Assembly (NCBI GenBank): GCA_913045175.1
Contig: CAJWQG010000011.1
Span: forward strand, 1-64,000
Reading direction: 5' to 3'
Source of the DNA: an uncultured Gammaproteobacteria bacterium
GTDB lineage: Bacteria > Pseudomonadota > Gammaproteobacteria > Pseudomonadales > Azotimanducaceae
DNA: 64,000 bases
Made by a program: the position numbers and the translations under genes. A model generated the notes under the pieces. The model saw only the letters and a program-made list of their open reading frames with translations. It searched no databases and had not been told where the DNA came from. Shown here in pieces: positions 1-64,000 of this stretch (position 1 is its first letter; each line of letters starts with the position of its first letter).

Positions 1-46
1 GCATTGGTACAGTACAACAACGAGGAGTGTCTCGTGAGCACAGCTG

Positions 47-1012
47 TTGATGGCGATGGCGACCACCCTGGGGTGGTTATTTATCGGTCGCGTTATCTCG
101 GGAATCGGTGCGGCGACCATGAGCACCTGTAACGCTTACATTGCAGACACGACGCCGATAGAAAAACGCGCGCAAAACTTTGGGTTAATGGGCGCTGCGT
201 TCGGAATGGGGTTTGTTATCGGCCCCGTCGTGGGTGGATTTCTGGGGGAATTTGGGCCACGGGCCCCATTCTATGCGACAGCGGCACTTTCGTTTACCAA
301 TATGGTGTTTGGTTTTTTCATTCTTGGCGAATCACTAAGCAAGGAGAACCGACGGCCGTTCGAACTCTCGCGAGCGAATCCGCTTGGCACGTTGCTGCAA
401 TTGCGCCATTTTCCTGTCGTAATCGGAATGGTTCTGGTCATGCTGTTCTACAACCTTGGTCATCATGTTCTGCCTTCAACGTGGAGTTTCTACGCTATCG
501 AGAGCTTCGACTGGTCACCCCGGGAGGTGGGGTACTCTCTGGGCTTTATTGGGGTGCTAATGGTGCTGGTGCAGGGATTCTTGATCCGTTGGGTGCTTCC
601 ACGGACGGGCCTGCGGCTAGCCGGAATTGCAGGCCTGTGCTTCACGATAATTGCCTTTACGGGTTACGCGTTCGCAACGTTACCCTGGATGGTCTATGTC
701 GCAATGATTCCAGGTTCCCTTGGCGCGCTGGCAGGCCCCGCGATGCAGGGTATTGCTTCGGCGCAGGTTAATGACACGCAGCAGGGAGAATTGCAAGGTG
801 GTCTAACGAGCACGATGAGTCTGTCTGCCATCGTTAGCCCCCCTGTGATGACACAGTTATTTGCTTTTTATACAGGTGCAGATACGCCCATCTACTTTCC
901 TGGTGCGCCGTTTGTTCTGGCGGGTTTTTTAACGGTGGTGGGTCTTGTGTTATTCGTCAGGGTTACAAGGAACCTGAATATCGGGGAATCACGTAAGGAC
1001 CTTCCGGGATAA
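47..1012 (+). CDS. MFS transporter, N-terminally incomplete (TetA/DHA1-like)
   Basis: Hydrophobic ORF with MFS-like LGWLFIGRVISGIGAATMSTCNAYIADTTP...GFVIGPVVGGFLGEFG; begins mid-protein near the window edge, with an in-frame TGA at 35-37. Confidence 0.8.
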   Translation: MMAMATTLGWLFIGRVISGIGAATMSTCNAYIADTTPIEKRAQNFGLMGAAFGMGFVIGPVVGGFLGEFGPRAPFYATAALSFTNMVFGFFILGESLSKENRRPFELSRANPLGTLLQLRHFPVVIGMVLVMLFYNLGHHVLPSTWSFYAIESFDWSPREVGYSLGFIGVLMVLVQGFLIRWVLPRTGLRLAGIAGLCFTIIAFTGYAFATLPWMVYVAMIPGSLGALAGPAMQGIASAQVNDTQQGELQGGLTSTMSLSAIVSPPVMTQLFAFYTGADTPIYFPGAPFVLAGFLTVVGLVLFVRVTRNLNIGESRKDLPG

Positions 1013-2252
1013 TTGCGACGGTCTTATCTCCTGTTTCCACCACACTTTCTGTGACGCTGCCTTCAATAGACGAGGTCATTTGCACGCCGGTTAACTCGTA
1101 GTCGGAAGGGGCGAGTCCGCCGCTGAACAATTGTATGCTGGCGCGACGCATGGGCTTTAGCTGCATTTCAGTCTGCCACTCGTCGATATCGGCAAACTGC
1201 TTTTGCATGATTGTTTCAAGGAATTTGTCGCTTCCCAGCTCGAGTAATCGCTGCTGTGCGCTGCGGTATTCCGGCGAACCGATTCCTTCGGAGCAATCTG
1301 CCGCAACGATTAGATTGGCGTTGTTCTCCAGGATATCCATTGGCGTCACCATGCCTTTTACGGTTTGGTAGTAGGTTTTATCGAGCGGAAAACCTGCGGC
1401 GGACGTAACCAGCGTGGAGTAGCGGCGATCAACGTCAACAGTGCAGGTCTCTTCTGCAAACGCGACCGCTTCAAGGTGACTGGCAATCGCCTCGCCGAAA
1501 TTGACAAACGCCAGCCTGCGGCGTTCATCAATGACGGTATTAAGTGCATACACATCGCCAAGCATCTTCACGATTTCCAGCTGTTCTTCATGCAGTGGAT
1601 TACCAGTGAGATTACATTGGGTCGCCAGAGGATCTTCCATAAATCGTGCACTGTGAAATGTGCGAATGGTATCTTCGTGGGCGATTCCAGGAGCAACAAC
1701 TTTCCTGCCCCCGGAGTAACCTGCCATAAAGTGTGGTTCGACGAGACCTGTTGCGATTTTAAGATCCGCTTCAACAAACCTTTTGTCCAGTTTGACTGGC
1801 GTGCCCTTGGTTGGTGTAACCCCAAGGTCAACGTGCATGCCGTCGTCGCGTGCGAAATGATTCTCGACCTTCACCGTTTGGCGTACCCAGGGATCTCCTA
1901 TCAGGCCATCCAATTCATCACCTTCGTTAGGACGGTGTAGTCCAGTCGCGACAAGTACGGTGATTCCGCTAGCTGGAATCCCTGCCTGCATGATTTCTTT
2001 AATCATTGGTTGCAGAAACAGGTGGTTGGGTACCGGTCGGGTGACGTCGCATACCAGGATGCAGGCAGTGTGTTTACCCTGCGCCAGAGATTTTAGGGGC
2101 GCGCAGGAATGGGGATTCGCAAAAGCCTGTTCTATAGCGTTGTGCTCGTCTGACAAAACTTCTATGGGCGACTTTCGAATGACATGGATATCCAGGTCAT
2201 TGGGTAGATCAATTACCAGTCCTTCGGTGCCGTATTCAAGCTCAAACTGCAT
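963..2252 (-). CDS. LarA-like (lactate racemase/DUF2088 family) protein
   Basis: CDVTRPVPNHLFLQPMIKEI, VATGLHRP, GLVEPHFMAGYSGGRKVVAPGIA motifs typical of the LarA family. Confidence 0.85.
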   Translation of the reverse strand: MQFELEYGTEGLVIDLPNDLDIHVIRKSPIEVLSDEHNAIEQAFANPHSCAPLKSLAQGKHTACILVCDVTRPVPNHLFLQPMIKEIMQAGIPASGITVLVATGLHRPNEGDELDGLIGDPWVRQTVKVENHFARDDGMHVDLGVTPTKGTPVKLDKRFVEADLKIATGLVEPHFMAGYSGGRKVVAPGIAHEDTIRTFHSARFMEDPLATQCNLTGNPLHEEQLEIVKMLGDVYALNTVIDERRRLAFVNFGEAIASHLEAVAFAEETCTVDVDRRYSTLVTSAAGFPLDKTYYQTVKGMVTPMDILENNANLIVAADCSEGIGSPEYRSAQQRLLELGSDKFLETIMQKQFADIDEWQTEMQLKPMRRASIQLFSGGLAPSDYELTGVQMTSSIEGSVTESVVETGDKTVAIIPEGPYVIPRYSGSL

Positions 2253-2343
2253 TCAAATGTCCTGAATTGTGTTCATAGAGTTTCGAAACCAAGTGGTATT
2301 CCAGTAGACTAATACGCGTCGCAATTTCATACAAAAATTTATT

Positions 2344-3459
2344 TTGAGCAAAGAAAACAGTTATTACCTTTGTCGTGATTCAAAAGGGGATTTACTTTGT
2401 GGGTCAGACGGGTCCCTGAGCACTTCATCTCTCGCGCATGACGGTTGCTTGTGGCGATTGGAAGGCAAGATCATCCACTGTGCGGTTGGAAACCTGTCGT
2501 GCGCGCTGGTCGATGTTCCATCGGAAGAAGGATCCTTTAGGTTGCAGGAAATCGACGGCGAGTTTGTGCTGGAGTCTGGACCCGCGAAGTTGCCCTCCTA
2601 TTATTTGGAAGAGCTGCGTCAGCAGGGTTACACCATTATGGAGGGAATGCTCGATCCGGTTGCCCTTCAGAGATTGAAGGCAGGTGCTGACGAAAAGCGG
2701 GCGCGTGACCATGCCGAAGAGCCCCCCACTGATGGGTTCTTCTGGATGACGGATGGTCTGCTTTGGTCGCCGGAAGTTTGTCGTGCGATAACCAATCCAA
2801 TTGCCCTTTGGGTCATCCAGCAATATCTTTCCACTGACGACATTCATCTGTGTCACCAGCCAGTCATTACCACCGTCAAACCAGCAGATGAACTCCTGGG
2901 AACATTCCCCGAACTCGGTTGGCATAGCGATTACCCGTATCATCCGGGCGTCTTCCCTGATGACCACTTTCCGGAAGATCCGGCTTTCGGCGTGCAGTTT
3001 AATTTCTGTATTGACGATTTCCGAGCAGATAACGCTGGTACCCAGTTCGTTCCTGGCTCCCATGCGTTGTGCAGAAGACCGCCACCTGAATTCAATGAAG
3101 GCGGAACGAGAATGGGGGAGGGCGTGCATAAGGATGTCCAGCAGTTCCAGGTACCGGCGGGTTCGGCACTGATTTACGATTCGCGCACCTGGCATCGCGC
3201 CTGTTATGAGCTGAATGTCAGTGGACATGATCGCAAGGCAATTTTAAATGCTGTCACGCCAAACTGGGTGCTGCCGATGATGGATAAAACTGATATGCGT
3301 GACCGCTACCATGGTTCCGAGATGCCTTCGCTGCTTACTGATCGAGAGCGTCAGGATGTTGAGCGACTTTGTAATCGTGCGACGCAGCCTACACCGGAAG
3401 GTATGCCGCTGTTGTCAGAAAGGAAAAAATCAGGACCTATTCGGAAGACAGGGAACTGA
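2344..3459 (+). CDS. Phytanoyl-CoA dioxygenase (PhyH) family protein
   Basis: GWHSDYPYHPG...FCIDDFRADNAGTQFVPGSH...WHRACYELNVSG; HxD...H facial triad pattern. TTG start in ORF track. Confidence 0.8.
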   Translation: MSKENSYYLCRDSKGDLLCGSDGSLSTSSLAHDGCLWRLEGKIIHCAVGNLSCALVDVPSEEGSFRLQEIDGEFVLESGPAKLPSYYLEELRQQGYTIMEGMLDPVALQRLKAGADEKRARDHAEEPPTDGFFWMTDGLLWSPEVCRAITNPIALWVIQQYLSTDDIHLCHQPVITTVKPADELLGTFPELGWHSDYPYHPGVFPDDHFPEDPAFGVQFNFCIDDFRADNAGTQFVPGSHALCRRPPPEFNEGGTRMGEGVHKDVQQFQVPAGSALIYDSRTWHRACYELNVSGHDRKAILNAVTPNWVLPMMDKTDMRDRYHGSEMPSLLTDRERQDVERLCNRATQPTPEGMPLLSERKKSGPIRKTGN

Positions 3460-3799
3460 TGGTCTCAAGGATGCCGTCGATGCTATAGGGTTTTATGACG
3501 ATGTCATCAAAGCCGGCTGCATTTATTCGTTCACGATCGTTTTCCGTTGCATTCCCGGTGATTGCGATAACTCGAATGTCCCTTGTCTCATCGTTATTGC
3601 GTAGTAATTCCAGCGCCATGTAGCCGTCGACGCCTGCCATGTGAATATCCATTAGGATAAGGTCGGGAGAAGATGACTTCGCAGTGGGCAGTACGTCGTG
3701 GCCGTTATCGATTGACACCAGATCATAGCCGTTTGCGTCCAGAATGGTTTCCAAAAGCTCTTTGTTGAGCGCGTTATCTTCGACGATCATGATCTTCAT
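3437..3799 (-). CDS. Response regulator receiver (single-domain, CheY-like)
   Basis: MKIMIVEDNALNKELLETIL...PDLILMDIHMAGVDGYMALELLR...VIAITGNA. Confidence 0.9.
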   Translation of the reverse strand: MKIMIVEDNALNKELLETILDANGYDLVSIDNGHDVLPTAKSSSPDLILMDIHMAGVDGYMALELLRNNDETRDIRVIAITGNATENDRERINAAGFDDIVIKPYSIDGILETISSLSSE

Positions 3800-5107
3800 G
3801 GTGCACCTTCAAGTGGTAGGTGTAGTGGAATCTCCACAGTGAAGCAGCTGCCACAATGACCATCGGTTTTGTCCACGAAGATCTCGCCATCGTGTAATTG
3901 GACGAAGTATCGGGAGATAGATAATCCTAATCCGCTTCCAGGGCTAAGATTGTCTGACTCGATTTGATAGAAACGTTCAAATACAAGTTCATGAAATTCA
4001 TCGGGTATCCCCGGTCCGTCGTCCGTGACCGAAACACAAAGTAGGTGGGCATTTGCTCTACCGGATAATCTGATCTTTCCCCCTTGCGGGCTGAAATGCA
4101 TTGCGTTGGATAGCAGATTAATCAAGACCTGTTTGAATTTAAGCTCGTCCAGCAATACCGTTAATGACTTCAAGTTTGCATCGGCATCGTAGACGAGCTC
4201 CACGCCTTTCTCTTCTGCTTCGCTTTGAAACATTTGCAGGCTGGAGGCGATTAGCTGGCCTGCATTAACCGGTGCGGCGCTAAAGGCCATGTCGCCTGAT
4301 TCGATCTTCGCGCTATCAAGTAGATCGTTGACAAGTGCCAGCATGTGACTGCCGCTTGCAGAGATATAGGAGACGTAGTCTTTCTGCTTCTGATTGAGTT
4401 CGCCTGCATATTCTCGATCCAATACCTCTGAAAAACCCATAATCGAGTTCAGCGGCGTACGCAGTTCGTGAGACATTCCTGACAGAAAATCGTTTTTGGC
4501 TCGATTCGCTTCCAACAAACTTTTCTGGACCGCTTTTTGCCAGGAAAGATAAAGCGCCGCGAGAATCAATAGGATCGTAATAACGGAAACGATGGCGCCA
4601 AAATAGAGGAAGAAGAGTACGTCGGTGCCGGTGAACATATTTGGCGGCACGATCCCGCGGTGATGAGCGTAGACAAGGAAAGCAAGATCACAGAATAGAA
4701 TTATCGAAATAGCTATGCCGTATTTTACGCCAGCAAAAAAAAACACCAAACAAGGGTAGAACCGGAAACCACAACAGGGCAGTAGAAAAAAATCCGCCGT
4801 CAATAAAAGAGAATACCGCCAGAACTATCGATGAGCAGAATGTAAGGAAACAACCAGCTATGACGACGGAATGCGTGGCTCGGAAAAGAAATGGTGTGGC
4901 TATGGTTACGAGTGTGCATGTTGCGAGCACGATAGTCGGGAAGTAGAAAAACCCCTGGAGGATGTCTCGGGAAACTGTGAAACCAGTTAGGGCGATGAAC
5001 GCCACCACACTTGAGATGACAAGTATGCGCGCCCTGAAGTATTCGTTAATGGACTGGTGACGAATTTCTTCCGGAATAAAATACTCTATAAGCTGTTCTG
5101 GTCGCAT
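3796..5107 (-). CDS. Membrane sensor histidine kinase, split by a frameshift at a 9-base homopolymer
   Basis: 139-aa ORF (5107..4688) gives N-terminal TM segments; 335-aa ORF (4803..3796) gives TMs + FLSGMSHELRTPLNSIMGFSEVL and HATPase GSGLGLSISRYF. The two frames join at A9 (4735-4743). Confidence 0.8.
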
Positions 5108-5272
5108 GTGTCACCGGGTGGATTGCAGCAGTATTTTGCCATCATTTGTCTCATCAGCACCAGAAAATCAGGGCCGGATTCTTTCTTGGGGGAACACCAG
5201 TACCCAGGCGCTTGGGTAGGGAAGCGACTCCCTGTACACTGCAGTCCGCTCAAGAATAAGAGGAAGCACTTG

Positions 5273-6082
5273 ATGTTCAGTTTTGATGGCTACAAACCGG
5301 TGGATCTAAGTCCCCGAATAGAGGCAAAGATCTATCGCGTGGATGGATCAGTCGAGGAAGGTACCACTGACCCCTATGGCAAGCCATGGGTGATGAAGGA
5401 AGGAAGATTCGCGGGAGATAACTCGTTGTTCACGCTTTATGCGGCACCCCCAGGAGGCGATGAAACTTGGCACCAGGAACGCATGACGACGCACCATGGC
5501 TCGCATGTTCAGGGCGGCAAGGGCCATATCAGTCACTGGGCTGGGACGTCCGAGGATATGAAGGGCCTGTGGGAAATGCCCCTCGATACTTTTATGGGCG
5601 ACGCTGCCGTTTGTAATTTGAAAGACCTGGCGCCCAAGGCTATCAGTGACCCAAGTGAGTACCCGCTTGGGGAAGGGATGGCGCTAAAAAGCCGCGAAGG
5701 AGATATACGCGGTCAGGAAATCAAGCCGGAGCATCTCTCCAACATTCAGGAAGGCGATATCGTGCTCATGACGAGCCCCTTTACAGGTTTGGAAGAACCC
5801 TGGTTGTCGCCGGCGACCTGCGATTGGCTGATCAACGATCGCAAGATCAAGATGATTGGCTTTGGCGTGCCCGGTATCTGCTGGCAGTACGATTTAAAAG
5901 CTGCCGCTCCCGATAATTCACCCATCAGACGTATGTTGCTGGGTGCGAATATTCCCATTGCTCATCCGTTAGCCAATATCGAGACGCTGACGAAAGATCG
6001 TGTCTACTACGTTGGTTTACCGTTCCGGTTTACCAAGAGTGAAGCCAGTTTTATCAGGGCGATGGCCCTGGAAGAAGAATAG
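5273..6082 (+). CDS. Cyclase family protein (PF04199-like metal-dependent hydrolase)
   Basis: MFSFDGYKPVDLSPRIEAKIYRVDGSVEEG...HHGSHVQGGKGH; start chosen at ATG 5273, internal to the 5057 ORF. Confidence 0.75.
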   Translation: MFSFDGYKPVDLSPRIEAKIYRVDGSVEEGTTDPYGKPWVMKEGRFAGDNSLFTLYAAPPGGDETWHQERMTTHHGSHVQGGKGHISHWAGTSEDMKGLWEMPLDTFMGDAAVCNLKDLAPKAISDPSEYPLGEGMALKSREGDIRGQEIKPEHLSNIQEGDIVLMTSPFTGLEEPWLSPATCDWLINDRKIKMIGFGVPGICWQYDLKAAAPDNSPIRRMLLGANIPIAHPLANIETLTKDRVYYVGLPFRFTKSEASFIRAMALEEE

Positions 6083-6094
6083 GAGAAATACATC

Positions 6095-6823
6095 ATGATT
6101 AGTCTTAAAGGACACAGAATAGTTGATCTCTCCTGGGAACTGGTTTCTCGCGTTACCCGCATGGACCAGACCATCGAAGAAGGTGTGAGAGATGTTTACA
6201 ACATGCCGTGGATCGTGGAAGAGAGCTACAACGAGCAGGATGGCACCATTGAACATCTGGTTGCCTGTAACGTCGGTACTTATGCAGGTTGGCCCGTAGG
6301 TGGTGTCAGTGGTCACATGGGCTCCCACATACAGTTGGGTAGCAGGCATAACGATAACTGGAGTGGACTGCCGGAAGGCATGAAGGGTATCTGGGAGATG
6401 CCGCTCGATACCTACTATGGTGAAGCCTGCGTTTGTCAGCTGGATCACCTCAAAGGAGAGCCAATTCTACCGGAGCATCTGTCAAACGTTCAGGAAGGCG
6501 ATATCGTCATCCTGGGTAGCACCAACCATGACGACGCGCCATGGATTGATGGCGATACTGCCTATTGGCTGGCGGAAGAGAAAAAGATCAAGATGCTCTG
6601 CCCTGGCGTACCGGGGATTGGATGGGAAACCAAAACGAAGGAACCCGAGCCTGATAACTGTCCGACTCATAGGGCCATGACGGGCAATAACATTCCCATT
6701 ACCTATCCTCTCGTTAATATTGAGAAATTGACGAAAGATCGGTGTTTCTTCTTGAGTATGCCGCTCAATGTTGGCCGTATGGAAGGCACCTGGGTCAGGG
6801 CGATCGCTATCGAAGAAGAGTAA
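6095..6823 (+). CDS. Cyclase family protein, tandem paralog of the preceding gene
   Basis: MISLKGHRIVDLSWELVSRVTRMDQTIEEG...GHMGSHIQLGSRHN; extended similarity to 5273..6082 (GDIV...DxPWxxGDTAYWL, GVPGIxW, NIPIxxPLxNIExLTKDR). Confidence 0.8.
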   Translation: MISLKGHRIVDLSWELVSRVTRMDQTIEEGVRDVYNMPWIVEESYNEQDGTIEHLVACNVGTYAGWPVGGVSGHMGSHIQLGSRHNDNWSGLPEGMKGIWEMPLDTYYGEACVCQLDHLKGEPILPEHLSNVQEGDIVILGSTNHDDAPWIDGDTAYWLAEEKKIKMLCPGVPGIGWETKTKEPEPDNCPTHRAMTGNNIPITYPLVNIEKLTKDRCFFLSMPLNVGRMEGTWVRAIAIEEE

Positions 6824-6827
6824 ACTC

Positions 6828-6942
6828 GGGGGACAGTGTACCTAATTCATCCGGTACGCTGTCGTTCCCCGAAGCCGTGCGATGGTAATTGGGTACACTG
6901 TCACCCAGAATTGGGTAATTAGGTACACTGTCCCCCAGAATT
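6828..6942. repeat. Cluster of short palindrome-related repeats (GGGGGACAGTGTACCTAATT / TAATTxGGTACACTGTCxCCCAGAATT)
   Basis: Three related copies: 6828-6847 (GGGGGACAGTGTACCTAATT), 6886-6912 (TAATTGGGTACACTGTCACCCAGAATT) and 6916-6942 (TAATTAGGTACACTGTCCCCCAGAATT), the first inverted relative to the others. Confidence 0.75.
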
Positions 6943-6997
6943 GCACCCGAATTAAAAGACGCCAGAATGGAGCTGATCCTTTAGGACATCCTTCCTT

Positions 6998-7912
6998 TTA
7001 GGATAGAGAGGACTGGTTCGAGGTCGTTGGGTTAAAGGCCGTGGCCCGTTTATCTGGAAAAGTCGGCGCGAGTTCGGTTGCTTCATCTCCGGCGATGCGG
7101 CTACCGCGTAACACCCTAGGGTATTGAGTGTCGTAGGGGCGCGCGCAATGCATCATACATCGATTGTCCCATACCACGAGATCTCCAGGTTGCCATTTGT
7201 GGATGTAGGTTCGAGGTGGACGACACGCATCGTCCATGAGCTTGGTCAGCAGTTGCTCGGACTCGTCCGGGTCCATGCCGACAATGCCATACGCATGTCT
7301 GCCTGTGTAAATTGATTTACGCCCGGTTTCCGGATGAGTCTTTATTAGCGGACGCAGTGGAGCGCCTTTGTCGTGGAATCCGTAGAGATTATCCGTGCTG
7401 AACTGGTAACCCGCGTTTCTCTGAGAATAGTAGAGCGAGTGATAGGCTGATAAGTCCTCCAGTTTTCCCTGTGTTTCAGCATCGAGCTCATCCCAGGCTG
7501 CACGCATGTCGGCAAAGCCCGTTTCGCCTCCTTCCGGTGGTACGACCTGAGCGTAGAGCATGGCGGCCTTGGATGCGAGCGGCATATAAGTGCTGTCCGT
7601 ATGCCAGCCTTCGTTACCGCGCAGCAACTCGTACTGGTACTCACCGGGTTTGGCCACTGAGCCATTGGATTTAGTATTGGCGATGGCAACTGTGCCTCCA
7701 TCCTGTTTCGGACTGGTTTTCTCAAAGTTACCGAATCGCCTGGCAAAGTTACTCTGACCTACGTCGTCCAATTCGTGCTGCGCCGGGAACAAGAGTACGC
7801 CATACTGCAAGAATGCCTGATAGATTTCTTGCCAGCTATTCTCGTTCAGACGCGCTAGGTCAACGTCTGTAACCGTAGCAGCCGGCGTTCCCTCGATCGG
7901 TTCAATGATCAT
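6998..7912 (-). CDS. TauD/TfdA family Fe(II)/2-oxoglutarate dioxygenase
   Basis: GNEGWHTDSTYMPLASKAAMLYAQVVPPEGGETGFADMRAAWD...WQPGDLVVWDNRCMMHCARPYD. Confidence 0.9.
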   Translation of the reverse strand: MIIEPIEGTPAATVTDVDLARLNENSWQEIYQAFLQYGVLLFPAQHELDDVGQSNFARRFGNFEKTSPKQDGGTVAIANTKSNGSVAKPGEYQYELLRGNEGWHTDSTYMPLASKAAMLYAQVVPPEGGETGFADMRAAWDELDAETQGKLEDLSAYHSLYYSQRNAGYQFSTDNLYGFHDKGAPLRPLIKTHPETGRKSIYTGRHAYGIVGMDPDESEQLLTKLMDDACRPPRTYIHKWQPGDLVVWDNRCMMHCARPYDTQYPRVLRGSRIAGDEATELAPTFPDKRATAFNPTTSNQSSLS

Positions 7913-7916
7913 AGTG

Positions 7917-8573
7917 TTAGATAAATTTACCGTAGGCGACCTTTTGCGCCCGATCGAAGAATTCTGCCCACTCTTCATCGGTTAACGGCTCAGGTTCACC
8001 GACCTGGCTTGCCAGTACATATTGGCGGCACATGATTTCCAGACGATGAGCGAGGTCTACCGTGGACTTGATGTTTCTGCCGTGGGCGATCATGCCATGC
8101 TTTCCTAGTAGGCACGCTGACCTGTCCTGTAGCGCTGCTGCTGCATCGTCACCGAGTGATTGGGTGCCGAAAGTTGAATAGGGAACACAGGGAACGTCAG
8201 TACCACCAAAGGAACCGACGAGATAATGAAATCCCGGCAGGGGCTTCAGATTGCTCGCCATGGCGACGCAGTAGTCGGAGTGGGTATGTACAACCGCCTG
8301 GGTTTTTTCGTTGCTCTGGTAGATGGCAGCATGCATGCGCCATTCGGAAGAAGGTTTTCTGTCACCTTCCCATTCACCTTCCAGGGAACATTCAACGAGG
8401 GTGTCGACGTTAATGTTATCCGCCGTGGCACCAGATGGTGAGATCAGCATGTTGTCACCAAGGCGAACGCTCAGGTTGCCCGATGCCAGTTCGTTCAGCC
8501 CAATGCGTTCCACGTGTATGTATTGTTCAACCAGTTGTTCTCGTAAAGTTGCTTCGTCTGCGACGTCTACCAT
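7917..8573 (-). CDS. Class II aldolase/adducin family protein (OtnC-like candidate)
   Basis: LASGNLSVRLGDNMLISPSGA...AVVHTHSDYCVAMA...LLGKHGMIAHGRNI. Confidence 0.85.
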   Translation of the reverse strand: MVDVADEATLREQLVEQYIHVERIGLNELASGNLSVRLGDNMLISPSGATADNINVDTLVECSLEGEWEGDRKPSSEWRMHAAIYQSNEKTQAVVHTHSDYCVAMASNLKPLPGFHYLVGSFGGTDVPCVPYSTFGTQSLGDDAAAALQDRSACLLGKHGMIAHGRNIKSTVDLAHRLEIMCRQYVLASQVGEPEPLTDEEWAEFFDRAQKVAYGKFI

Positions 8574-8607
8574 TTAGTTCTCCAATAGTTGTTTGTAGTG
8601 TGTCTGA

Positions 8608-9885
8608 TTAGCCCTGGGCATCAGCTTCGCGCATGCGTTCCAGTGCTGTAAAAAAGAATTCTTCGTTGCCTAGTCCACCAGCCTTTAACACCAGTGACAT
8701 CGGGTCGGGGCCTGCTTCGTGACAATAGCCACCGCTTAGGTTATCGAAGGAAGATACCTGTACCTGTTCAATCCCAAGTGCGTTAAAGACCTGCCCCGAA
8801 GTTTCCCCGCCAACACTGACTAGCTTTCTGACGCCCAGTTCCTTCAACATTGCAGCGCTGCGACCATTGATGTCATCTGCCAGTGCAGCAGCGCCGTCGC
8901 GACCTAGTTTCGCCTGCGCGCGTTTAACGCCTTCAACGTCGGCGGATGTCGAAACGCAAATGGGTCCGTCTTTGATGTTTTCCTTCGCCCAGGCTGCAAT
9001 CTTGTCGATATAGTTCGAGTCCTCAGTGGCTTCAAGCAGGTCTACTCTGAACACGGGGTGGTGCTTCTCGAAATGTGTAACCTGGCGTTGTGTATTTACC
9101 GCACAGCTTCCCGCGACAACGGCTTCATATCCGGGGGAGGGTGGCAACAGTCTTCTTTGCTCGACTTCGCCTTTGTCCTTTAACCAGGTGCGCGCCAGGA
9201 ACATGGGCAAGGCATCGGCGCCTGTGGTCAGTGGCCAGTCTGTGGTCAGTTCTGCAATTCGGGTGGCGTCATCGCCATCCACCGCATCAATGATGAACAA
9301 GTTTGAGCCGTCCGCGACCTGCTTGTCGATGTAGGCGTTACAGGCGTCCTTGCCAGCGACCAGCTGACTGTGAGGGATCAGCCCCACCTTTGCTTTACTC
9401 TGGGCCTGGAGGACTTCCACCAGATTCGAGTTGGTCATTGGGGTGACAGGATCGAATTTCTTTCCGGATTCTCCCAGCATGATCTTTCCCAGGAACATTC
9501 TTCCCTGATAAATGGTAATCCCGTACTCCGGAAATGCCGGGCAGAAGGTCACGCGGTCTGTATTCAGGGTTTCCATCAGCGCTTCGCCGATGGGACCGAT
9601 ATTTCCCTCGTCTGTTGAGTCGAATGTCGCGCAGTACTTGTAGTAAATGCGTTTGGTATCCTTGGCGAGCAGTCCCCTGGCTGAATGTTGTACGTCTGCG
9701 GCCGCGTCAGCAGCTGGAATCAAGCGAATTTTGCGACCAATTACCACCGCTTCTGCGTCATCGGCAAGGTTATCGAGCGCTTCTGCAGATGTGACTAGCG
9801 GGCACCGCACACCTTCCCGTTCCAGTAGGCTGGCTACCATCATGCCGCCGGTAAGATCATCGGCGAGTACACCAAGTTCGAGCAT
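8608..9885 (-). CDS. Four-carbon acid sugar kinase family protein (DUF1537)
   Basis: MLELGVLADDLTGGMMVASLLEREG ... KLVSVGGETSGQVFNALGIEQVQ; start at ATG 9885. Confidence 0.85.
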   Translation of the reverse strand: MLELGVLADDLTGGMMVASLLEREGVRCPLVTSAEALDNLADDAEAVVIGRKIRLIPAADAAADVQHSARGLLAKDTKRIYYKYCATFDSTDEGNIGPIGEALMETLNTDRVTFCPAFPEYGITIYQGRMFLGKIMLGESGKKFDPVTPMTNSNLVEVLQAQSKAKVGLIPHSQLVAGKDACNAYIDKQVADGSNLFIIDAVDGDDATRIAELTTDWPLTTGADALPMFLARTWLKDKGEVEQRRLLPPSPGYEAVVAGSCAVNTQRQVTHFEKHHPVFRVDLLEATEDSNYIDKIAAWAKENIKDGPICVSTSADVEGVKRAQAKLGRDGAAALADDINGRSAAMLKELGVRKLVSVGGETSGQVFNALGIEQVQVSSFDNLSGGYCHEAGPDPMSLVLKAGGLGNEEFFFTALERMREADAQG

Positions 9886-10023
9886 TCTATTCCTCCTGAT
9901 TATTTGGGGGGCGCTGAAACGGCGCATGATATCAGCTTTGGTAAAGGACGCGCTAAAGACATCACCCAATTCCGCTGTCCGGGCGGCCCTGTTATCCTTG
10001 AGAAGAAAAATTTCGGAAGCGTC

Positions 10024-11028
10024 ATGCAAGAATTATTTGTTACTGCGGATGACCGCACGGGTTCCCTGGAGGTTGGCGGTATTATTGCCAATGCGCAGTT
10101 TCCCGTACCTGTTGGTCCTGCGGCACAAGGCGATATCTGCGCCGTCGTAGATATCGCTTCTCGTCATGTGACACCGGAGGTCGCTCGGCAGCGTGTGCTT
10201 GATGTACACCAGATAGAGTCAAGATATCGGTGTCACAAGATGGACGCAGGTTTGCGTGGTAACTGGCCCCACGAAATTATGGCGCTAAATGAACTGGGTT
10301 ATTCAGTCGCAGTCATTCCCAGCTTTCCTGACGCAGGGCGGCGTTGTAAGGATGGTGTTGTCTATATCCATGATGTCCCGGTTCTGGAGGGTCCCTTTGG
10401 ACAAGACCCGTTGACTGCACCCTGTAGCAGTCGACCGGATGAGGTTATGGAAGAAGCGGGATGTACCGGTGGCGATGTGGTGATATGGGATGCGAACGAC
10501 AACGCCGAATTGGAACAGGCAATATCACGGTGTCGTGCAGAGAATAAAATGCTGGTTGGACCGACGGGGGCGATAGGCGCTTATGCCGACACAGTTTTCC
10601 CCAACCTTGCGTCCCGGCAGGTTCCTATCGAGAATCCCGTGTTGATTGTCTGCGGTAGCTTGAATGCCCATAGTCGCGATCAGATCAGCAGGCTCAGTTG
10701 TCCTGTTTATGGATTGGATGACGTTATTCAGGTAGAGAGTCTTTCTATTCTGGCTTCACCGCTACGGTCTGGAGAGGTATCCAATGAAGAAGCCGAGTCG
10801 GTCGCCGAGGCGCTGGCTGACAAGGTCAGTGATATTGAAGTGCGAACGCTATTCGTCATAGGTGGCGATACCGCAGGAGCGATTGTTGGGGATGAGACAC
10901 TGGACGTACTGGGTACGGTAGCGCCGGGTATCCCAATATCCCGGTTTCGCGACGGACTTCTTGTTACCAAGGGTGGTGGTATTGGGACACCGGATATTCT
11001 GGTCAATCTTCTGGGAGGCCCGGAATGA
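10024..11028 (+). CDS. Four-carbon acid sugar kinase family protein (DUF1537), second divergent paralog
   Basis: MQELFVTADDRTGSLEVGG...KMDAGLRGNWPHEIMAL...LFVIGGDTAGAIVGDETLDVLG. Confidence 0.8.
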   Translation: MQELFVTADDRTGSLEVGGIIANAQFPVPVGPAAQGDICAVVDIASRHVTPEVARQRVLDVHQIESRYRCHKMDAGLRGNWPHEIMALNELGYSVAVIPSFPDAGRRCKDGVVYIHDVPVLEGPFGQDPLTAPCSSRPDEVMEEAGCTGGDVVIWDANDNAELEQAISRCRAENKMLVGPTGAIGAYADTVFPNLASRQVPIENPVLIVCGSLNAHSRDQISRLSCPVYGLDDVIQVESLSILASPLRSGEVSNEEAESVAEALADKVSDIEVRTLFVIGGDTAGAIVGDETLDVLGTVAPGIPISRFRDGLLVTKGGGIGTPDILVNLLGGPE

Positions 11029-12011
11029 AGCCGATGGCGATTACCATGGGTGATGCTTCGGGCGTTGGTCCGGAGATTGTCTTGCGCCGGTACGCTGCAG
11101 GTGAGCTCGATGACAACGTTTTGGTTTATGGGGATGCGGCAATTCTTCGAGCGGGTTCAGGTTTGCTTGGACTCTCGATTGAGCCCCACGTGGTAGGCGG
11201 TGCCGATGATGCAGTTTCAGGTCGTTTAAACGTCGTTGACCTCGCAAGACTAGGTGCTGGTGATCTGACACCGGGGGAATTGAACAAGCGCTCAGGAAGC
11301 GCGGCCCGCGACTATGTCGAGAAGGCCACCTTGGATGCGTTGGAGGGAACCGTTGCTGGCGTAGTAACCCTTCCTATGAATAAAGAAGCGACACAGATGA
11401 CTGATGCGTCGTTTGTAGGGCACACCGAGTTTATTGCCGGGCTTTGCGGGGTTAGCAACTTTTCCATGATGTTAACTACGAGCGATGTCGCGGTATCGCA
11501 CGTTAGTACCCACGTTGCGCTTTCCGAGGCGATTCGTCTGGTCACCGGTGAGCGGGTCGGAGGTGTCATCGAGTTAACTCATACAACTCTGGCCAGGTTT
11601 ATTGATCGGCCTCGAATCGCTGTCTGTGGTCTCAATCCTCATGCTGGCGAGCATGGCATGTTTGGCGAGGAGGATATGGAGATTATTGCACCGGCGATTG
11701 AATCTGCTAATGCCAAGGGTATGCAGGTATCAGGACCACATCCGGCCGACACAGTGTTCTACCAGGCTATTCACAACGATCAACACGATGCCGTTATCTG
11801 TATGTATCACGATCAGGGACATGCGCCCATGAAACTGGTTGGTTTTGAGTCCGCAGTCAACGTGACCATCGGTCTGCCGATTATTCGTACTTCGGTAGAT
11901 CATGGCACGGCTTTCGATATTGCCTGGCAAGGCAAAGCGTTTACTTCTTCACTGGCCTATGCGCTGGACTATGCATGGAAATTAACTGGCCTGAAAACTA
12001 ACCGCGCATAA
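11025..12011 (+). CDS. PdxA-like 4-phosphate dehydrogenase (4-hydroxythreonine-4-phosphate dehydrogenase family; PdxA2-type candidate)
   Basis: MAITMGDASGVGPEIVLR...GLNPHAGEHGMFGEED...YHDQGHAPMKLVGFESAVNVTIGLPIIRTSVDHGTAFDIAW. Confidence 0.9.
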   Translation: MKPMAITMGDASGVGPEIVLRRYAAGELDDNVLVYGDAAILRAGSGLLGLSIEPHVVGGADDAVSGRLNVVDLARLGAGDLTPGELNKRSGSAARDYVEKATLDALEGTVAGVVTLPMNKEATQMTDASFVGHTEFIAGLCGVSNFSMMLTTSDVAVSHVSTHVALSEAIRLVTGERVGGVIELTHTTLARFIDRPRIAVCGLNPHAGEHGMFGEEDMEIIAPAIESANAKGMQVSGPHPADTVFYQAIHNDQHDAVICMYHDQGHAPMKLVGFESAVNVTIGLPIIRTSVDHGTAFDIAWQGKAFTSSLAYALDYAWKLTGLKTNRA

Positions 12012-12063
12012 GTACTGCTTAAGGTGGTACCCTTTTGCGTCTTTTTGTATGGATAACTAGTTG

Positions 12064-13200
12064 ATGGAAATTCACGGCTACTGCGATGAAAAATTCGCGA
12101 TAGTGCGGGACGAGTTCGAACGAAACTTCACCGAGAGGGAGGACGTTGGTGCCAGTTTCGCCGTGACGGTCGACGGTGAGTATGTGATCGATATCTGGGG
12201 TGGTCATCGCGATGGCGCCAAGACCTTGCCCTGGGAGAAGGACACGATCGTTAATGTCTTTTCGTCAACCAAGCCCATGTATTATCTTGCCGCATTGATG
12301 TTGGTCGACCGTGGCGAGTTGGATTTCTACGAGAAGGTTACTCGCTACTGGCCCGAGTACGGCCAGAACGGCAAGGAGAATACAGAGGTACGGCATTTTA
12401 TGTCTCACTCTGCGGGGTTACCGGGTTTTGGCGAACAACTCACGCTGCCTCAGTTATGTAATTGGGACTATGTCATCCAATTACTGGAACGCCAGGAGCC
12501 GTGGTGGCCACCGGGAACCCTCGCGCACTACCATGCGCTGACACAGGGCTTTCTCGTTGGCGAACTCGTACGCAGGATAACTGGAAAATCGCTCGGGACA
12601 TTCTTCCGCGATGAGATTGCTCAGCCACTGGGCGCAGACTTTTACATTGGTGTGGATCCCAGCCTCTTTCCTCGCGTGGCAGAGATGTTGATGGTGCCAC
12701 CGTGGCCTGAAGGCCACGAGCAACCCAAGCCACCTGCTATGCCCGAGGAACTAAAGGGTCGGGTGGATGGTATTCCGGATTGCATGCCTGGTGAGACAAA
12801 TTCAGAAATCTGGCGTCGCGCGGAAGTGCCGGCGGGAAACGGTCACGGCAATGCCCGATCAGTCGCGCGCGTTTCAAGTCTGGTGGCTAACGGCGGGACT
12901 GTTGACGGCGTGACCCTGCTGTCAGAAGAAGGTGTAGAGCGGATCTTCGATAAGCAGATGGTTATGGGAGACGTTCAACTGGGTATGGGCTACGGGTTGA
13001 ATCAGAAGCGCGTTGGCGCACCGGATGAATCGAAGGTGTGCTGGTGGGGTGGCGCAGGTGGTTCGACCAATTTGGTGGATATGACGCATAGGGCAAGCAT
13101 GTCTTATGTGATGAACCAGATGAATTACGATATTGTGGGTAGTCCAAGAGGGTTCGGCTTGCATAAGAGTGTCTACAAGGCGCTGCGAGCAACAGCATAA
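12064..13200 (+). CDS. Beta-lactamase family serine hydrolase (class C/EstB-like)
   Basis: VNVFSSTKPMYYLAALMLVDRGELDFYEKVTRYWPEY (SxxK), YHALTQGFLVGELVRRITGKS. Confidence 0.9.
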   Translation: MEIHGYCDEKFAIVRDEFERNFTEREDVGASFAVTVDGEYVIDIWGGHRDGAKTLPWEKDTIVNVFSSTKPMYYLAALMLVDRGELDFYEKVTRYWPEYGQNGKENTEVRHFMSHSAGLPGFGEQLTLPQLCNWDYVIQLLERQEPWWPPGTLAHYHALTQGFLVGELVRRITGKSLGTFFRDEIAQPLGADFYIGVDPSLFPRVAEMLMVPPWPEGHEQPKPPAMPEELKGRVDGIPDCMPGETNSEIWRRAEVPAGNGHGNARSVARVSSLVANGGTVDGVTLLSEEGVERIFDKQMVMGDVQLGMGYGLNQKRVGAPDESKVCWWGGAGGSTNLVDMTHRASMSYVMNQMNYDIVGSPRGFGLHKSVYKALRATA

Positions 13201-13228
13201 TTAATAACTATTTAAGTAGAGGACAACA

Positions 13229-14017
13229 ATGGATATAGGTGTTGAAGGGAAGGTGGCTATTGTCACTGGAGGAAGCAATGGTATTGGCAGGGGGGCTGCT
13301 GAACGCTTATCGGCAGAAGGAGCACTCGTTGCCATAGTTTCCAGAACCCAGGAGGATCTGGATCGCGTTTCGGCTGAAATCAGCGCGTCTTCTGGCAACG
13401 AGGTAATAGGACTCGCCGCCGACGTAAGCAATGAGGAGAACGTTAAGGCCGTGGTTGATACGGTCGTCGAGAAATGGGGCCGTGTAGATATTCTCGTCAA
13501 CAATGCCGGTACTTCGATGGGATCAACATTTGAAGGTATGACTAACGAAATGGTAGAGCAGGATTTCGCGCTCAAGGTAATGGGGGCTATCTACTGCACG
13601 CGACACGCCCTGCCGCACCTCAAGAAAACCCGTGGCGCTATCTGCAACACCACGACGCCGGGCGGTAAAGCCCCAGGGGTTGGTAGCCAACCAACTGCTT
13701 TGTCTCGTGCCTCGGGTATTTCACTCACCAAAGCCTGGTCCAGAGAATTTGCGGAACACGGTGTTCGAGTGAATACAGTATGTGTCGGGTTGCTGAAAAG
13801 CAGGCAGCATCAACGCAGATGGGAAGCATCGCAGGAGAAAAACCCTGATCGTTCTCTGGAAGAGCAGTATGAGTTGATGGGCAAGAATGTTCCCCTCGGT
13901 AGAGTTGGTGAAGCATCCGAAGCAGGCGATGTGATTGCGTTTCTATGTTCTGAAAGCGCGAGCTATGTGACGGGTGCATCGGTCAATGTTGATGGCGGGT
14001 CATCACCGGTGGTCTAA
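13229..14017 (+). CDS. SDR family NAD(P)-dependent oxidoreductase
   Basis: VAIVTGGSNGIGRGAAERLSAEGA...DILVNNAGTSMG...CSESASYVTGASVNVDGG. The usual YxxxK catalytic Tyr is not obvious (TALSRASGISLTKAW). Confidence 0.9.
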   Translation: MDIGVEGKVAIVTGGSNGIGRGAAERLSAEGALVAIVSRTQEDLDRVSAEISASSGNEVIGLAADVSNEENVKAVVDTVVEKWGRVDILVNNAGTSMGSTFEGMTNEMVEQDFALKVMGAIYCTRHALPHLKKTRGAICNTTTPGGKAPGVGSQPTALSRASGISLTKAWSREFAEHGVRVNTVCVGLLKSRQHQRRWEASQEKNPDRSLEEQYELMGKNVPLGRVGEASEAGDVIAFLCSESASYVTGASVNVDGGSSPVV

Positions 14018-14018
14018 A

Positions 14019-14630
14019 TCAGGCAGGTCGTGCGATACCTCGATAGTTGTAGGTTGCCCATCTCGGGCCCTTCAGATATCCCTCGTCGAGCTGATCAAAT
14101 TTGAAGCCAGCATCGGGAATCGATCTATGCGGTTCTCGATTCAGGTTGCAACCACCAGAGAAACGTCGCCAGGTTGGATTCAGGCGGTGTTGCCACTTTT
14201 CCACATTGGCATCAGGTGAGCGACCATGTTCAACGAAGATAAGTTCGCCATCCGGTTTTAACACGCGGCGTACTTCCGCGAGCGTATCCATTGGATTGGG
14301 TATGGTGCACAAAGACCAGGTAATTACCGCCGTATCAAAATAGTTATTCTCACCAGAAAGAACTTCCGCGGTATCGGCGATAAACTCCACGTCAATGTTG
14401 TTATCTTTTGCCAGTTCCCTGGCATATGCCTGGAGTTCCAGCGATGGATCCACCCCGGTGACTTTGACGCCCTTGTCATAAAAAGGCAGGTTGAGCCCGG
14501 AGCCGATACCGACTTCCAGAACCCTCCCTTTGGCGAGCGGAATCAGTTTTGCACGCAGACGAGTTAGGTCTGGTGTCTTCATAACAAGATTCAGGATCTT
14601 TGGTAACAGGTGCTTCTCGTAGAAACCCAT
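14019..14630 (-). CDS. Class I SAM-dependent methyltransferase
   Basis: GRVLEVGIGSGLNLPFYDKGVKVTGVDPS...AEVRRVLKPDGELIFVEHG. Confidence 0.9.
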   Translation of the reverse strand: MGFYEKHLLPKILNLVMKTPDLTRLRAKLIPLAKGRVLEVGIGSGLNLPFYDKGVKVTGVDPSLELQAYARELAKDNNIDVEFIADTAEVLSGENNYFDTAVITWSLCTIPNPMDTLAEVRRVLKPDGELIFVEHGRSPDANVEKWQHRLNPTWRRFSGGCNLNREPHRSIPDAGFKFDQLDEGYLKGPRWATYNYRGIARPA

Positions 14631-14726
14631 GGTTCACCTCCGCCTAAAATTCACATTGCGTTTTATCATGCTTTAAGTTCGAATCTGAGAATAGCTATGA
14701 CGAAATCACTTTGATAAGTGTAACGC

Positions 14727-15887
14727 ATGCCCGATATTCCCCTGACTCTTGATGATGTAACGCCACAGTGGCTGACGGAAGCGCTGGGCGAAAACGAAGG
14801 CAGGATCATTCGATTCTCGAGTGAAGTTGTGGGCGAGGGTGCAGGGTTTCTGGGTGACATAGTGCGAATCACCCCGGAAACTGAAACGGGTACTATCCGA
14901 CCGCTCATATTGAAAATGCCGACAGCGACTGCCAATCGAAGAATTGGACAGATGCTCGGTGTCTATGAACGCGAGGTGCGGTTCTACAGGGAACTTCAGC
15001 CGAAAGTGTCGATTCGTACTCCCATGCCGTTCCATTGCGATATGGACGAGTCTGATCCCGCTCGATCACTTAAAGATCTGAAGTTACTGAAAAAGTTGCC
15101 GGTATGGCTTGTGAAACTGTTGTTACCAGTTGTTTCCAGGTTGGCAGGTAATGCTGGCCACCGTTACGTTCTGCTGATGGAAGATCTGGGCCCCTTCAGA
15201 ATGGGTGATCAGCTCAGTGTTTGTACTCAGGAAGACGCGATGATGGCAGTCGCTGCATTGGCGAAACTGCATGCTGACTTTTTTGAACAGGATCTCTCAG
15301 ACTACCCATGGGTAATCCCCTTTGACCTCGGTGCCAGATACCTGCAAATCGTGATGGAAAAAAACTACGACGAATTTTGTGTCAGGCATCAGGAAATTAT
15401 GTCGGATCAACATCGTCAGATATTGAAATGGCTGTTGGAGCACGCCGAGGAATTTGTACGCTCCATCGCGCAGCTACCCTATACGCTACTCCATGGGGAC
15501 TATCGCCCTGACAATCTCTGTTTCGATGATGGACGCGGTGAACTGATCGTGATGGATTGGCAGACCTTGCTCCAGGGGCCGATTGGAGTGGATGTTGCCT
15601 ATTTCATTGCTTCTACGGAGTTGGATGTTCCGGAGAGTGAACTACTGGAACATTATGTCAGGACTATGGCGGATTCTGGTGTCAGGATGTCGCCTGCAAG
15701 GATTCGCTTCGAGTATGAAATGGGCGTGCTGGCAAGTTTGCAGAGGATCATGCTGCTGGGATCCGATGATGTTGAGTTCGGTGAGGGTCGAGGGCCTGAA
15801 CTGCTGGAACAGGCCACCATGCGGTTCTTTAAAGCGGCTGAGAATATCAATCTTGATACCTTGCTTCAGGGGCAAATACCCCCTTAG
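14727..15887 (+). CDS. Phosphotransferase family protein (aminoglycoside/ecdysteroid kinase-like fold)
   Basis: YTLLHGDYRPDNLCFDD...ELIVMDWQTLLQGPIGVDVAYFI. Confidence 0.85.
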   Translation: MPDIPLTLDDVTPQWLTEALGENEGRIIRFSSEVVGEGAGFLGDIVRITPETETGTIRPLILKMPTATANRRIGQMLGVYEREVRFYRELQPKVSIRTPMPFHCDMDESDPARSLKDLKLLKKLPVWLVKLLLPVVSRLAGNAGHRYVLLMEDLGPFRMGDQLSVCTQEDAMMAVAALAKLHADFFEQDLSDYPWVIPFDLGARYLQIVMEKNYDEFCVRHQEIMSDQHRQILKWLLEHAEEFVRSIAQLPYTLLHGDYRPDNLCFDDGRGELIVMDWQTLLQGPIGVDVAYFIASTELDVPESELLEHYVRTMADSGVRMSPARIRFEYEMGVLASLQRIMLLGSDDVEFGEGRGPELLEQATMRFFKAAENINLDTLLQGQIPP

Positions 15888-16009
15888 CTAGTTTCTGTCC
15901 ACAAAGTCCTGATTCTGCGCGAGGAGAAACGGCATTCCAAAGGAAATTGTAAAGAAAACAATTACTTGCAAAGAAACTAGAGGCACGATCTTGGGTTTTG
16001 GGACAAGAA

Positions 16010-17002
16010 CTAGCTCAACTGTTGTGCTGCCTCCATGGTGATTTCATAGGACCTCAAACGAGCCTGGTGGTCGAATACGGAAGATGCCAGAATTAATTCG
16101 TCCGCATTATGCTCTTTTATGAAAGCTGCCATTCCCTCTTTGATTTCGTTGACGTCTCCGAAGGCGGCGCAACGGGGTGTGTTATCGAGAATATGGAGTT
16201 CCTGTTTTGAGAGCGTGTCACGCAGGTTCTCGACAGGGGGTGGCAGTTGTCTCGGGGCTCCCGTTCGCATACTCAGTAGCGACAGCATGGATGAACTCCG
16301 AAGGTAATCGGCTTCTTCCGTCGTGTCTGCAGCGCAGACATTAAACCCAAGCATCAGGTAGGGGGCCTGCAACTGTTCCGAAGGCTTGAAGTGCTCCCGA
16401 TAGACTTCGGTAGCCTGGGTGAGCATCCCTGGAGCGAAGTGTGAGGCGAATGCGAAAGGCAGGCCTAACATGCCAGCCAGCTGCGCGCCAAACAGGCTCG
16501 AGCCGAGGATCCAAAGTGGCACATTGGTGCCTGCGCCGGGTACTGCGGTGACTCGCTGACCCGGCTCCTTTTCCTTGAAGTAGTGCTGCAATTCGACCAC
16601 GTCGCGAGGAAAGTCATCGACGTTACCCGTCAACGAGCGACGCAGCGCATGGGCGGTAATCTGATCCGTCCCTGGTGCACGACCTAGTCCAAGATCAATT
16701 CGACCCGGATATAGTGATGCCAGCGTACCGAACTGCTCGGCGATTACGAGGGGCGCATGATTGGGTAGCATGATGCCACCCGCACCGACTCGAATAGCTG
16801 AAGTCCCTCCCGCAAGATGACCGATGACTACGGCCGTTGCCGCACTCGCAATACCTATCATGTTGTGGTGTTCCGCTACCCAATAGCGTTTATAGCCCCA
16901 CTTCTCGGCATGTTGAATAAGATCGAGTGAGTTCGCGAGCGCGGTACCCGGGTTACTACCCTCTGTGATCGGTGAAAGATCAAGAATCGAAAAATGAGTC
17001 AT
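16010..17002 (-). CDS. LLM-class flavin-dependent oxidoreductase (luciferase-like)
   Basis: [72 protein letters not shown]. Confidence 0.95.
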
Positions 17003-17958
17003 AGGATAAGCACTTTACCAATTACCTGACGGTCTGATATCACCTGGTACGCATCAACTATTTCATCCATGGTAAATCGGTGAGAGATATGCGGTTTGAT
17101 ACGGCCCTTCACGAGGTAGTCCATCAATGTGTCCGCGTACTCCCTGGCAAGTTCAGGTCGTCTTTGTTGCAGAGTGCCGACGGAGTATCCAATGACGCTC
17201 GCGTCTTTTACCAGCAGGTGATTGGTTTTAGCGAGAGCTGCCCGGCCGCTGGTAAAACCCACGATGAGAATTCTGCCGTAGGGAGCAATACATCGCATGG
17301 ATTCATCGAATATATCGCCGCCAACAGGATCGTAAATGACATCCGCGCCAAGTCCACCGGTGAGTTCCTTAACCTGATCCCGAAATCCATCGCTGTAATT
17401 GATGATCTCATCAGCACCAAACTCCTTAACCACTTCAAGTTTGGCATCGGAGCTCGCCGTCGCGATTACTCTTGCGCCCATCATTTTGCCCAGGTCGACC
17501 GCAGCAAGGCCGACGCCGCCCGCGGCGCCGTGGACCAGCAACGTCTCACCCGATTGCAGTCGCGCAAGTTTCAAACCGTGGAGTGCGGTGAGGTAGTTAT
17601 TGCCAAAAGCTGCTGCCGCTTCAAGGTCAATACCGTCAGGGAGTTTCGTTACCGCGGAAGCTGGAACGTTCACGATTTCTACACAACCCCCTGGAGCGAC
17701 GACCTGGTCGCCTGTCGTGAATCCCGCAACTTCATCTCCGACGGCAGTGACGACTCCGCTGCCATCGCCGCCAACGACATAGGGTGGTTCCCTTGTATCC
17801 TGGTAGTTACCGGCCATACGAACCAGATCGCTGAACGCGATACCCCGAACCTTCAGGTTCACCTGAAGCTCGCCAGGCGCGGGTGGCCCAGGGGGGTCAA
17901 TATCCTTTACGACCAGGTCCTTTGGCGTGCCAAATTTTTCACATAGGACAGCTTTCAA
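16999..17958 (-). CDS. NADPH:quinone oxidoreductase family protein (MDR zinc-independent)
   Basis: [23 protein letters not shown]...[31 protein letters not shown]; start TTG 17958 inferred, 4 bp after the upstream stop. Confidence 0.85.
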
Positions 17959-17962
17959 TGGT

Positions 17963-18967
17963 TCAGTCCCCGATACGAACGATACGAGTACCGATGTTTC
18001 CACCGGCGAGCAGATCAACGAACGCAGCGGGTGCTTTTTCCAGGCCGTCGAACTCATCGTTCAGCGGCGACAGTGTGCCGGATTTTATCCAGCCCTTTAT
18101 TTCTTCTCTTGCTGACGCAAACTGGCTGGCGTAATCGAATATCAGGAATCCTTCCATACGAATTCGTTTGTTGACCAGCAAGCCGGGGATTCCGGTCGGT
18201 GCCGCACCAGGATTAGATGTATCGTACTGCGACACTACGCCACAGCAGACGATGCGTGAGTGCACGTTCATGCGACGCAGTGCCATACCCAGGATATCGC
18301 CGCCGGTATTGTCGAAATAAATATCGACGCCGTTTGGACAGGCTTCTTTGAGTTCACTACGAAAATCCTCTGACTTATAGGAAACCGATCCGTCGAAACC
18401 AACCTTTGTCTGTAGCTGCTGACATTTCTCCGGAGTGCTGGTGATACCGACAGTCTGGCATCCCTTTATTTTTGCTATCTGTCCTACCATGTGTCCAACG
18501 GATCCGGCAGCAGCGGAGACCAGCACAGTGTTGCCGTCTTCCGGTTTACCTACGTCCAGCAGGCCGAAATAGGCCGTGAGTCCGTTGGTTCCAAGGGCGC
18601 CAAGGTAGTGCGCAGGGTCTACGTCGTCCGTGACTTTAACCAGACCTTCTGCCTTGTGTACCGAGTAGTCCTGCCACCCTGAGCCACAAACGACGAGATC
18701 GCCTGGAGAAAGGATGGCGGAGTTAGACTTCTCTACTCGTGCGACACCAGTGCCACCCATAACAACATTGACGTTGGGGCTGCCGGCATAACTCGCGCTG
18801 CCCTGCAGTCCTGCTCTACTACCTGCTGCGACTGTTATCACCAGGGTACGGCAGAGTACCTCATCTTCTCCTGGTTCCGGGACGGCCGTCGTTTCTATGC
18901 GATAGTTTGATTCAGACAATTTGTCTTCTGGTAGCGAGTCGATAAGTACCTGTCTGTTTTCTGTCAT
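17963..18967 (-). CDS. NADP-dependent oxidoreductase (MDR; prostaglandin reductase/CurA-like)
   Basis: MTENRQVLIDSLPEDKLSESNYRIE...VLVSAAAGSVGHMVGQIAKIKGCQTVGITST; internal ATG at 18967. Confidence 0.9.
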   Translation of the reverse strand: MTENRQVLIDSLPEDKLSESNYRIETTAVPEPGEDEVLCRTLVITVAAGSRAGLQGSASYAGSPNVNVVMGGTGVARVEKSNSAILSPGDLVVCGSGWQDYSVHKAEGLVKVTDDVDPAHYLGALGTNGLTAYFGLLDVGKPEDGNTVLVSAAAGSVGHMVGQIAKIKGCQTVGITSTPEKCQQLQTKVGFDGSVSYKSEDFRSELKEACPNGVDIYFDNTGGDILGMALRRMNVHSRIVCCGVVSQYDTSNPGAAPTGIPGLLVNKRIRMEGFLIFDYASQFASAREEIKGWIKSGTLSPLNDEFDGLEKAPAAFVDLLAGGNIGTRIVRIGD

Positions 18968-19082
18968 GTTGTTTCCATCGAAGGTTGAGTCAAGGCGCGT
19001 ATTGTAGCGGGCATTGGCCCGAATGGCATGGTGCTGGGTTTTCATGGTACTTTTCTGATTCTGCAATAGTAGTGGGTCAGCA

Positions 19083-20318
19083 GTGGAGAATAACCAGGGA
19101 GTACTCGTTGCTTGCCATGAGTGCGATGCGTTGTATCGACGGGAACCGATTCCAGTCAATGCCCGGGCGAACTGCACCCGATGCGGGAGCGTCCTGTATC
19201 GCCAGATTCCAGATGCAATGAACCGTTGTATTGCGCTATATCTGGCGGCACTGATGCTCTGGATCATGGCAAACAGCTATCCGTTTTTATCTCTTAAGGT
19301 TGGTGGTCTGGTCGAAGAGAACCTTCTGTATAGTGGTGGCTGGGCACTGTATAAGTTTGGCATGCCCGAGCTTGGGGTCCTAGTATTCCTAACGAGTATT
19401 GTTTTCCCGTTTGTCACCATTACTGGCCTGTTGTATCTGTTGATTCCGTTGCGTTTTTCTCACGTGCCGCCTTTTCGCGGAAGAGTCGTTCGCGTGGTAA
19501 CCACTCTGGAGCCCTGGAGTCTGATCGGGGTGTTCTTCCTGGGCACATTGATTTCCGTGGTCAAACTGCAGGACCTGGCAACGGTGATTCCGGGACTGTC
19601 ATTATTTGCGTTCGCAGCCCTGTTGTTTGTCTATAGTGGGGCGCGAGCGAATTTCGATTCTGAACTCATTTGGGCCGACAAACCAAATCTACGCGAGGAT
19701 GGCCTTGGAGGCAGTACCAGCGTGGTTAATTGTCATACCTGTGGCATGCTGCATCTAAGGGACACCCATCCGGAACGCTGTGTAAGGTGCGACGCGCCAA
19801 TTCATTTTAGGGTAGAGGATAGCCTGCACAGAACCTGGGCGCTGTTGGGTGCAGCGACGTTAATGTTGATTCCGGCAAACCTCTATCCTGTGATGACCGT
19901 GACTAAGCTGGGTAAAGGTGACCCAAGCACGATTATTTCCGGTGTGATAGATCTGATGCACGCAGGACTCTGGGGGCTTGCATTTATTGTGCTGTTAGCG
20001 AGTATCGTTGTTCCGGTTGCGAAGTTGCTGACCTTAAGTTTCCTGCTGACTTCGGTACGGCGCGGTTCGCAGTGGCGTCCTCGAGACAGAACGCTGCTAT
20101 ATCGAGTTACTGAGGTAGTTGGTGCCTGGTCTATGGTCGATGTGTTTCTTGTGGGTATGCTTGCGGGGTTGGTGAGCCTCGGTTTTCTGGCCACGATTGA
20201 ACCGGGCATTGGGGCGACATTTTTTGGGGGAGCGGTGATTCTTACCATGTTGGCAGCCCATAGTTTTGATCCACGTCTCATATGGGATGGGATGGTCTCT
20301 GAGGAAGACGATAAGTGA
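19083..20318 (+). CDS. pqiA: Paraquat-inducible protein A family (PqiA)
   Basis: Two CxxC zinc-ribbon-like segments (CHECDALYRREP...CTRCGS; CHTCGMLHLRD...CVRCDAP), each followed by TM bundles. Confidence 0.9.
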   Translation: MENNQGVLVACHECDALYRREPIPVNARANCTRCGSVLYRQIPDAMNRCIALYLAALMLWIMANSYPFLSLKVGGLVEENLLYSGGWALYKFGMPELGVLVFLTSIVFPFVTITGLLYLLIPLRFSHVPPFRGRVVRVVTTLEPWSLIGVFFLGTLISVVKLQDLATVIPGLSLFAFAALLFVYSGARANFDSELIWADKPNLREDGLGGSTSVVNCHTCGMLHLRDTHPERCVRCDAPIHFRVEDSLHRTWALLGAATLMLIPANLYPVMTVTKLGKGDPSTIISGVIDLMHAGLWGLAFIVLLASIVVPVAKLLTLSFLLTSVRRGSQWRPRDRTLLYRVTEVVGAWSMVDVFLVGMLAGLVSLGFLATIEPGIGATFFGGAVILTMLAAHSFDPRLIWDGMVSEEDDK

Positions 20319-21982
20319 GCGAACAGCAAATAGAGTCAGTATCTGTTTCCACCTATTCGGGTCCTTCAATCGTCTGGCTGGTACCCCTGATTACTGCACT
20401 GGTTGGTGGATGGCTTGTATTTCGAACGCTCTCGGACCAGGCTCCGATCGCAACGATCAGTTTTCAAACTGCTGAAGGGATCGAGGCAGGCAAAACGAAG
20501 ATCAAGTACAAGAGCGTGGATATTGGGCTGGTGGGAGAGGTGTCCTTCGCCAGTGACTTCGAGAGTGTTGTACTCACGGCGAAATTCAATCAGGGAATGG
20601 AAGATTTTCTGCGCCGCAATACCCGCTTCTGGGTGGTAAGACCGCAGCTAAGTGTTCAGGGGGTGTCGGGTTTGAGTACCCTGGTCTCTGGCTCTTACAT
20701 TGAGATTGATCCGGGACCTGGGTCACCTCAAAGCCATTTTGTTGGCATGGAAGAGATGCCACTTATTACCACAGATGATGCGGGTACCAGGATTACCCTG
20801 ATTACTTCGAGTCTCGGATCAATTGCACGCGGATCACCAATCTACTACCAGGGGATCCTTGCGGGGGAGGCGCTGGGGTACGAACTCGCCAGCGATGCGA
20901 ACAGTGTCTATATCCATGCGTTTGTGCGTGATCCCTTTGATCAGTTGGTGCGTGGTAACTCACAGTTTTGGAACGTTAGTGGACTCGACGTCTCTTTGAC
21001 CGCCAATGGTGTTGAAGTGCGTACGGCGTCAGTTCAATCCTTATTATTCGGCGGCATTGCGTTTGAGACCCCGGCTTCGCTGGAAGTTTCTGCAGCGAGT
21101 GTTGAAGATCTGATTTTTACCTTGCACGATCGCTATGATGATATTCAGGACAAGACATTCGTTCGAAAACTTCAGTTTGTTATGTATTTCACTGGGTCTG
21201 TACGCGGACTTTCCCCCGGGGCGCCGGTTGAGTTCAAGGGCATCAAAATTGGGCAGGTGCTGGACATCCGACTTGAGTTCGACAACGAAGACACATCATT
21301 TCGTATTCCTGTATTAGTGGAGTTAGAGCCAGACCGAATTATCGATCGCAATCCCGATAACGTTGTTTCTCCGCAGCAAACCCTGGCGACACTCGTTGAT
21401 AAAGGGCTTCGCGCAAGGCTCCAAACAGGCAGCCTGCTAACGGGTCAACTCTTTGTTGAGCTGAATTTGTACCCGGGCTCACCGATCAACCTGGTCGCCG
21501 ATGAGGACGTCCCTTATCCCGAGTTGCCCACCATCGTTGGTGCTTTCGAAGCAATCAGTCAATCGATTACCGCATTTATCAGCAAGCTTGAAGAGGTGGA
21601 CATCGATGCGATGGGTGACAACATTGTTGGAATCCTGGAAGGAACCAACGAACTTGTAAATAAACCTCAGCATGAAGAGACAGTGACTGACCTCCAGGCA
21701 TCCTTCCGTTCGTTTAGAAATATTCTGGGTAATGTTGAAGAAACAAACTTGGATCAGACGTTAGCAGCAGCCCGTAACGTACTTGTTGATCTCGATAAAA
21801 CCCTGGACATGGTGAATGACGTCTTGGAGCCCAATGCACCCCTGCAATACAACGTGATAAAGGTGACGAGTGAACTTGAGGAAACGGCGCGGTCTATTCG
21901 TTCACTGGTGGAGACGTTAGAAAGGCGACCTAATTCACTGATATTTGGGCGTGGGAACGCGGAAGAGGGAGGTACCCAGTAG
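20315..21982 (+). CDS. pqiB: MCE-domain intermembrane transport protein (PqiB family)
   Basis: N-terminal TM, repeated MCE segments (FQTAEGIEAGKTKIKYKSVDIGLVGEV; FTGSVRGLSPGAPVEFKGIKIGQV). Confidence 0.9.
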   Translation: MSEQQIESVSVSTYSGPSIVWLVPLITALVGGWLVFRTLSDQAPIATISFQTAEGIEAGKTKIKYKSVDIGLVGEVSFASDFESVVLTAKFNQGMEDFLRRNTRFWVVRPQLSVQGVSGLSTLVSGSYIEIDPGPGSPQSHFVGMEEMPLITTDDAGTRITLITSSLGSIARGSPIYYQGILAGEALGYELASDANSVYIHAFVRDPFDQLVRGNSQFWNVSGLDVSLTANGVEVRTASVQSLLFGGIAFETPASLEVSAASVEDLIFTLHDRYDDIQDKTFVRKLQFVMYFTGSVRGLSPGAPVEFKGIKIGQVLDIRLEFDNEDTSFRIPVLVELEPDRIIDRNPDNVVSPQQTLATLVDKGLRARLQTGSLLTGQLFVELNLYPGSPINLVADEDVPYPELPTIVGAFEAISQSITAFISKLEEVDIDAMGDNIVGILEGTNELVNKPQHEETVTDLQASFRSFRNILGNVEETNLDQTLAAARNVLVDLDKTLDMVNDVLEPNAPLQYNVIKVTSELEETARSIRSLVETLERRPNSLIFGRGNAEEGGTQ

Positions 21983-22572
21983 TGAAGTTACTGTATGCGT
22001 TAGTTGTTCTGGTGTTAGCGACGGGCTGCTCCAGTGGAGGAACACCCATTCGCTACTATCTGGTGGATCCACAGGAGTATGGGGTTGAATCTGAAGCTTC
22101 GAACTTATCTATAGAATTGGTGGATCTTCAGGTGCCGCAGTATCTGGAGCGATTCCAAATTGCTTCACGCTTTGGTGAAAACCAGCTTGTGTTTTCTGAC
22201 ATGCATCAATGGGGGGAGAATCTTCGGAAGAACCTTATTCGCACGATGGGTGTGAATCTGGGACGCCTGCTGAATACCGTTGATGTGGGTACGCCTGAGA
22301 ACAGAACAGCGTCCAAACCGGACTATCGAGTTAGCGTTCATATTGCGCGATTCGAACGGGACGCCGATGGTCGGGTGCGGCTGTTGGCTAGATTTCAGGT
22401 CATCTCAGTGGCCAGCGACAGACCCATTCAATCTCAGGGCGTGGAACTCGTCAGTGACCGATCTTTTAATTCAGCGAACTATTCGGGCACGGTCTCCTCG
22501 ATGTCCGAATTGTTTAGCGTCTTGAGTCGTCGTATCGCAACAATGATTACGTCACTTGAGACACCGTCCTGA
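21982..22572 (+). CDS. pqiC: PqiC-like ABC-type transport auxiliary lipoprotein
   Basis: Lipobox LVLATGCSSG; RYYLVDPQ...VDLQVPQYLERFQIASR; position after pqiB with overlapping stop/start. Confidence 0.85.
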   Translation: MKLLYALVVLVLATGCSSGGTPIRYYLVDPQEYGVESEASNLSIELVDLQVPQYLERFQIASRFGENQLVFSDMHQWGENLRKNLIRTMGVNLGRLLNTVDVGTPENRTASKPDYRVSVHIARFERDADGRVRLLARFQVISVASDRPIQSQGVELVSDRSFNSANYSGTVSSMSELFSVLSRRIATMITSLETPS

Positions 22573-23432
22573 TGCGCGTGGTTGTACTCCTGTCTGTACT
22601 CCCGGCTGTAATAGGGATCTCGCTGCTGTCGGCGCCTGTTTACGGAGAGTTGTCTGCAGCTTCCACCGGACGGCAGGTTATGGATGCAGTTTATGAAAGG
22701 CATCAACAGTATCCCTACGTCTATGAAGAACAATCCATGGTGCTCATTGACCGTCAGGGTCAGCGAGAGACTCGTACGTTAAGACGTTATTCCCGGGCGG
22801 AAGCAACCGGCGATGTGAACTTCCTCTTGTTGTTTGACTCCCCGGGGGAAGTAGAGGGAGTTGCGATGTTGGCAAAGCGGGAAGCTGACGGGACGGTTTC
22901 CCAAAGTGTATACCTGCCCGCCTTCGGTGGGTCCTTTGTGAAAAGTGGTGGTGAGTGTAATGTCGCTTGCGGTGACAATTTTCTGGGCACGGATTTTACG
23001 ATCGAAAGCCTGACTGGCGAAGTGCTGGATGACTATGAGCACGTGCGTCAGACGGACCTTTATATGGGCGACGTGGAGTATTACGTGGTTGACGTACATC
23101 TGCCAGATGAAGGTCTGCCGTTACGAAGACACTATGTACTTAAAGACAGCCTGTATGTTTCACGCACTGACCATCTGGATGACCTGGGAAGGGTGCGTAA
23201 GAGACAGACCCATCATGATTTGTCACCCGTACATGGCGATATGTGGCGGGCGAATATGATGCTGATGGAAAACCACCAGGATGATCATCGAACCGTGATC
23301 AAGATCGATCGCCGTGTTTTTTCTGCTGACTATGTGCCGCCCCAAGTGTTCACCCGAGATTGGCTGCTCAAGAACCAACCGCCCCTCTTAAGGGATGAAG
23401 AGTTCATGGAAGATGAGGAGGTAGCGCCATGA
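22572..23432 (+). CDS. Outer membrane lipoprotein-sorting (LolA-like fold) protein
   Basis: Signal peptide; GRQVMDAVYERHQ...RTLRRYSRAEATGDVNFLLLFDSPGEVEGVAMLAKREADG; LolA-like proteins commonly sit next to MMPL/RND genes. Confidence 0.75.
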   Translation: MRVVVLLSVLPAVIGISLLSAPVYGELSAASTGRQVMDAVYERHQQYPYVYEEQSMVLIDRQGQRETRTLRRYSRAEATGDVNFLLLFDSPGEVEGVAMLAKREADGTVSQSVYLPAFGGSFVKSGGECNVACGDNFLGTDFTIESLTGEVLDDYEHVRQTDLYMGDVEYYVVDVHLPDEGLPLRRHYVLKDSLYVSRTDHLDDLGRVRKRQTHHDLSPVHGDMWRANMMLMENHQDDHRTVIKIDRRVFSADYVPPQVFTRDWLLKNQPPLLRDEEFMEDEEVAP

Positions 23433-26179
23433 TCTCTGCGATGTTCCTCCTCAGTATTCGTCGTCGAACCATGGTGTTTGTCACTTTGGCACTGACCACT
23501 TTGATTACTGGCGCTGGGCTGCCAGAACTTAAGATCGACACCAGCTTCAATACGCTGATTCCTTCGGAAGAACCAGAACGTTTGGTGTACCAGCGGGTAA
23601 TGGATGAATTCGGTTCTGACAACAAAACTGTGGTTTATGTCAGAGACGCCAAGCTCTGGTCACGAGAGAAGCTGACCCAACTCGACCAAATGGTGCGAGG
23701 GCTCAAGCAGATTCCAGCTGTGATCCGCGTCGATAGTGTATTTAACCTGCGTACGATTGAAGGAACACTTGATGAGTCTGGAGGCGATCCACTGGTCAAC
23801 TCTCGACCAGTTCTTGACGGCATCCCAGCCAACGAAATGGAATCTGAGCAGGCGAGAGCGAGGGCGTTAGAGAATCCTCTATATCTGGGTAACCTGTTCT
23901 CTAAAGACGGGTCGGTTATTGCCATTGTCGTAACGGTTCAGGATAAGGAAGATCGCGAGAATTTTTCAGTAGAGATCTACCATCAACTCGAAGCGGTTCT
24001 GGGAAGTCACGCCGATGATTTCGAACGTTTATTCCAGGTAGGGCCACCGCGCATTAATGCCGAACTGCGAAATTCTCTTACGTCGGATTTTGCTTTGCTG
24101 GGCCCCTTGTCAGCCCTGGTGCTGGTTCTTGCCATCTTGTTTTTTATGCGCAACGTACTCGCGGCCATTATCCCCGTTGTCACTTCAGGTCTCGCCATTA
24201 TTTGGACATTTGGTGTTATGGGTTGGACCGGTGTGCCACTCAATATTTTATCGGCAATGATCCCTTCCCTGATTATTGTTATCGGGTCGACGGAAGATAC
24301 GCATATGATTGCGTCTTACTTCCGCGGCCTGGTGATGGGGCGCGATACTGATGATGCGCAGGAACGGCGGTTTGCCATCGACTACATGGCAAGGCACACG
24401 GGCCTGCCGATGATTCTAACGATATTTACGACAGCGCTGGGTTTCGGTAGTAATTTATTTGGCGATATTCTTCTGATCTATCATTTCGCAATCGCCTCGA
24501 CGATGGCCATTATTTTTAACGGTGTGGTGACTATTCTGGTGGTCCCGGCCCTATTGGCGCAATTCGGTAAGCTGCAGCGAGAGGAAAAGAACGTCGCTAC
24601 AGGTAATGCCCTGCCAGACCATATCATCAATACTTTTCGTATTTCCCAGGACAAGTTTCCAATCTATACATTGGTGTTTACCTTCTTCCTGTGTGTCTTT
24701 TTTACCTATCAGGCATCGCATCTGTACGTAACCAATGATCCGTTGTCATATTTTCCGGAAGACCGTCCTCTGATTCAGGAGACCAGGCAGATTCACGAGG
24801 ATCTGGCGGGTATAAAGGTGTTTTTTGTTGCCCTTGAATCGGAGAAAGAGAAAGCATTTCTTGAGCCACAGAATCTTCGTAAGCTGAGTCAAATTCAGGA
24901 GTTCATGGCTAAACAGGGTGTATTTGATACCAGCTTGTCAATTGCTGATCATCTCAAGTACGTCAATCAGGAGTTTCAGGGGGGAATATCGGGAGGCAGT
25001 CTGCCACCGACCCGTCAACTCGTCGCTCAATATTTGATGTTCTTCCATCGTAGCGAGTTGGAAACGTACGTGAGTCATGATTACAGTCGGGCGAATATTG
25101 TAGTGCGACACAATCTGGGCGACTCGCATACGCTTAATAGGCATATTCAGGAACTGAAGGAAGCCGTCGCGCAGATTTCCGGGAGTGACATTGAGGCGAT
25201 GGTTGTCGGTGAGAACCTGCTAGTCAACCATGCGGCAGAGCAATTGATGGTATCCCAGGTGAAAGCACTGAGTCTGCTCCTGTCTTTAATTTTCATCATC
25301 ATTTCGATCATGTTTACATCGATTAAGGGCGGTGCTATCGCCATGATCCCATCGATCATTCCCATTGTGTTGATGTTTGGCATTATGGGGTTGTTGGGTA
25401 TTCCACTTAATCCCGGAACGGCAATGGTTGCGGTAATCGCCGTTGGTATTGCGGTGGATGGCACCATTCATTTGTTGGCGAGATACAACGAGCTTTGCAG
25501 ACGGACGTCAGATTATGAAGGCGCTGTGCGCCAGGCAGTGCAGGAGGTGGCGACGCCCCTGATAGTCTCTAGCCTGGCATTGTCGTTGGGCTTCGGCATC
25601 CTGTTGTTCTCCAACTTTACCGTGGTCGCCCAATTCGGTGCCCTGGCGGCTACCACAATGCTGATATCCATCTTCGCCAACTTATTGATCACGCCGATTA
25701 TTATGGCGCGGATCCGGCTCGTCGGGCTGTACCAGATCATCGCGATGAAAGTTGATCAGACCGTACTTGAGAAAAGCCCGCTATTTGCAGATATGACCGG
25801 CTACCAGCGACGGAAAGCCATTCTTATTTCAGAGATTCACGAGTTTGAAGAGGGCGAAAAGCTGGTGGCCCAGGGAGATGTCGGCCGCAACATGTACATG
25901 ATCCTCGAAGGGGCCGCGGACGTCGTGCGTACTGACGAAGGAGAGTCCCGCAAACTGGCGGAGCTGAATGCGGGCGATGTCTTTGGCGAGGTCGGCTATA
26001 TACAGGAAATTGAAAGAACAGCAGATGTGATTGCCACGGCCCCGGTTGCTGCACTTAATTTTGATTACAACCGTATGCAGAAAGACCTGAAATATTTTCC
26101 GCATATTGTCGCGAAGTTGAATTTCAACATAAGCAGTATTCTTGGGACGCGCCTTGCGGATGTGCTGGCGCAGCGCTAG
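23429..26179 (+). CDS. RND/MMPL-family transporter with C-terminal cyclic-nucleotide-binding domain
   Basis: Two TM/periplasmic repeats (SALVLVLAILFFMRNVLAAIIPVVTSGLAIIWTFGVMGW; MVAVIAVGIAVDGTIHLLARYNE), then cNMP-like EGEKLVAQGDVGRNMYMILEGAADVVR...LAELNAGDVFGEVGYIQEIERTADVIA. Confidence 0.9.
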   Translation: MISAMFLLSIRRRTMVFVTLALTTLITGAGLPELKIDTSFNTLIPSEEPERLVYQRVMDEFGSDNKTVVYVRDAKLWSREKLTQLDQMVRGLKQIPAVIRVDSVFNLRTIEGTLDESGGDPLVNSRPVLDGIPANEMESEQARARALENPLYLGNLFSKDGSVIAIVVTVQDKEDRENFSVEIYHQLEAVLGSHADDFERLFQVGPPRINAELRNSLTSDFALLGPLSALVLVLAILFFMRNVLAAIIPVVTSGLAIIWTFGVMGWTGVPLNILSAMIPSLIIVIGSTEDTHMIASYFRGLVMGRDTDDAQERRFAIDYMARHTGLPMILTIFTTALGFGSNLFGDILLIYHFAIASTMAIIFNGVVTILVVPALLAQFGKLQREEKNVATGNALPDHIINTFRISQDKFPIYTLVFTFFLCVFFTYQASHLYVTNDPLSYFPEDRPLIQETRQIHEDLAGIKVFFVALESEKEKAFLEPQNLRKLSQIQEFMAKQGVFDTSLSIADHLKYVNQEFQGGISGGSLPPTRQLVAQYLMFFHRSELETYVSHDYSRANIVVRHNLGDSHTLNRHIQELKEAVAQISGSDIEAMVVGENLLVNHAAEQLMVSQVKALSLLLSLIFIIISIMFTSIKGGAIAMIPSIIPIVLMFGIMGLLGIPLNPGTAMVAVIAVGIAVDGTIHLLARYNELCRRTSDYEGAVRQAVQEVATPLIVSSLALSLGFGILLFSNFTVVAQFGALAATTMLISIFANLLITPIIMARIRLVGLYQIIAMKVDQTVLEKSPLFADMTGYQRRKAILISEIHEFEEGEKLVAQGDVGRNMYMILEGAADVVRTDEGESRKLAELNAGDVFGEVGYIQEIERTADVIATAPVAALNFDYNRMQKDLKYFPHIVAKLNFNISSILGTRLADVLAQR

Positions 26180-26208
26180 TGTTTTAGTTAATAACTTAGG
26201 GAACAGTC

Positions 26209-26733
26209 ATGCCTACATATAAGCTAAATATTAATGGTGAAACCCAAAAGGTGGAGGCCCCCGAAGACATGCCTCTGCTTTGGGTTCTAAGAGATCGTCT
26301 TGGACTGGTAGGTGCTAAATACGGCTGCGGTATTGGCCTTTGCGGCGCCTGCACCGTGCATATGAATGGTGTACCGGTTCGTTCCTGTATGGTTCGAGTC
26401 GCAGATGTAGGGGGTGCACAGATCAAAAGCATCGAAGGTCTTGCCGATGGTACGAAACTGCATCCACTGCAGAAGGCGTGGATCGAGAAGGATGTCGCAC
26501 AATGTGGCTATTGTCAGACTGGTCAGATCATGTCGGCGGCCGCACTTCTGGCCCAGAACCCTGACCCTACTGATGACGATATCGACGCAGCGATGGCAGG
26601 CAACTATTGTCGGTGTGGTACCTATATTCGTATTCGTGAAGCAATTCACGCGGCGGCGGTGGAAATGCAAGCATCAAGACACCTGGAAGGTGATGCGGTT
26701 GTTGCGCATTGGGAGCCGGAGGCTAACTCATGA
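26209..26733 (+). CDS. (2Fe-2S)-binding small subunit of xanthine dehydrogenase-family/isoquinoline 1-oxidoreductase-like enzyme
   Basis: [17 protein letters not shown]...[16 protein letters not shown]...[15 protein letters not shown]. Confidence 0.95.
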
Positions 26734-28964
26734 AAACGAATCTTATTCAGGAAGTCAGTAAAGCACTTGGCAAGACAGATATTTCGCGCCGTGGGTTTTT
26801 AAAGCTGAGTGGCATTGCCGGAGGAGGGTTGGTTTTAGCGGCGACCTTGCCCAACCTCAATGCAAAGGAACTGGGGACGCTGGTTGGTTCCAGTGAGCTC
26901 AATGCTTTCGTACAGTTATCTTCGGATGGCACCATTACGATCTACTCCGCGCGCCCTGATATGGGCCAGGGAGTAAAGACATCGCTGCCAATGATCGTTG
27001 CAGAAGAAATGGGCGCGAAGTGGGAGGACGTGGTGGTACTTCAGTCCGGTGTGGATGAGAAATATGGTTCGCAATGGGTGGGCGGATCAATGTCTATTGC
27101 ATCCAGTTTTGATCATATGAGACAGATGGGTGCTTCAGCCCGGGAAATGCTGATTGGCGCAGCAGCGGATTCGATGGAATTACCACGAGAAGAATTCAAC
27201 GCTGCCAATAGCGAGATTATTCATATATCGGGAAGAAAGCTGACCTTTGGACAGTTGGCGGCTTTAGCAGTTAAGCAGCCGATACCAGATCCAGACTCCC
27301 TGAGGTTCAAGCATGCCGAGGATTACACCATCATCGGCACATCGGTTTCCGGGGTGGATAATCTGGTGATCACGACGGGGCTGGCGATGTTCGGTATCGA
27401 TACCGAGGTGCCAGACATGGCGTACGCAGCCTACTACAAATGCCCGGCGATTGGTGGCGGCGTTACGCGAGCCAACGTCGATGAAATCAAGAAGATGCAA
27501 GGGATCATTGATGCCTTTGTGGTCAAGGGCAATGGACAGGTGAGACAGTTGCTCCCTGGTGTCGCCGTTGTGGGAGATAGTACCTGGGCGGTGTTCAACG
27601 CGGAGAAAGCATTAAAGGTTAAGTGGGACGAATCTACGGCTTCAAAGGACAGCTGGAAGAATCTTGTAAAAACCGCAAGAAAGCTTGAGGGAAAGCAGGG
27701 TGATAATGTCATTCTAAAAAAAGGCGACGTGGACGCCGAGTTTAAGAAAAAGACCAACAAGATTATTGAGGGGAGCTACACCTATCCGTTTGTTGCACAC
27801 TTTTGTATGGAACCGATGAATTGCACGGCGTCGTACGTCAAAGGTGCGGGCGGCGAGAAAGATAGTGTCGAAATCTGGGCGCCTACCCAGGGCCCCTCGG
27901 GAATTCCGCCGACAATTGGTGGCCTTTACGGTGTTGATGCAGATCGCGTAGAGGTACACGTTACCCGGTTGGGTGGTGGTTTTGGGAGACGCTTTAGTAC
28001 CGAGTTTGTCTGTGAAGCGGTAGAGATATCAAAGCATGTTGGACGGCCCGTGAAGCTGACCTGGACCCGTGAAGATGACATCCAGCATGACTATTTTCGC
28101 GCGGGCGGATTTCAATGGTTAAAAGGTGCTGTGGATGAGCAGGGTAAGCTGGTTGCGTGGGATCAGCACTACATTGGTATGGGACAAAACGGCAAACCTA
28201 CTTCCGGTTCCCGTTTTGGTAGTGCCGAATTACCGCTACCTACCCTTGATAACGTGCGTGGCAGTGCCACGTTCCTGGAGATTGATACTCCCTGCGGACC
28301 ATGGCGCGCGCCTGGGGCAAATACTCATGCGTTTGTTGTACAGAGTTTTATCCATGAGCTAGCGCATCTTGCGGGTCGTGATCATCTGGAATTTCTGCTG
28401 GAAGTCATAGGAGAACCACGATGGCTTCGCCCGGGAAATATACGTTCCCTGAATACGGGACGGGCAGCGGACGTTACGCGGCTTGCGGCGGAGAAGGCTG
28501 TTTGGGGTCGGAAACTACCTGACGGGCGTGGTCTTGGTCTTGCGTTCCACTTCAGTCACGGGGCCCATATTGCGGAAGTCGCAGAAGTGTCGGTTGATGC
28601 GAACAAGAAACTGACGGTGCATAAAGTCACGGTGGCGGTCGATGTTGGACCCATTATTAATTTGAGTGGCGCGTTATCTCAGGTTAAGGGCTCCATTATC
28701 GATGGGCTAAGTACAATGGTTGGGCAGAAGATTACGATGGAACGCGGTCGTATCGAGCAATCAAACCTGCACGACTATCCCGTCTTGCGGATACCGGCAA
28801 CACCGGAGGTCGAAGTTCATTTTATAGAGAGTGACAATCCATCGACGGGGCTGGGTGAACCAGGATTACCTCCGCTTGCTCCAGCAGTTGGTAACGCGAT
28901 CTTCGCAGCGACGGGGGAGCGAGTCAGGAGTATGCCGCTTACCGACGAGGGGTACTCGGTTTAG
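26730..28964 (+). CDS. Molybdopterin-binding large subunit (isoquinoline 1-oxidoreductase beta-like), Tat-exported
   Basis: Twin-arginine signal [64 protein letters not shown]. Confidence 0.95.
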
Positions 28965-28969
28965 TTCAC

Positions 28970-30154
28970 ATGCGTCGCGTTGCGGTCGTTACTACCTCGA
29001 GGGCTGACTATAGCCATTTGTACTGGCCGTTAAAGGAAATTGAGGCTCACCCGGATTTGGAGCTCCATCTGATTGTCATGGGTGCCCATCTGTCTGCGAC
29101 TTTTGGAGCGACCATAGAGCAGATTCGAGCTGACGGATTCACCATTGCGGTAGCGCTGGATTGTCTTGATCCTGAAGATGGCGACGAAGCGATGGCGCGT
29201 ACTATTGGTCTTGCGGTTAGTCAGCTGACACCAGTGCTTGGCGAGTTAAGACCCGACATTCTGCTGTTGATAGCGGACCGGTATGAAATGCTGGCGCCTG
29301 CATCGGTGGCGCTGGCTCTGCGTATCCCCATTGCCCACATCGAAGGCGGTGATATTAGCGAAGGAGCGATTGACGACGCGGTAAGGAATGCGTTGACGAA
29401 GATGTCTCATCTGCATTTCACGCCCACCGAAGCGGCCAGGCACCGTGTGCTGGCGATGGGAGAAGAAGCATGGCGAGTGACCTGTAGCGGTGCGCCATCC
29501 CTGGATCACCTGATGCGTAGTCGGTTGCCGGATAGGCAAGCGTTGCAACTCAGCCTGGGTCAACCACTGTCAGATCATTCTTGTGTGGTTGCCTACCATC
29601 CTGTCACGCTTAATGATGATACGACTTCAGAGATGGAATCACTCTTTGGTGGCCTCGATTCCTGGCGTAACCAGATAATATTCTGTTTCCCCAATGCGGA
29701 CGCGGGTAGCTCCAGGGTGGCTGAGCGAACCCGGGTGTTCTGCGATACGCGAGACAATGCCAGGCTGTATGTAAACCTCGACCATCTCACCTATTGGTCA
29801 CTGCTTTCCCATGCATCATTGATGATAGGTAATTCTTCGAGCGGGATTATGGAAACAGCAAGCGTAGGATTACCTACGGTGGACATTGGGGAACGACAGC
29901 GTGGACGAACTCGTGCAGCAAACGTGTTACATGCGGCTGCTGATAGCGGTCAAATCACTCGGGCCATTGAGAAGGCAACGTCTGCCGAATTCATTTCGGC
30001 CATGAAGGATATTAAGAACCCCTATGGGGATGGTGCTGCGAGTGAACGTATTGTGGCCGGACTCACGAATGCTCCCGACCGGCAGACATTGTTGACTAAA
30101 CGCGCGCTGCCTTTGGATGGAGAGCAAGACTTATTTATTCAGGATCCAACGTAG
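28970..30154 (+). CDS. UDP-N-acetylglucosamine 2-epimerase (hydrolysing), NeuC-like
   Basis: VVTTSRADYSHLYWPLKEI...ILLLIADRYEMLAPASVALALRIPIAHIEGGDISEGAIDDAVRNALTKMSHLHFTPTEAARHRV. Confidence 0.9.
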   Translation: MRRVAVVTTSRADYSHLYWPLKEIEAHPDLELHLIVMGAHLSATFGATIEQIRADGFTIAVALDCLDPEDGDEAMARTIGLAVSQLTPVLGELRPDILLLIADRYEMLAPASVALALRIPIAHIEGGDISEGAIDDAVRNALTKMSHLHFTPTEAARHRVLAMGEEAWRVTCSGAPSLDHLMRSRLPDRQALQLSLGQPLSDHSCVVAYHPVTLNDDTTSEMESLFGGLDSWRNQIIFCFPNADAGSSRVAERTRVFCDTRDNARLYVNLDHLTYWSLLSHASLMIGNSSSGIMETASVGLPTVDIGERQRGRTRAANVLHAAADSGQITRAIEKATSAEFISAMKDIKNPYGDGAASERIVAGLTNAPDRQTLLTKRALPLDGEQDLFIQDPT

Positions 30155-31236
30155 TGACCGAGCGTATTCCTCTTGCCCGCACTGACATTGGGGATGCCGA
30201 GGTGGAAGGCGTGTCACGAGTGATGGAGAGCGGTCGCCTGGCGCTGGGCGAAGAGATGCGCTCGTTTGAACAGTCCTTCGCTGACTATCATGGTGTGTCG
30301 GGTGCGGTGATGGTCAACTCCGGGACTTCCGGACTCATGATTTCACTGCAAGCCCAGGGTGTGGGTTCCGGCGATGAGGTTATTGTGCCGGCGTTGACCT
30401 TTGTTGGTTCGATAAATGCGATATTGGCGGTCGGTGCAACACCCGTCCTGGTTGATGTGGAAAGAGACAGCGCGAATATCGACCCCAACAGAGTTCGGGG
30501 AGCGGTTTCGAGCCAATCGAAATCGATTATGCCGGTACATCTTTACGGCTTGCCCGCGTCCATGTCGGAGATCCTGAATATCGCACAGGCGTGTGAGCTG
30601 ACCGTTATTGAAGATGCCTGTGAAGCGATAGGGGCGGACTATGATGGGAATAAGGTGGGTTCTATCGGTGATGCTGGCGTATTTGGTTTTTATCCGAACA
30701 AAGTGCTCACCACTGGAGAAGGGGGTATGGTCATTTCCAATGACGCCACACTTCTGGCCAGGTGTCGTGCGATGGTAAACCAGGGTCGTGGCGAAGAGAC
30801 TAGCGTTCCCCTTGGGTATTCTCTCCGTGGATCGGAGCTATCTGCCGCAATTGGAAGGGCCCAGCTGACATCGCTGGACACTCGGATCAGCGAACGTGAG
30901 CAAATAGCATTACGTTACGTTGACGCCCTGGCTGCCGTACCTGAAGTGCACCTACTTTCACCGAATTTACCGAGGAGCTGGTTTACATTCCCTGTGTTGT
31001 TGCCTGACGGTGTTGATCGGGCTCGCGTGAAGGATGAACTGGGGAAACAAGGTATCGCCTCAGCCGAGTACTTTCCTGCAATTCAAACGTTACCAGGTTA
31101 CAAGGAGAGGATTAGAGCGTCCTGTGACCTTTTGGTGAGTGAGGACATTGGGCGGCGTGTGTTGTGTCTGCCATTCTGGCGAGGTGTTGAAGTGCACATA
31201 CCGGAAATTATTGAATCTCTGGCGAATTCACTCTGA
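30154..31236 (+). CDS. DegT/DnrJ/EryC1/StrS family aminotransferase
   Basis: VMVNSGTSGLMISLQAQGVGSGDEVIVPALTFVGSINAILAVGATPVLVDVE...FGFYPNKVLTTGEGGMV. Confidence 0.95.
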   Translation: MTERIPLARTDIGDAEVEGVSRVMESGRLALGEEMRSFEQSFADYHGVSGAVMVNSGTSGLMISLQAQGVGSGDEVIVPALTFVGSINAILAVGATPVLVDVERDSANIDPNRVRGAVSSQSKSIMPVHLYGLPASMSEILNIAQACELTVIEDACEAIGADYDGNKVGSIGDAGVFGFYPNKVLTTGEGGMVISNDATLLARCRAMVNQGRGEETSVPLGYSLRGSELSAAIGRAQLTSLDTRISEREQIALRYVDALAAVPEVHLLSPNLPRSWFTFPVLLPDGVDRARVKDELGKQGIASAEYFPAIQTLPGYKERIRASCDLLVSEDIGRRVLCLPFWRGVEVHIPEIIESLANSL

Positions 31237-32214
31237 GGTTTTTGATTTCGCCTGACGAATTCTTTTTTCCAGGGACTCAATGCTTATGTCTGTCTCGGCA
31301 GGGGCAAGTTTCTCAGCAGATAGATACTCATAAAGACTGCTGCGAGTGTGCGCGATGGTATCGTGGCCCAATCGACGCTCCCGCTCATATCGCAATGCAC
31401 CTATATCAATGGGTGCGACTACCACTTTTTCTCCGGGACCCGGGTCCGCCTGTGCGAGGATGCGTCCATCGTAGTCGACCACCATGCTGCCACCCGGCCA
31501 GCTAAACGGTGGGTAATTGCGCATCTCGGCGCCCTGATTGGCGGCGACCACATAGGTCATGTTCTCAAGTGCACGGGTGCGATTAACGAGTGTCCACCAG
31601 TCCATGGGCTCGCTGGCTCCCCAGGGGTCCATGTAGGCGGAAATTCGAATCATGATTTCTGCGCCGCGAAACGCCAATTCACGGATCGTTTCCGGGAATA
31701 ACCAGTCGTAGCAGGTTGCGACCGCGATTTTGCCAAGCTCGGTATCCGCGACGGGAAACACGTCTTCGTTGTAGCCCGCTATGTCATGTGGGCTGGAATG
31801 CACTTCCCACGGTATCCAGGGATTGACCTTGCGATATTTGCTGAGAATTCCAGTAGGTCCAATCAGTACCGTCGTGTTAAAGACGTGTCCGGGATAGGCG
31901 TTATCAACTTCAAGAAACGAACCGGTCTGTATATAGCAGCCGAGCTTGCGCGCGAGTTCAACGTATTGCTCAGTGTGTTCATTGGGTAATTCCACGGCCA
32001 GCTTTTCGGCAAGTTCACCTGCCGTTGGGTAGACTGGAATCGCATGAGCAAACTCTGGAAATGCCAGAAGGCGAACATCAAAGAACGGCTCGTAGCCAAC
32101 AACGGTCTGCTCGACTATTTCACACATCCTGTCTACCCGGGATGAAATTTCCACCCGGGTCTCTGCTGCAGGAAAGTCAATTTGGCACGCGGCACCGTAA
32201 AACGGTGTGGTCAT
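31228..32214 (-). CDS. Carbon-nitrogen hydrolase (nitrilase superfamily)
   Basis: LLAFPEFAHAIPVYP (Glu), KYRKVNPWIPWEVH (Lys), IAVATCYDWLFPETIRELAFRGAEIMIRISAYMDPWG (Cys). Confidence 0.9.
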   Translation of the reverse strand: MTTPFYGAACQIDFPAAETRVEISSRVDRMCEIVEQTVVGYEPFFDVRLLAFPEFAHAIPVYPTAGELAEKLAVELPNEHTEQYVELARKLGCYIQTGSFLEVDNAYPGHVFNTTVLIGPTGILSKYRKVNPWIPWEVHSSPHDIAGYNEDVFPVADTELGKIAVATCYDWLFPETIRELAFRGAEIMIRISAYMDPWGASEPMDWWTLVNRTRALENMTYVVAANQGAEMRNYPPFSWPGGSMVVDYDGRILAQADPGPGEKVVVAPIDIGALRYERERRLGHDTIAHTRSSLYEYLSAEKLAPAETDISIESLEKRIRQAKSKTSE

Positions 32215-32280
32215 GAATTTCTATCCTGGCCTTTTAGGCAATGTATCACACCACGTTGTGATAAATCCCTGCAAACGAGT

Positions 32281-32475
32281 TTACTGCGCCAATGGCAACC
32301 ATATTGTCGGATAGTAGGGAGTTGGGTACGGAACAATGGTGCCATCCACCAGTGTCGTGCCGCCAGGACAGAACCCTGGAATTCGAATGCTGCTGCAGAT
32401 TCTGCTTCTAATGGATTCATATGAAAGATATCCGCCGCTGATCTCTTTGACTTCATTTTGTGTCAGCTCACGCAT
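32281..32475 (-). CDS. Small double-glycine-leader peptide (bacteriocin/microcin-like precursor candidate), 64 aa
   Basis: MRELTQNEVKEISGG|YLSYESIRSRICSSIRIPGFCPGGTTLVDGTIVPYPTPYYPTIWLPLAQ; leader resembles MRELxxxEVxxISGG; SD-like GGAG 8 nt upstream of ATG on the minus strand. Confidence 0.7.
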   Translation of the reverse strand: MRELTQNEVKEISGGYLSYESIRSRICSSIRIPGFCPGGTTLVDGTIVPYPTPYYPTIWLPLAQ

Positions 32476-32547
32476 GGTTTTTACTCCGCCAGTTTGGATG
32501 AAAGTCCAATGTAAGGCATTTGCGCGCAGCCTGATATCGTCATTCTC

Positions 32548-33759
32548 CTAAAGCGTTGTGGGACATCTTTCAATCTTGATCTGGACCACATCGGTTCTGC
32601 CGATATGAAATCCGGCTTCGCAATAGCACAGGTAATACATCCACAGTCGATAGAAACGATCATCGAATCCCTGCTGTTGGAGCCTGGGCCAGGCAGCCTT
32701 GAAACGCATACGCCAGTGTTCAAGTGTAGTGGCATAGTCCTGACCAAAGCGATACAAATCCGTGACGCGCAATCCCTGGCGACCAAGAACTTCGTTAATC
32801 TGTTTAACCGTTGGCAACATACCACCGGGGAAAACGTACTGCTGAATAAAGTCTGGTTGTCGCTGATAGGTATCAAAAGCGTCTTCATCGATGGTAATGA
32901 TCTGCATCGCCGCAATGCCATCTTCAGTCAATAGCGTTGCAAGCTTTTTGGCGAATGTATCCCAATACTCCACCCCAACTGCTTCAAACATTTCGATGGA
33001 TAAAATACGGTCGTATTGGCCTTCGACATCCCGGTAATCCTGGAAACGAGCAGAAACATTTTCGTCTCCGGAGAGCCGCTGGCTCGCGTAGTTTACCTGC
33101 TCACGGGATACCGAGATGCCGTCGGCCTGACAACCAATACTGCCCAGATGCTCCAGCAGTCCGCCCCAACCACAGCCGATTTCCAGGACATGATGTTGAT
33201 CGTTCACTTCGGCAGCTTCGCATAGTCGTGTGTACTTGGCGCACTGTGATGTTTTCAGATCGTCGGTCTGTTCGAAGACCCCCGCTGAGTAGCTCATGCT
33301 CGGGTCGAGCCACTCCTTGTAAAAATCGTTGCCCAGGTCGTAGTGAAATGAAATATTTTTTCGGCTACCTGATTTCGAATTCCGATTCTTTGCGTGCGCC
33401 CATGAGTCTGCAATTCGCTGTAGGCCTGAAGCCTTGGAGAAGCTGTTAAGTTGGTGCAGATTGTCCGCAAGAAGCGCCAGGAGTTCTGGCAGTGAAGTCG
33501 TATCCCATTCCTGTTCGAGATAGCCTTCGGCCAGGCCCACACCACCTCTGTTTAATATCCTGAATAGTGCTCGCCATTTCCGCACGTGAATATCAGCACT
33601 GCGTCCTGCGCGATGACCGTCAATGACCACTTCCCGCTCATTAGGGAGTCGCAGGGTCAGGGTGCCCTGATGAATTTTCCCAGCCAGCGCTCTACTAACC
33701 AGACGACCGACGAAGTTTTCTTCTCTTTCCGAAGTGTCGAATGCGGTGGCTTTATCCAT
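32548..33759 (-). CDS. Cyclopropane-fatty-acyl-phospholipid synthase family methyltransferase
   Basis: FHYDLGNDFYKEWLDPSMSYSAGVFE...VLEIGCGWGGLLEHLGSIGC...SIEMFEAVG...YVFPGGMLPT. Confidence 0.95.
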   Translation of the reverse strand: MDKATAFDTSEREENFVGRLVSRALAGKIHQGTLTLRLPNEREVVIDGHRAGRSADIHVRKWRALFRILNRGGVGLAEGYLEQEWDTTSLPELLALLADNLHQLNSFSKASGLQRIADSWAHAKNRNSKSGSRKNISFHYDLGNDFYKEWLDPSMSYSAGVFEQTDDLKTSQCAKYTRLCEAAEVNDQHHVLEIGCGWGGLLEHLGSIGCQADGISVSREQVNYASQRLSGDENVSARFQDYRDVEGQYDRILSIEMFEAVGVEYWDTFAKKLATLLTEDGIAAMQIITIDEDAFDTYQRQPDFIQQYVFPGGMLPTVKQINEVLGRQGLRVTDLYRFGQDYATTLEHWRMRFKAAWPRLQQQGFDDRFYRLWMYYLCYCEAGFHIGRTDVVQIKIERCPTTL

Positions 33760-34489
33760 GTTGTACTTCCTGCTGTTTTGGTTTGTGGTAGATGCGCAGA
33801 CCCTTTAGCCATAGTCGAAGGGCCTGCCAGTGAATATCGAGTGTGATACCTAAAGTCGCGAGGGGTGCCTGGACGACAGTTTTGACAAGGTTGGGTTTAG
33901 TGAACGGTATGCCCGTACCCTTAAATCCTGCAAACAGACTTGAACCCTCGTCGTCAAAGTAGCGGATTGCAACATTGAGGTCGTGATGGGGCTCGGTCAC
34001 GCTGAACTCATAATGGCCGCTCATGCTGAAAAATGGTGAAACGTGCAGCCGTTTAGTCGTCGGAACATCATGGCCATCGTACTTCTGAATGTAAGCATAT
34101 GATTCACCAAATGTATTGTGTACTTCGTAAAGTACCGCAGTCAACGTCTGACTGTCGCCATGCTCGTAGCAGTAGGCGATTGAGATTGGGTTGAACACAT
34201 AGCCAAATATTCTCGGCATACATATGACCTTGTAGCGCAGGTTGCGCAGCCCTTGCTGAGCCAACAGGTGATCCAGCCACTGGCGATAGGGGGTCCCGTC
34301 CTGGGCACCATGGTCTTCGTCGTAGAAGCTGACGATTCCTGGCTTATTGACGGTAAACAATCTGCCGACTCGCAGGTTTTCCAACTCTTCCAGGTCAAAC
34401 AGGAACCAGGGTAGCCGGTGGGTAAAACGATGTTCAACGCCACCGGTCCTGTGATGTACTACTAGCCCTCGATAGATCGTCGAATTCAT
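33752..34489 (-). CDS. DUF1365 domain-containing protein
   Basis: VVHHRTGGVEHRFTHRLPWFLFDLEEL...MPRIFGYVFNPISIAYCYEHG...LHVSPFFSMSGHYEF. Confidence 0.9.
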   Translation of the reverse strand: MNSTIYRGLVVHHRTGGVEHRFTHRLPWFLFDLEELENLRVGRLFTVNKPGIVSFYDEDHGAQDGTPYRQWLDHLLAQQGLRNLRYKVICMPRIFGYVFNPISIAYCYEHGDSQTLTAVLYEVHNTFGESYAYIQKYDGHDVPTTKRLHVSPFFSMSGHYEFSVTEPHHDLNVAIRYFDDEGSSLFAGFKGTGIPFTKPNLVKTVVQAPLATLGITLDIHWQALRLWLKGLRIYHKPKQQEVQHG

Positions 34490-35769
34490 GCGGCTGCCTG
34501 GCGCTCTCGTACAAATATTCTGGTGTTTGACCCGCCCCAGGGCCGAGACTGACCGGTAATTTCCTCTGCGACAGCCAGGCCTGATTGAAGGCCGTCTTCG
34601 TGAAACCCATGACCAAAATAGGCGCCGCAGAACCAGGTGCGCTGATTACCCTGAAGGTCCCAGAGTTGAGTACGGGCTGTCGCTGTCGCGTTGTTTAGTA
34701 TTGGATGGGTGTAGTCAAACTCCTTCAGGATTCCGTTTGGAGTGAAGGGTGGGTTGAGCGTGATGAATATGTCCTGGTCAGTGTTCAGGTTTTGTAACAG
34801 ATTCATCCAGTAGGTGACGCACAATCCATCGGACCCATGATCCAGATAATTCCAGCTTGCCCAGGCTCGCCGTTTGCCAGGCATGAGCCTTTCATCAGTA
34901 TGTAGGTAGGCCTTGCTTGGTGAGTATTTGAAATTGCCCAGAATTTTTTGTTCGTTGGCACTGGGGGTGTCGAGCAGACCCAGTGCCTGATCAGCATGGG
35001 TTGCTAGCACTATATGGTCGAATTTATCGATGATGCCGTTCCAGTGTATACGAACCTGGTTGGGGTCTCTTTCCACGCCGGTTATTCTGGCATTCAGGTT
35101 AATGGTGATGCCGGGTGTGGTTAGTATTTTCCTTACGTAAGAAATGCTTCCACCATCGACGGTATACCAGGGGGGTCTGTCGCGAAGTTGCAGCAGTCCA
35201 TGGTTCATGAAGAAATCGATGAAGGAGCGGGCTTGCATGTGCCCGACTTCGTTGATGTCAGTTGACCAGATCGCGGCGGCCATCGGCAGCAGATGGTTTT
35301 TCGCGAAGCTGTCCGAATAGTTCTCCAGCAGTTCGAACAAGGTCGTTTCCAGACTGATCTCCAGCCCGGGTGCTTTCTCATAGAAATCTCGAATGTCTTT
35401 TACCATTGACCAGAAGCTGGGACGAAAAATATTGCTTCGCTGAGCCAAAAGACCATTCAGTCCGTGTCCGGCATACTCCAGTCCGCTCGCGCTCGACACA
35501 GCGAATGACATGTTGGTGGGTGTGGTTGGTACATCAAGGTGGTTGAACAGCGCCGTAAGATTGGGATAGGTCGCTTCATTATATACGATGAATCCCGCAT
35601 CCACAGGTACGACAGCATCTCCGATCGTCGGGAATACGGTGTTTGCGTGACCTCCAGCCTGGTCTGCAGCTTCTATCAGGGTGACCTCGACCCCGGCTCG
35701 TGCCAGTAGCCATGCTGCAGCCAGTCCGGATACTCCGCTGCCGATCACGGCAATTGACGTTTTTTTCAT
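34486..35769 (-). CDS. FAD-dependent oxidoreductase (amine oxidase-like)
   Basis: IAVIGSGVSGLAAAWLLARAGVEVTLIEAADQAGGHANTV ... WFCGAYFGHGFHEDGLQSGLAVAEEI. Confidence 0.95.
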   Translation of the reverse strand: MKKTSIAVIGSGVSGLAAAWLLARAGVEVTLIEAADQAGGHANTVFPTIGDAVVPVDAGFIVYNEATYPNLTALFNHLDVPTTPTNMSFAVSSASGLEYAGHGLNGLLAQRSNIFRPSFWSMVKDIRDFYEKAPGLEISLETTLFELLENYSDSFAKNHLLPMAAAIWSTDINEVGHMQARSFIDFFMNHGLLQLRDRPPWYTVDGGSISYVRKILTTPGITINLNARITGVERDPNQVRIHWNGIIDKFDHIVLATHADQALGLLDTPSANEQKILGNFKYSPSKAYLHTDERLMPGKRRAWASWNYLDHGSDGLCVTYWMNLLQNLNTDQDIFITLNPPFTPNGILKEFDYTHPILNNATATARTQLWDLQGNQRTWFCGAYFGHGFHEDGLQSGLAVAEEITGQSRPWGGSNTRIFVRERQAAA

Positions 35770-35826
35770 TTGTGCCTGCGTTGACTATATAGTTGTATTG
35801 GAACTGGTTACGTCCTTCTTATTAAT

Positions 35827-36441
35827 TTGGATGAATATCATCCGTTTTTGGATTTAACACGTAGACGATTCATGAGAGGAACAATGCAACAGTCGGGTGA
35901 ACCGGAAATAGACCAAGAGTCCAGCTTATTGCTGGCGATTGGTAATAATCAGAGTCAACAGGCATATGTTGAATTATTCGAGCTGATGGCCCCTAAAATC
36001 AAATCTTTTTTGATGGGGCGTGGTAGCAGTGTCGATGAGAGTGAGAATGTAACGCAGGATGCGATGTTGTCCGTCTGGCGAAAGGCTGACCTGTTTGATC
36101 CGAATAAGGCTTCAGCGCGTACCTGGGTATACGCAATCGTCCGAAATCGACTGATTGACGTTCAGCGTAAAACTTCTCGGGTTGATCGGGGAAATAAGAA
36201 GTATCGGTACCAAAGTGGTAATGATTTTATTAGCAATGGCGGGGTAAACGATGCTTCTGCACAGGCCCAGCTACAAAGGTTGTTGCAGGAACTACCCGAT
36301 GAACAATCGCAACCCCTAGTGATGAGTTATGTGCAGGGTATGTCACACAAGGAAATCGCAAATAAAATTGGATTGCCGCTAGGGACAGTGAAGTCTCGAA
36401 TTCGTATGGGCTTTCAACGTTTACAAGAAATGGTTAATTAA
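35827..36441 (+). CDS. ECF-type RNA polymerase sigma factor
   Basis: ESENVTQDAMLSVWRKADLFDPNKASARTWVYAIVRNRLIDVQRK...VMSYVQGMSHKEIANKIGLPLGTVKSRIRMGFQRL; ATG at 35884 is a possible alternative start. Confidence 0.95.
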   Translation: MDEYHPFLDLTRRRFMRGTMQQSGEPEIDQESSLLLAIGNNQSQQAYVELFELMAPKIKSFLMGRGSSVDESENVTQDAMLSVWRKADLFDPNKASARTWVYAIVRNRLIDVQRKTSRVDRGNKKYRYQSGNDFISNGGVNDASAQAQLQRLLQELPDEQSQPLVMSYVQGMSHKEIANKIGLPLGTVKSRIRMGFQRLQEMVN

Positions 36442-36442
36442 T

Positions 36443-37081
36443 ATGAGTACTTCAAACCATCCAGATCAGGCCTGGTTTGTCAGCTATGCAGCTGGTAGCC
36501 TGACACCATCGTTCAATCTTTTGCTTCAGGCACATTTGGCTGTCTGTTCACAATGCCGCTGCGGATTGAAAAAGGCGGATGAGATTGGCGCACAGTTTAT
36601 GTTCGGTGGCGAAGAAGCGCCGATGGATAATTTCGAAATGCCGAATCCCCAGCTAGGGGTGAATCAGAATGAGTCCATAGAGTGGGGTAAAGATGAGGTG
36701 ACCGATCTGTCACAGTTCTTCGATCACTATATCGGTACTCATCTGGACGGCTTGCAGTGGATGAATGCAGGTAAGGGGCTTCAACTATGTAAGTTGTCGG
36801 ATAGCGACGACGACAAGATGTTGATGCTCAGAGCAGCCCCGGGAACGGTCCTTCCTAAACATAGACACAATGGTAGCGAGTTGACGCTGGTTCTGAAGGG
36901 AGCATATTTCTGTGAGGACGCCCTTTTTAAGGTGGGCGACATTGAAGATGCAGACGATACGACACTTCATCAACCGGTAGTTACCAACGATAGCGAATGT
37001 ATTTGTGTCGCAGCCGTTGACGGTCCGCTGAGATTTTCCGGATTGCTACAACGCGTCGCGCAGCCGTTTCTCGGTATATAA
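36443..37081 (+). CDS. ChrR-like cupin/zinc anti-sigma factor
   Basis: ZAS-like HLAVCSQC (Hx3Cx2C) then cupin APGTVLPKHRHNGSELTLVLKGAYFCEDALFKVGDIEDADDTTLHQPV; adjacent to ECF sigma. Confidence 0.9.
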   Translation: MSTSNHPDQAWFVSYAAGSLTPSFNLLLQAHLAVCSQCRCGLKKADEIGAQFMFGGEEAPMDNFEMPNPQLGVNQNESIEWGKDEVTDLSQFFDHYIGTHLDGLQWMNAGKGLQLCKLSDSDDDKMLMLRAAPGTVLPKHRHNGSELTLVLKGAYFCEDALFKVGDIEDADDTTLHQPVVTNDSECICVAAVDGPLRFSGLLQRVAQPFLGI

Positions 37082-37082
37082 G

Positions 37083-37976
37083 ATGACGTTACCGACCAAG
37101 GCATTGATCGTCGTTATGGCGTCGCCTTTTGTTGCGCTTGGGTTGATACTGATATCCGGACGTGACGGTGTGTTACTGGGACAGATTCCGGTATTCGATC
37201 TCTGCATTGCGGTTGCTTTCCTCTGCCAATGGCTAGCGTTTGTACCGTCTTATCTTTATCAGACGGAACATTATTTTGATCTGTCTGGCAGCGCGACCTA
37301 CATCTCTGTGGCGACGCTTGCGCTGGTTTTTGGCGCATCGGGTGACCCGCGAAGCATTCTGCTAGCTACACTTATCATGGTCTGGGCGATCCGCCTTGGC
37401 ACGTTTCTATTCAGTCGTGTTCGTAAGAAAGGTTCCGACTCGCGCTTCGTGGAAATACTACCGAGCTTTCGCGTGAATCTGTTGACCTGGACGTTGCAGG
37501 CTATTTGGGTTTCCGTTACGGCTGCCTGTGCGCTGGTCGCAATTACGTCAGCAACTAAGGTCCCGATAGACGGTTGGGCGATCCTGGGGCTGATCCTCTG
37601 GTGTGCTGGATTTGCTATTGAAGTCATTGCCGATCATCAGAAGCAGGTTTTCAGGTCGAAACCAGAGAACGCTCGTCGGTTTATTACTACGGGACTGTGG
37701 GCCTGGTCTAGACATCCAAACTATCTGGGCGAGATTATGCTGTGGACTGGTGTTGCCGTTATGGCGTTGCCTGTGCTGCAGGGATGGCAGTTTCTCACAT
37801 TGATGTCTCCGTTTTTTGTCTACTATCTTTTGACCAGGGTGAGCGGTATCGAAATGCAGGAACGTCAGAACGATAAGACGTGGAGCTCAGATCCCACGTA
37901 CTGGAGATACAAAGAAACGACGCCTGCGCTCTGGCCTTTGACCAGGATCTCTGGCTCACAGCAATCGGCGCTCTAA
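37083..37976 (+). CDS. DUF1295 family membrane protein (steroid 5-alpha-reductase-like fold)
   Basis: FAIEVIADHQKQVFRSKPENARRFITTGLWAWSRHPNYLGEIMLWTGVAVMALP. Confidence 0.95.
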   Translation: MTLPTKALIVVMASPFVALGLILISGRDGVLLGQIPVFDLCIAVAFLCQWLAFVPSYLYQTEHYFDLSGSATYISVATLALVFGASGDPRSILLATLIMVWAIRLGTFLFSRVRKKGSDSRFVEILPSFRVNLLTWTLQAIWVSVTAACALVAITSATKVPIDGWAILGLILWCAGFAIEVIADHQKQVFRSKPENARRFITTGLWAWSRHPNYLGEIMLWTGVAVMALPVLQGWQFLTLMSPFFVYYLLTRVSGIEMQERQNDKTWSSDPTYWRYKETTPALWPLTRISGSQQSAL

Positions 37977-38026
37977 GGTAAGAGCATTTCATTGCCCACG
38001 TTCGAGAAACGTGGCTTATCGAGCCC

Positions 38027-40302
38027 ATGCCGCTCTTGTTCTTCCTTTTCTTGTAGTCAGGCGCTAGGGGTCTCGTCTATGAATCATTGTGGACCCACTA
38101 TCTAAGACTTTTTCTCGGACATACTGCCGACGCGCAAACGCTGGTGCTTCTGCTGTTCATGGGTGGTATGGCTATACGTGCCTGGCTGGCTAGCCGGCGC
38201 AATCACCAGAATCCCTTGCAGCTATACGCAATTGTCGAAGGCTTGATCGGTGTGATCGCACTGTTATTTCATTTGGTCTTTACTCGAGTGACCAATGTGG
38301 CCTTCATGGAAATCTTTCCAGCCGCTAATGGGCCCCTGCTGATCGAGGCATTGAAGTGGATGATTGCCGCATTATTTGTGATGCCGGGATCTATATTGTT
38401 GGGTGCGACATTTTCCCTGATGGTGACGGGGCTATTACGCCGCTATCAATTAGAAGCGGGAAGACTGGTTGCCTCGCTGTATTTTGTTAATAGTCTTGGT
38501 GCGGCGATTGGTGTTTTGATTTGCGGTTTCTGGCTGATAGCAAGATGCGGCTTACCAGGCTCCATGCTGATCGCTGGTGCCATCAACATACTGCTCGCGA
38601 TAGTTGTGTATGTGTTGAGCAGGCGACCGATCACCCAGCCGCCTGCCAGTCCGGGTTCTGCTGGCGAGCCTTCTCCCGACAGGTTGCTTGTTCTCGTAGC
38701 GCTAATGACCGGCCTCGCATCCTTTGTTTACGAGATTGCCTGGATTCGGATGCTGAGTCTTGTGCTGGGGTCGTCTACTCATGCATTTGAGCTGATGCTA
38801 AGCGCGTTTGTGCTGGGTCTTGCGCTCGGTGGCTACTGGGTTCGACACCGAATAGTCAGGCTGACTCAGCCAATTGTGTTTCTTGGCAAAGTCCAACTCA
38901 TCATGGGTGTGATGGCTTTACTCAGCATGCTTGTCTATGAGCAATCCTTTTACTGGATGCAGCTGAGATCGCCGTGATTGGCATGGGTTCGGGCATCACC
39001 ACCCACACGCTGCTGGCAAGTCCCGGGGTTAAACGCTTGGATACTGTGGAGATCGAGCCGGCGATGGTGGCAGGCGCACGTTTTTTTGGTGAACGTTCAC
39101 AAAGAGCGTTTACGGATTCGCGGAGCAACATTGCGATCGATGACGCGCGAACCTATTTCACCAAACGCAACGCTCGCTACGACCTGATTGTGTCGGAACC
39201 TTCTAATCCGTGGGTTAGTAGCGTTTCTTCAGTATTTAGTCGTGAATTCTATCGACAAGTTACTCGATATCTGGAACCCGATGGCCTATTCGTGCAATGG
39301 CTACATCTATATGAGTCGAATGAAGCACTGGTCTTTTCAGTGCTTAACGCGCTGGAGGGACAATTTGCCTACTACGATATTTATTTTGCGGTTGACGGTG
39401 ATGTGATCATCATCGCAAACGTCGATTCGCCGCTACCGAGATTGGTGGATGCGATACCGGAGGGTTTAGGCGACGAACTTGGGCGACTGGGCATTAACAG
39501 CACTGATGACATTCGCGTACGGTACCTGGTATCCAGGTCGCACATCACCACTGTTTCACCGCTCTATCCGACCATCAATATGGACTACTTCCCGTTTTTG
39601 GATCTGCAATCGACTAAAGCCCGGTTCAAAGGAGAGCAATCTAACTTGCTGGTAGATATCAGAACTTCTCTCCTACCGATTGATGAGGTCGTTATTGGCA
39701 ATATTGCACCGAGGACCCAACTCAATCTTACTGAAACAGGGATAGTGCAAAATCCGTTGGTTGCGCTTGTTCGACAGGCGAAGGTGCTGAGCACTGCAAT
39801 CACTGATCCAGGTAACAACGAATCCCTGACGGACTTTGACCGACGGCTCCTCTTTGATCTTCAATCAATTCGACTCGCTTGTGAAAATCGCATTGATATC
39901 TCTTTGTGGGAGGAATCGCTCATGGGGTTTGCGGGAACGCTGCTGTTTTTGTCACCTGGGGAATTGCCGCCGGTGTGGGAAATCTTGTCCGAGCATCAGT
40001 GTGATGATGCGGAGTCATTGCAGGCCAAGAGATGGCTGATGCTCCTCGAAGCGTTGAGCCAGCGACATATGGATCGCCTGACTGTGCTATCTGACGAGTT
40101 GTTGCAGGGTCGAAATCCGGATTCGTCAACCGTCAGGTTTCTTAAGACAGTTAAGGCGATGGTGTTAACGGCTGAAGGACAATCTTCGAGGGCGATCGAT
40201 TCCATCCACGAGAATGAACTCGTTAACGATAACGCACATATCGCCACTAAACTCATGTATCTGCATGCGCTAGCTGAGGAAGCCAGATCCAATCCTGATT
40301 GA
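38027..40302 (+). pseudogene. Fused membrane/spermidine synthase-like protein, apparently inactivated
   Basis: In-frame TAG (38054-38056) between MPLLFFLFL and SGARGLVYESLWTHYLRLFLGH; TM ORF stops at 38977, and synthase ORF starts directly at the SAM motif (IGMGSGITTH) in another frame. Confidence 0.7.
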
Positions 40303-40333
40303 CAAGCTCGTCCTGCCGGGTAGTATCCGCACC

Positions 40334-40984
40334 ATGTCCGAAAGCACTACCTCACCTAAACCATTCATGAATTACCGACTGCTGATTGCTTGTGTCGTTG
40401 GTTTCCTTGTGATTGCCGCGCTGTTTAACGAATTCGTTAAGCCGCGAATATTTCCCAAGCGATTCGGTGCGGTGATCGAAGATAGTCTGTTTCGGAGTGG
40501 TCGCATTCACCCGGATCTGCTGCCCTCGGTTATCGAGGATCATCAGATTGATACCATCGTTACCCTGACGAGAGACGTCAGTACTGTTGAGTATCAACCT
40601 ATAGAGCGCGCCATCACCAGTGAAATGGGTGTTGATTTGGTGCGTTTCCCACTAGATGGCAACGGCACTGGGGAGGTCTCCAGCTATATCGGTGCGCTCA
40701 CGCATATTTACGATGAGTTGGGTGAAGGGAGACGCGTGCTCGTGCATTGCGCAGCAGGTTCGCAACGTACTGGTGGGGTTATGTTCCTGTATCAGACCCT
40801 GGTCTTACAAAAGAGTGAAGGCGATGCGTACAAAGAGATGATCGACTACGACTTTGATCCCGAGCGCAATGCGGCCCTGTTACCGTATCTTGTAGATATC
40901 CTTCCGGAAGTAGTGGATGCGCTTGGTGCGTACGGTATTTCCCCGGCTGCTGTTCCTGAAATCAAAGGGCTTGCCGCTAAGTAA
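40334..40984 (+). CDS. Dual-specificity/tyrosine phosphatase-like protein
   Basis: LFRSGRIHPDLL...LVHCAAGSQRTGGVMFLYQ (HCx5R). Confidence 0.85.
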   Translation: MSESTTSPKPFMNYRLLIACVVGFLVIAALFNEFVKPRIFPKRFGAVIEDSLFRSGRIHPDLLPSVIEDHQIDTIVTLTRDVSTVEYQPIERAITSEMGVDLVRFPLDGNGTGEVSSYIGALTHIYDELGEGRRVLVHCAAGSQRTGGVMFLYQTLVLQKSEGDAYKEMIDYDFDPERNAALLPYLVDILPEVVDALGAYGISPAAVPEIKGLAAK

Positions 40985-40986
40985 GA

Positions 40987-41970
40987 TTACTGCTGATGCC
41001 AGGCGCTGGCCGAGATGCTAAGGCGCTCGCGAATAATGTAGGGCTTGTTCCCGGTAGACTCATAGTAGGTCCTGGTCATGAATTCACCGAGGATGCCGGT
41101 GCAGAAAAACTGTATCGACATGATGACGAGTAGAATTCCTGCAAGAAACAATGGCCTTCCACCGATGTCGTCTCCCATGAATACCTTTACGAAAAGCAGG
41201 TAGGTGAGCATCAAACCACCGATGCCTCCCAGGACAATCCCAATGCGGCCAAAGAAGTGTGCCGGGCGACTCATGAAAGACATAAAGAAATATACAGAGA
41301 GCAGGTCTAGCAGAACTCGATAGGTACGTGAAAGTCCATACTTTGAGTATCCGTATTGTCTGGCGCGGTGGTTGACCACCTGTTCCTTGATTCGTGAGGT
41401 TGAGGTATGACTCGCCATCCATGCAGGAATAAACCGGTGCATTTCACCGTAGATTCTTACCGATTTAATGATCTCGGCTCGATAGACTTTAAGTGAGCAG
41501 CCGTAGTCATTAAGCCGGACGCCGGACATTCTGCCGATTAGATAGTTGGCGATAATGGAAGGAAGCTTTCTTAGTAGATAGTTGTCTTTACGATCTTTTC
41601 GCCAACCCACCAGGAGATCGAGTTCCTCATCGATCAGACGTTGAACCATGCTGGGAATGTCTGCGGGATCGTTCTGTAGGTCCCCGTCAAGGGTGACCAG
41701 TATGTCTCCTCTGGCTTGATCGATCCCCGCCTGCATTGCGGCGGTTTGACCAAAATTGCGTTGTAATTCGACGACGCTAACGTGGTCCCCAAGAGATTCG
41801 GCGACTTCTTTCAGTCGCTCACGTGTGCCATCGGAACTATCATCATCGACATAGATGACTTCCCATGGATAGGTGAAATCGCTGAGTGCCTGCTCTATCT
41901 CAGCAGACAGGGGAAGAATATTATCTTCCTCGTTGTACAGCGGTACGATGACGGATACGTTTGTTGTCAT
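40987..41970 (-). CDS. Glycosyltransferase family 2 (polyprenyl-phosphate sugar transferase-like)
   Basis: VSVIVPLYNEEDNILPLSAEI...VIYVDDDSSDGTRERL...LVTLDGDLQNDPADIPSMV; C-terminal TM segments. Confidence 0.95.
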   Translation of the reverse strand: MTTNVSVIVPLYNEEDNILPLSAEIEQALSDFTYPWEVIYVDDDSSDGTRERLKEVAESLGDHVSVVELQRNFGQTAAMQAGIDQARGDILVTLDGDLQNDPADIPSMVQRLIDEELDLLVGWRKDRKDNYLLRKLPSIIANYLIGRMSGVRLNDYGCSLKVYRAEIIKSVRIYGEMHRFIPAWMASHTSTSRIKEQVVNHRARQYGYSKYGLSRTYRVLLDLLSVYFFMSFMSRPAHFFGRIGIVLGGIGGLMLTYLLFVKVFMGDDIGGRPLFLAGILLVIMSIQFFCTGILGEFMTRTYYESTGNKPYIIRERLSISASAWHQQ

Positions 41971-42887
41971 GTTTTAAGTTCTGATTTGCGTGGTAGCAGT
42001 ATGCTGCATAGTCCGGTGAAAAGTGTGATAGATAGGAGGAACAGATGCAAGTTGACACCGGCGGCGAGAGATGGCTCGTAGTCCATATTGACGGTAAGGG
42101 ATAACCCGACAATACCGGCCTCGTAGGTTCCCGCTCCACCGACGCCGTGAATGGGCAGCACACTGGTCAGTTCACCGCCGATAGATGCGATCAAACTGGT
42201 TACCAGATCAACCTGCGCGAACAGTGAAAAAACCAGGGCGAATGCGAGCAACTTGACACCCCAATTCGTGAGCGACCACAGTAAACAGCGCCACAATTTA
42301 ATCTGCTCCATCTGCAACGCGTCGACAATCACCTGAAGTTTTGATTCTTGTCCGATCAGAGAGGGTAGGGTGCGTGTGACTATGAAATGTGTGAGGGGCA
42401 GGAACATGACTAATCCTGCCATTAGTAACCCAAACAGCCACGGATGGCCTAACAGCCAGCCGTAAGCAGAAAGCAGAATGGTCAACAGGCACAGTAGGTC
42501 AAGCACTCTAAACCATGCGAGGGCAACCAGAGATCTCGTGGGTTCGATATCCAGATGACGTTTGAGTAAAACAGGAAAACTTAATTCACCGGTGCGCATT
42601 GGCATCAGGTTATTCCACAAGTTGTGCTGCAACATGATGCGTGTAGCGGGACCAATGGGTACGTTGAACCAATCTGTGATTCTCAGACTACGCAATAAGT
42701 AGCTAAAGAGTACCAGCGTGGTGGGTAGCAAAAGGTCGCGTATTGGGATTGTCATCCAGGGTGCCAGTACGCTTGTCCAACCAATGACGATCTGGACGAT
42801 TACAACCAGCGCAATGGCGATTGCTGTTCCCACTACGCCGCGGGCGCTTCCAATTACGCCGCGGGCGCTACCAGTTAGGGGATTCAC
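41967..42887 (-). CDS. Lysylphosphatidylglycerol synthase TM region/flippase-like membrane protein
   Basis: NLWNNLMPMRTGELSFPVLLKRHLDIEPTRSLVALAWFRVLDLLCLL...SVLPIHGVGGAGTYEAGIVGLSL. Confidence 0.85.
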   Translation of the reverse strand: MNPLTGSARGVIGSARGVVGTAIAIALVVIVQIVIGWTSVLAPWMTIPIRDLLLPTTLVLFSYLLRSLRITDWFNVPIGPATRIMLQHNLWNNLMPMRTGELSFPVLLKRHLDIEPTRSLVALAWFRVLDLLCLLTILLSAYGWLLGHPWLFGLLMAGLVMFLPLTHFIVTRTLPSLIGQESKLQVIVDALQMEQIKLWRCLLWSLTNWGVKLLAFALVFSLFAQVDLVTSLIASIGGELTSVLPIHGVGGAGTYEAGIVGLSLTVNMDYEPSLAAGVNLHLFLLSITLFTGLCSILLPRKSELKT

Positions 42888-43007
42888 TTAATTTCCAGGA
42901 CCAAAACTTATTCGCTCGCATCGACACCGAGTCGGTGGACTTTACCCTTTTAGGCCTCGGGTAAACAATATCCATAAAAACCATAGGGGTCCCTGGTTGT
43001 GGCATGA

Positions 43008-44024
43008 TTGTCAGATGAGGAATCAATGTTAAAAGATCCCAGACTTATCCCGATTCTACTGCTCGGTGTCGCGCTACTGATGCTGGCATCTCAGCAGATG
43101 TCAGAACAACCGATCATGTCATCACCACCCCCTGACGGGGAACGAATTACTTTTTTTGCCCTGGGTGATCAGGGATCTGGCAGCTATCGGCAACATGCCG
43201 TGGAATGGAGTCTGGAACGGGCATGTCAGGCGGACCGCACGGTGAATTTCACCCTACTGCTCGGAGACAATTTCTATAAAGAGGGCGTGACGTCTGTTGA
43301 TGATCCGCTATGGGATGAATACTTCGAGTCTATGTACGATGGCCCCTGCCTGATGGGTATGCCCTTTTACGCGATTCTGGGAAATCACGATCACATGAAG
43401 AATGCCCAGGCGCAGGTCGACTACTACGAACAGGGACTAGGTACGGGCCGCTGGCGAATGCCTGGGATGTCATACAGCCAGGACTTTGGCATGGTAGATG
43501 GCCAGACGTTGCTGCAACTGTTTGTTGTCGACATTACGCTACCGATAGCACCCCAGCTGGCTGAAATTGAGGCAGCGAAAGGTAACGCGCTTTGGACGGT
43601 GGTCGCGAGTCATCACACAATTCGTTCGTTCGACGACGTTTATGGTGACAACGAAGCCTTGTTAGAGCAGATGCAGGGACTAGCGGAACTGGGCGTTGAT
43701 CTTTATATAAGTGGCCACGCCCATAATCTCCAGTTGATTAGCGTCGAAGGCGAACCGCTCTATCTTGTCTCTGGTGCCGGGGGAAAGAGACCCTACGAGT
43801 TGAACCAGCATGGAAAGGTCGTGCTCGTCCGAGTCGATGAACCCTATACCGGAAAACTGCAGTTGTATGGCAACGCTAGCCTTGGTTTTGCCAAGGTCAC
43901 GGTAGATTCAGAGATTCTAGAGATTAGTTTCTCGCCAGTAAGTCTAGGTGGCGAGCAAACCTTCCGTATTACGCGGGAGTGCAAAGAAGCTGAGGAAATT
44001 AACCGTTGTGTTGTGCGGCTATAG
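43008..44024 (+). CDS. Metallophosphoesterase (purple acid phosphatase-like)
   Basis: FFALGDQGSGSYRQ...LLLGDNFYKEGV...YAILGNHDHM...LYISGHAHNLQLI. ATG at 43026 is an alternative start. Confidence 0.9.
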   Translation: MSDEESMLKDPRLIPILLLGVALLMLASQQMSEQPIMSSPPPDGERITFFALGDQGSGSYRQHAVEWSLERACQADRTVNFTLLLGDNFYKEGVTSVDDPLWDEYFESMYDGPCLMGMPFYAILGNHDHMKNAQAQVDYYEQGLGTGRWRMPGMSYSQDFGMVDGQTLLQLFVVDITLPIAPQLAEIEAAKGNALWTVVASHHTIRSFDDVYGDNEALLEQMQGLAELGVDLYISGHAHNLQLISVEGEPLYLVSGAGGKRPYELNQHGKVVLVRVDEPYTGKLQLYGNASLGFAKVTVDSEILEISFSPVSLGGEQTFRITRECKEAEEINRCVVRL

Positions 44025-45315
44025 GTTTTCGATGCAGCGCGTAAGTCGTTGCTGTAAGCGTGGCGAGCGTAATCCATGTGACTGACCCTAGTGCCAGCAC
44101 CTGATTGCCGAGATCCTTGCCGATAATCCCCTTAGAGGTAAGGGTTCCCATAAGAAAGACGACGCCGAGGTGGATACCAATCACCATGCGGCGCAGGTCT
44201 CGAAGAAACTCCATGACACAGAAGCTAAGCGGGATGATCAGCACCGCGAAATGACTCTTGCTGCTCATGGGAGATAGGAGGAGCATCCCGCAAAGCACAG
44301 CACCTACCTGGCCGAATCGCTGCAGGCCCGTAGAGCTCGCTATTGGCTTGGTCGCTATTACCACCAGCAACAGCACGGTCAGTTGTGCTGCAATATTCAG
44401 CACTGATAGCGACTTGCCCTCGAGTTGCCAAAGATTAATGTTAAGGGCATGCACAGCGGAAGGATCAAAAGGTGTACTCAACCGGTAAAGCGTAGCGGTA
44501 AGACTCTGGTTCAGATGGTTCCACGCGGTCCAGGCACCTTCGGCATCTACCGGCTTGTCCAGACTGACGTCTGCCAGAAAAGTTGAGTACCAGCTCATCG
44601 TCCAGCTTCCTCTGGCTGAACGCGGGAACAAGAGATCGGGAATCAGATGTGCGGCAATCGCTGCGGCGAGAAGAATAGCTGCGGCAATAAACCGCCTCTG
44701 CCAAACCAATACTGGTAGAAACAGCCAGGGTGTCGCCTTGAACGCTGCCGCGACGCCGGCCCACATCCCCACCAACCGGTAACGCTGATCGGCGGCAAGG
44801 CGAGCTGCCTCGAACATCAGCAGTAGCATGAGAATATCATTGGCTTTGGATTCGAAAACCGAACTCAGATGGCGTGCCACCAGCAACATCAGGATGATCC
44901 AAAATATCCTTCGTTGTTTTCGATTGCTCTGGCCCGGTGCCCAATCCACTACCAGCAGATGTAACCGACGGAACACATAGAAGAAAACGCATATGTATAC
45001 GATGTACCAGAGGGCAGGGTGCAACTCTGTGGGTAAAGCCAGGAATGGTAAGAATGGCACTGCCGCAAAAGGTGGATAGGTAAATGCTTTACCGTCGTCG
45101 CGACGATATATCTCGCTCCCATCAACCATTCGCTCGATCGCGGTGGTATATACAGGCAGCTCCCCCTCACCCTTCTTGTAAAAGTATCCGAGGCTAAGCG
45201 CCAACAGCGTGAGAACTGCCAGTCCAATACAAACAGTTTTTATTGCCTTGTCGATGAGAGGATTTCCTGGGGATCCATTCTTCGCGAGGCTAGCATGAGT
45301 TACAGCTCTGGTCAT
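43999..45315 (-). CDS. GT87 family (DUF2029-like) membrane glycosyltransferase
   Basis: YRRDDGKAFTYPPFAAVPFLPFLALP...KANDILMLLLMFEAARLAADQRYRLVGMWAGVAAAFKATPWLFLPVLVWQRR. Confidence 0.85.
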   Translation of the reverse strand: MTRAVTHASLAKNGSPGNPLIDKAIKTVCIGLAVLTLLALSLGYFYKKGEGELPVYTTAIERMVDGSEIYRRDDGKAFTYPPFAAVPFLPFLALPTELHPALWYIVYICVFFYVFRRLHLLVVDWAPGQSNRKQRRIFWIILMLLVARHLSSVFESKANDILMLLLMFEAARLAADQRYRLVGMWAGVAAAFKATPWLFLPVLVWQRRFIAAAILLAAAIAAHLIPDLLFPRSARGSWTMSWYSTFLADVSLDKPVDAEGAWTAWNHLNQSLTATLYRLSTPFDPSAVHALNINLWQLEGKSLSVLNIAAQLTVLLLVVIATKPIASSTGLQRFGQVGAVLCGMLLLSPMSSKSHFAVLIIPLSFCVMEFLRDLRRMVIGIHLGVVFLMGTLTSKGIIGKDLGNQVLALGSVTWITLATLTATTYALHRKPIAAQHNG

Positions 45316-45338
45316 CCTAACGGGTTCCCTGTCATACA

Positions 45339-45482
45339 GCAGCCGGTCCTGGGAGTTGTTTTTCTCCGCGGCTTGCGACCCTCCCGGTTTCCCTCAAATC
45401 CTCCGCAAGCCCCTTTGGGTCTTGCTCCCCCTTTCGGCGCTGCACCTGAAGGCTACGAAAAAGAACTCCCAGAACCGGCTGC
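45339..45482. repeat. 144-bp element bounded by 26-bp imperfect inverted repeats
   Basis: 45339-45364 GCAGCCGGTCCTGGGAGTTGTTTTTC vs reverse complement of 45457-45482 (GCAGCCGGTTCTGGGAGTTCTTTTTC): 24/26 matches. Internal GGCTTGCG/CGCAAGCC pair. Confidence 0.7.
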
Positions 45483-45969
45483 GTGCCGCCTTGGTGAGAA
45501 GTGGCTCATTGAGGGCAACCTGGATTCTGCGTTCGATTTCTACGGCGTCCATGTCCAGGGTTTGGCTCAGCAGGTCTTCGACGATGAGGTCGTCGTCGAT
45601 GCTGTAGGTATGCTGAAAATTAGAGACTGAGTCGACCCTGATTGAGAACGGGATCTGCCAGACTGCCTCAGTCAGCTGTTCCACAGCTACGAGAGTACCC
45701 TAGGTGACTTCGCCCTCGTTGGGCGTTAGCACAAAGAGGAAGTTGTCATTCTTGGTATAGGTAGCCTGAAGGTTCTCAAATGCTTCCAACTCCGGATTGG
45801 AGTCTGAGAAAAAATCACGGTATTTATTTGAAAACTCGAGCAGCCGACCCCCGGAGCCGATGGCCATGGTGATCGCTAGTGCCGCCACCACAACCAGCCA
45901 GCGATACTTGATTACGATACGGGCAAGACCCATCGCGAAATGGTCAATGAATTCGTACGATCTACCCAT
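45483..45969 (-). pseudogene. 5' remnant of RND/MMPL-family transporter
   Basis: MGRSYEFIDHFAMGLARIVIKYRWLVVVAALAITMAIGSGG...LTPNEGEVT* then same-frame VAVEQLTEAVWQIPFSIRVDSVSNFQHTYSIDDDLIVEDL...VALNEPLL, lost at the inverted-repeat element. Confidence 0.8.
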
Positions 45970-46011
45970 GATTCTGTTCCTTATTAATTACTGATCGTTT
46001 AAAAATAAAAG

Positions 46012-46027
46012 ATGACCAAATGGTCAT
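46012..46027. promoter_or_regulatory. Candidate TetR-type operator palindrome ATGACCA-AA-TGGTCAT
   Basis: Perfect 7-bp inverted repeat with 2-bp spacer between the tetR 3' end and the start of the RND remnant. Confidence 0.5.
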
Positions 46028-46045
46028 AAAATAGGTATTAAAAAA

Positions 46046-46633
46046 TTAGATAAGTGCCTTCAGCTCTGCATCCAGTAACTGATGTGCCTGGGCCTTGTCG
46101 ATAGGGCCTTTTATCAAGGTGGCTAGACCGCTCATAAACGTCATCATCAGCATACAGATGAGGTCCGCTGGTCTGGCGTCACTGATCTGTCCCAGTGCCT
46201 GTGCTTCACTGACAACCTGGGTCATGGAAGTCAGCATCTGGTTGGTGTGTTCATTCATCACTGATCCCACTTCCAGGTCATGGGGTGCAAGTTCCACCAG
46301 CGAGTTGACCGCCAGACAGCCCTTGGGGCATCCGTCATCGTCGTCGGAAATCTCGACCATGCCGTGTAGTACCGCATAGATGCCTGCGAGAGGGGAGTCT
46401 GCTTCCTTTAATAGTCTGCTTTTCTCCAGTCGCATTTCTTCCAGGTAACGTCGCAGGGACTTGACGAACAGGTCGTGCTTGTTACCGAACGCCTGATACA
46501 GGCTACCTTTATGAAGGCCGGTCGCTGACACCAGGTCCAACATGGATGTGGTTTCATATCCATGGGCCCAAAAGGCTGACATTGCCTTTTCCAGCACCTG
46601 GTCTTCGTCAAATTGTCGAGGTCGTCCTACCAT
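46046..46633 (-). CDS. TetR/AcrR family transcriptional regulator
   Basis: VGRPRQFDEDQVLEKAMSAFWAHGYETTSMLDLVSATGLHKGSLYQAFGNKHDLFVKSL. Confidence 0.95.
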   Translation of the reverse strand: MVGRPRQFDEDQVLEKAMSAFWAHGYETTSMLDLVSATGLHKGSLYQAFGNKHDLFVKSLRRYLEEMRLEKSRLLKEADSPLAGIYAVLHGMVEISDDDDGCPKGCLAVNSLVELAPHDLEVGSVMNEHTNQMLTSMTQVVSEAQALGQISDARPADLICMLMMTFMSGLATLIKGPIDKAQAHQLLDAELKALI

Positions 46634-46758
46634 GGGAATGCAATGTAGCTATTTATAACCGAGCAGTCAAAAAATATTTATGACTAATTGTTCAATAACT
46701 ATCAACAGGCGTATATTCGTTGATACACTGCGGCCTTCATCCATAGGCATACATAATA

Positions 46759-47736
46759 ATGAAAACGCGTATAACAGAACTCTTTGGTATCGAACATCCA
46801 ATTATCCAGGGTGGAATGCACTTTGTAGGACTCGCGGAGATGGCTTCCGCTGTATCTAATGCGGGGGGGCTGGGCATCATCACCGGGTTAACCCAGGGGA
46901 CTCCTGAGAAACTGGAAAACGAGATCAATCGTTGTAAGGAGATGACTGAAAAGCCGTTCGGTATAAACATGACATTCCTGCCTTCGCTGAATCCGCCGGA
47001 CTATGCCGGGTTGTTTAAAGTCATTGTCGATAGTGGCGTTAAGGTCGTGGAGACTGCGGGCAACAATCCGCAGGAATGGTTACCGATGTTGAAGGAAGCT
47101 GACATCAAAGTAATCCACAAGTGTACTTCTGTTAGACACTCACTCAAGGCAGAGAGCATTGGTTGCGACGCGGTTTCCGTCGACGGTTTTGAATGTGGTG
47201 GCCATCCTGGTGAGGATGATGTGCCCAACTTTATTTTGTTGCCGCGGGCTGCTGAAGAACTATCTATTCCTTTTGTGGCCTCAGGTGGTATGGCAAACGC
47301 ACGCAGTCTGGTGGCTGCATTGGCCATGGGCGCCGATGGAATTAACATGGGTACTCGATTTATTGCGACCAAAGAGGCGCCGGTACATGAGAATGTGAAA
47401 CAGGCGTTGGTCGGCGCTTCTGAACTGGATACCCGACTGATAATGCGTCCTCTGCGCAACACAGAGCGGGTTCTCACCAATGCGGCGGTGGAAAGACTCG
47501 TAGAGAAAGAAAAGCGTATGGGCGAAGATCTCAAGTTTGAAGACATCATGGGAGAGGTGGCCGGTGTCTATCCCAGAGTTATGCAGGATGGTGAAATGGA
47601 TGTTGGCGCCTGGTCCTGTGGCATGGTTGCAGGTCTGATCCATGATATCCCGACGGTCCAGGAACTGATCGACCAGATCATGGCAGAAGCCGAAGAGATT
47701 ATTCAGGGTAGATTGGGACACGTGCTATCTGCCTAG
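46759..47736 (+). CDS. Nitronate monooxygenase family protein
   Basis: ELFGIEHPIIQGGMHFVGLAEMASAVSNAGGLGIITGLTQ...DGFECGGHPGEDDV...PFVASGGMANARSLVAALAMGADGINMGTRFIATKE. Confidence 0.95.
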   Translation: MKTRITELFGIEHPIIQGGMHFVGLAEMASAVSNAGGLGIITGLTQGTPEKLENEINRCKEMTEKPFGINMTFLPSLNPPDYAGLFKVIVDSGVKVVETAGNNPQEWLPMLKEADIKVIHKCTSVRHSLKAESIGCDAVSVDGFECGGHPGEDDVPNFILLPRAAEELSIPFVASGGMANARSLVAALAMGADGINMGTRFIATKEAPVHENVKQALVGASELDTRLIMRPLRNTERVLTNAAVERLVEKEKRMGEDLKFEDIMGEVAGVYPRVMQDGEMDVGAWSCGMVAGLIHDIPTVQELIDQIMAEAEEIIQGRLGHVLSA

Positions 47737-48428
47737 ATCGTTTTCCCGGCGCGATATTGGCTTACTGACCTCGAGTTTTGTACCCGGGAGGGATCGATTT
47801 CTGAGCTGGCACCCCAATACACGTAGACCATTGCGTTGCGGGGTCTGAAATCGACCTGTTCCTTACTCCAGTGTACGGTCTTGGCGCTATGAATTACCGC
47901 GTCGCCGGGTGAGACTTCGATAGACACAGCGTTTTCATTGTTTTCGTCATAATCCGGCAATGGGTATGCCATGGCGTAGTCTCTTTTGTGTGACCCCTTT
48001 TCATAGCAAAGGCAACCGTTGTTCTGATCGATAGGGTCCATCGCAATCCACAGGGAGATACCAGATGGTGGCATTCGGTAGGCGCCCAGTGCGTCGAAGT
48101 GAGGCAACGTTCGCTGCATTCCTTGTGGCTTGTCATTCCACGTGACGTTATCTGGAGCCAAATCGTCTTCGATAAGATGTTTCATCAGCGGGATGTGAGG
48201 GCCTTTTTCCAGGTAGTCATGGAACCAGTCATCGTGCTGATCCAGGCTTTTGAAACTACCGATGGGATAGTCCTTGTGGTGTATCGGTCCCTTGTGCTTT
48301 AGATAGTCATCGAGACGGTTTCGCATTTCCGCAGTTTCATCAGCGGATAGATAGTTTCTGAGAATCACAAAACCATCCTGGGCGAAATCCGCTTTTGCTG
48401 AATCAAAGTCGATATGAAGCATAGTCAT
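47733..48428 (-). CDS. Phytanoyl-CoA dioxygenase (PhyH) family protein
   Basis: DFAQDGFVILRNYLSADE...LPHFDALGAYRMPPSGISLWIAMDPIDQNNGCLCYEKGSHK; internal ATG start. Confidence 0.85.
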   Translation of the reverse strand: MTMLHIDFDSAKADFAQDGFVILRNYLSADETAEMRNRLDDYLKHKGPIHHKDYPIGSFKSLDQHDDWFHDYLEKGPHIPLMKHLIEDDLAPDNVTWNDKPQGMQRTLPHFDALGAYRMPPSGISLWIAMDPIDQNNGCLCYEKGSHKRDYAMAYPLPDYDENNENAVSIEVSPGDAVIHSAKTVHWSKEQVDFRPRNAMVYVYWGASSEIDPSRVQNSRSVSQYRAGKTI

Positions 48429-48447
48429 CCTCTGTGATAATTGTATC

Positions 48448-49191
48448 TTGAAGCGTGTTCGAGTGGTTGTCAAAAAGGTGAACATAGAGACAGATACCTG
48501 GTATGGCCTTACTCAGTTGCTGGCGCCGGCTGATGTAATGCTTGAGGACGGTTCGATAATTCTTAAGGGCCGCAACAGGTTTGGAAGCGCGAAACTACAA
48601 GCCCTCACTGGCGTCACGCGTGTGAGTGAGTGGCCCAGACCTGGAGTGCCTACGACCTATCGGTATCTGCAGCTGTCGCTGCTGAATGTATCTCGGGAGG
48701 ATGTGGATGGTTTCCCGGCAACTATCGCCCGGCGCATACTGCGGGAACACGTCTTGTGTCTGTCGGCCTGCCGTTATGCATTTGATGTTCTGGTAAGCGT
48801 GAATCACCAGGTGTTTTATTCGAGTGGAGTAGTCTGCGCGTGTTTGCAGGAATTTCATCCTCGGCCTGCAACCGATAGTGAAAAAAAACATCGAGAAGTC
48901 GATGTCGCGTATCGAAGAGGGCTGCTGGATTCCGAAGGAAAAGTCCGGGCAGACCGGCGAATTGAAGCAAAACCTGTTCTTCAGGAACTTGAAGCCCTTA
49001 AACATGCAGATTACTTGCCGGACGACGCCTCGTGGATTGAGGTGCTATTTTCGCACTGGTACGACCTCTATACCGATGAATTGGCTTCAACGCGGTTGCT
49101 TGATATGGACGACCTGGATCGAACGAGGATTCAGCTCAAGTCTCGACCAAGGCAAAAGGAGTTTCGTGTAGCGGACCTGTTTCAAGGATGA
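48448..49191 (+). CDS. Hypothetical protein, no family recognised
   Basis: Long uninterrupted ORF divergent from the PhyH gene; start uncertain (TTG 48448 or GTG 48478). Confidence 0.6.
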   Translation: MKRVRVVVKKVNIETDTWYGLTQLLAPADVMLEDGSIILKGRNRFGSAKLQALTGVTRVSEWPRPGVPTTYRYLQLSLLNVSREDVDGFPATIARRILREHVLCLSACRYAFDVLVSVNHQVFYSSGVVCACLQEFHPRPATDSEKKHREVDVAYRRGLLDSEGKVRADRRIEAKPVLQELEALKHADYLPDDASWIEVLFSHWYDLYTDELASTRLLDMDDLDRTRIQLKSRPRQKEFRVADLFQG

Positions 49192-49198
49192 TGTTGCG

Positions 49199-49933
49199 GT
49201 GCTTCATGTTAATCTTAGCCGATATATCGACACTTCAATGATGATGACTGCACGCGCTTTCTGCCTGCTTTTAGGCTTTCTACCACTGTGTTCACTGGCT
49301 GCAGATTACGATCAGATCCTGCAGCAGGCACTCGCCGAGTTTGACGACGACTATCGGGAAACCTGGGCGTTTACCGAGGAACGCGTGTTCGACGGGGTGA
49401 CCACCGTTGCCAGATTCGATCCTCGAGGTGCGGAAAAGTGGCAGCTGTTATCGGTGGCTGGGAAGGCCCCGACCTCCGAGGAAATTGACAGGTTCAGTGA
49501 AGAAAAATCAAAAGAGGGCGGGCGAGGCAAAGGCAGGCGAGGTGATGGTAGTCCGGAGACCATGGTGACGCCTGGGTCTTTGTCGTTGATTGAAGAAACG
49601 GAAGATTACTGGTTGTTCGATTTTATTCCCGGAGGGAAGGGTGATAACGCTGACTTTATGGCACAGCTCAGTGGTGAGATGAAGATCAGCAAGGAAAATA
49701 CGGCGATTGAGTTTATCGATATTCGTAGTGACGGCGCCTTCAAACCCCGATTCGGTTTCAAGGTCAGCGAATTTATTACCCGGATGGAGTTTGTTCGCGC
49801 CAGTTTACAGGGTCCTGCGGTACCACGAGCGATGCAGTTCCGAATCAAGGCCAGGGCGCTTGGCATGATGAAAGTCGATGAAAAAGTAAGTCTTCAATAC
49901 CGGGACTACCAGTTTGTGGGTGGGGCAGATTAG
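49199..49933 (+). CDS. Hypothetical exported protein
   Basis: Signal-peptide-like MTARAFCLLLGFLPLCSLAADYDQ; no family recognised; ATG around 49238 likely the true start. Confidence 0.65.
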   Translation: MLHVNLSRYIDTSMMMTARAFCLLLGFLPLCSLAADYDQILQQALAEFDDDYRETWAFTEERVFDGVTTVARFDPRGAEKWQLLSVAGKAPTSEEIDRFSEEKSKEGGRGKGRRGDGSPETMVTPGSLSLIEETEDYWLFDFIPGGKGDNADFMAQLSGEMKISKENTAIEFIDIRSDGAFKPRFGFKVSEFITRMEFVRASLQGPAVPRAMQFRIKARALGMMKVDEKVSLQYRDYQFVGGAD

Positions 49934-49990
49934 CGCTGCGCATTCCGATGGATGTATCATGTACACCATCATCTCAGGAGTTTTGGCTTC

Positions 49991-50953
49991 ATGAACATCA
50001 CGCCGGTGGAAGGCAAGGTATTTGGCGCTGTCGTTACAAATGTCAGACTGGCAGATGTGTCCGACCATGAATTCACGGCAATCAAATCTGCGTATCTTGA
50101 TTACGGATTTCTGTTGTTTCCAGGACAATTCCTTACGGATGAAGAGAATGTCGCTTTCGGTGAGCGCTTCGGTGAACTGGAATTTGCTGCCAATCCAATG
50201 ACGAACTCGGAGAAGCAGGAAGACGGCTCCTTTGGCAAGATCTTCGATATGGAATCACAGCGTATGCGCATAAATGTGGGTAATGAGGCCTGGCATACAG
50301 ACTCTACCTACAAACCATTGAGTAGCAAATGTGCGATGTTATCTGCGATAAAGGTGCCGGGTGAAGGCGGCGGAACTGAGCTGGCTGATGCCAGGGTGGC
50401 CTATGCAGCACTTGATCAGGAAACGAAGGATCGTATTGAAAATCTTAGTGCGTACCACTCTAACCAGTATTCTCAGGCGAATGACATTGGTGACTTTCCT
50501 CCTCAGGACGCAGACACCATCTATCATGGCGAAGCCTACCTGCGTCCATTGGTCAAGACACATCCGGAGACCGGCGTAAAAAGTCTCTTTGTGGCTCGTC
50601 ACGCTTTTGGCATACCGGGTCTTTCCAGGGAGGAAAGCAGGGAGTTATTGAGCTCATTACTGGATTTTGTACCATCGGAGCCATCCAGTGTGTATTCCCA
50701 TAAGTGGCAGGCAGGTGACACGCTTTTCTGGGACAACCGGTGTTTGCTCCATCGGGCAATGCCCTATGATTACACCAATTCGGCACGTGTCTTGTTGGGA
50801 ACACGCGTTGAGGGGGAACCGGAGTCCGAACTGGCTTACTATCCAACAGATCCCGAGGCACAGGCCGGTCGCGATGCACTTGCAGCAGAATTGGATATCC
50901 TGCGAGAGGAAACCAAGGATCGGCGCTATGGTGCCACTACTGCTGCTATGTAA
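49991..50953 (+). CDS. TauD/TfdA family Fe(II)/2-oxoglutarate dioxygenase
   Basis: MNITPVEGKVFGAVVTNVRLADV...NEAWHTDSTYKPLSSKCAMLSAIKVPGEGGGTELADARVAY...WQAGDTLFWDNRCLLHRAMPYD. Confidence 0.9.
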   Translation: MNITPVEGKVFGAVVTNVRLADVSDHEFTAIKSAYLDYGFLLFPGQFLTDEENVAFGERFGELEFAANPMTNSEKQEDGSFGKIFDMESQRMRINVGNEAWHTDSTYKPLSSKCAMLSAIKVPGEGGGTELADARVAYAALDQETKDRIENLSAYHSNQYSQANDIGDFPPQDADTIYHGEAYLRPLVKTHPETGVKSLFVARHAFGIPGLSREESRELLSSLLDFVPSEPSSVYSHKWQAGDTLFWDNRCLLHRAMPYDYTNSARVLLGTRVEGEPESELAYYPTDPEAQAGRDALAAELDILREETKDRRYGATTAAM

Positions 50954-50962
50954 GCAGAGTCC

Positions 50963-52369
50963 CTAACAGGTACTCACATTCTTGTAGCGCGCTGGATGAG
51001 CCCATCGCTGACCGACATCCAGAAAACCAAGTGGCCCACGCTTACCATGTTCAAATGGATCACCGCTTGCTTCCATCCATCGGTGCAGCCGGGCTTCCAT
51101 CTCTTCGACTATCGGTTTTGCCTCTGCTGAGTGCACAATGTTGCGCATCTCCAGAGGATCTTCCTCACGATCAAACAGCCAGGGTCCCTGTTCATGGTCA
51201 TACCAGCGCGCATAGGTGTATCGTGATGTGCGCACACCCCGCCAACGGCCTGTCCAATCCGGTCGCAGTGGCCAGCCATTCGCCATATTCATTAAGTAGA
51301 CGGAGTCGTTGGCGCCCGGGGTAAGGTCTGTCTCGTCAGGTGGGCCTTCTCCTCGCCAGACCGAGGACACATCTCTGCCCTGCAGCCCGTCCGGTAGTGG
51401 TACGCCGCAGGCGCCAAGTAGACTCGGCACGATATCAATAGCACCCATGTAAACATCCGAGCGTGAGCCTGCTGGTGTGTTGCCGGGCCAGCGGACCAGG
51501 AAAGGAACATGTGCGGATTCATCGTAGGCGGTTCCCTTGGACGCGCGAAGATTCCAATGCATGTAGGCATCCATGGGTTTGCCGTAACCGTGACTCGACA
51601 GGTGATCACCGTGGTCGGACGAATAGCAGACCAGGGTGTCGTCTTCTAAATCCAGCTCCGCAAGCGCTGCGAGCAGGCGACCCATCTGATCATCAAGACC
51701 CGTGCAGCCACTATAGTAGTCGGCGATCTCCCGTCTGGCGAAGTCCGCCATCTGTGGTGGCACATTGTCTGGCAGGTCAATGTCCGCGGGATTGTAGCCG
51801 CCGTACTCGTCAGGGTAATTGGGGTAAGGCCAGTGTGGTGGTCGCCAGGAAACGAACAGCGCAAAGGGATCATTGGGCCGTTCAGCCTTGTGCTTTGTCA
51901 TAAAGTCGATAGCGAGGTCTGTTTCTACGACCGGCGTCCAACCTTCTTGTTTGAGTGGACCCTTGTCGTTGTCCCAGTAGGACTGGTCGAAATAGTTGCC
52001 ACCGATACCTTCAACGGCGGCCATGTAGTCGTAGCCGTAGCGATTGTCATCGCCGTAGGGACCGACACCGAGATGCCAGACGCCTATGTGTCCTGTGTGA
52101 TAGCCAGCATCGCTCAGTGTTCCTGGCAGGGTAGGGATATCCCTGAACGGTTCATATTCATTATCGATAACGCCGTTCTTGAAACCGTAACGTCCCGTTA
52201 ACAGGATGGCCCTGAATGGTGAGCACAATGGATGATTGGAAAACATGTTGTCGCAGACCATTCCCTGCGCAGCCATAGCGTCCAGGTTGGGCGTTTTCAC
52301 CACCTGATTGCCGTTGGCTCCCAGCGCGGTATAGCGCTGCTGGTCTGAGAATACGAAGAGTATATTCAT
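50963..52369 (-). CDS. Sulfatase (Cys-type formylglycine signature)
   Basis: FVFSDQQRYTALGANGNQVVKTPNLDAMAAQGMVCDNMFSNHPLCSPFRAILLTGRYG (CSPFR); CYSSDHGDHLSSHGYGKP. Confidence 0.95.
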   Translation of the reverse strand: MNILFVFSDQQRYTALGANGNQVVKTPNLDAMAAQGMVCDNMFSNHPLCSPFRAILLTGRYGFKNGVIDNEYEPFRDIPTLPGTLSDAGYHTGHIGVWHLGVGPYGDDNRYGYDYMAAVEGIGGNYFDQSYWDNDKGPLKQEGWTPVVETDLAIDFMTKHKAERPNDPFALFVSWRPPHWPYPNYPDEYGGYNPADIDLPDNVPPQMADFARREIADYYSGCTGLDDQMGRLLAALAELDLEDDTLVCYSSDHGDHLSSHGYGKPMDAYMHWNLRASKGTAYDESAHVPFLVRWPGNTPAGSRSDVYMGAIDIVPSLLGACGVPLPDGLQGRDVSSVWRGEGPPDETDLTPGANDSVYLMNMANGWPLRPDWTGRWRGVRTSRYTYARWYDHEQGPWLFDREEDPLEMRNIVHSAEAKPIVEEMEARLHRWMEASGDPFEHGKRGPLGFLDVGQRWAHPARYKNVSTC

Positions 52370-52377
52370 TTTATCTC

Positions 52378-53016
52378 CTAACGTTTTGCGATTCGTTCAG
52401 CAAATTCTTCACTGGTGTTCACGCGAGGATAGGGCTCATAGGGAACTGGAACATCGAGGAATTTACACAGGGGTTGCCATCCATCGCTTGCTTCAAACAC
52501 CAGCAGTTTTTCTGGCGGGACTTCTTTTTTTACTTGTTCATTGTGTTCGTTGAAGATCTGCTTGACGTACTCTCGATCGTTCATGCGTTGATGGAACAGC
52601 CGGTCCCATATGATTTCGTGTACCCATTCTGCTCTTGCGCGGGCAGCTTCTTCCTGTGCGTTAAGGCCCTGGGAAGAGACTCTGTAGATAGTGGCCATGA
52701 CGCTGTCGTACCACTTGTCCGGATCCCGTAGAGAAAGAATTACCTTGGCATCTGGAAAATGCGCCAGTTGCTCGCGCCAAAGATTGCACGATGGCCAGTC
52801 AACGCTCGCCTGGTAACCCTCAAACAAAGTATCCCAGTCGATAGCTTCCCCTTTTTGTGCACGGCTGTGTGCGCGGCGCCACAGGTCTTCATGTCCGGGA
52901 TTATTGTGAACCTCAAACATGTGGTAGCACTTGTCGAATCCAAGTTTTTCGAGCGCATGCTTTAGCGACAAAGTGCCTGTGCGTCCGAAGCCGGCACCAA
53001 TGACCTTGAGTGTCAT
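52378..53016 (-). CDS. Sulfotransferase family protein
   Basis: MTLKVIGAGFGRTGTLSLKHALEKLGFDKCYHMFEV (PAPS-binding loop-like); AKVILSLRDPDKWYDSV. Confidence 0.85.
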   Translation of the reverse strand: MTLKVIGAGFGRTGTLSLKHALEKLGFDKCYHMFEVHNNPGHEDLWRRAHSRAQKGEAIDWDTLFEGYQASVDWPSCNLWREQLAHFPDAKVILSLRDPDKWYDSVMATIYRVSSQGLNAQEEAARARAEWVHEIIWDRLFHQRMNDREYVKQIFNEHNEQVKKEVPPEKLLVFEASDGWQPLCKFLDVPVPYEPYPRVNTSEEFAERIAKR

Positions 53017-53759
53017 TCGTAGGATTCCTCCGATTCAATAAGTGCCTCGCGGACAACTTTCCGCCAGATATCGTAGCCCTTATCGTTCATATGCAGCATG
53101 TCCTCGACGAAGATGGAGGTCAGTGGTTTGCCATCTTCTCCCAGCATTGGCGTCGCCACATCGATAAAGGTTATCAGGGAATTCGTTTCACTGAGCGCGG
53201 CTAATCGTTTGTTGGTTTCAGCCATGACCGGCCAGAGATGCCAGCGAGAGGGACTTGGTTTTACCGCTAGTACGTATATCCGTGTCTGCGGCAGTTTGAC
53301 GTGCAGTTCCTCCACGATTGCCTTGAAATGCAGCATCACCTGCTCAGAACTTGCACCTAGTGCGGCATCGTTATCTCCCTCATAGATCATGACCGCGCGA
53401 GGTTCATACTGGAGTACCAGTTCAGGCAAAAAGTAGCGCACGTCGTACATGTTGCTGCCACCAAAGCCACGAGGAATTACGGTAAGCGGCGCAAGGTCAG
53501 TGGCGATTCTTGAGTGCCAGCCACCCATGCTGGAACTACCGGTTGCTACTATGCCGCCTTTTGACACGGGGGTTCGCTTGCTCAGATTTTGGAACTCTTC
53601 GATGGCTGGCCGATAGCGCTCGGCATCAGGGTAGGGCGCTGAGATACCAGTCTGCGGGAAGAGCACAAGCCACAACGCCGTAACCCAACCTCTGTTTAAC
53701 CTATGAGTAATGAACGAACACATAATGTCCACAAGATTGTTCTTACGTATCGATGGCAA
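53013..53759 (-). CDS. SGNH/GDSL-hydrolase family protein
   Basis: GGIVATGSSSMGGWHSRIATDL...VIPRGFGGSNMYDVRYFLPELV...YEGDND...VEDMLHMNDKGYDIW. Confidence 0.8.
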   Translation of the reverse strand: MPSIRKNNLVDIMCSFITHRLNRGWVTALWLVLFPQTGISAPYPDAERYRPAIEEFQNLSKRTPVSKGGIVATGSSSMGGWHSRIATDLAPLTVIPRGFGGSNMYDVRYFLPELVLQYEPRAVMIYEGDNDAALGASSEQVMLHFKAIVEELHVKLPQTRIYVLAVKPSPSRWHLWPVMAETNKRLAALSETNSLITFIDVATPMLGEDGKPLTSIFVEDMLHMNDKGYDIWRKVVREALIESEESYE

Positions 53760-54378
53760 GTAGTTTGATGAAATCTTTCTTCTGTTCTTCGGTCATCTCA
53801 TCAAAGATGGGCACGCGCATTTCAGTAACAGGCCAGTCCACGAACTCAGGGGACTGAACCTGCATGGTCGCGGCAATGTTGTGCAGGCCGTTACCTTCCT
53901 CTGAACCGGCCATCAAGGGGCCACTGACGGTATCAGGCCACCACATCTCTGAAGGTTGCTGCTCGCTATAGGGGTTTTTGCGGCCGACATATTTTTCTAT
54001 TGCTTCTCGCATGGCGCGTTCACCCTCGCCACGTATTCGTCCACCTTCTTTTCCGTAGAATGCACCTGATTGATTACAGAGCGCAGCCCACCTGGCGCGA
54101 ATGTGAAAACCGCGAATCGCGAGTGCTTCTTCGGGTTCACCGTCTCCGCCAGTTATTTTTCCGTCCTTCACCATAATGTAGTAACCGGCTTTCTCACGAC
54201 CACCTTCCATTAACCGAGCAGGAGGGTGTGTATAGCATTCGGTAAAAGCCCACTCGAAGTCATCCGGCAAATTCGCTGCTTCAAGAATTTTTACTGCTCC
54301 GGCCGCGCAAGCTTCACCCCAGGCCTTGGAACCGAATTCACCTTCCTTTTTGAGCGTGGACATATCAATTACATACAT
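53743..54378 (-). CDS. Hypothetical protein co-directional with the sulfatase operon
   Basis: 211-aa ORF MYVIDMSTLKKEGEFGSKAWGEACAAGAVKILEAANLPDD...; overlaps the SGNH ORF by 17 bp; no family recognised. Confidence 0.7.
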   Translation of the reverse strand: MYVIDMSTLKKEGEFGSKAWGEACAAGAVKILEAANLPDDFEWAFTECYTHPPARLMEGGREKAGYYIMVKDGKITGGDGEPEEALAIRGFHIRARWAALCNQSGAFYGKEGGRIRGEGERAMREAIEKYVGRKNPYSEQQPSEMWWPDTVSGPLMAGSEEGNGLHNIAATMQVQSPEFVDWPVTEMRVPIFDEMTEEQKKDFIKLLAIDT

Positions 54379-54556
54379 TGTTGTTCTCTCTGGCTTTTAT
54401 TTGCGAACTGGAAACATAGCATACTTTCTAGCGTGGCAAACGGACTGCCTGGGTCACTAAAATGTCAGAATTTTGTCAGAACACCTTGTAATACAGGGGC
54501 GTTTTTTGCCATTGTTCCAGCATTGGTCTCACTGTGATCGCTTACTGCTAAAAAAT

Positions 54557-56209
54557 ATGATCGCTTCACTACGTCTAAGGGAGAGATTCCGAACTGCTGT
54601 GATAGCCGGTTTGATGCTGGTTAGTCTGCTGATGATGGGTTTGCTGAGTCATCAGACCTATATTGCAGTTAGTTCTCAGCAGCAGTTAGTTGAAGGTGTT
54701 CTAAGGGATTATTCTTCCCTTGCAGCGGACGAATTTGTTCGGCGGAGTGCGGCGGTAGCCAACTATGGCTTTTATCCAATGCTCTCTTATCTTGCGGGAA
54801 TATCATCGGATACACCCCTGCCGGACCGTGAGAGCTTCAAGAAAATCGTCTTCAGGAAAAAGGAGGGGTTAGGCACGGAGGCCACGGAGCTTGCGCACAG
54901 CTTCTTTCGTTTTACACCTGGCGGAGCACTTGAGATTTCAGATTCGCGTCCGCCAGAAGCGGTGACCCGGCGGTTGTTGTCGGATCTGCAGTCCATCGAG
55001 AAGGATGAGCCTACAAAGTTTGTGGGGACTTACCACACGAAGCTGTATGGCGAACACTTCAATTTTATCTACATTTCGTTTGACGACGATTTAAATCAAC
55101 GGCCGATTGTTGGTATCTGGATCGACAATGAAATGGCACTTGAGTGGCTCGAATATTTCGTAACTTCGAGGCCGCTGCTTCCCCGTACGTTAACCCAGGA
55201 CAAACTGGAGAACGAAAGCATTTTTATCAAGCTCCTTAGTGGAGGCGACATAATTTACATTCAAGGTACCTACAATCTGGATAGCCAAATGGTAGATGGT
55301 ACTTTCGACGACTCGAATGCGATCTATGGTGATATGAGTCTCTCTTTGGCTATAGATCCTGACGTAGGGGCGTCGCTTATTATTGGCGGTCTGCCGGAAT
55401 CGCGTTTACCGTTTATCTACGGAGACCTCGTTGCGGTATTTTGGGGTCTTTGGTTTGTTGCTGCGCTGTTGATGATGATTGCGTTCATCCTGCTCTATCG
55501 TGAGAGGTCGGTGGCATACATGCGATCTGACTTTGTGTCCCGGGTTTCCCATGAATTGCGCACGCCCCTTGCTCAGATCATGATGTTTGCGCAGACCCTG
55601 ATGCTTGGTCGTGTACGTACCAAGGAGGATCGTCAGCGATCGTTGGAGGTTATTGATAAGGAGGCACAGCGACTTTCGCACCTGGTTGATAATATCTTGC
55701 AGTTCGCAAAGGCCGAGCGGGGCCAGACCGATATTAATATTGTGCGCCAGCCTCTCTGTCCTCTTATTAGAGAAATCGCAGAGCAATTTCGGCCGATGAT
55801 GAAAGAAGGTCAGTTAGTAATTACCAGCGAAGTTGGTGATGAAACCGAAGTCCAGTTGGATGTTGATGCGTTTAAACAGATGTTCATGAACCTGTTGGAT
55901 AATGCAGTGAAATTCAGTCCTGCAGGTGAGAATGTTGATATATCTGTCTCGCAGAGCTCGGACCGTATTAATGTAGCGATAGAGGATCGAGGGCCTGGTG
56001 TGCCAGCAAAAGAGCAGCGGCGTATCTGGGAACCATACTACAGGGCGTCTGAGACGACACGATCAGCGGTGGGTGGTACTGGTATTGGTCTCTCGGTGGT
56101 CAACGAATTGGCGAGGTTGCAGGCAGCATATGTCAGTATGACAGAGCGAAAGGGGGGAGGATCGCGATTCGTGATCGGTTTTGATATTGCAGGGGGGAGC
56201 ACTGGGTGA
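54557..56209 (+). CDS. Membrane sensor histidine kinase
   Basis: TM, periplasmic domain, TM, then DFVSRVSHELRTPLAQIMMFAQTLMLG and GGTGIGLSVVNELARLQ. Confidence 0.95.
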   Translation: MIASLRLRERFRTAVIAGLMLVSLLMMGLLSHQTYIAVSSQQQLVEGVLRDYSSLAADEFVRRSAAVANYGFYPMLSYLAGISSDTPLPDRESFKKIVFRKKEGLGTEATELAHSFFRFTPGGALEISDSRPPEAVTRRLLSDLQSIEKDEPTKFVGTYHTKLYGEHFNFIYISFDDDLNQRPIVGIWIDNEMALEWLEYFVTSRPLLPRTLTQDKLENESIFIKLLSGGDIIYIQGTYNLDSQMVDGTFDDSNAIYGDMSLSLAIDPDVGASLIIGGLPESRLPFIYGDLVAVFWGLWFVAALLMMIAFILLYRERSVAYMRSDFVSRVSHELRTPLAQIMMFAQTLMLGRVRTKEDRQRSLEVIDKEAQRLSHLVDNILQFAKAERGQTDINIVRQPLCPLIREIAEQFRPMMKEGQLVITSEVGDETEVQLDVDAFKQMFMNLLDNAVKFSPAGENVDISVSQSSDRINVAIEDRGPGVPAKEQRRIWEPYYRASETTRSAVGGTGIGLSVVNELARLQAAYVSMTERKGGGSRFVIGFDIAGGSTG

Positions 56210-56889
56210 CAAGTATTCTAATAGTAGAAGACAGTGAGGACCTTGCTTTTGGATTGCGTAACAATCTTGAGTTCGAGGGTTACGATGTATCGGTTGCTCA
56301 TGATGGCGAGACAGGATTAAAGATAGCAACTGACCAGTCCCCGGATCTGATGATTCTTGATCTAACACTACCTAAGATTGATGGCTTGGAAGTATTGGAA
56401 CGATTACGCCAGACTGGAAAACAATTCCCGATACTGGTGCTTACAGCTCGCCAGGAAGAGGTAGATAAAGTTAAGGGCCTCAAGTTGGGCGCAGATGACT
56501 ATGTCACTAAGCCTTTTGGAATAATGGAGTTGCTGGCGCGGGTTGAAGCACTATTGCGTCGCAGCGGAGGCAGACAGGAGCCTGAAGTAATCAAGGTTGG
56601 CGAACTGGAGATTGATGTAGCAGCGCGCATAGTCCTTAAGGGTGGTGAACGGGTTGATCTGGCACCCCGTGAACTGGATCTATTGCTGGCGTTGATTGAA
56701 CAGAAGGGCCGGGTGGTATCCAGACAGCAGCTTCTTACCGAGGTCTGGGGGCATCAGGGTCAGGTAGTCACCCGGACAGTCGACACCCATATCGCTGAAC
56801 TTCGCCGAAAATTGGAGCCTGATACCAGTAAGCCCAGTTATATTCAGACTGCTCGAAAAGCAGGGTATCGATTCGAGGTTCCACAATAG
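56206..56889 (+). CDS. OmpR-family response regulator
   Basis: ILIVEDSEDLAFGLRNNLEFEGYDVSVAHDG...DLMILDLTLPKIDGLEVLERLR; C-terminal wHTH LAPRELDLLLALIEQKGRVVSRQQLLTEVWG. Confidence 0.97.
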   Translation: MTSILIVEDSEDLAFGLRNNLEFEGYDVSVAHDGETGLKIATDQSPDLMILDLTLPKIDGLEVLERLRQTGKQFPILVLTARQEEVDKVKGLKLGADDYVTKPFGIMELLARVEALLRRSGGRQEPEVIKVGELEIDVAARIVLKGGERVDLAPRELDLLLALIEQKGRVVSRQQLLTEVWGHQGQVVTRTVDTHIAELRRKLEPDTSKPSYIQTARKAGYRFEVPQ

Positions 56890-56903
56890 GCGGGTTCCAG
56901 GCC

Positions 56904-58532
56904 ATGTACGAAGTAGATCTAACGCTTTCCGAATTTTCTGCCCAGGACGACGATGAGGTCCTTAATACAACCGTGGGCGAAGTCCTGCGTGCTGCCGCAG
57001 CTGATTCTGCGGATATTACAGCATTGATCGAATGCAAGGAAGATGGACAGATCGGCCGGCGCTTGACCTATTCAGAATTGCTCGCCCAGAGTGAGGCACT
57101 TGCGGGCCGTCTGGCTGCCGCATTTCTGCCGGGAGAACGCATTGCGGTCTGGGCCCCAAATATCCCGGAGTGGGTAATCCTGGAATACGCCGCTGCATTT
57201 GCCGGCCTGACCCTGGTGACCGTCAATCCGGCATATCGTCCGGCTGAGCTTGAATACGTTCTAAAACAATCTCGCACAGTTGGTCTGTTTCTCGTGCCTG
57301 GTTTTCGTGGCAATCCTATGCGGAAAATTGCGGATGAAGTGGTTGCAGATATTCCTGCGGTCAGGGCGGTGTATGAAATGCAGGACCTGGATGCTATGTC
57401 GTCATTGATGGCGACGGAGTATCCCGAGACTGTGGGATTGCCGGAGGTGGATGTCATGGACCCGGTGCAGATTCAGTACACATCCGGCACGACCGGATTT
57501 CCCAAAGGCGCTGTGCTGCATCACAGGGGAATCACCAATAATGGCCGGCTGACGCTCGGCCGTGTTGGACTGGCTAGGGGGCAGCTCTATCTAAATCCCA
57601 TGCCGATGTTTCATTGCTCCGGCTGTGTGGTCGCGACCCTTGGCAGCGCACAATTGCGCGCAACCATGGTTATCGCAGCGATGTTTGAACCTGGCAGTAT
57701 GCTGGATGTGATTTCCGGTGAGCAGGTGTATGCAATGTTGTCGGTACCAACGATGCTGGTGAGTTTAATTGAAGCACAGCAACAGACACCGCGGGATTTG
57801 AAGTCGCTTGCGGTGGTGATCTCCGGTGGATCTATGGTTCCGCCGGAATTGGTGCGGCAGGTGCAGTCAGTGATGGGTGCCAAAACCTCTATTGTGTATG
57901 GTCAGACGGAGACTTCCCCGGTAGTGACGCAGACAACCCTTGCCGACGCCTTTGATGACGCCACAGAAACCGTGGGGCAGCCATTGCCCTGTACCGAGAT
58001 GTCGATTCGTAGTCCCGAAGATAATTCGGTGATGCCTGTGGATGAGATTGGGGAGATATGCTCCCGTGGATACTGCAATATGTTGGGATATAACGATAAC
58101 CCTGAGGCGACGGCTGAAACGATCGATTCTAATGGGTGGTTGCACACGGGTGATTTGGGCTCAATGGATTCAAGAGGCTTCGTTAAGGTCACGGGGCGTG
58201 TTAAAGAGATGATCATTCGAGGGGGTGAGAATTTATTCCCGGCAGAAATCGAAAACCGCCTGTTGGAGCACCCGCAGATCCTGGAAGTGGCTGTGGTCGG
58301 TATCCCGGATCACAAGTGGGGCGAAGTGGTCGCGGTATTTCTGCGGATCAGTGGAGAACCTATGGGCATGGAGGATCTGGTTACCTTCTGTCGTCAAACG
58401 CTTTCACCGCAAAAGACCCCCAAGTACTGGATCTTTGTCGATGAATGGCCGCTTACTGGCTCGGGCAAGATACAAAAGTTTGTCCTTCGCGAGCAGTTTG
58501 AGGAAGGCAAGTTTGAGGTCATGTCCCGCTAG
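56904..58532 (+). CDS. AMP-binding fatty-acyl-CoA ligase family
   Basis: IQYTSGTTGFPKGAVLHHRGITNN...GWLHTGDLGSMDSRGFVKVTGRVKEMIIRGGENLFPAEIE. Confidence 0.95.
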   Translation: MYEVDLTLSEFSAQDDDEVLNTTVGEVLRAAAADSADITALIECKEDGQIGRRLTYSELLAQSEALAGRLAAAFLPGERIAVWAPNIPEWVILEYAAAFAGLTLVTVNPAYRPAELEYVLKQSRTVGLFLVPGFRGNPMRKIADEVVADIPAVRAVYEMQDLDAMSSLMATEYPETVGLPEVDVMDPVQIQYTSGTTGFPKGAVLHHRGITNNGRLTLGRVGLARGQLYLNPMPMFHCSGCVVATLGSAQLRATMVIAAMFEPGSMLDVISGEQVYAMLSVPTMLVSLIEAQQQTPRDLKSLAVVISGGSMVPPELVRQVQSVMGAKTSIVYGQTETSPVVTQTTLADAFDDATETVGQPLPCTEMSIRSPEDNSVMPVDEIGEICSRGYCNMLGYNDNPEATAETIDSNGWLHTGDLGSMDSRGFVKVTGRVKEMIIRGGENLFPAEIENRLLEHPQILEVAVVGIPDHKWGEVVAVFLRISGEPMGMEDLVTFCRQTLSPQKTPKYWIFVDEWPLTGSGKIQKFVLREQFEEGKFEVMSR

Positions 58533-58936
58533 CTTCTCGCACTGCACCCCTGGCTAAAATAATTTGCTGCGACGCTTGATATTTTCTATAGCAGGCCTAA
58601 GATTCCGGCACATCCAAAGCTATGTTTGATTCACGCCAATGAAGTACTTGTTACCAACAGTCACAACTCATAAATCAGCCGCCACGGCATACGTGCGCCC
58701 GCGATTCATGAGTCATTCAGCGACCACGCTAGGCGCGGACAAACTAACGACCTGACGAACGACACATTTCGGAGGGTCAAGTATTAACCTAGGCCTTCCG
58801 GAGAACATCAAAACCCCGGTTGGACCTATAAAACCAGGTTTTTTTGCCCCGAACAAAAGGGGGACAGCAAATGTTTGATCTGGAAGTATTTGCAAATCCA
58901 GCCCGTTTGAAACGGTAATGCCTGGCAACTACGGAT

Positions 58937-60747
58937 GTGGCGATGCAGGCGATCCCTGTTGAGTTACAGAAGGAGTTTGATCAGATTCGCGAGGAACACC
59001 CGGAGATTCTGATGTCAGGGAACTTCTGGTTGGATTTTATTCGCACCTACCCAAGACACCTTTGGCTGATCGTATTAGGTCGAAGTGTGATAACGTTTAT
59101 GATACTCGCGTCGGTGCTGGCCAGCGCCAGGATCCTGGATGTAACCAACACCGTAACAGCGGCTGTCTGGTTGCTGGTGTTCTATACGGTGGTGCAGGTA
59201 ATCATGAAGGTTGTAAATGCCTGGACCTCCCTGCTAAAGAATCAGCTGCTGGTTTGCACGCGAACCTTCGTGACGTTGCGCGTTAACGCGAAACTGCTGT
59301 ATATGGGCACCTTGTCGTCAGACGAATTTTCAATGGGAAACTTAAAGACGTTGATCTCCTCTGACATCTACTGAATCAGTGACTTCTTTCATGCGATCTT
59401 TAGAAACGGTGTTCCGTGCGTATTGGCGCTGATATTTCTTGGTCCAGTGGTGGTGTATTACATGGGCCTACCCGGGGCTCTAGCGCTGGCCGTGAATTTT
59501 GGTGCGCTCCCGCTCGGTTTCGTTATCGGGCTCTATATGCACAAGAAAGAGAGTGCGATCAAGAAACAGGAGGACACACTTGCAACGATTATTGGAGAGT
59601 GGGTAACCAATGCTCGACTGCTTCGTTTCCTGTCCTGGGAAGCACTTATGCGTCATCGTGTTGCGGCGCATATTCGAAAACTCATAGTCGAGTCGACCAA
59701 AGAAATGGCCGCAGCACAGGTGAGTTTCGGTATTAGTATTAGTTGGTGGCTCGTACCTATCGTGACGCTTATTTGGGCCAACAGCGTCTGGCCTGCTAAC
59801 GAGAGTCTGGTAGCACTGTTTGCCACCGTTTGGATGTTGAATCACATCACCCTGTACCTGCGTTGGTTGCCGAATATCTTTACCGACTATGCACTTGCAT
59901 CTGCTTGTGTAGAGAGGCTGAACAAGTTGATCCGGCATCGCGATATCTTTGACGAACTGCTCCCCGTATGGACCAGATCTGTGGCGAATGCCAGGCCGGT
60001 GCGGATTCACCTGAACAATGTGTGCTTCGCGTATGACGACGGTCCAGAGGTGCTGAGCAATCTGTATCTGACGCTGAATCTGGGTGAGCACACCAGTCTG
60101 ATTGACAGAGTTGGTGCCGGGAAGTCGACACTCTTGCGGTTGCTCTGTGCCGAGATCAAACCTACGAGCGGCACCATACAGGTGGAGTTTGATAACGACG
60201 TGATTGCCGACATGTGGCACGAAAATATCTATCGCCGTCTGCGTGAAACGATTGGATATATGCCCCAGGAAGCATATCTGTCTAATACTACCCTTGCGAT
60301 CAACGTCGCGCTGGAAACAGAGCCTGAAGATAAGGATGTGCTGCCGGCGATTCGTCTGGCAGAACTGGACGCGGATATTGAACATTGGCGTTCAGGTGTG
60401 CAGGAAGAAGTAGGCGAGACAGGTGTGAATCTATCGGGTGGACAGAAGCAACGCGTCAATCTCGCAAGGGCACTGTATTCAGGCAGGCAGTTTCTGGTGC
60501 TGGATGATCCGCTGAGCGCGGTGGACACGGAAACAGAGGAGGTTCTCATGGGTAACCTGTTACAGGTATCCGGTTTTCTGCTCTGTAGCCGAGTGAATTA
60601 AGTCAAACCAGTCGTTTACTGGTTCTGGAGGCAGGTCGTGTCATTGAAGATGGGGTCCCAAAGGTCCTGATGAGTGATCCGCACTCGGAGTTCTCGCAGC
60701 ACCTGGCTGCGGGGGAAATTGATGAGGAGGTGCGCAATGAATCATAA
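58937..60747 (+). pseudogene. ABC exporter half (ABCC/MRP-like), interrupted
   Basis: ORFs 58937..59374 and 59423..60601 are in the same frame, separated by TGA (59372-59374); Walker A DRVGAGKST, signature NLSGGQKQRVNLARAL; C-terminal remnant TSRLLVLEAGRVIEDGVPKVLMSDPHSEFSQHLAAGEIDEEVRNES* (60607-60747) in another frame. Confidence 0.75.
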
Positions 60748-60798
60748 GAGTTTTGTCACTGCGAGGAGGTATCGGCGCAGCAAAACAACGTCAGTACC

Positions 60799-62505
60799 AT
60801 GTACCGCTATGTGCAGAGCCTGACGCTGTTACGAAAGATTTTTGTGCCGACAGTTCTGGTTATTTTCCTGGCGGCTGCTTTGCCACCTTATTTCCTTTGG
60901 TTCCTGGGAGAGCTTGTTTCCTGTGTGGACGATGCCGCATGCACGGTTCAACATAATATTCTGGGTTGGGGCCTGGTCTTTCCGCTTACGGTATCTACGC
61001 TGCTGACGCTGACAGTGTTCGCGATGCTTTTACGTATTGGTGCCTGGATGCTATTCGAACTTTCTGGCCAGTGGTCTACGCAAAGTATTCATGCGGATAT
61101 GATGAAGTCTGTTTTCGACGTAAGAACGACATTTTTCGACGAAAATCCGTCAGGTCGGTTAATCAACCGATTGCTTGGAGATTACGGCGTGCTACGCATA
61201 GGTGGCGTGGTCTCGCTTGGTGATACAACCAACGGTTTAGCTGAGGTGTTGTGTATCGGACTGTTGATAATGCTGGCAAATCCAATTGCCGGATTGTTGA
61301 TTATTCCTGTTGTGATGCTTTATGTAGCTCTGCAGTTACAGCTTGCACCCATGTTAAGTCACTCTCGGGAAATCCGGGCCGTAAAAATTGGTGAGGCCCT
61401 TCATCGGGAAACCGATCTTATTGAAGGTCGCACAATATTTCGTCTATATAACAAGCAGAAAAACCTGCTGGACAGAATACATAAGCCATACGGTGACTCG
61501 TTAAACATCCAGCTTTTCCTGAATGCTTGGGGAATGCTTTGGATGGGAATGATCTCTGCTGGATACGCAGTTATCGTTTATGCGTTCCTTATCTATGGCC
61601 TGCATGCAGGACTCATTAGCACGGTGCTGGCCGCAGTCATTATCACGGCGGTATTTAATCTAAACAGCGTTTTCTTCGGTCTGGCGTGGGACATGTCATT
61701 CCTGGGTGAAACCGCATCCCATGCGCGGCGGGCTTTTTACATGATTGACCTACCCAAAGAAACAGAGGAGGAGTCAAGAATAGGCAGGACAGGTGGCCCT
61801 GCTGAGAGTGAGCTATCCGGTGATATTGTTTTCGAGCACTATTCAATGTCCTATCGTCATGACTCGCCGCTTATTCTTGATGATCTTTCGTTGAGAATTC
61901 TGGAAGGCAAAAAGGTGGGAATTGTTGGCCGCACCGGTGCAGGTAAGTCGAGTCTGATGCAAGCACTGTTTCGTATGGTTTATCACTATGACGGAGACAT
62001 ACGTGTCGGAAGTCAATCGATCTTCGATGTTGATATACACAGCGTGAGGCGTCAGTTTGGCGTGGGTCCGCAGGACCCCTATCTTTTTTCCGGCTCTATT
62101 CGCTTTAATCTCGCTGGAGAACTAAGTGACGTTTCTGACGATCGGCTTAGAGAGGTGCTAAGGGTTGTTGGGCTTGATGTAGACCTTGATGCAAACGTAT
62201 TGGAAGGAGGCAGAGACTATAGCGTGGGTGAGCGGCAACTCCTATGCATTGCTAGGCTGATACTGCTCGACAAACAATACATTCTGATGGACGAACCCAC
62301 GAGTTCGCTGGATCGAAAGAGTGATGAAAAAATGCAGCGATTGATGAACACCGTGCTAGCGGATAAGACGGTGATTACCATCGCTCACCGGTTGGAGAGC
62401 CTTGAGCGGTATGACCTGATTCTCGAGATGGCTGATGGTCATCTGTTGCGTCAGGGCGCTCCGGTCGAAATGATGTCGGTACTCCGCAAGCAGTCGGTCG
62501 CGTAG
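60799..62505 (+). CDS. ABC transporter, TMD-NBD (ABCC/MRP-like) exporter half
   Basis: TMD; VGIVGRTGAGKSSLMQALFRM, DYSVGERQLLCIARLILLDKQYILMDEPTSSLD, VITIAHRLESLERYDLILEM. Possible original start ATG 60737 in a shifted frame. Confidence 0.9.
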   Translation: MYRYVQSLTLLRKIFVPTVLVIFLAAALPPYFLWFLGELVSCVDDAACTVQHNILGWGLVFPLTVSTLLTLTVFAMLLRIGAWMLFELSGQWSTQSIHADMMKSVFDVRTTFFDENPSGRLINRLLGDYGVLRIGGVVSLGDTTNGLAEVLCIGLLIMLANPIAGLLIIPVVMLYVALQLQLAPMLSHSREIRAVKIGEALHRETDLIEGRTIFRLYNKQKNLLDRIHKPYGDSLNIQLFLNAWGMLWMGMISAGYAVIVYAFLIYGLHAGLISTVLAAVIITAVFNLNSVFFGLAWDMSFLGETASHARRAFYMIDLPKETEEESRIGRTGGPAESELSGDIVFEHYSMSYRHDSPLILDDLSLRILEGKKVGIVGRTGAGKSSLMQALFRMVYHYDGDIRVGSQSIFDVDIHSVRRQFGVGPQDPYLFSGSIRFNLAGELSDVSDDRLREVLRVVGLDVDLDANVLEGGRDYSVGERQLLCIARLILLDKQYILMDEPTSSLDRKSDEKMQRLMNTVLADKTVITIAHRLESLERYDLILEMADGHLLRQGAPVEMMSVLRKQSVA

Positions 62506-62553
62506 ATGTTGTGCCTCTAGTAAACTACGCGCTGCTATTGTCCGGGAGCACCT

Positions 62554-63240
62554 ATGAGTTACGTAATTGAGTCGCCTAAGACTACTGAACTGGCGGTAAA
62601 GGGAGGGGGGATCTTTCCTGTACATCAGATCTATTGCGTGGGAAGGAACTACGCTGACCATGCCGTCGAGATGGGAGGCGACCCTGATAAGGAGCCGCCT
62701 TTTTTCTTTATGAAGCCGGCTTACGCAGTACTCAGTAGTGGTAGTGAGATGGAATACCCTCCCTTATCTTCGGACGTACACCATGAGGTAGAACTTGTTG
62801 TGGCCCTGGCCCGGGGCGGGCGAGATGTATCGGTGGAAGATGCAATGAGTCTGGTCTACGGGTATGGGCTAGGTATCGATATGACACGGCGGGATCTGCA
62901 GGCTGAGGCCAAAGAAAAGAGTCGACCGTGGGAAGCCGGGAAGGTATTTCTCCACGCGGCACCCTGTTCGGAAATTGTCCCCATAGAGGAAAGTGGCGAG
63001 ATTAACGATGCGGCTATCTCCCTAAGTATCAATGGCGAGATTCGTCAGGACGGCAACGTTAATCAATTGATATGGAAGGTGCCGGAAGTGATATCCCGGC
63101 TCTCTACGTTATTCAGTCTGCGTTCAGGTGATTTGATCTTTACTGGAACTCCAGCGGGCGTTGGTCCGATCTCTCGAGGCGATGACATTAGGGCAAGCCT
63201 CGCCGGGGTAGGTGAGCTCGAAATAACAGTGAATGGATAA
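62554..63240 (+). CDS. Fumarylacetoacetate hydrolase family protein
   Basis: IYCVGRNYADHAVEMGGDPDKEPPFFFMKPAYAV...HHEVELVVALARGGRDVSVEDA...GDLIFTGTPAGVGPISRGD. Confidence 0.95.
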   Translation: MSYVIESPKTTELAVKGGGIFPVHQIYCVGRNYADHAVEMGGDPDKEPPFFFMKPAYAVLSSGSEMEYPPLSSDVHHEVELVVALARGGRDVSVEDAMSLVYGYGLGIDMTRRDLQAEAKEKSRPWEAGKVFLHAAPCSEIVPIEESGEINDAAISLSINGEIRQDGNVNQLIWKVPEVISRLSTLFSLRSGDLIFTGTPAGVGPISRGDDIRASLAGVGELEITVNG

Positions 63241-64000
63241 ATGAGTCAGCACTACACCATCTACGGAGGACCGCTTTCTTATTTCAGTCGTAAGCTTCAG
63301 GCCGCTATGTTTTTTTACGGCGCTGATTTCACATTTGCTGAGAAAAGAGAGAACGATCCGGAGCTGATCGAAACAAGATCGGGGACTCACCAGGTTCCCG
63401 TTCTACATACGCCTGAGAACTGGATGATTGCGGACACGACGCCCATCATGCGGATGCTTGATGCCCGGTTCCCGGGGCGCGAAATGTTCCTGCCCGGTCC
63501 ATTGGGTGTATTGACGCACATCGTGGAGGAATATTTTGATGAGTGGATTGCTCGCACCATGGTGCATTATCGATGGCACTATGAAGAGAGTGCGCAGTAC
63601 GCTTCGATGGAGATCGCGTTGGGGGACCTGGACGCGGCTGCCGTCGTGCGAAGCTGGGGACCAAGGGCGTGCAGGGCGACTGGTACCGAAAGTGAAATAC
63701 AGCAGGAGCAGGCGGAACTTGAATACGTTCGTATAGTCGAAGCAATGGACGAACAACTCAAGGAATCTCGATATTTGCTTGGAGACAGGCCTTCAGCGGT
63801 AGATTGTATCGTGTTGGGTGGACTTTGGGCTCATACCAACAATGACCCAACACCTAAAAAGATGATGGCTAACTATCCACGGGTAACTGATTGGGCTGAC
63901 AATGCCGCTGATTGGGATGGCACGGGCGATCTGGTTCCGTTTCCGGAGTCGACGCCCTTTGCGAATTTTGTCCTGGACGAAATGAAGGATACCTACGCGC
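63241..64000 (+). CDS. Glutathione S-transferase-like protein, truncated by window end
   Basis: Own translation of an open frame absent from the ORF track (no stop before 64000): MSQHYTIYGGPLSYFSRKLQAAMFFYGADFTFAEK...THQVPVLHTPENWMIADTTPIMRMLDARFPG. Confidence 0.85.
   Translation, partial: MSQHYTIYGGPLSYFSRKLQAAMFFYGADFTFAEKRENDPELIETRSGTHQVPVLHTPENWMIADTTPIMRMLDARFPGREMFLPGPLGVLTHIVEEYFDEWIARTMVHYRWHYEESAQYASMEIALGDLDAAAVVRSWGPRACRATGTESEIQQEQAELEYVRIVEAMDEQLKESRYLLGDRPSAVDCIVLGGLWAHTNNDPTPKKMMANYPRVTDWADNAADWDGTGDLVPFPESTPFANFVLDEMKDTYA

Follow-up and report, generated by a model that had tools for sequence, protein, structure and literature searches.

The 64-aa peptide gene at positions 32281-32475 of the window (the whole stretch of 64,000 nucleotides that was analyzed) encodes a precursor with a double-glycine leader, and we consider it probable that this peptide belongs to a shared, remote exporter as its substrate, most likely as the relict of a decaying peptide-secretion system. 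The identity of the leader, the presence of other leader genes in the same genome, the lesions of the exporter and the losses in a sister species are observed, and from them we infer a former function as an exported peptide, with a cleavage mechanism adopted from the literature. The features concerned are as follows.

32281..32475, minus strand: gene of the 64-aa double-glycine-leader precursor peptide, stop codon included (sequence and leader profile).
32431..32475, minus strand: 15-codon leader MRELTQNEVKEISGG (sequence, consensus of 27 leaders).
32284..32430, minus strand: predicted 49-aa core with two Cys and a Pro/Tyr-rich C-terminus, no relatives detected.
32484..32487, minus strand: GGAG, ribosome-binding-site-like, 8 nt from the ATG.
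32548..33759, minus strand: cyclopropane-fatty-acid (CFA) synthase, the upstream neighbor (PF02353, E=7e-73).
31228..32214, minus strand: carbon-nitrogen hydrolase, the downstream neighbor (PF00795) and anchor of the synteny comparison.
32252..32431, minus strand: approximately 180 bp absent from the sister species G001 (alignment; ends uncertain by 1-2 nt).

On re-reading, the open reading frame proved to be as the first-pass annotation had described it, with 64 aa at 32281-32475, GGAG 8 nt 5' of the ATG and a distance of 72 bp from the CFA-synthase stop on the same strand. Its translation consists of MRELTQNEVKEISGG followed by YLSYESIRSRICSSIRIPGFCPGGTTLVDGTIVPYPTPYYPTIWLPLAQ, split after Gly-Gly, and the unmodified predicted core of 49 aa has a mass of 5464 Da (5.46 kDa). 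Adjoining the gene, we recognized neither an exporter nor an immunity gene nor a modification enzyme; the small ORFs near it are without support as genes, and its flanks are the CFA synthase and the carbon-nitrogen hydrolase. Elsewhere in the window (34486-37976), genes for an amine oxidase-like protein, a DUF1365 protein and a CFA synthase diverge from those for an ECF sigma factor, a ChrR-cupin-like protein (PF12973) and a DUF1295 protein. Further along, at 38087-40302 on the plus strand, two overlapping ORFs encode a membrane-like protein of 296 aa and a spermine-synthase-like protein of 442 aa (PF01564); this pair looks like a single fused gene split in two, perhaps with a deletion inside it or a shifted frame near 38970.

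By consensus, profile and conservation, MRELTQNEVKEISGG is a genuine double-glycine leader of the type cut by C39-peptidase ABC exporters, as had been proposed. The consensus for Gram-negative double-glycine leaders, M(R/K)ELX3E(I/L)X2(I/V)XG(G/A) (Dirix et al. 2004, as quoted in PMC3140520), is matched at every fixed position but -7, where V replaces I/L, a conservative change that is present in several leaders of the family. In the LahT150 structure, hydrophobic residues at -12, -7 and -4 dock into the C39 domain (PMC6363468), and the target leader carries hydrophobic residues at these groove-contact positions, so that its C39-recognition positions read L-12, V-7, I-4, G-2 and G-1. A strict DNA pattern of the leader yielded 30 matches in 25 of the 121 family genomes versus 0 in the reversed control, and nearly all of these matches stand at the start of a small ORF (52-114 aa), in most cases preceded by GGAG or AGGA, resembling a ribosome-binding site. 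When a 15-position profile built from 27 leaders was run against the peptide's own genome, the target site scored E=4.2e-7, a value that is somewhat flattered because the target leader is itself one of the 27 profile rows. Besides its spread through the family, the leader is kept at the orthologous site of G001. An ORF of 64 aa would carry little weight by itself, but the leader is highly specific. Reversed controls and conservation in G001 together refute a chance origin of the leader; that the whole ORF arose by chance and merely happens to begin like a leader would suit a core that has no relatives, but against these two results it is scarcely credible.

The exporter that such a leader calls for is found at a distance and in a broken state. 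A single C39 match exists in the host genome, on contig C63, where it belongs to a pair of HlyD and C39-ABC (PCAT) genes adjoining SDR/metA, and this remnant (L032:5936-8740) is decayed. The HlyD gene contains an in-frame TAG, while the ABC gene has a frameshift around L032:7870 and an in-frame TAA at L032:8510-8512, and it ends abruptly where Walker A should start, with unrelated sequence onward to the contig end. As it reads in the assembly, the sole C39 exporter of the host genome is a pseudogene, marked by two in-frame stops, a frameshift and a truncation. No second copy of the exporter and no matching ATPase end were found elsewhere in the host genome. The orthologous pair in G002, which likewise adjoins SDR and metA, keeps its frame open through Walker A up to the contig end, and C39-ABC genes are open in most family members. 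The last, unrelated 140 bp of C63 contain a minus-strand open frame that runs off the contig, possibly the product of an insertion or rearrangement.

The first-pass annotation had held that export would require a distant transporter, which is right in principle, but in the host genome that transporter exists solely as a pseudogene. It had also named the lack of any C39-type exporter in the genome as counting against its proposal, and this is in substance what was found, one such exporter being present and disrupted. A functional cognate C39-ABC exporter, on which present activity would depend but the identity of the leader does not, is thus missing from the host genome, its only locus being disrupted; the peptide is therefore most likely a relict that cannot be exported by this route.

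The weight of this argument depends on the exporter lesions being real. The host assembly comprises 126 contigs and is 98% complete, and because the locus sits at a contig end of this fragmented assembly, the reality of the lesions in the population is the main uncertainty; some of them, though probably not all, could stem from misassembly or from a mixture of strains. Should an intact PCAT be missing from the assembly or corrupted in it, the peptide may still be exported and cleaved, acting as a bacteriocin or signal. The intact core ORF, Shine-Dalgarno sequence and leader agree with this, as do the two other intact-looking leader peptides of the host genome, the open C39-ABC genes of most relatives and the contig-end position. 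We regard it as unlikely, though deserving of consideration, since three inactivating changes and a truncation fall within approximately 2.5 kb, the nearly complete genome holds no other C39 gene, and G001 independently shows the loss of the same system.

A further possibility concerns what is left of the exporter. In a lone C39-domain ORF of 237 aa on C63, inspection by eye shows Cys, His and Asp still where the catalytic residues should lie, which makes cleavage without export conceivable. This fragment or another protease could trim the precursor, and the core could be handled by another ABC exporter or by none; many further ABC exporter-like genes are present in the host genome. Activity by such a route appears improbable, as the fragment lacks the ATPase altogether and has an incomplete membrane domain, and the evolution of the leader is relaxed. 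Slimmer still is the prospect that the peptide stayed useful after exporter loss, trimmed by the C39 fragment or served by another transporter, and that its unprecedented Cys/Pro/Tyr-rich core has an activity of a new kind.

The sister species G001 documents a more advanced stage of the decay that we propose. Its CFA synthase is 87% identical to that of the host, and downstream of it, in the same place as in the host (public contig PASO01000049.1), a leader is retained as MRQMTQRELEEISGG. After Gly-Gly, however, the reading frame runs only through CDKLRKKPI to a stop (locus L181, translation MRQMTQRELEEISGGCDKLRKKPI*), and the roughly 180 bp listed above are missing. This coreless leader is the sole match to the leader profile in the G001 genome, and no C39 gene was found there; at the same SDR, a degenerate stretch resembling the 5' part of HlyD alone remains. 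Between the G001 and host leaders, 5 of 15 residues differ, with a dN of 0.19 versus 0.05-0.06 in the flanking genes (Fisher p=0.025), and such faster change is expected if constraint on the leader has been relaxed. We infer that the core was lost in G001 rather than gained in the host, because a leader without payload has no evident use; no outgroup carries the target peptide. Neither leader nor C39 was found in G004 and G005.

The comparison of relatives also bears on the neighboring operon, with which the first-pass annotation had linked the peptide through possible co-transcription. Under that proposal, the 64-aa ORF would be a membrane-acting, functional partner of a lipid-modification operon, co-transcribed with CFA synthase. 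The shared strand and the short interval downstream of CFA synthase fit, and no terminator-like site was found between the two genes, which is a weak test; counts in the terminator/promoter scan were at background. However, the junction between CFA synthase and hydrolase varies, spanning 333 bp in the host, 153 bp in G001 and about 84-100 bp in G004 and G005, where the peptide is absent, and holding other genes instead in G003 and G006. G001 retains the operon without the core, and the remaining leader peptides of the host adjoin unrelated genes. Judged by this synteny, the tie between peptide and CFA synthase is positional, not functional, a role in lipid modification is unsupported, and the partnership is very improbable.

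A search of the host genome for more such leaders, which had been suggested, revealed two further double-glycine peptides at unrelated loci, giving three in all. The second peptide (79 aa, L033:7853-8092, plus strand, C25:31852, MRELTQGEVKQVSGGFAGTPIPF...) has no Pfam match and lies between an ammonium-transporter-like and a MoxR-like gene, named by inspection. Its core, FAGTPIPFxNxFIPGPNWPGG...MTxGEAxYxT, is common to G006, G119 and G007, and its C-terminus also occurs in G096. The third (66 aa, L186:1366-1656, minus strand, C13:13600, ...LRELTDEEVSQVSGGLLPV...) is homologous to a peptide on contig C177 of G002 (L182:1477-1686) and reaches 21.8 bits in TIGR03949, just above the cut-off of 21.5; the C-termini of the two homologues differ, possibly through a frameshift near the end.

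No exporter was found near either of these two peptides, and when nine proteins, exporters or HlyD, served as tblastn queries, no exporter genes came up within approximately 1.5 kb of any of the 30 family leader peptides. Conversely, a relaxed leader scan (0 matches in the reversed control) found no leader peptides beside the family exporters examined. The peptide had been described as an orphan; it does lack an adjacent exporter, but there is nothing unusual in this, since orphan status is the rule in the family. The two components nevertheless occur together at the level of genomes, with a strong C39 match in all 17 genomes that have leader genes, compared with 26 of the 44 that lack them (p=0.0012, a statistic that ignores phylogeny). 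In G137, contig C76 (L082/L084) carries a tandem pair of leader peptides with identical leaders and different cores, which suggests duplication with divergence of the core.

Taken together, we propose that a small, dispersed set of peptide genes, three of them in the host, was once served by one remote pair of HlyD and PCAT beside SDR/metA. In a working member of the family, by analogy with characterized systems, the C39 domain would hold the helix of the leader by L-12, V-7 and I-4 and cut after Gly-Gly, and the ABC-HlyD-outer-membrane channel would send out the 49-aa core. In the host, the exporter would have become a pseudogene, leaving the peptide no longer exportable by that route; in G001 decay would have gone further, with the exporter gone save for the HlyD fossil and the core missing behind a kept leader. 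The core frame of the target is open across its 49 codons, without a stop, and the two other host peptides are likewise open, which speaks against this reading; had the exporter died long ago, further decay might be anticipated, so its loss may be recent.

This case offers a concrete snapshot of the decay of a peptide-export system, with the exporter inactivated in one species and lost in its sister, where the payload is missing behind the leader. It also indicates that, in a marine gammaproteobacterial family, peptides of this kind usually sit apart from their exporter. Bacteriocin mining based on neighborhood would therefore miss them, and mining based on leaders alone would count relicts as producers.

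Comparison with known peptide classes places the target by its leader. A Pfam search of the 64-aa peptide gave no match, and no relatives of the 49-aa core were found in 207 family genomes, GTDB contigs, viral contigs or plasmids; weak core matches in family genomes (L004, L163, L164 and L166) were judged to be chance, lying opposite or inside larger ORFs and having no GG leader. The target is not a member of the class IIb bacteriocin family lactobin A/cerein 7B (NCBIfam TIGR03949), against which it scores 12.7 bits with a cut-off of 21.5; leader residues 3-15 are alignable and nothing else. With the FAGTPIPF...PGPNWPGG peptides described above it shares the same leader, but past it there is no convincing alignment, and homology of the cores was not accepted on the mere short IPG..PGG likeness.

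Class II microcins form a five-part system (PMC9746304), which the target precursor resembles in its GG leader and, by assumption, in PCAT and HlyD-type export. Unlike these, it has no recognized immunity gene, its core is not Gly/Ala-rich, any antibacterial or signaling activity of that core is putative, and the PCAT/HlyD pair, which should be present and intact, is broken in the host. The closest likeness is to Gram-negative double-glycine leader peptides in general: leader length, the MREL start, E at -8, hydrophobic residues at -7 and -4 and the GG end all agree, and most relatives of the host encode C39 exporters. The target differs from them in the V at -7, in a core unlike any found, in having no exporter nearby and in that the exporter of its own genome is a pseudogene. 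Its core is without a detectable relative, and the peptide itself, judged by its leader, is of a known bacterial type.
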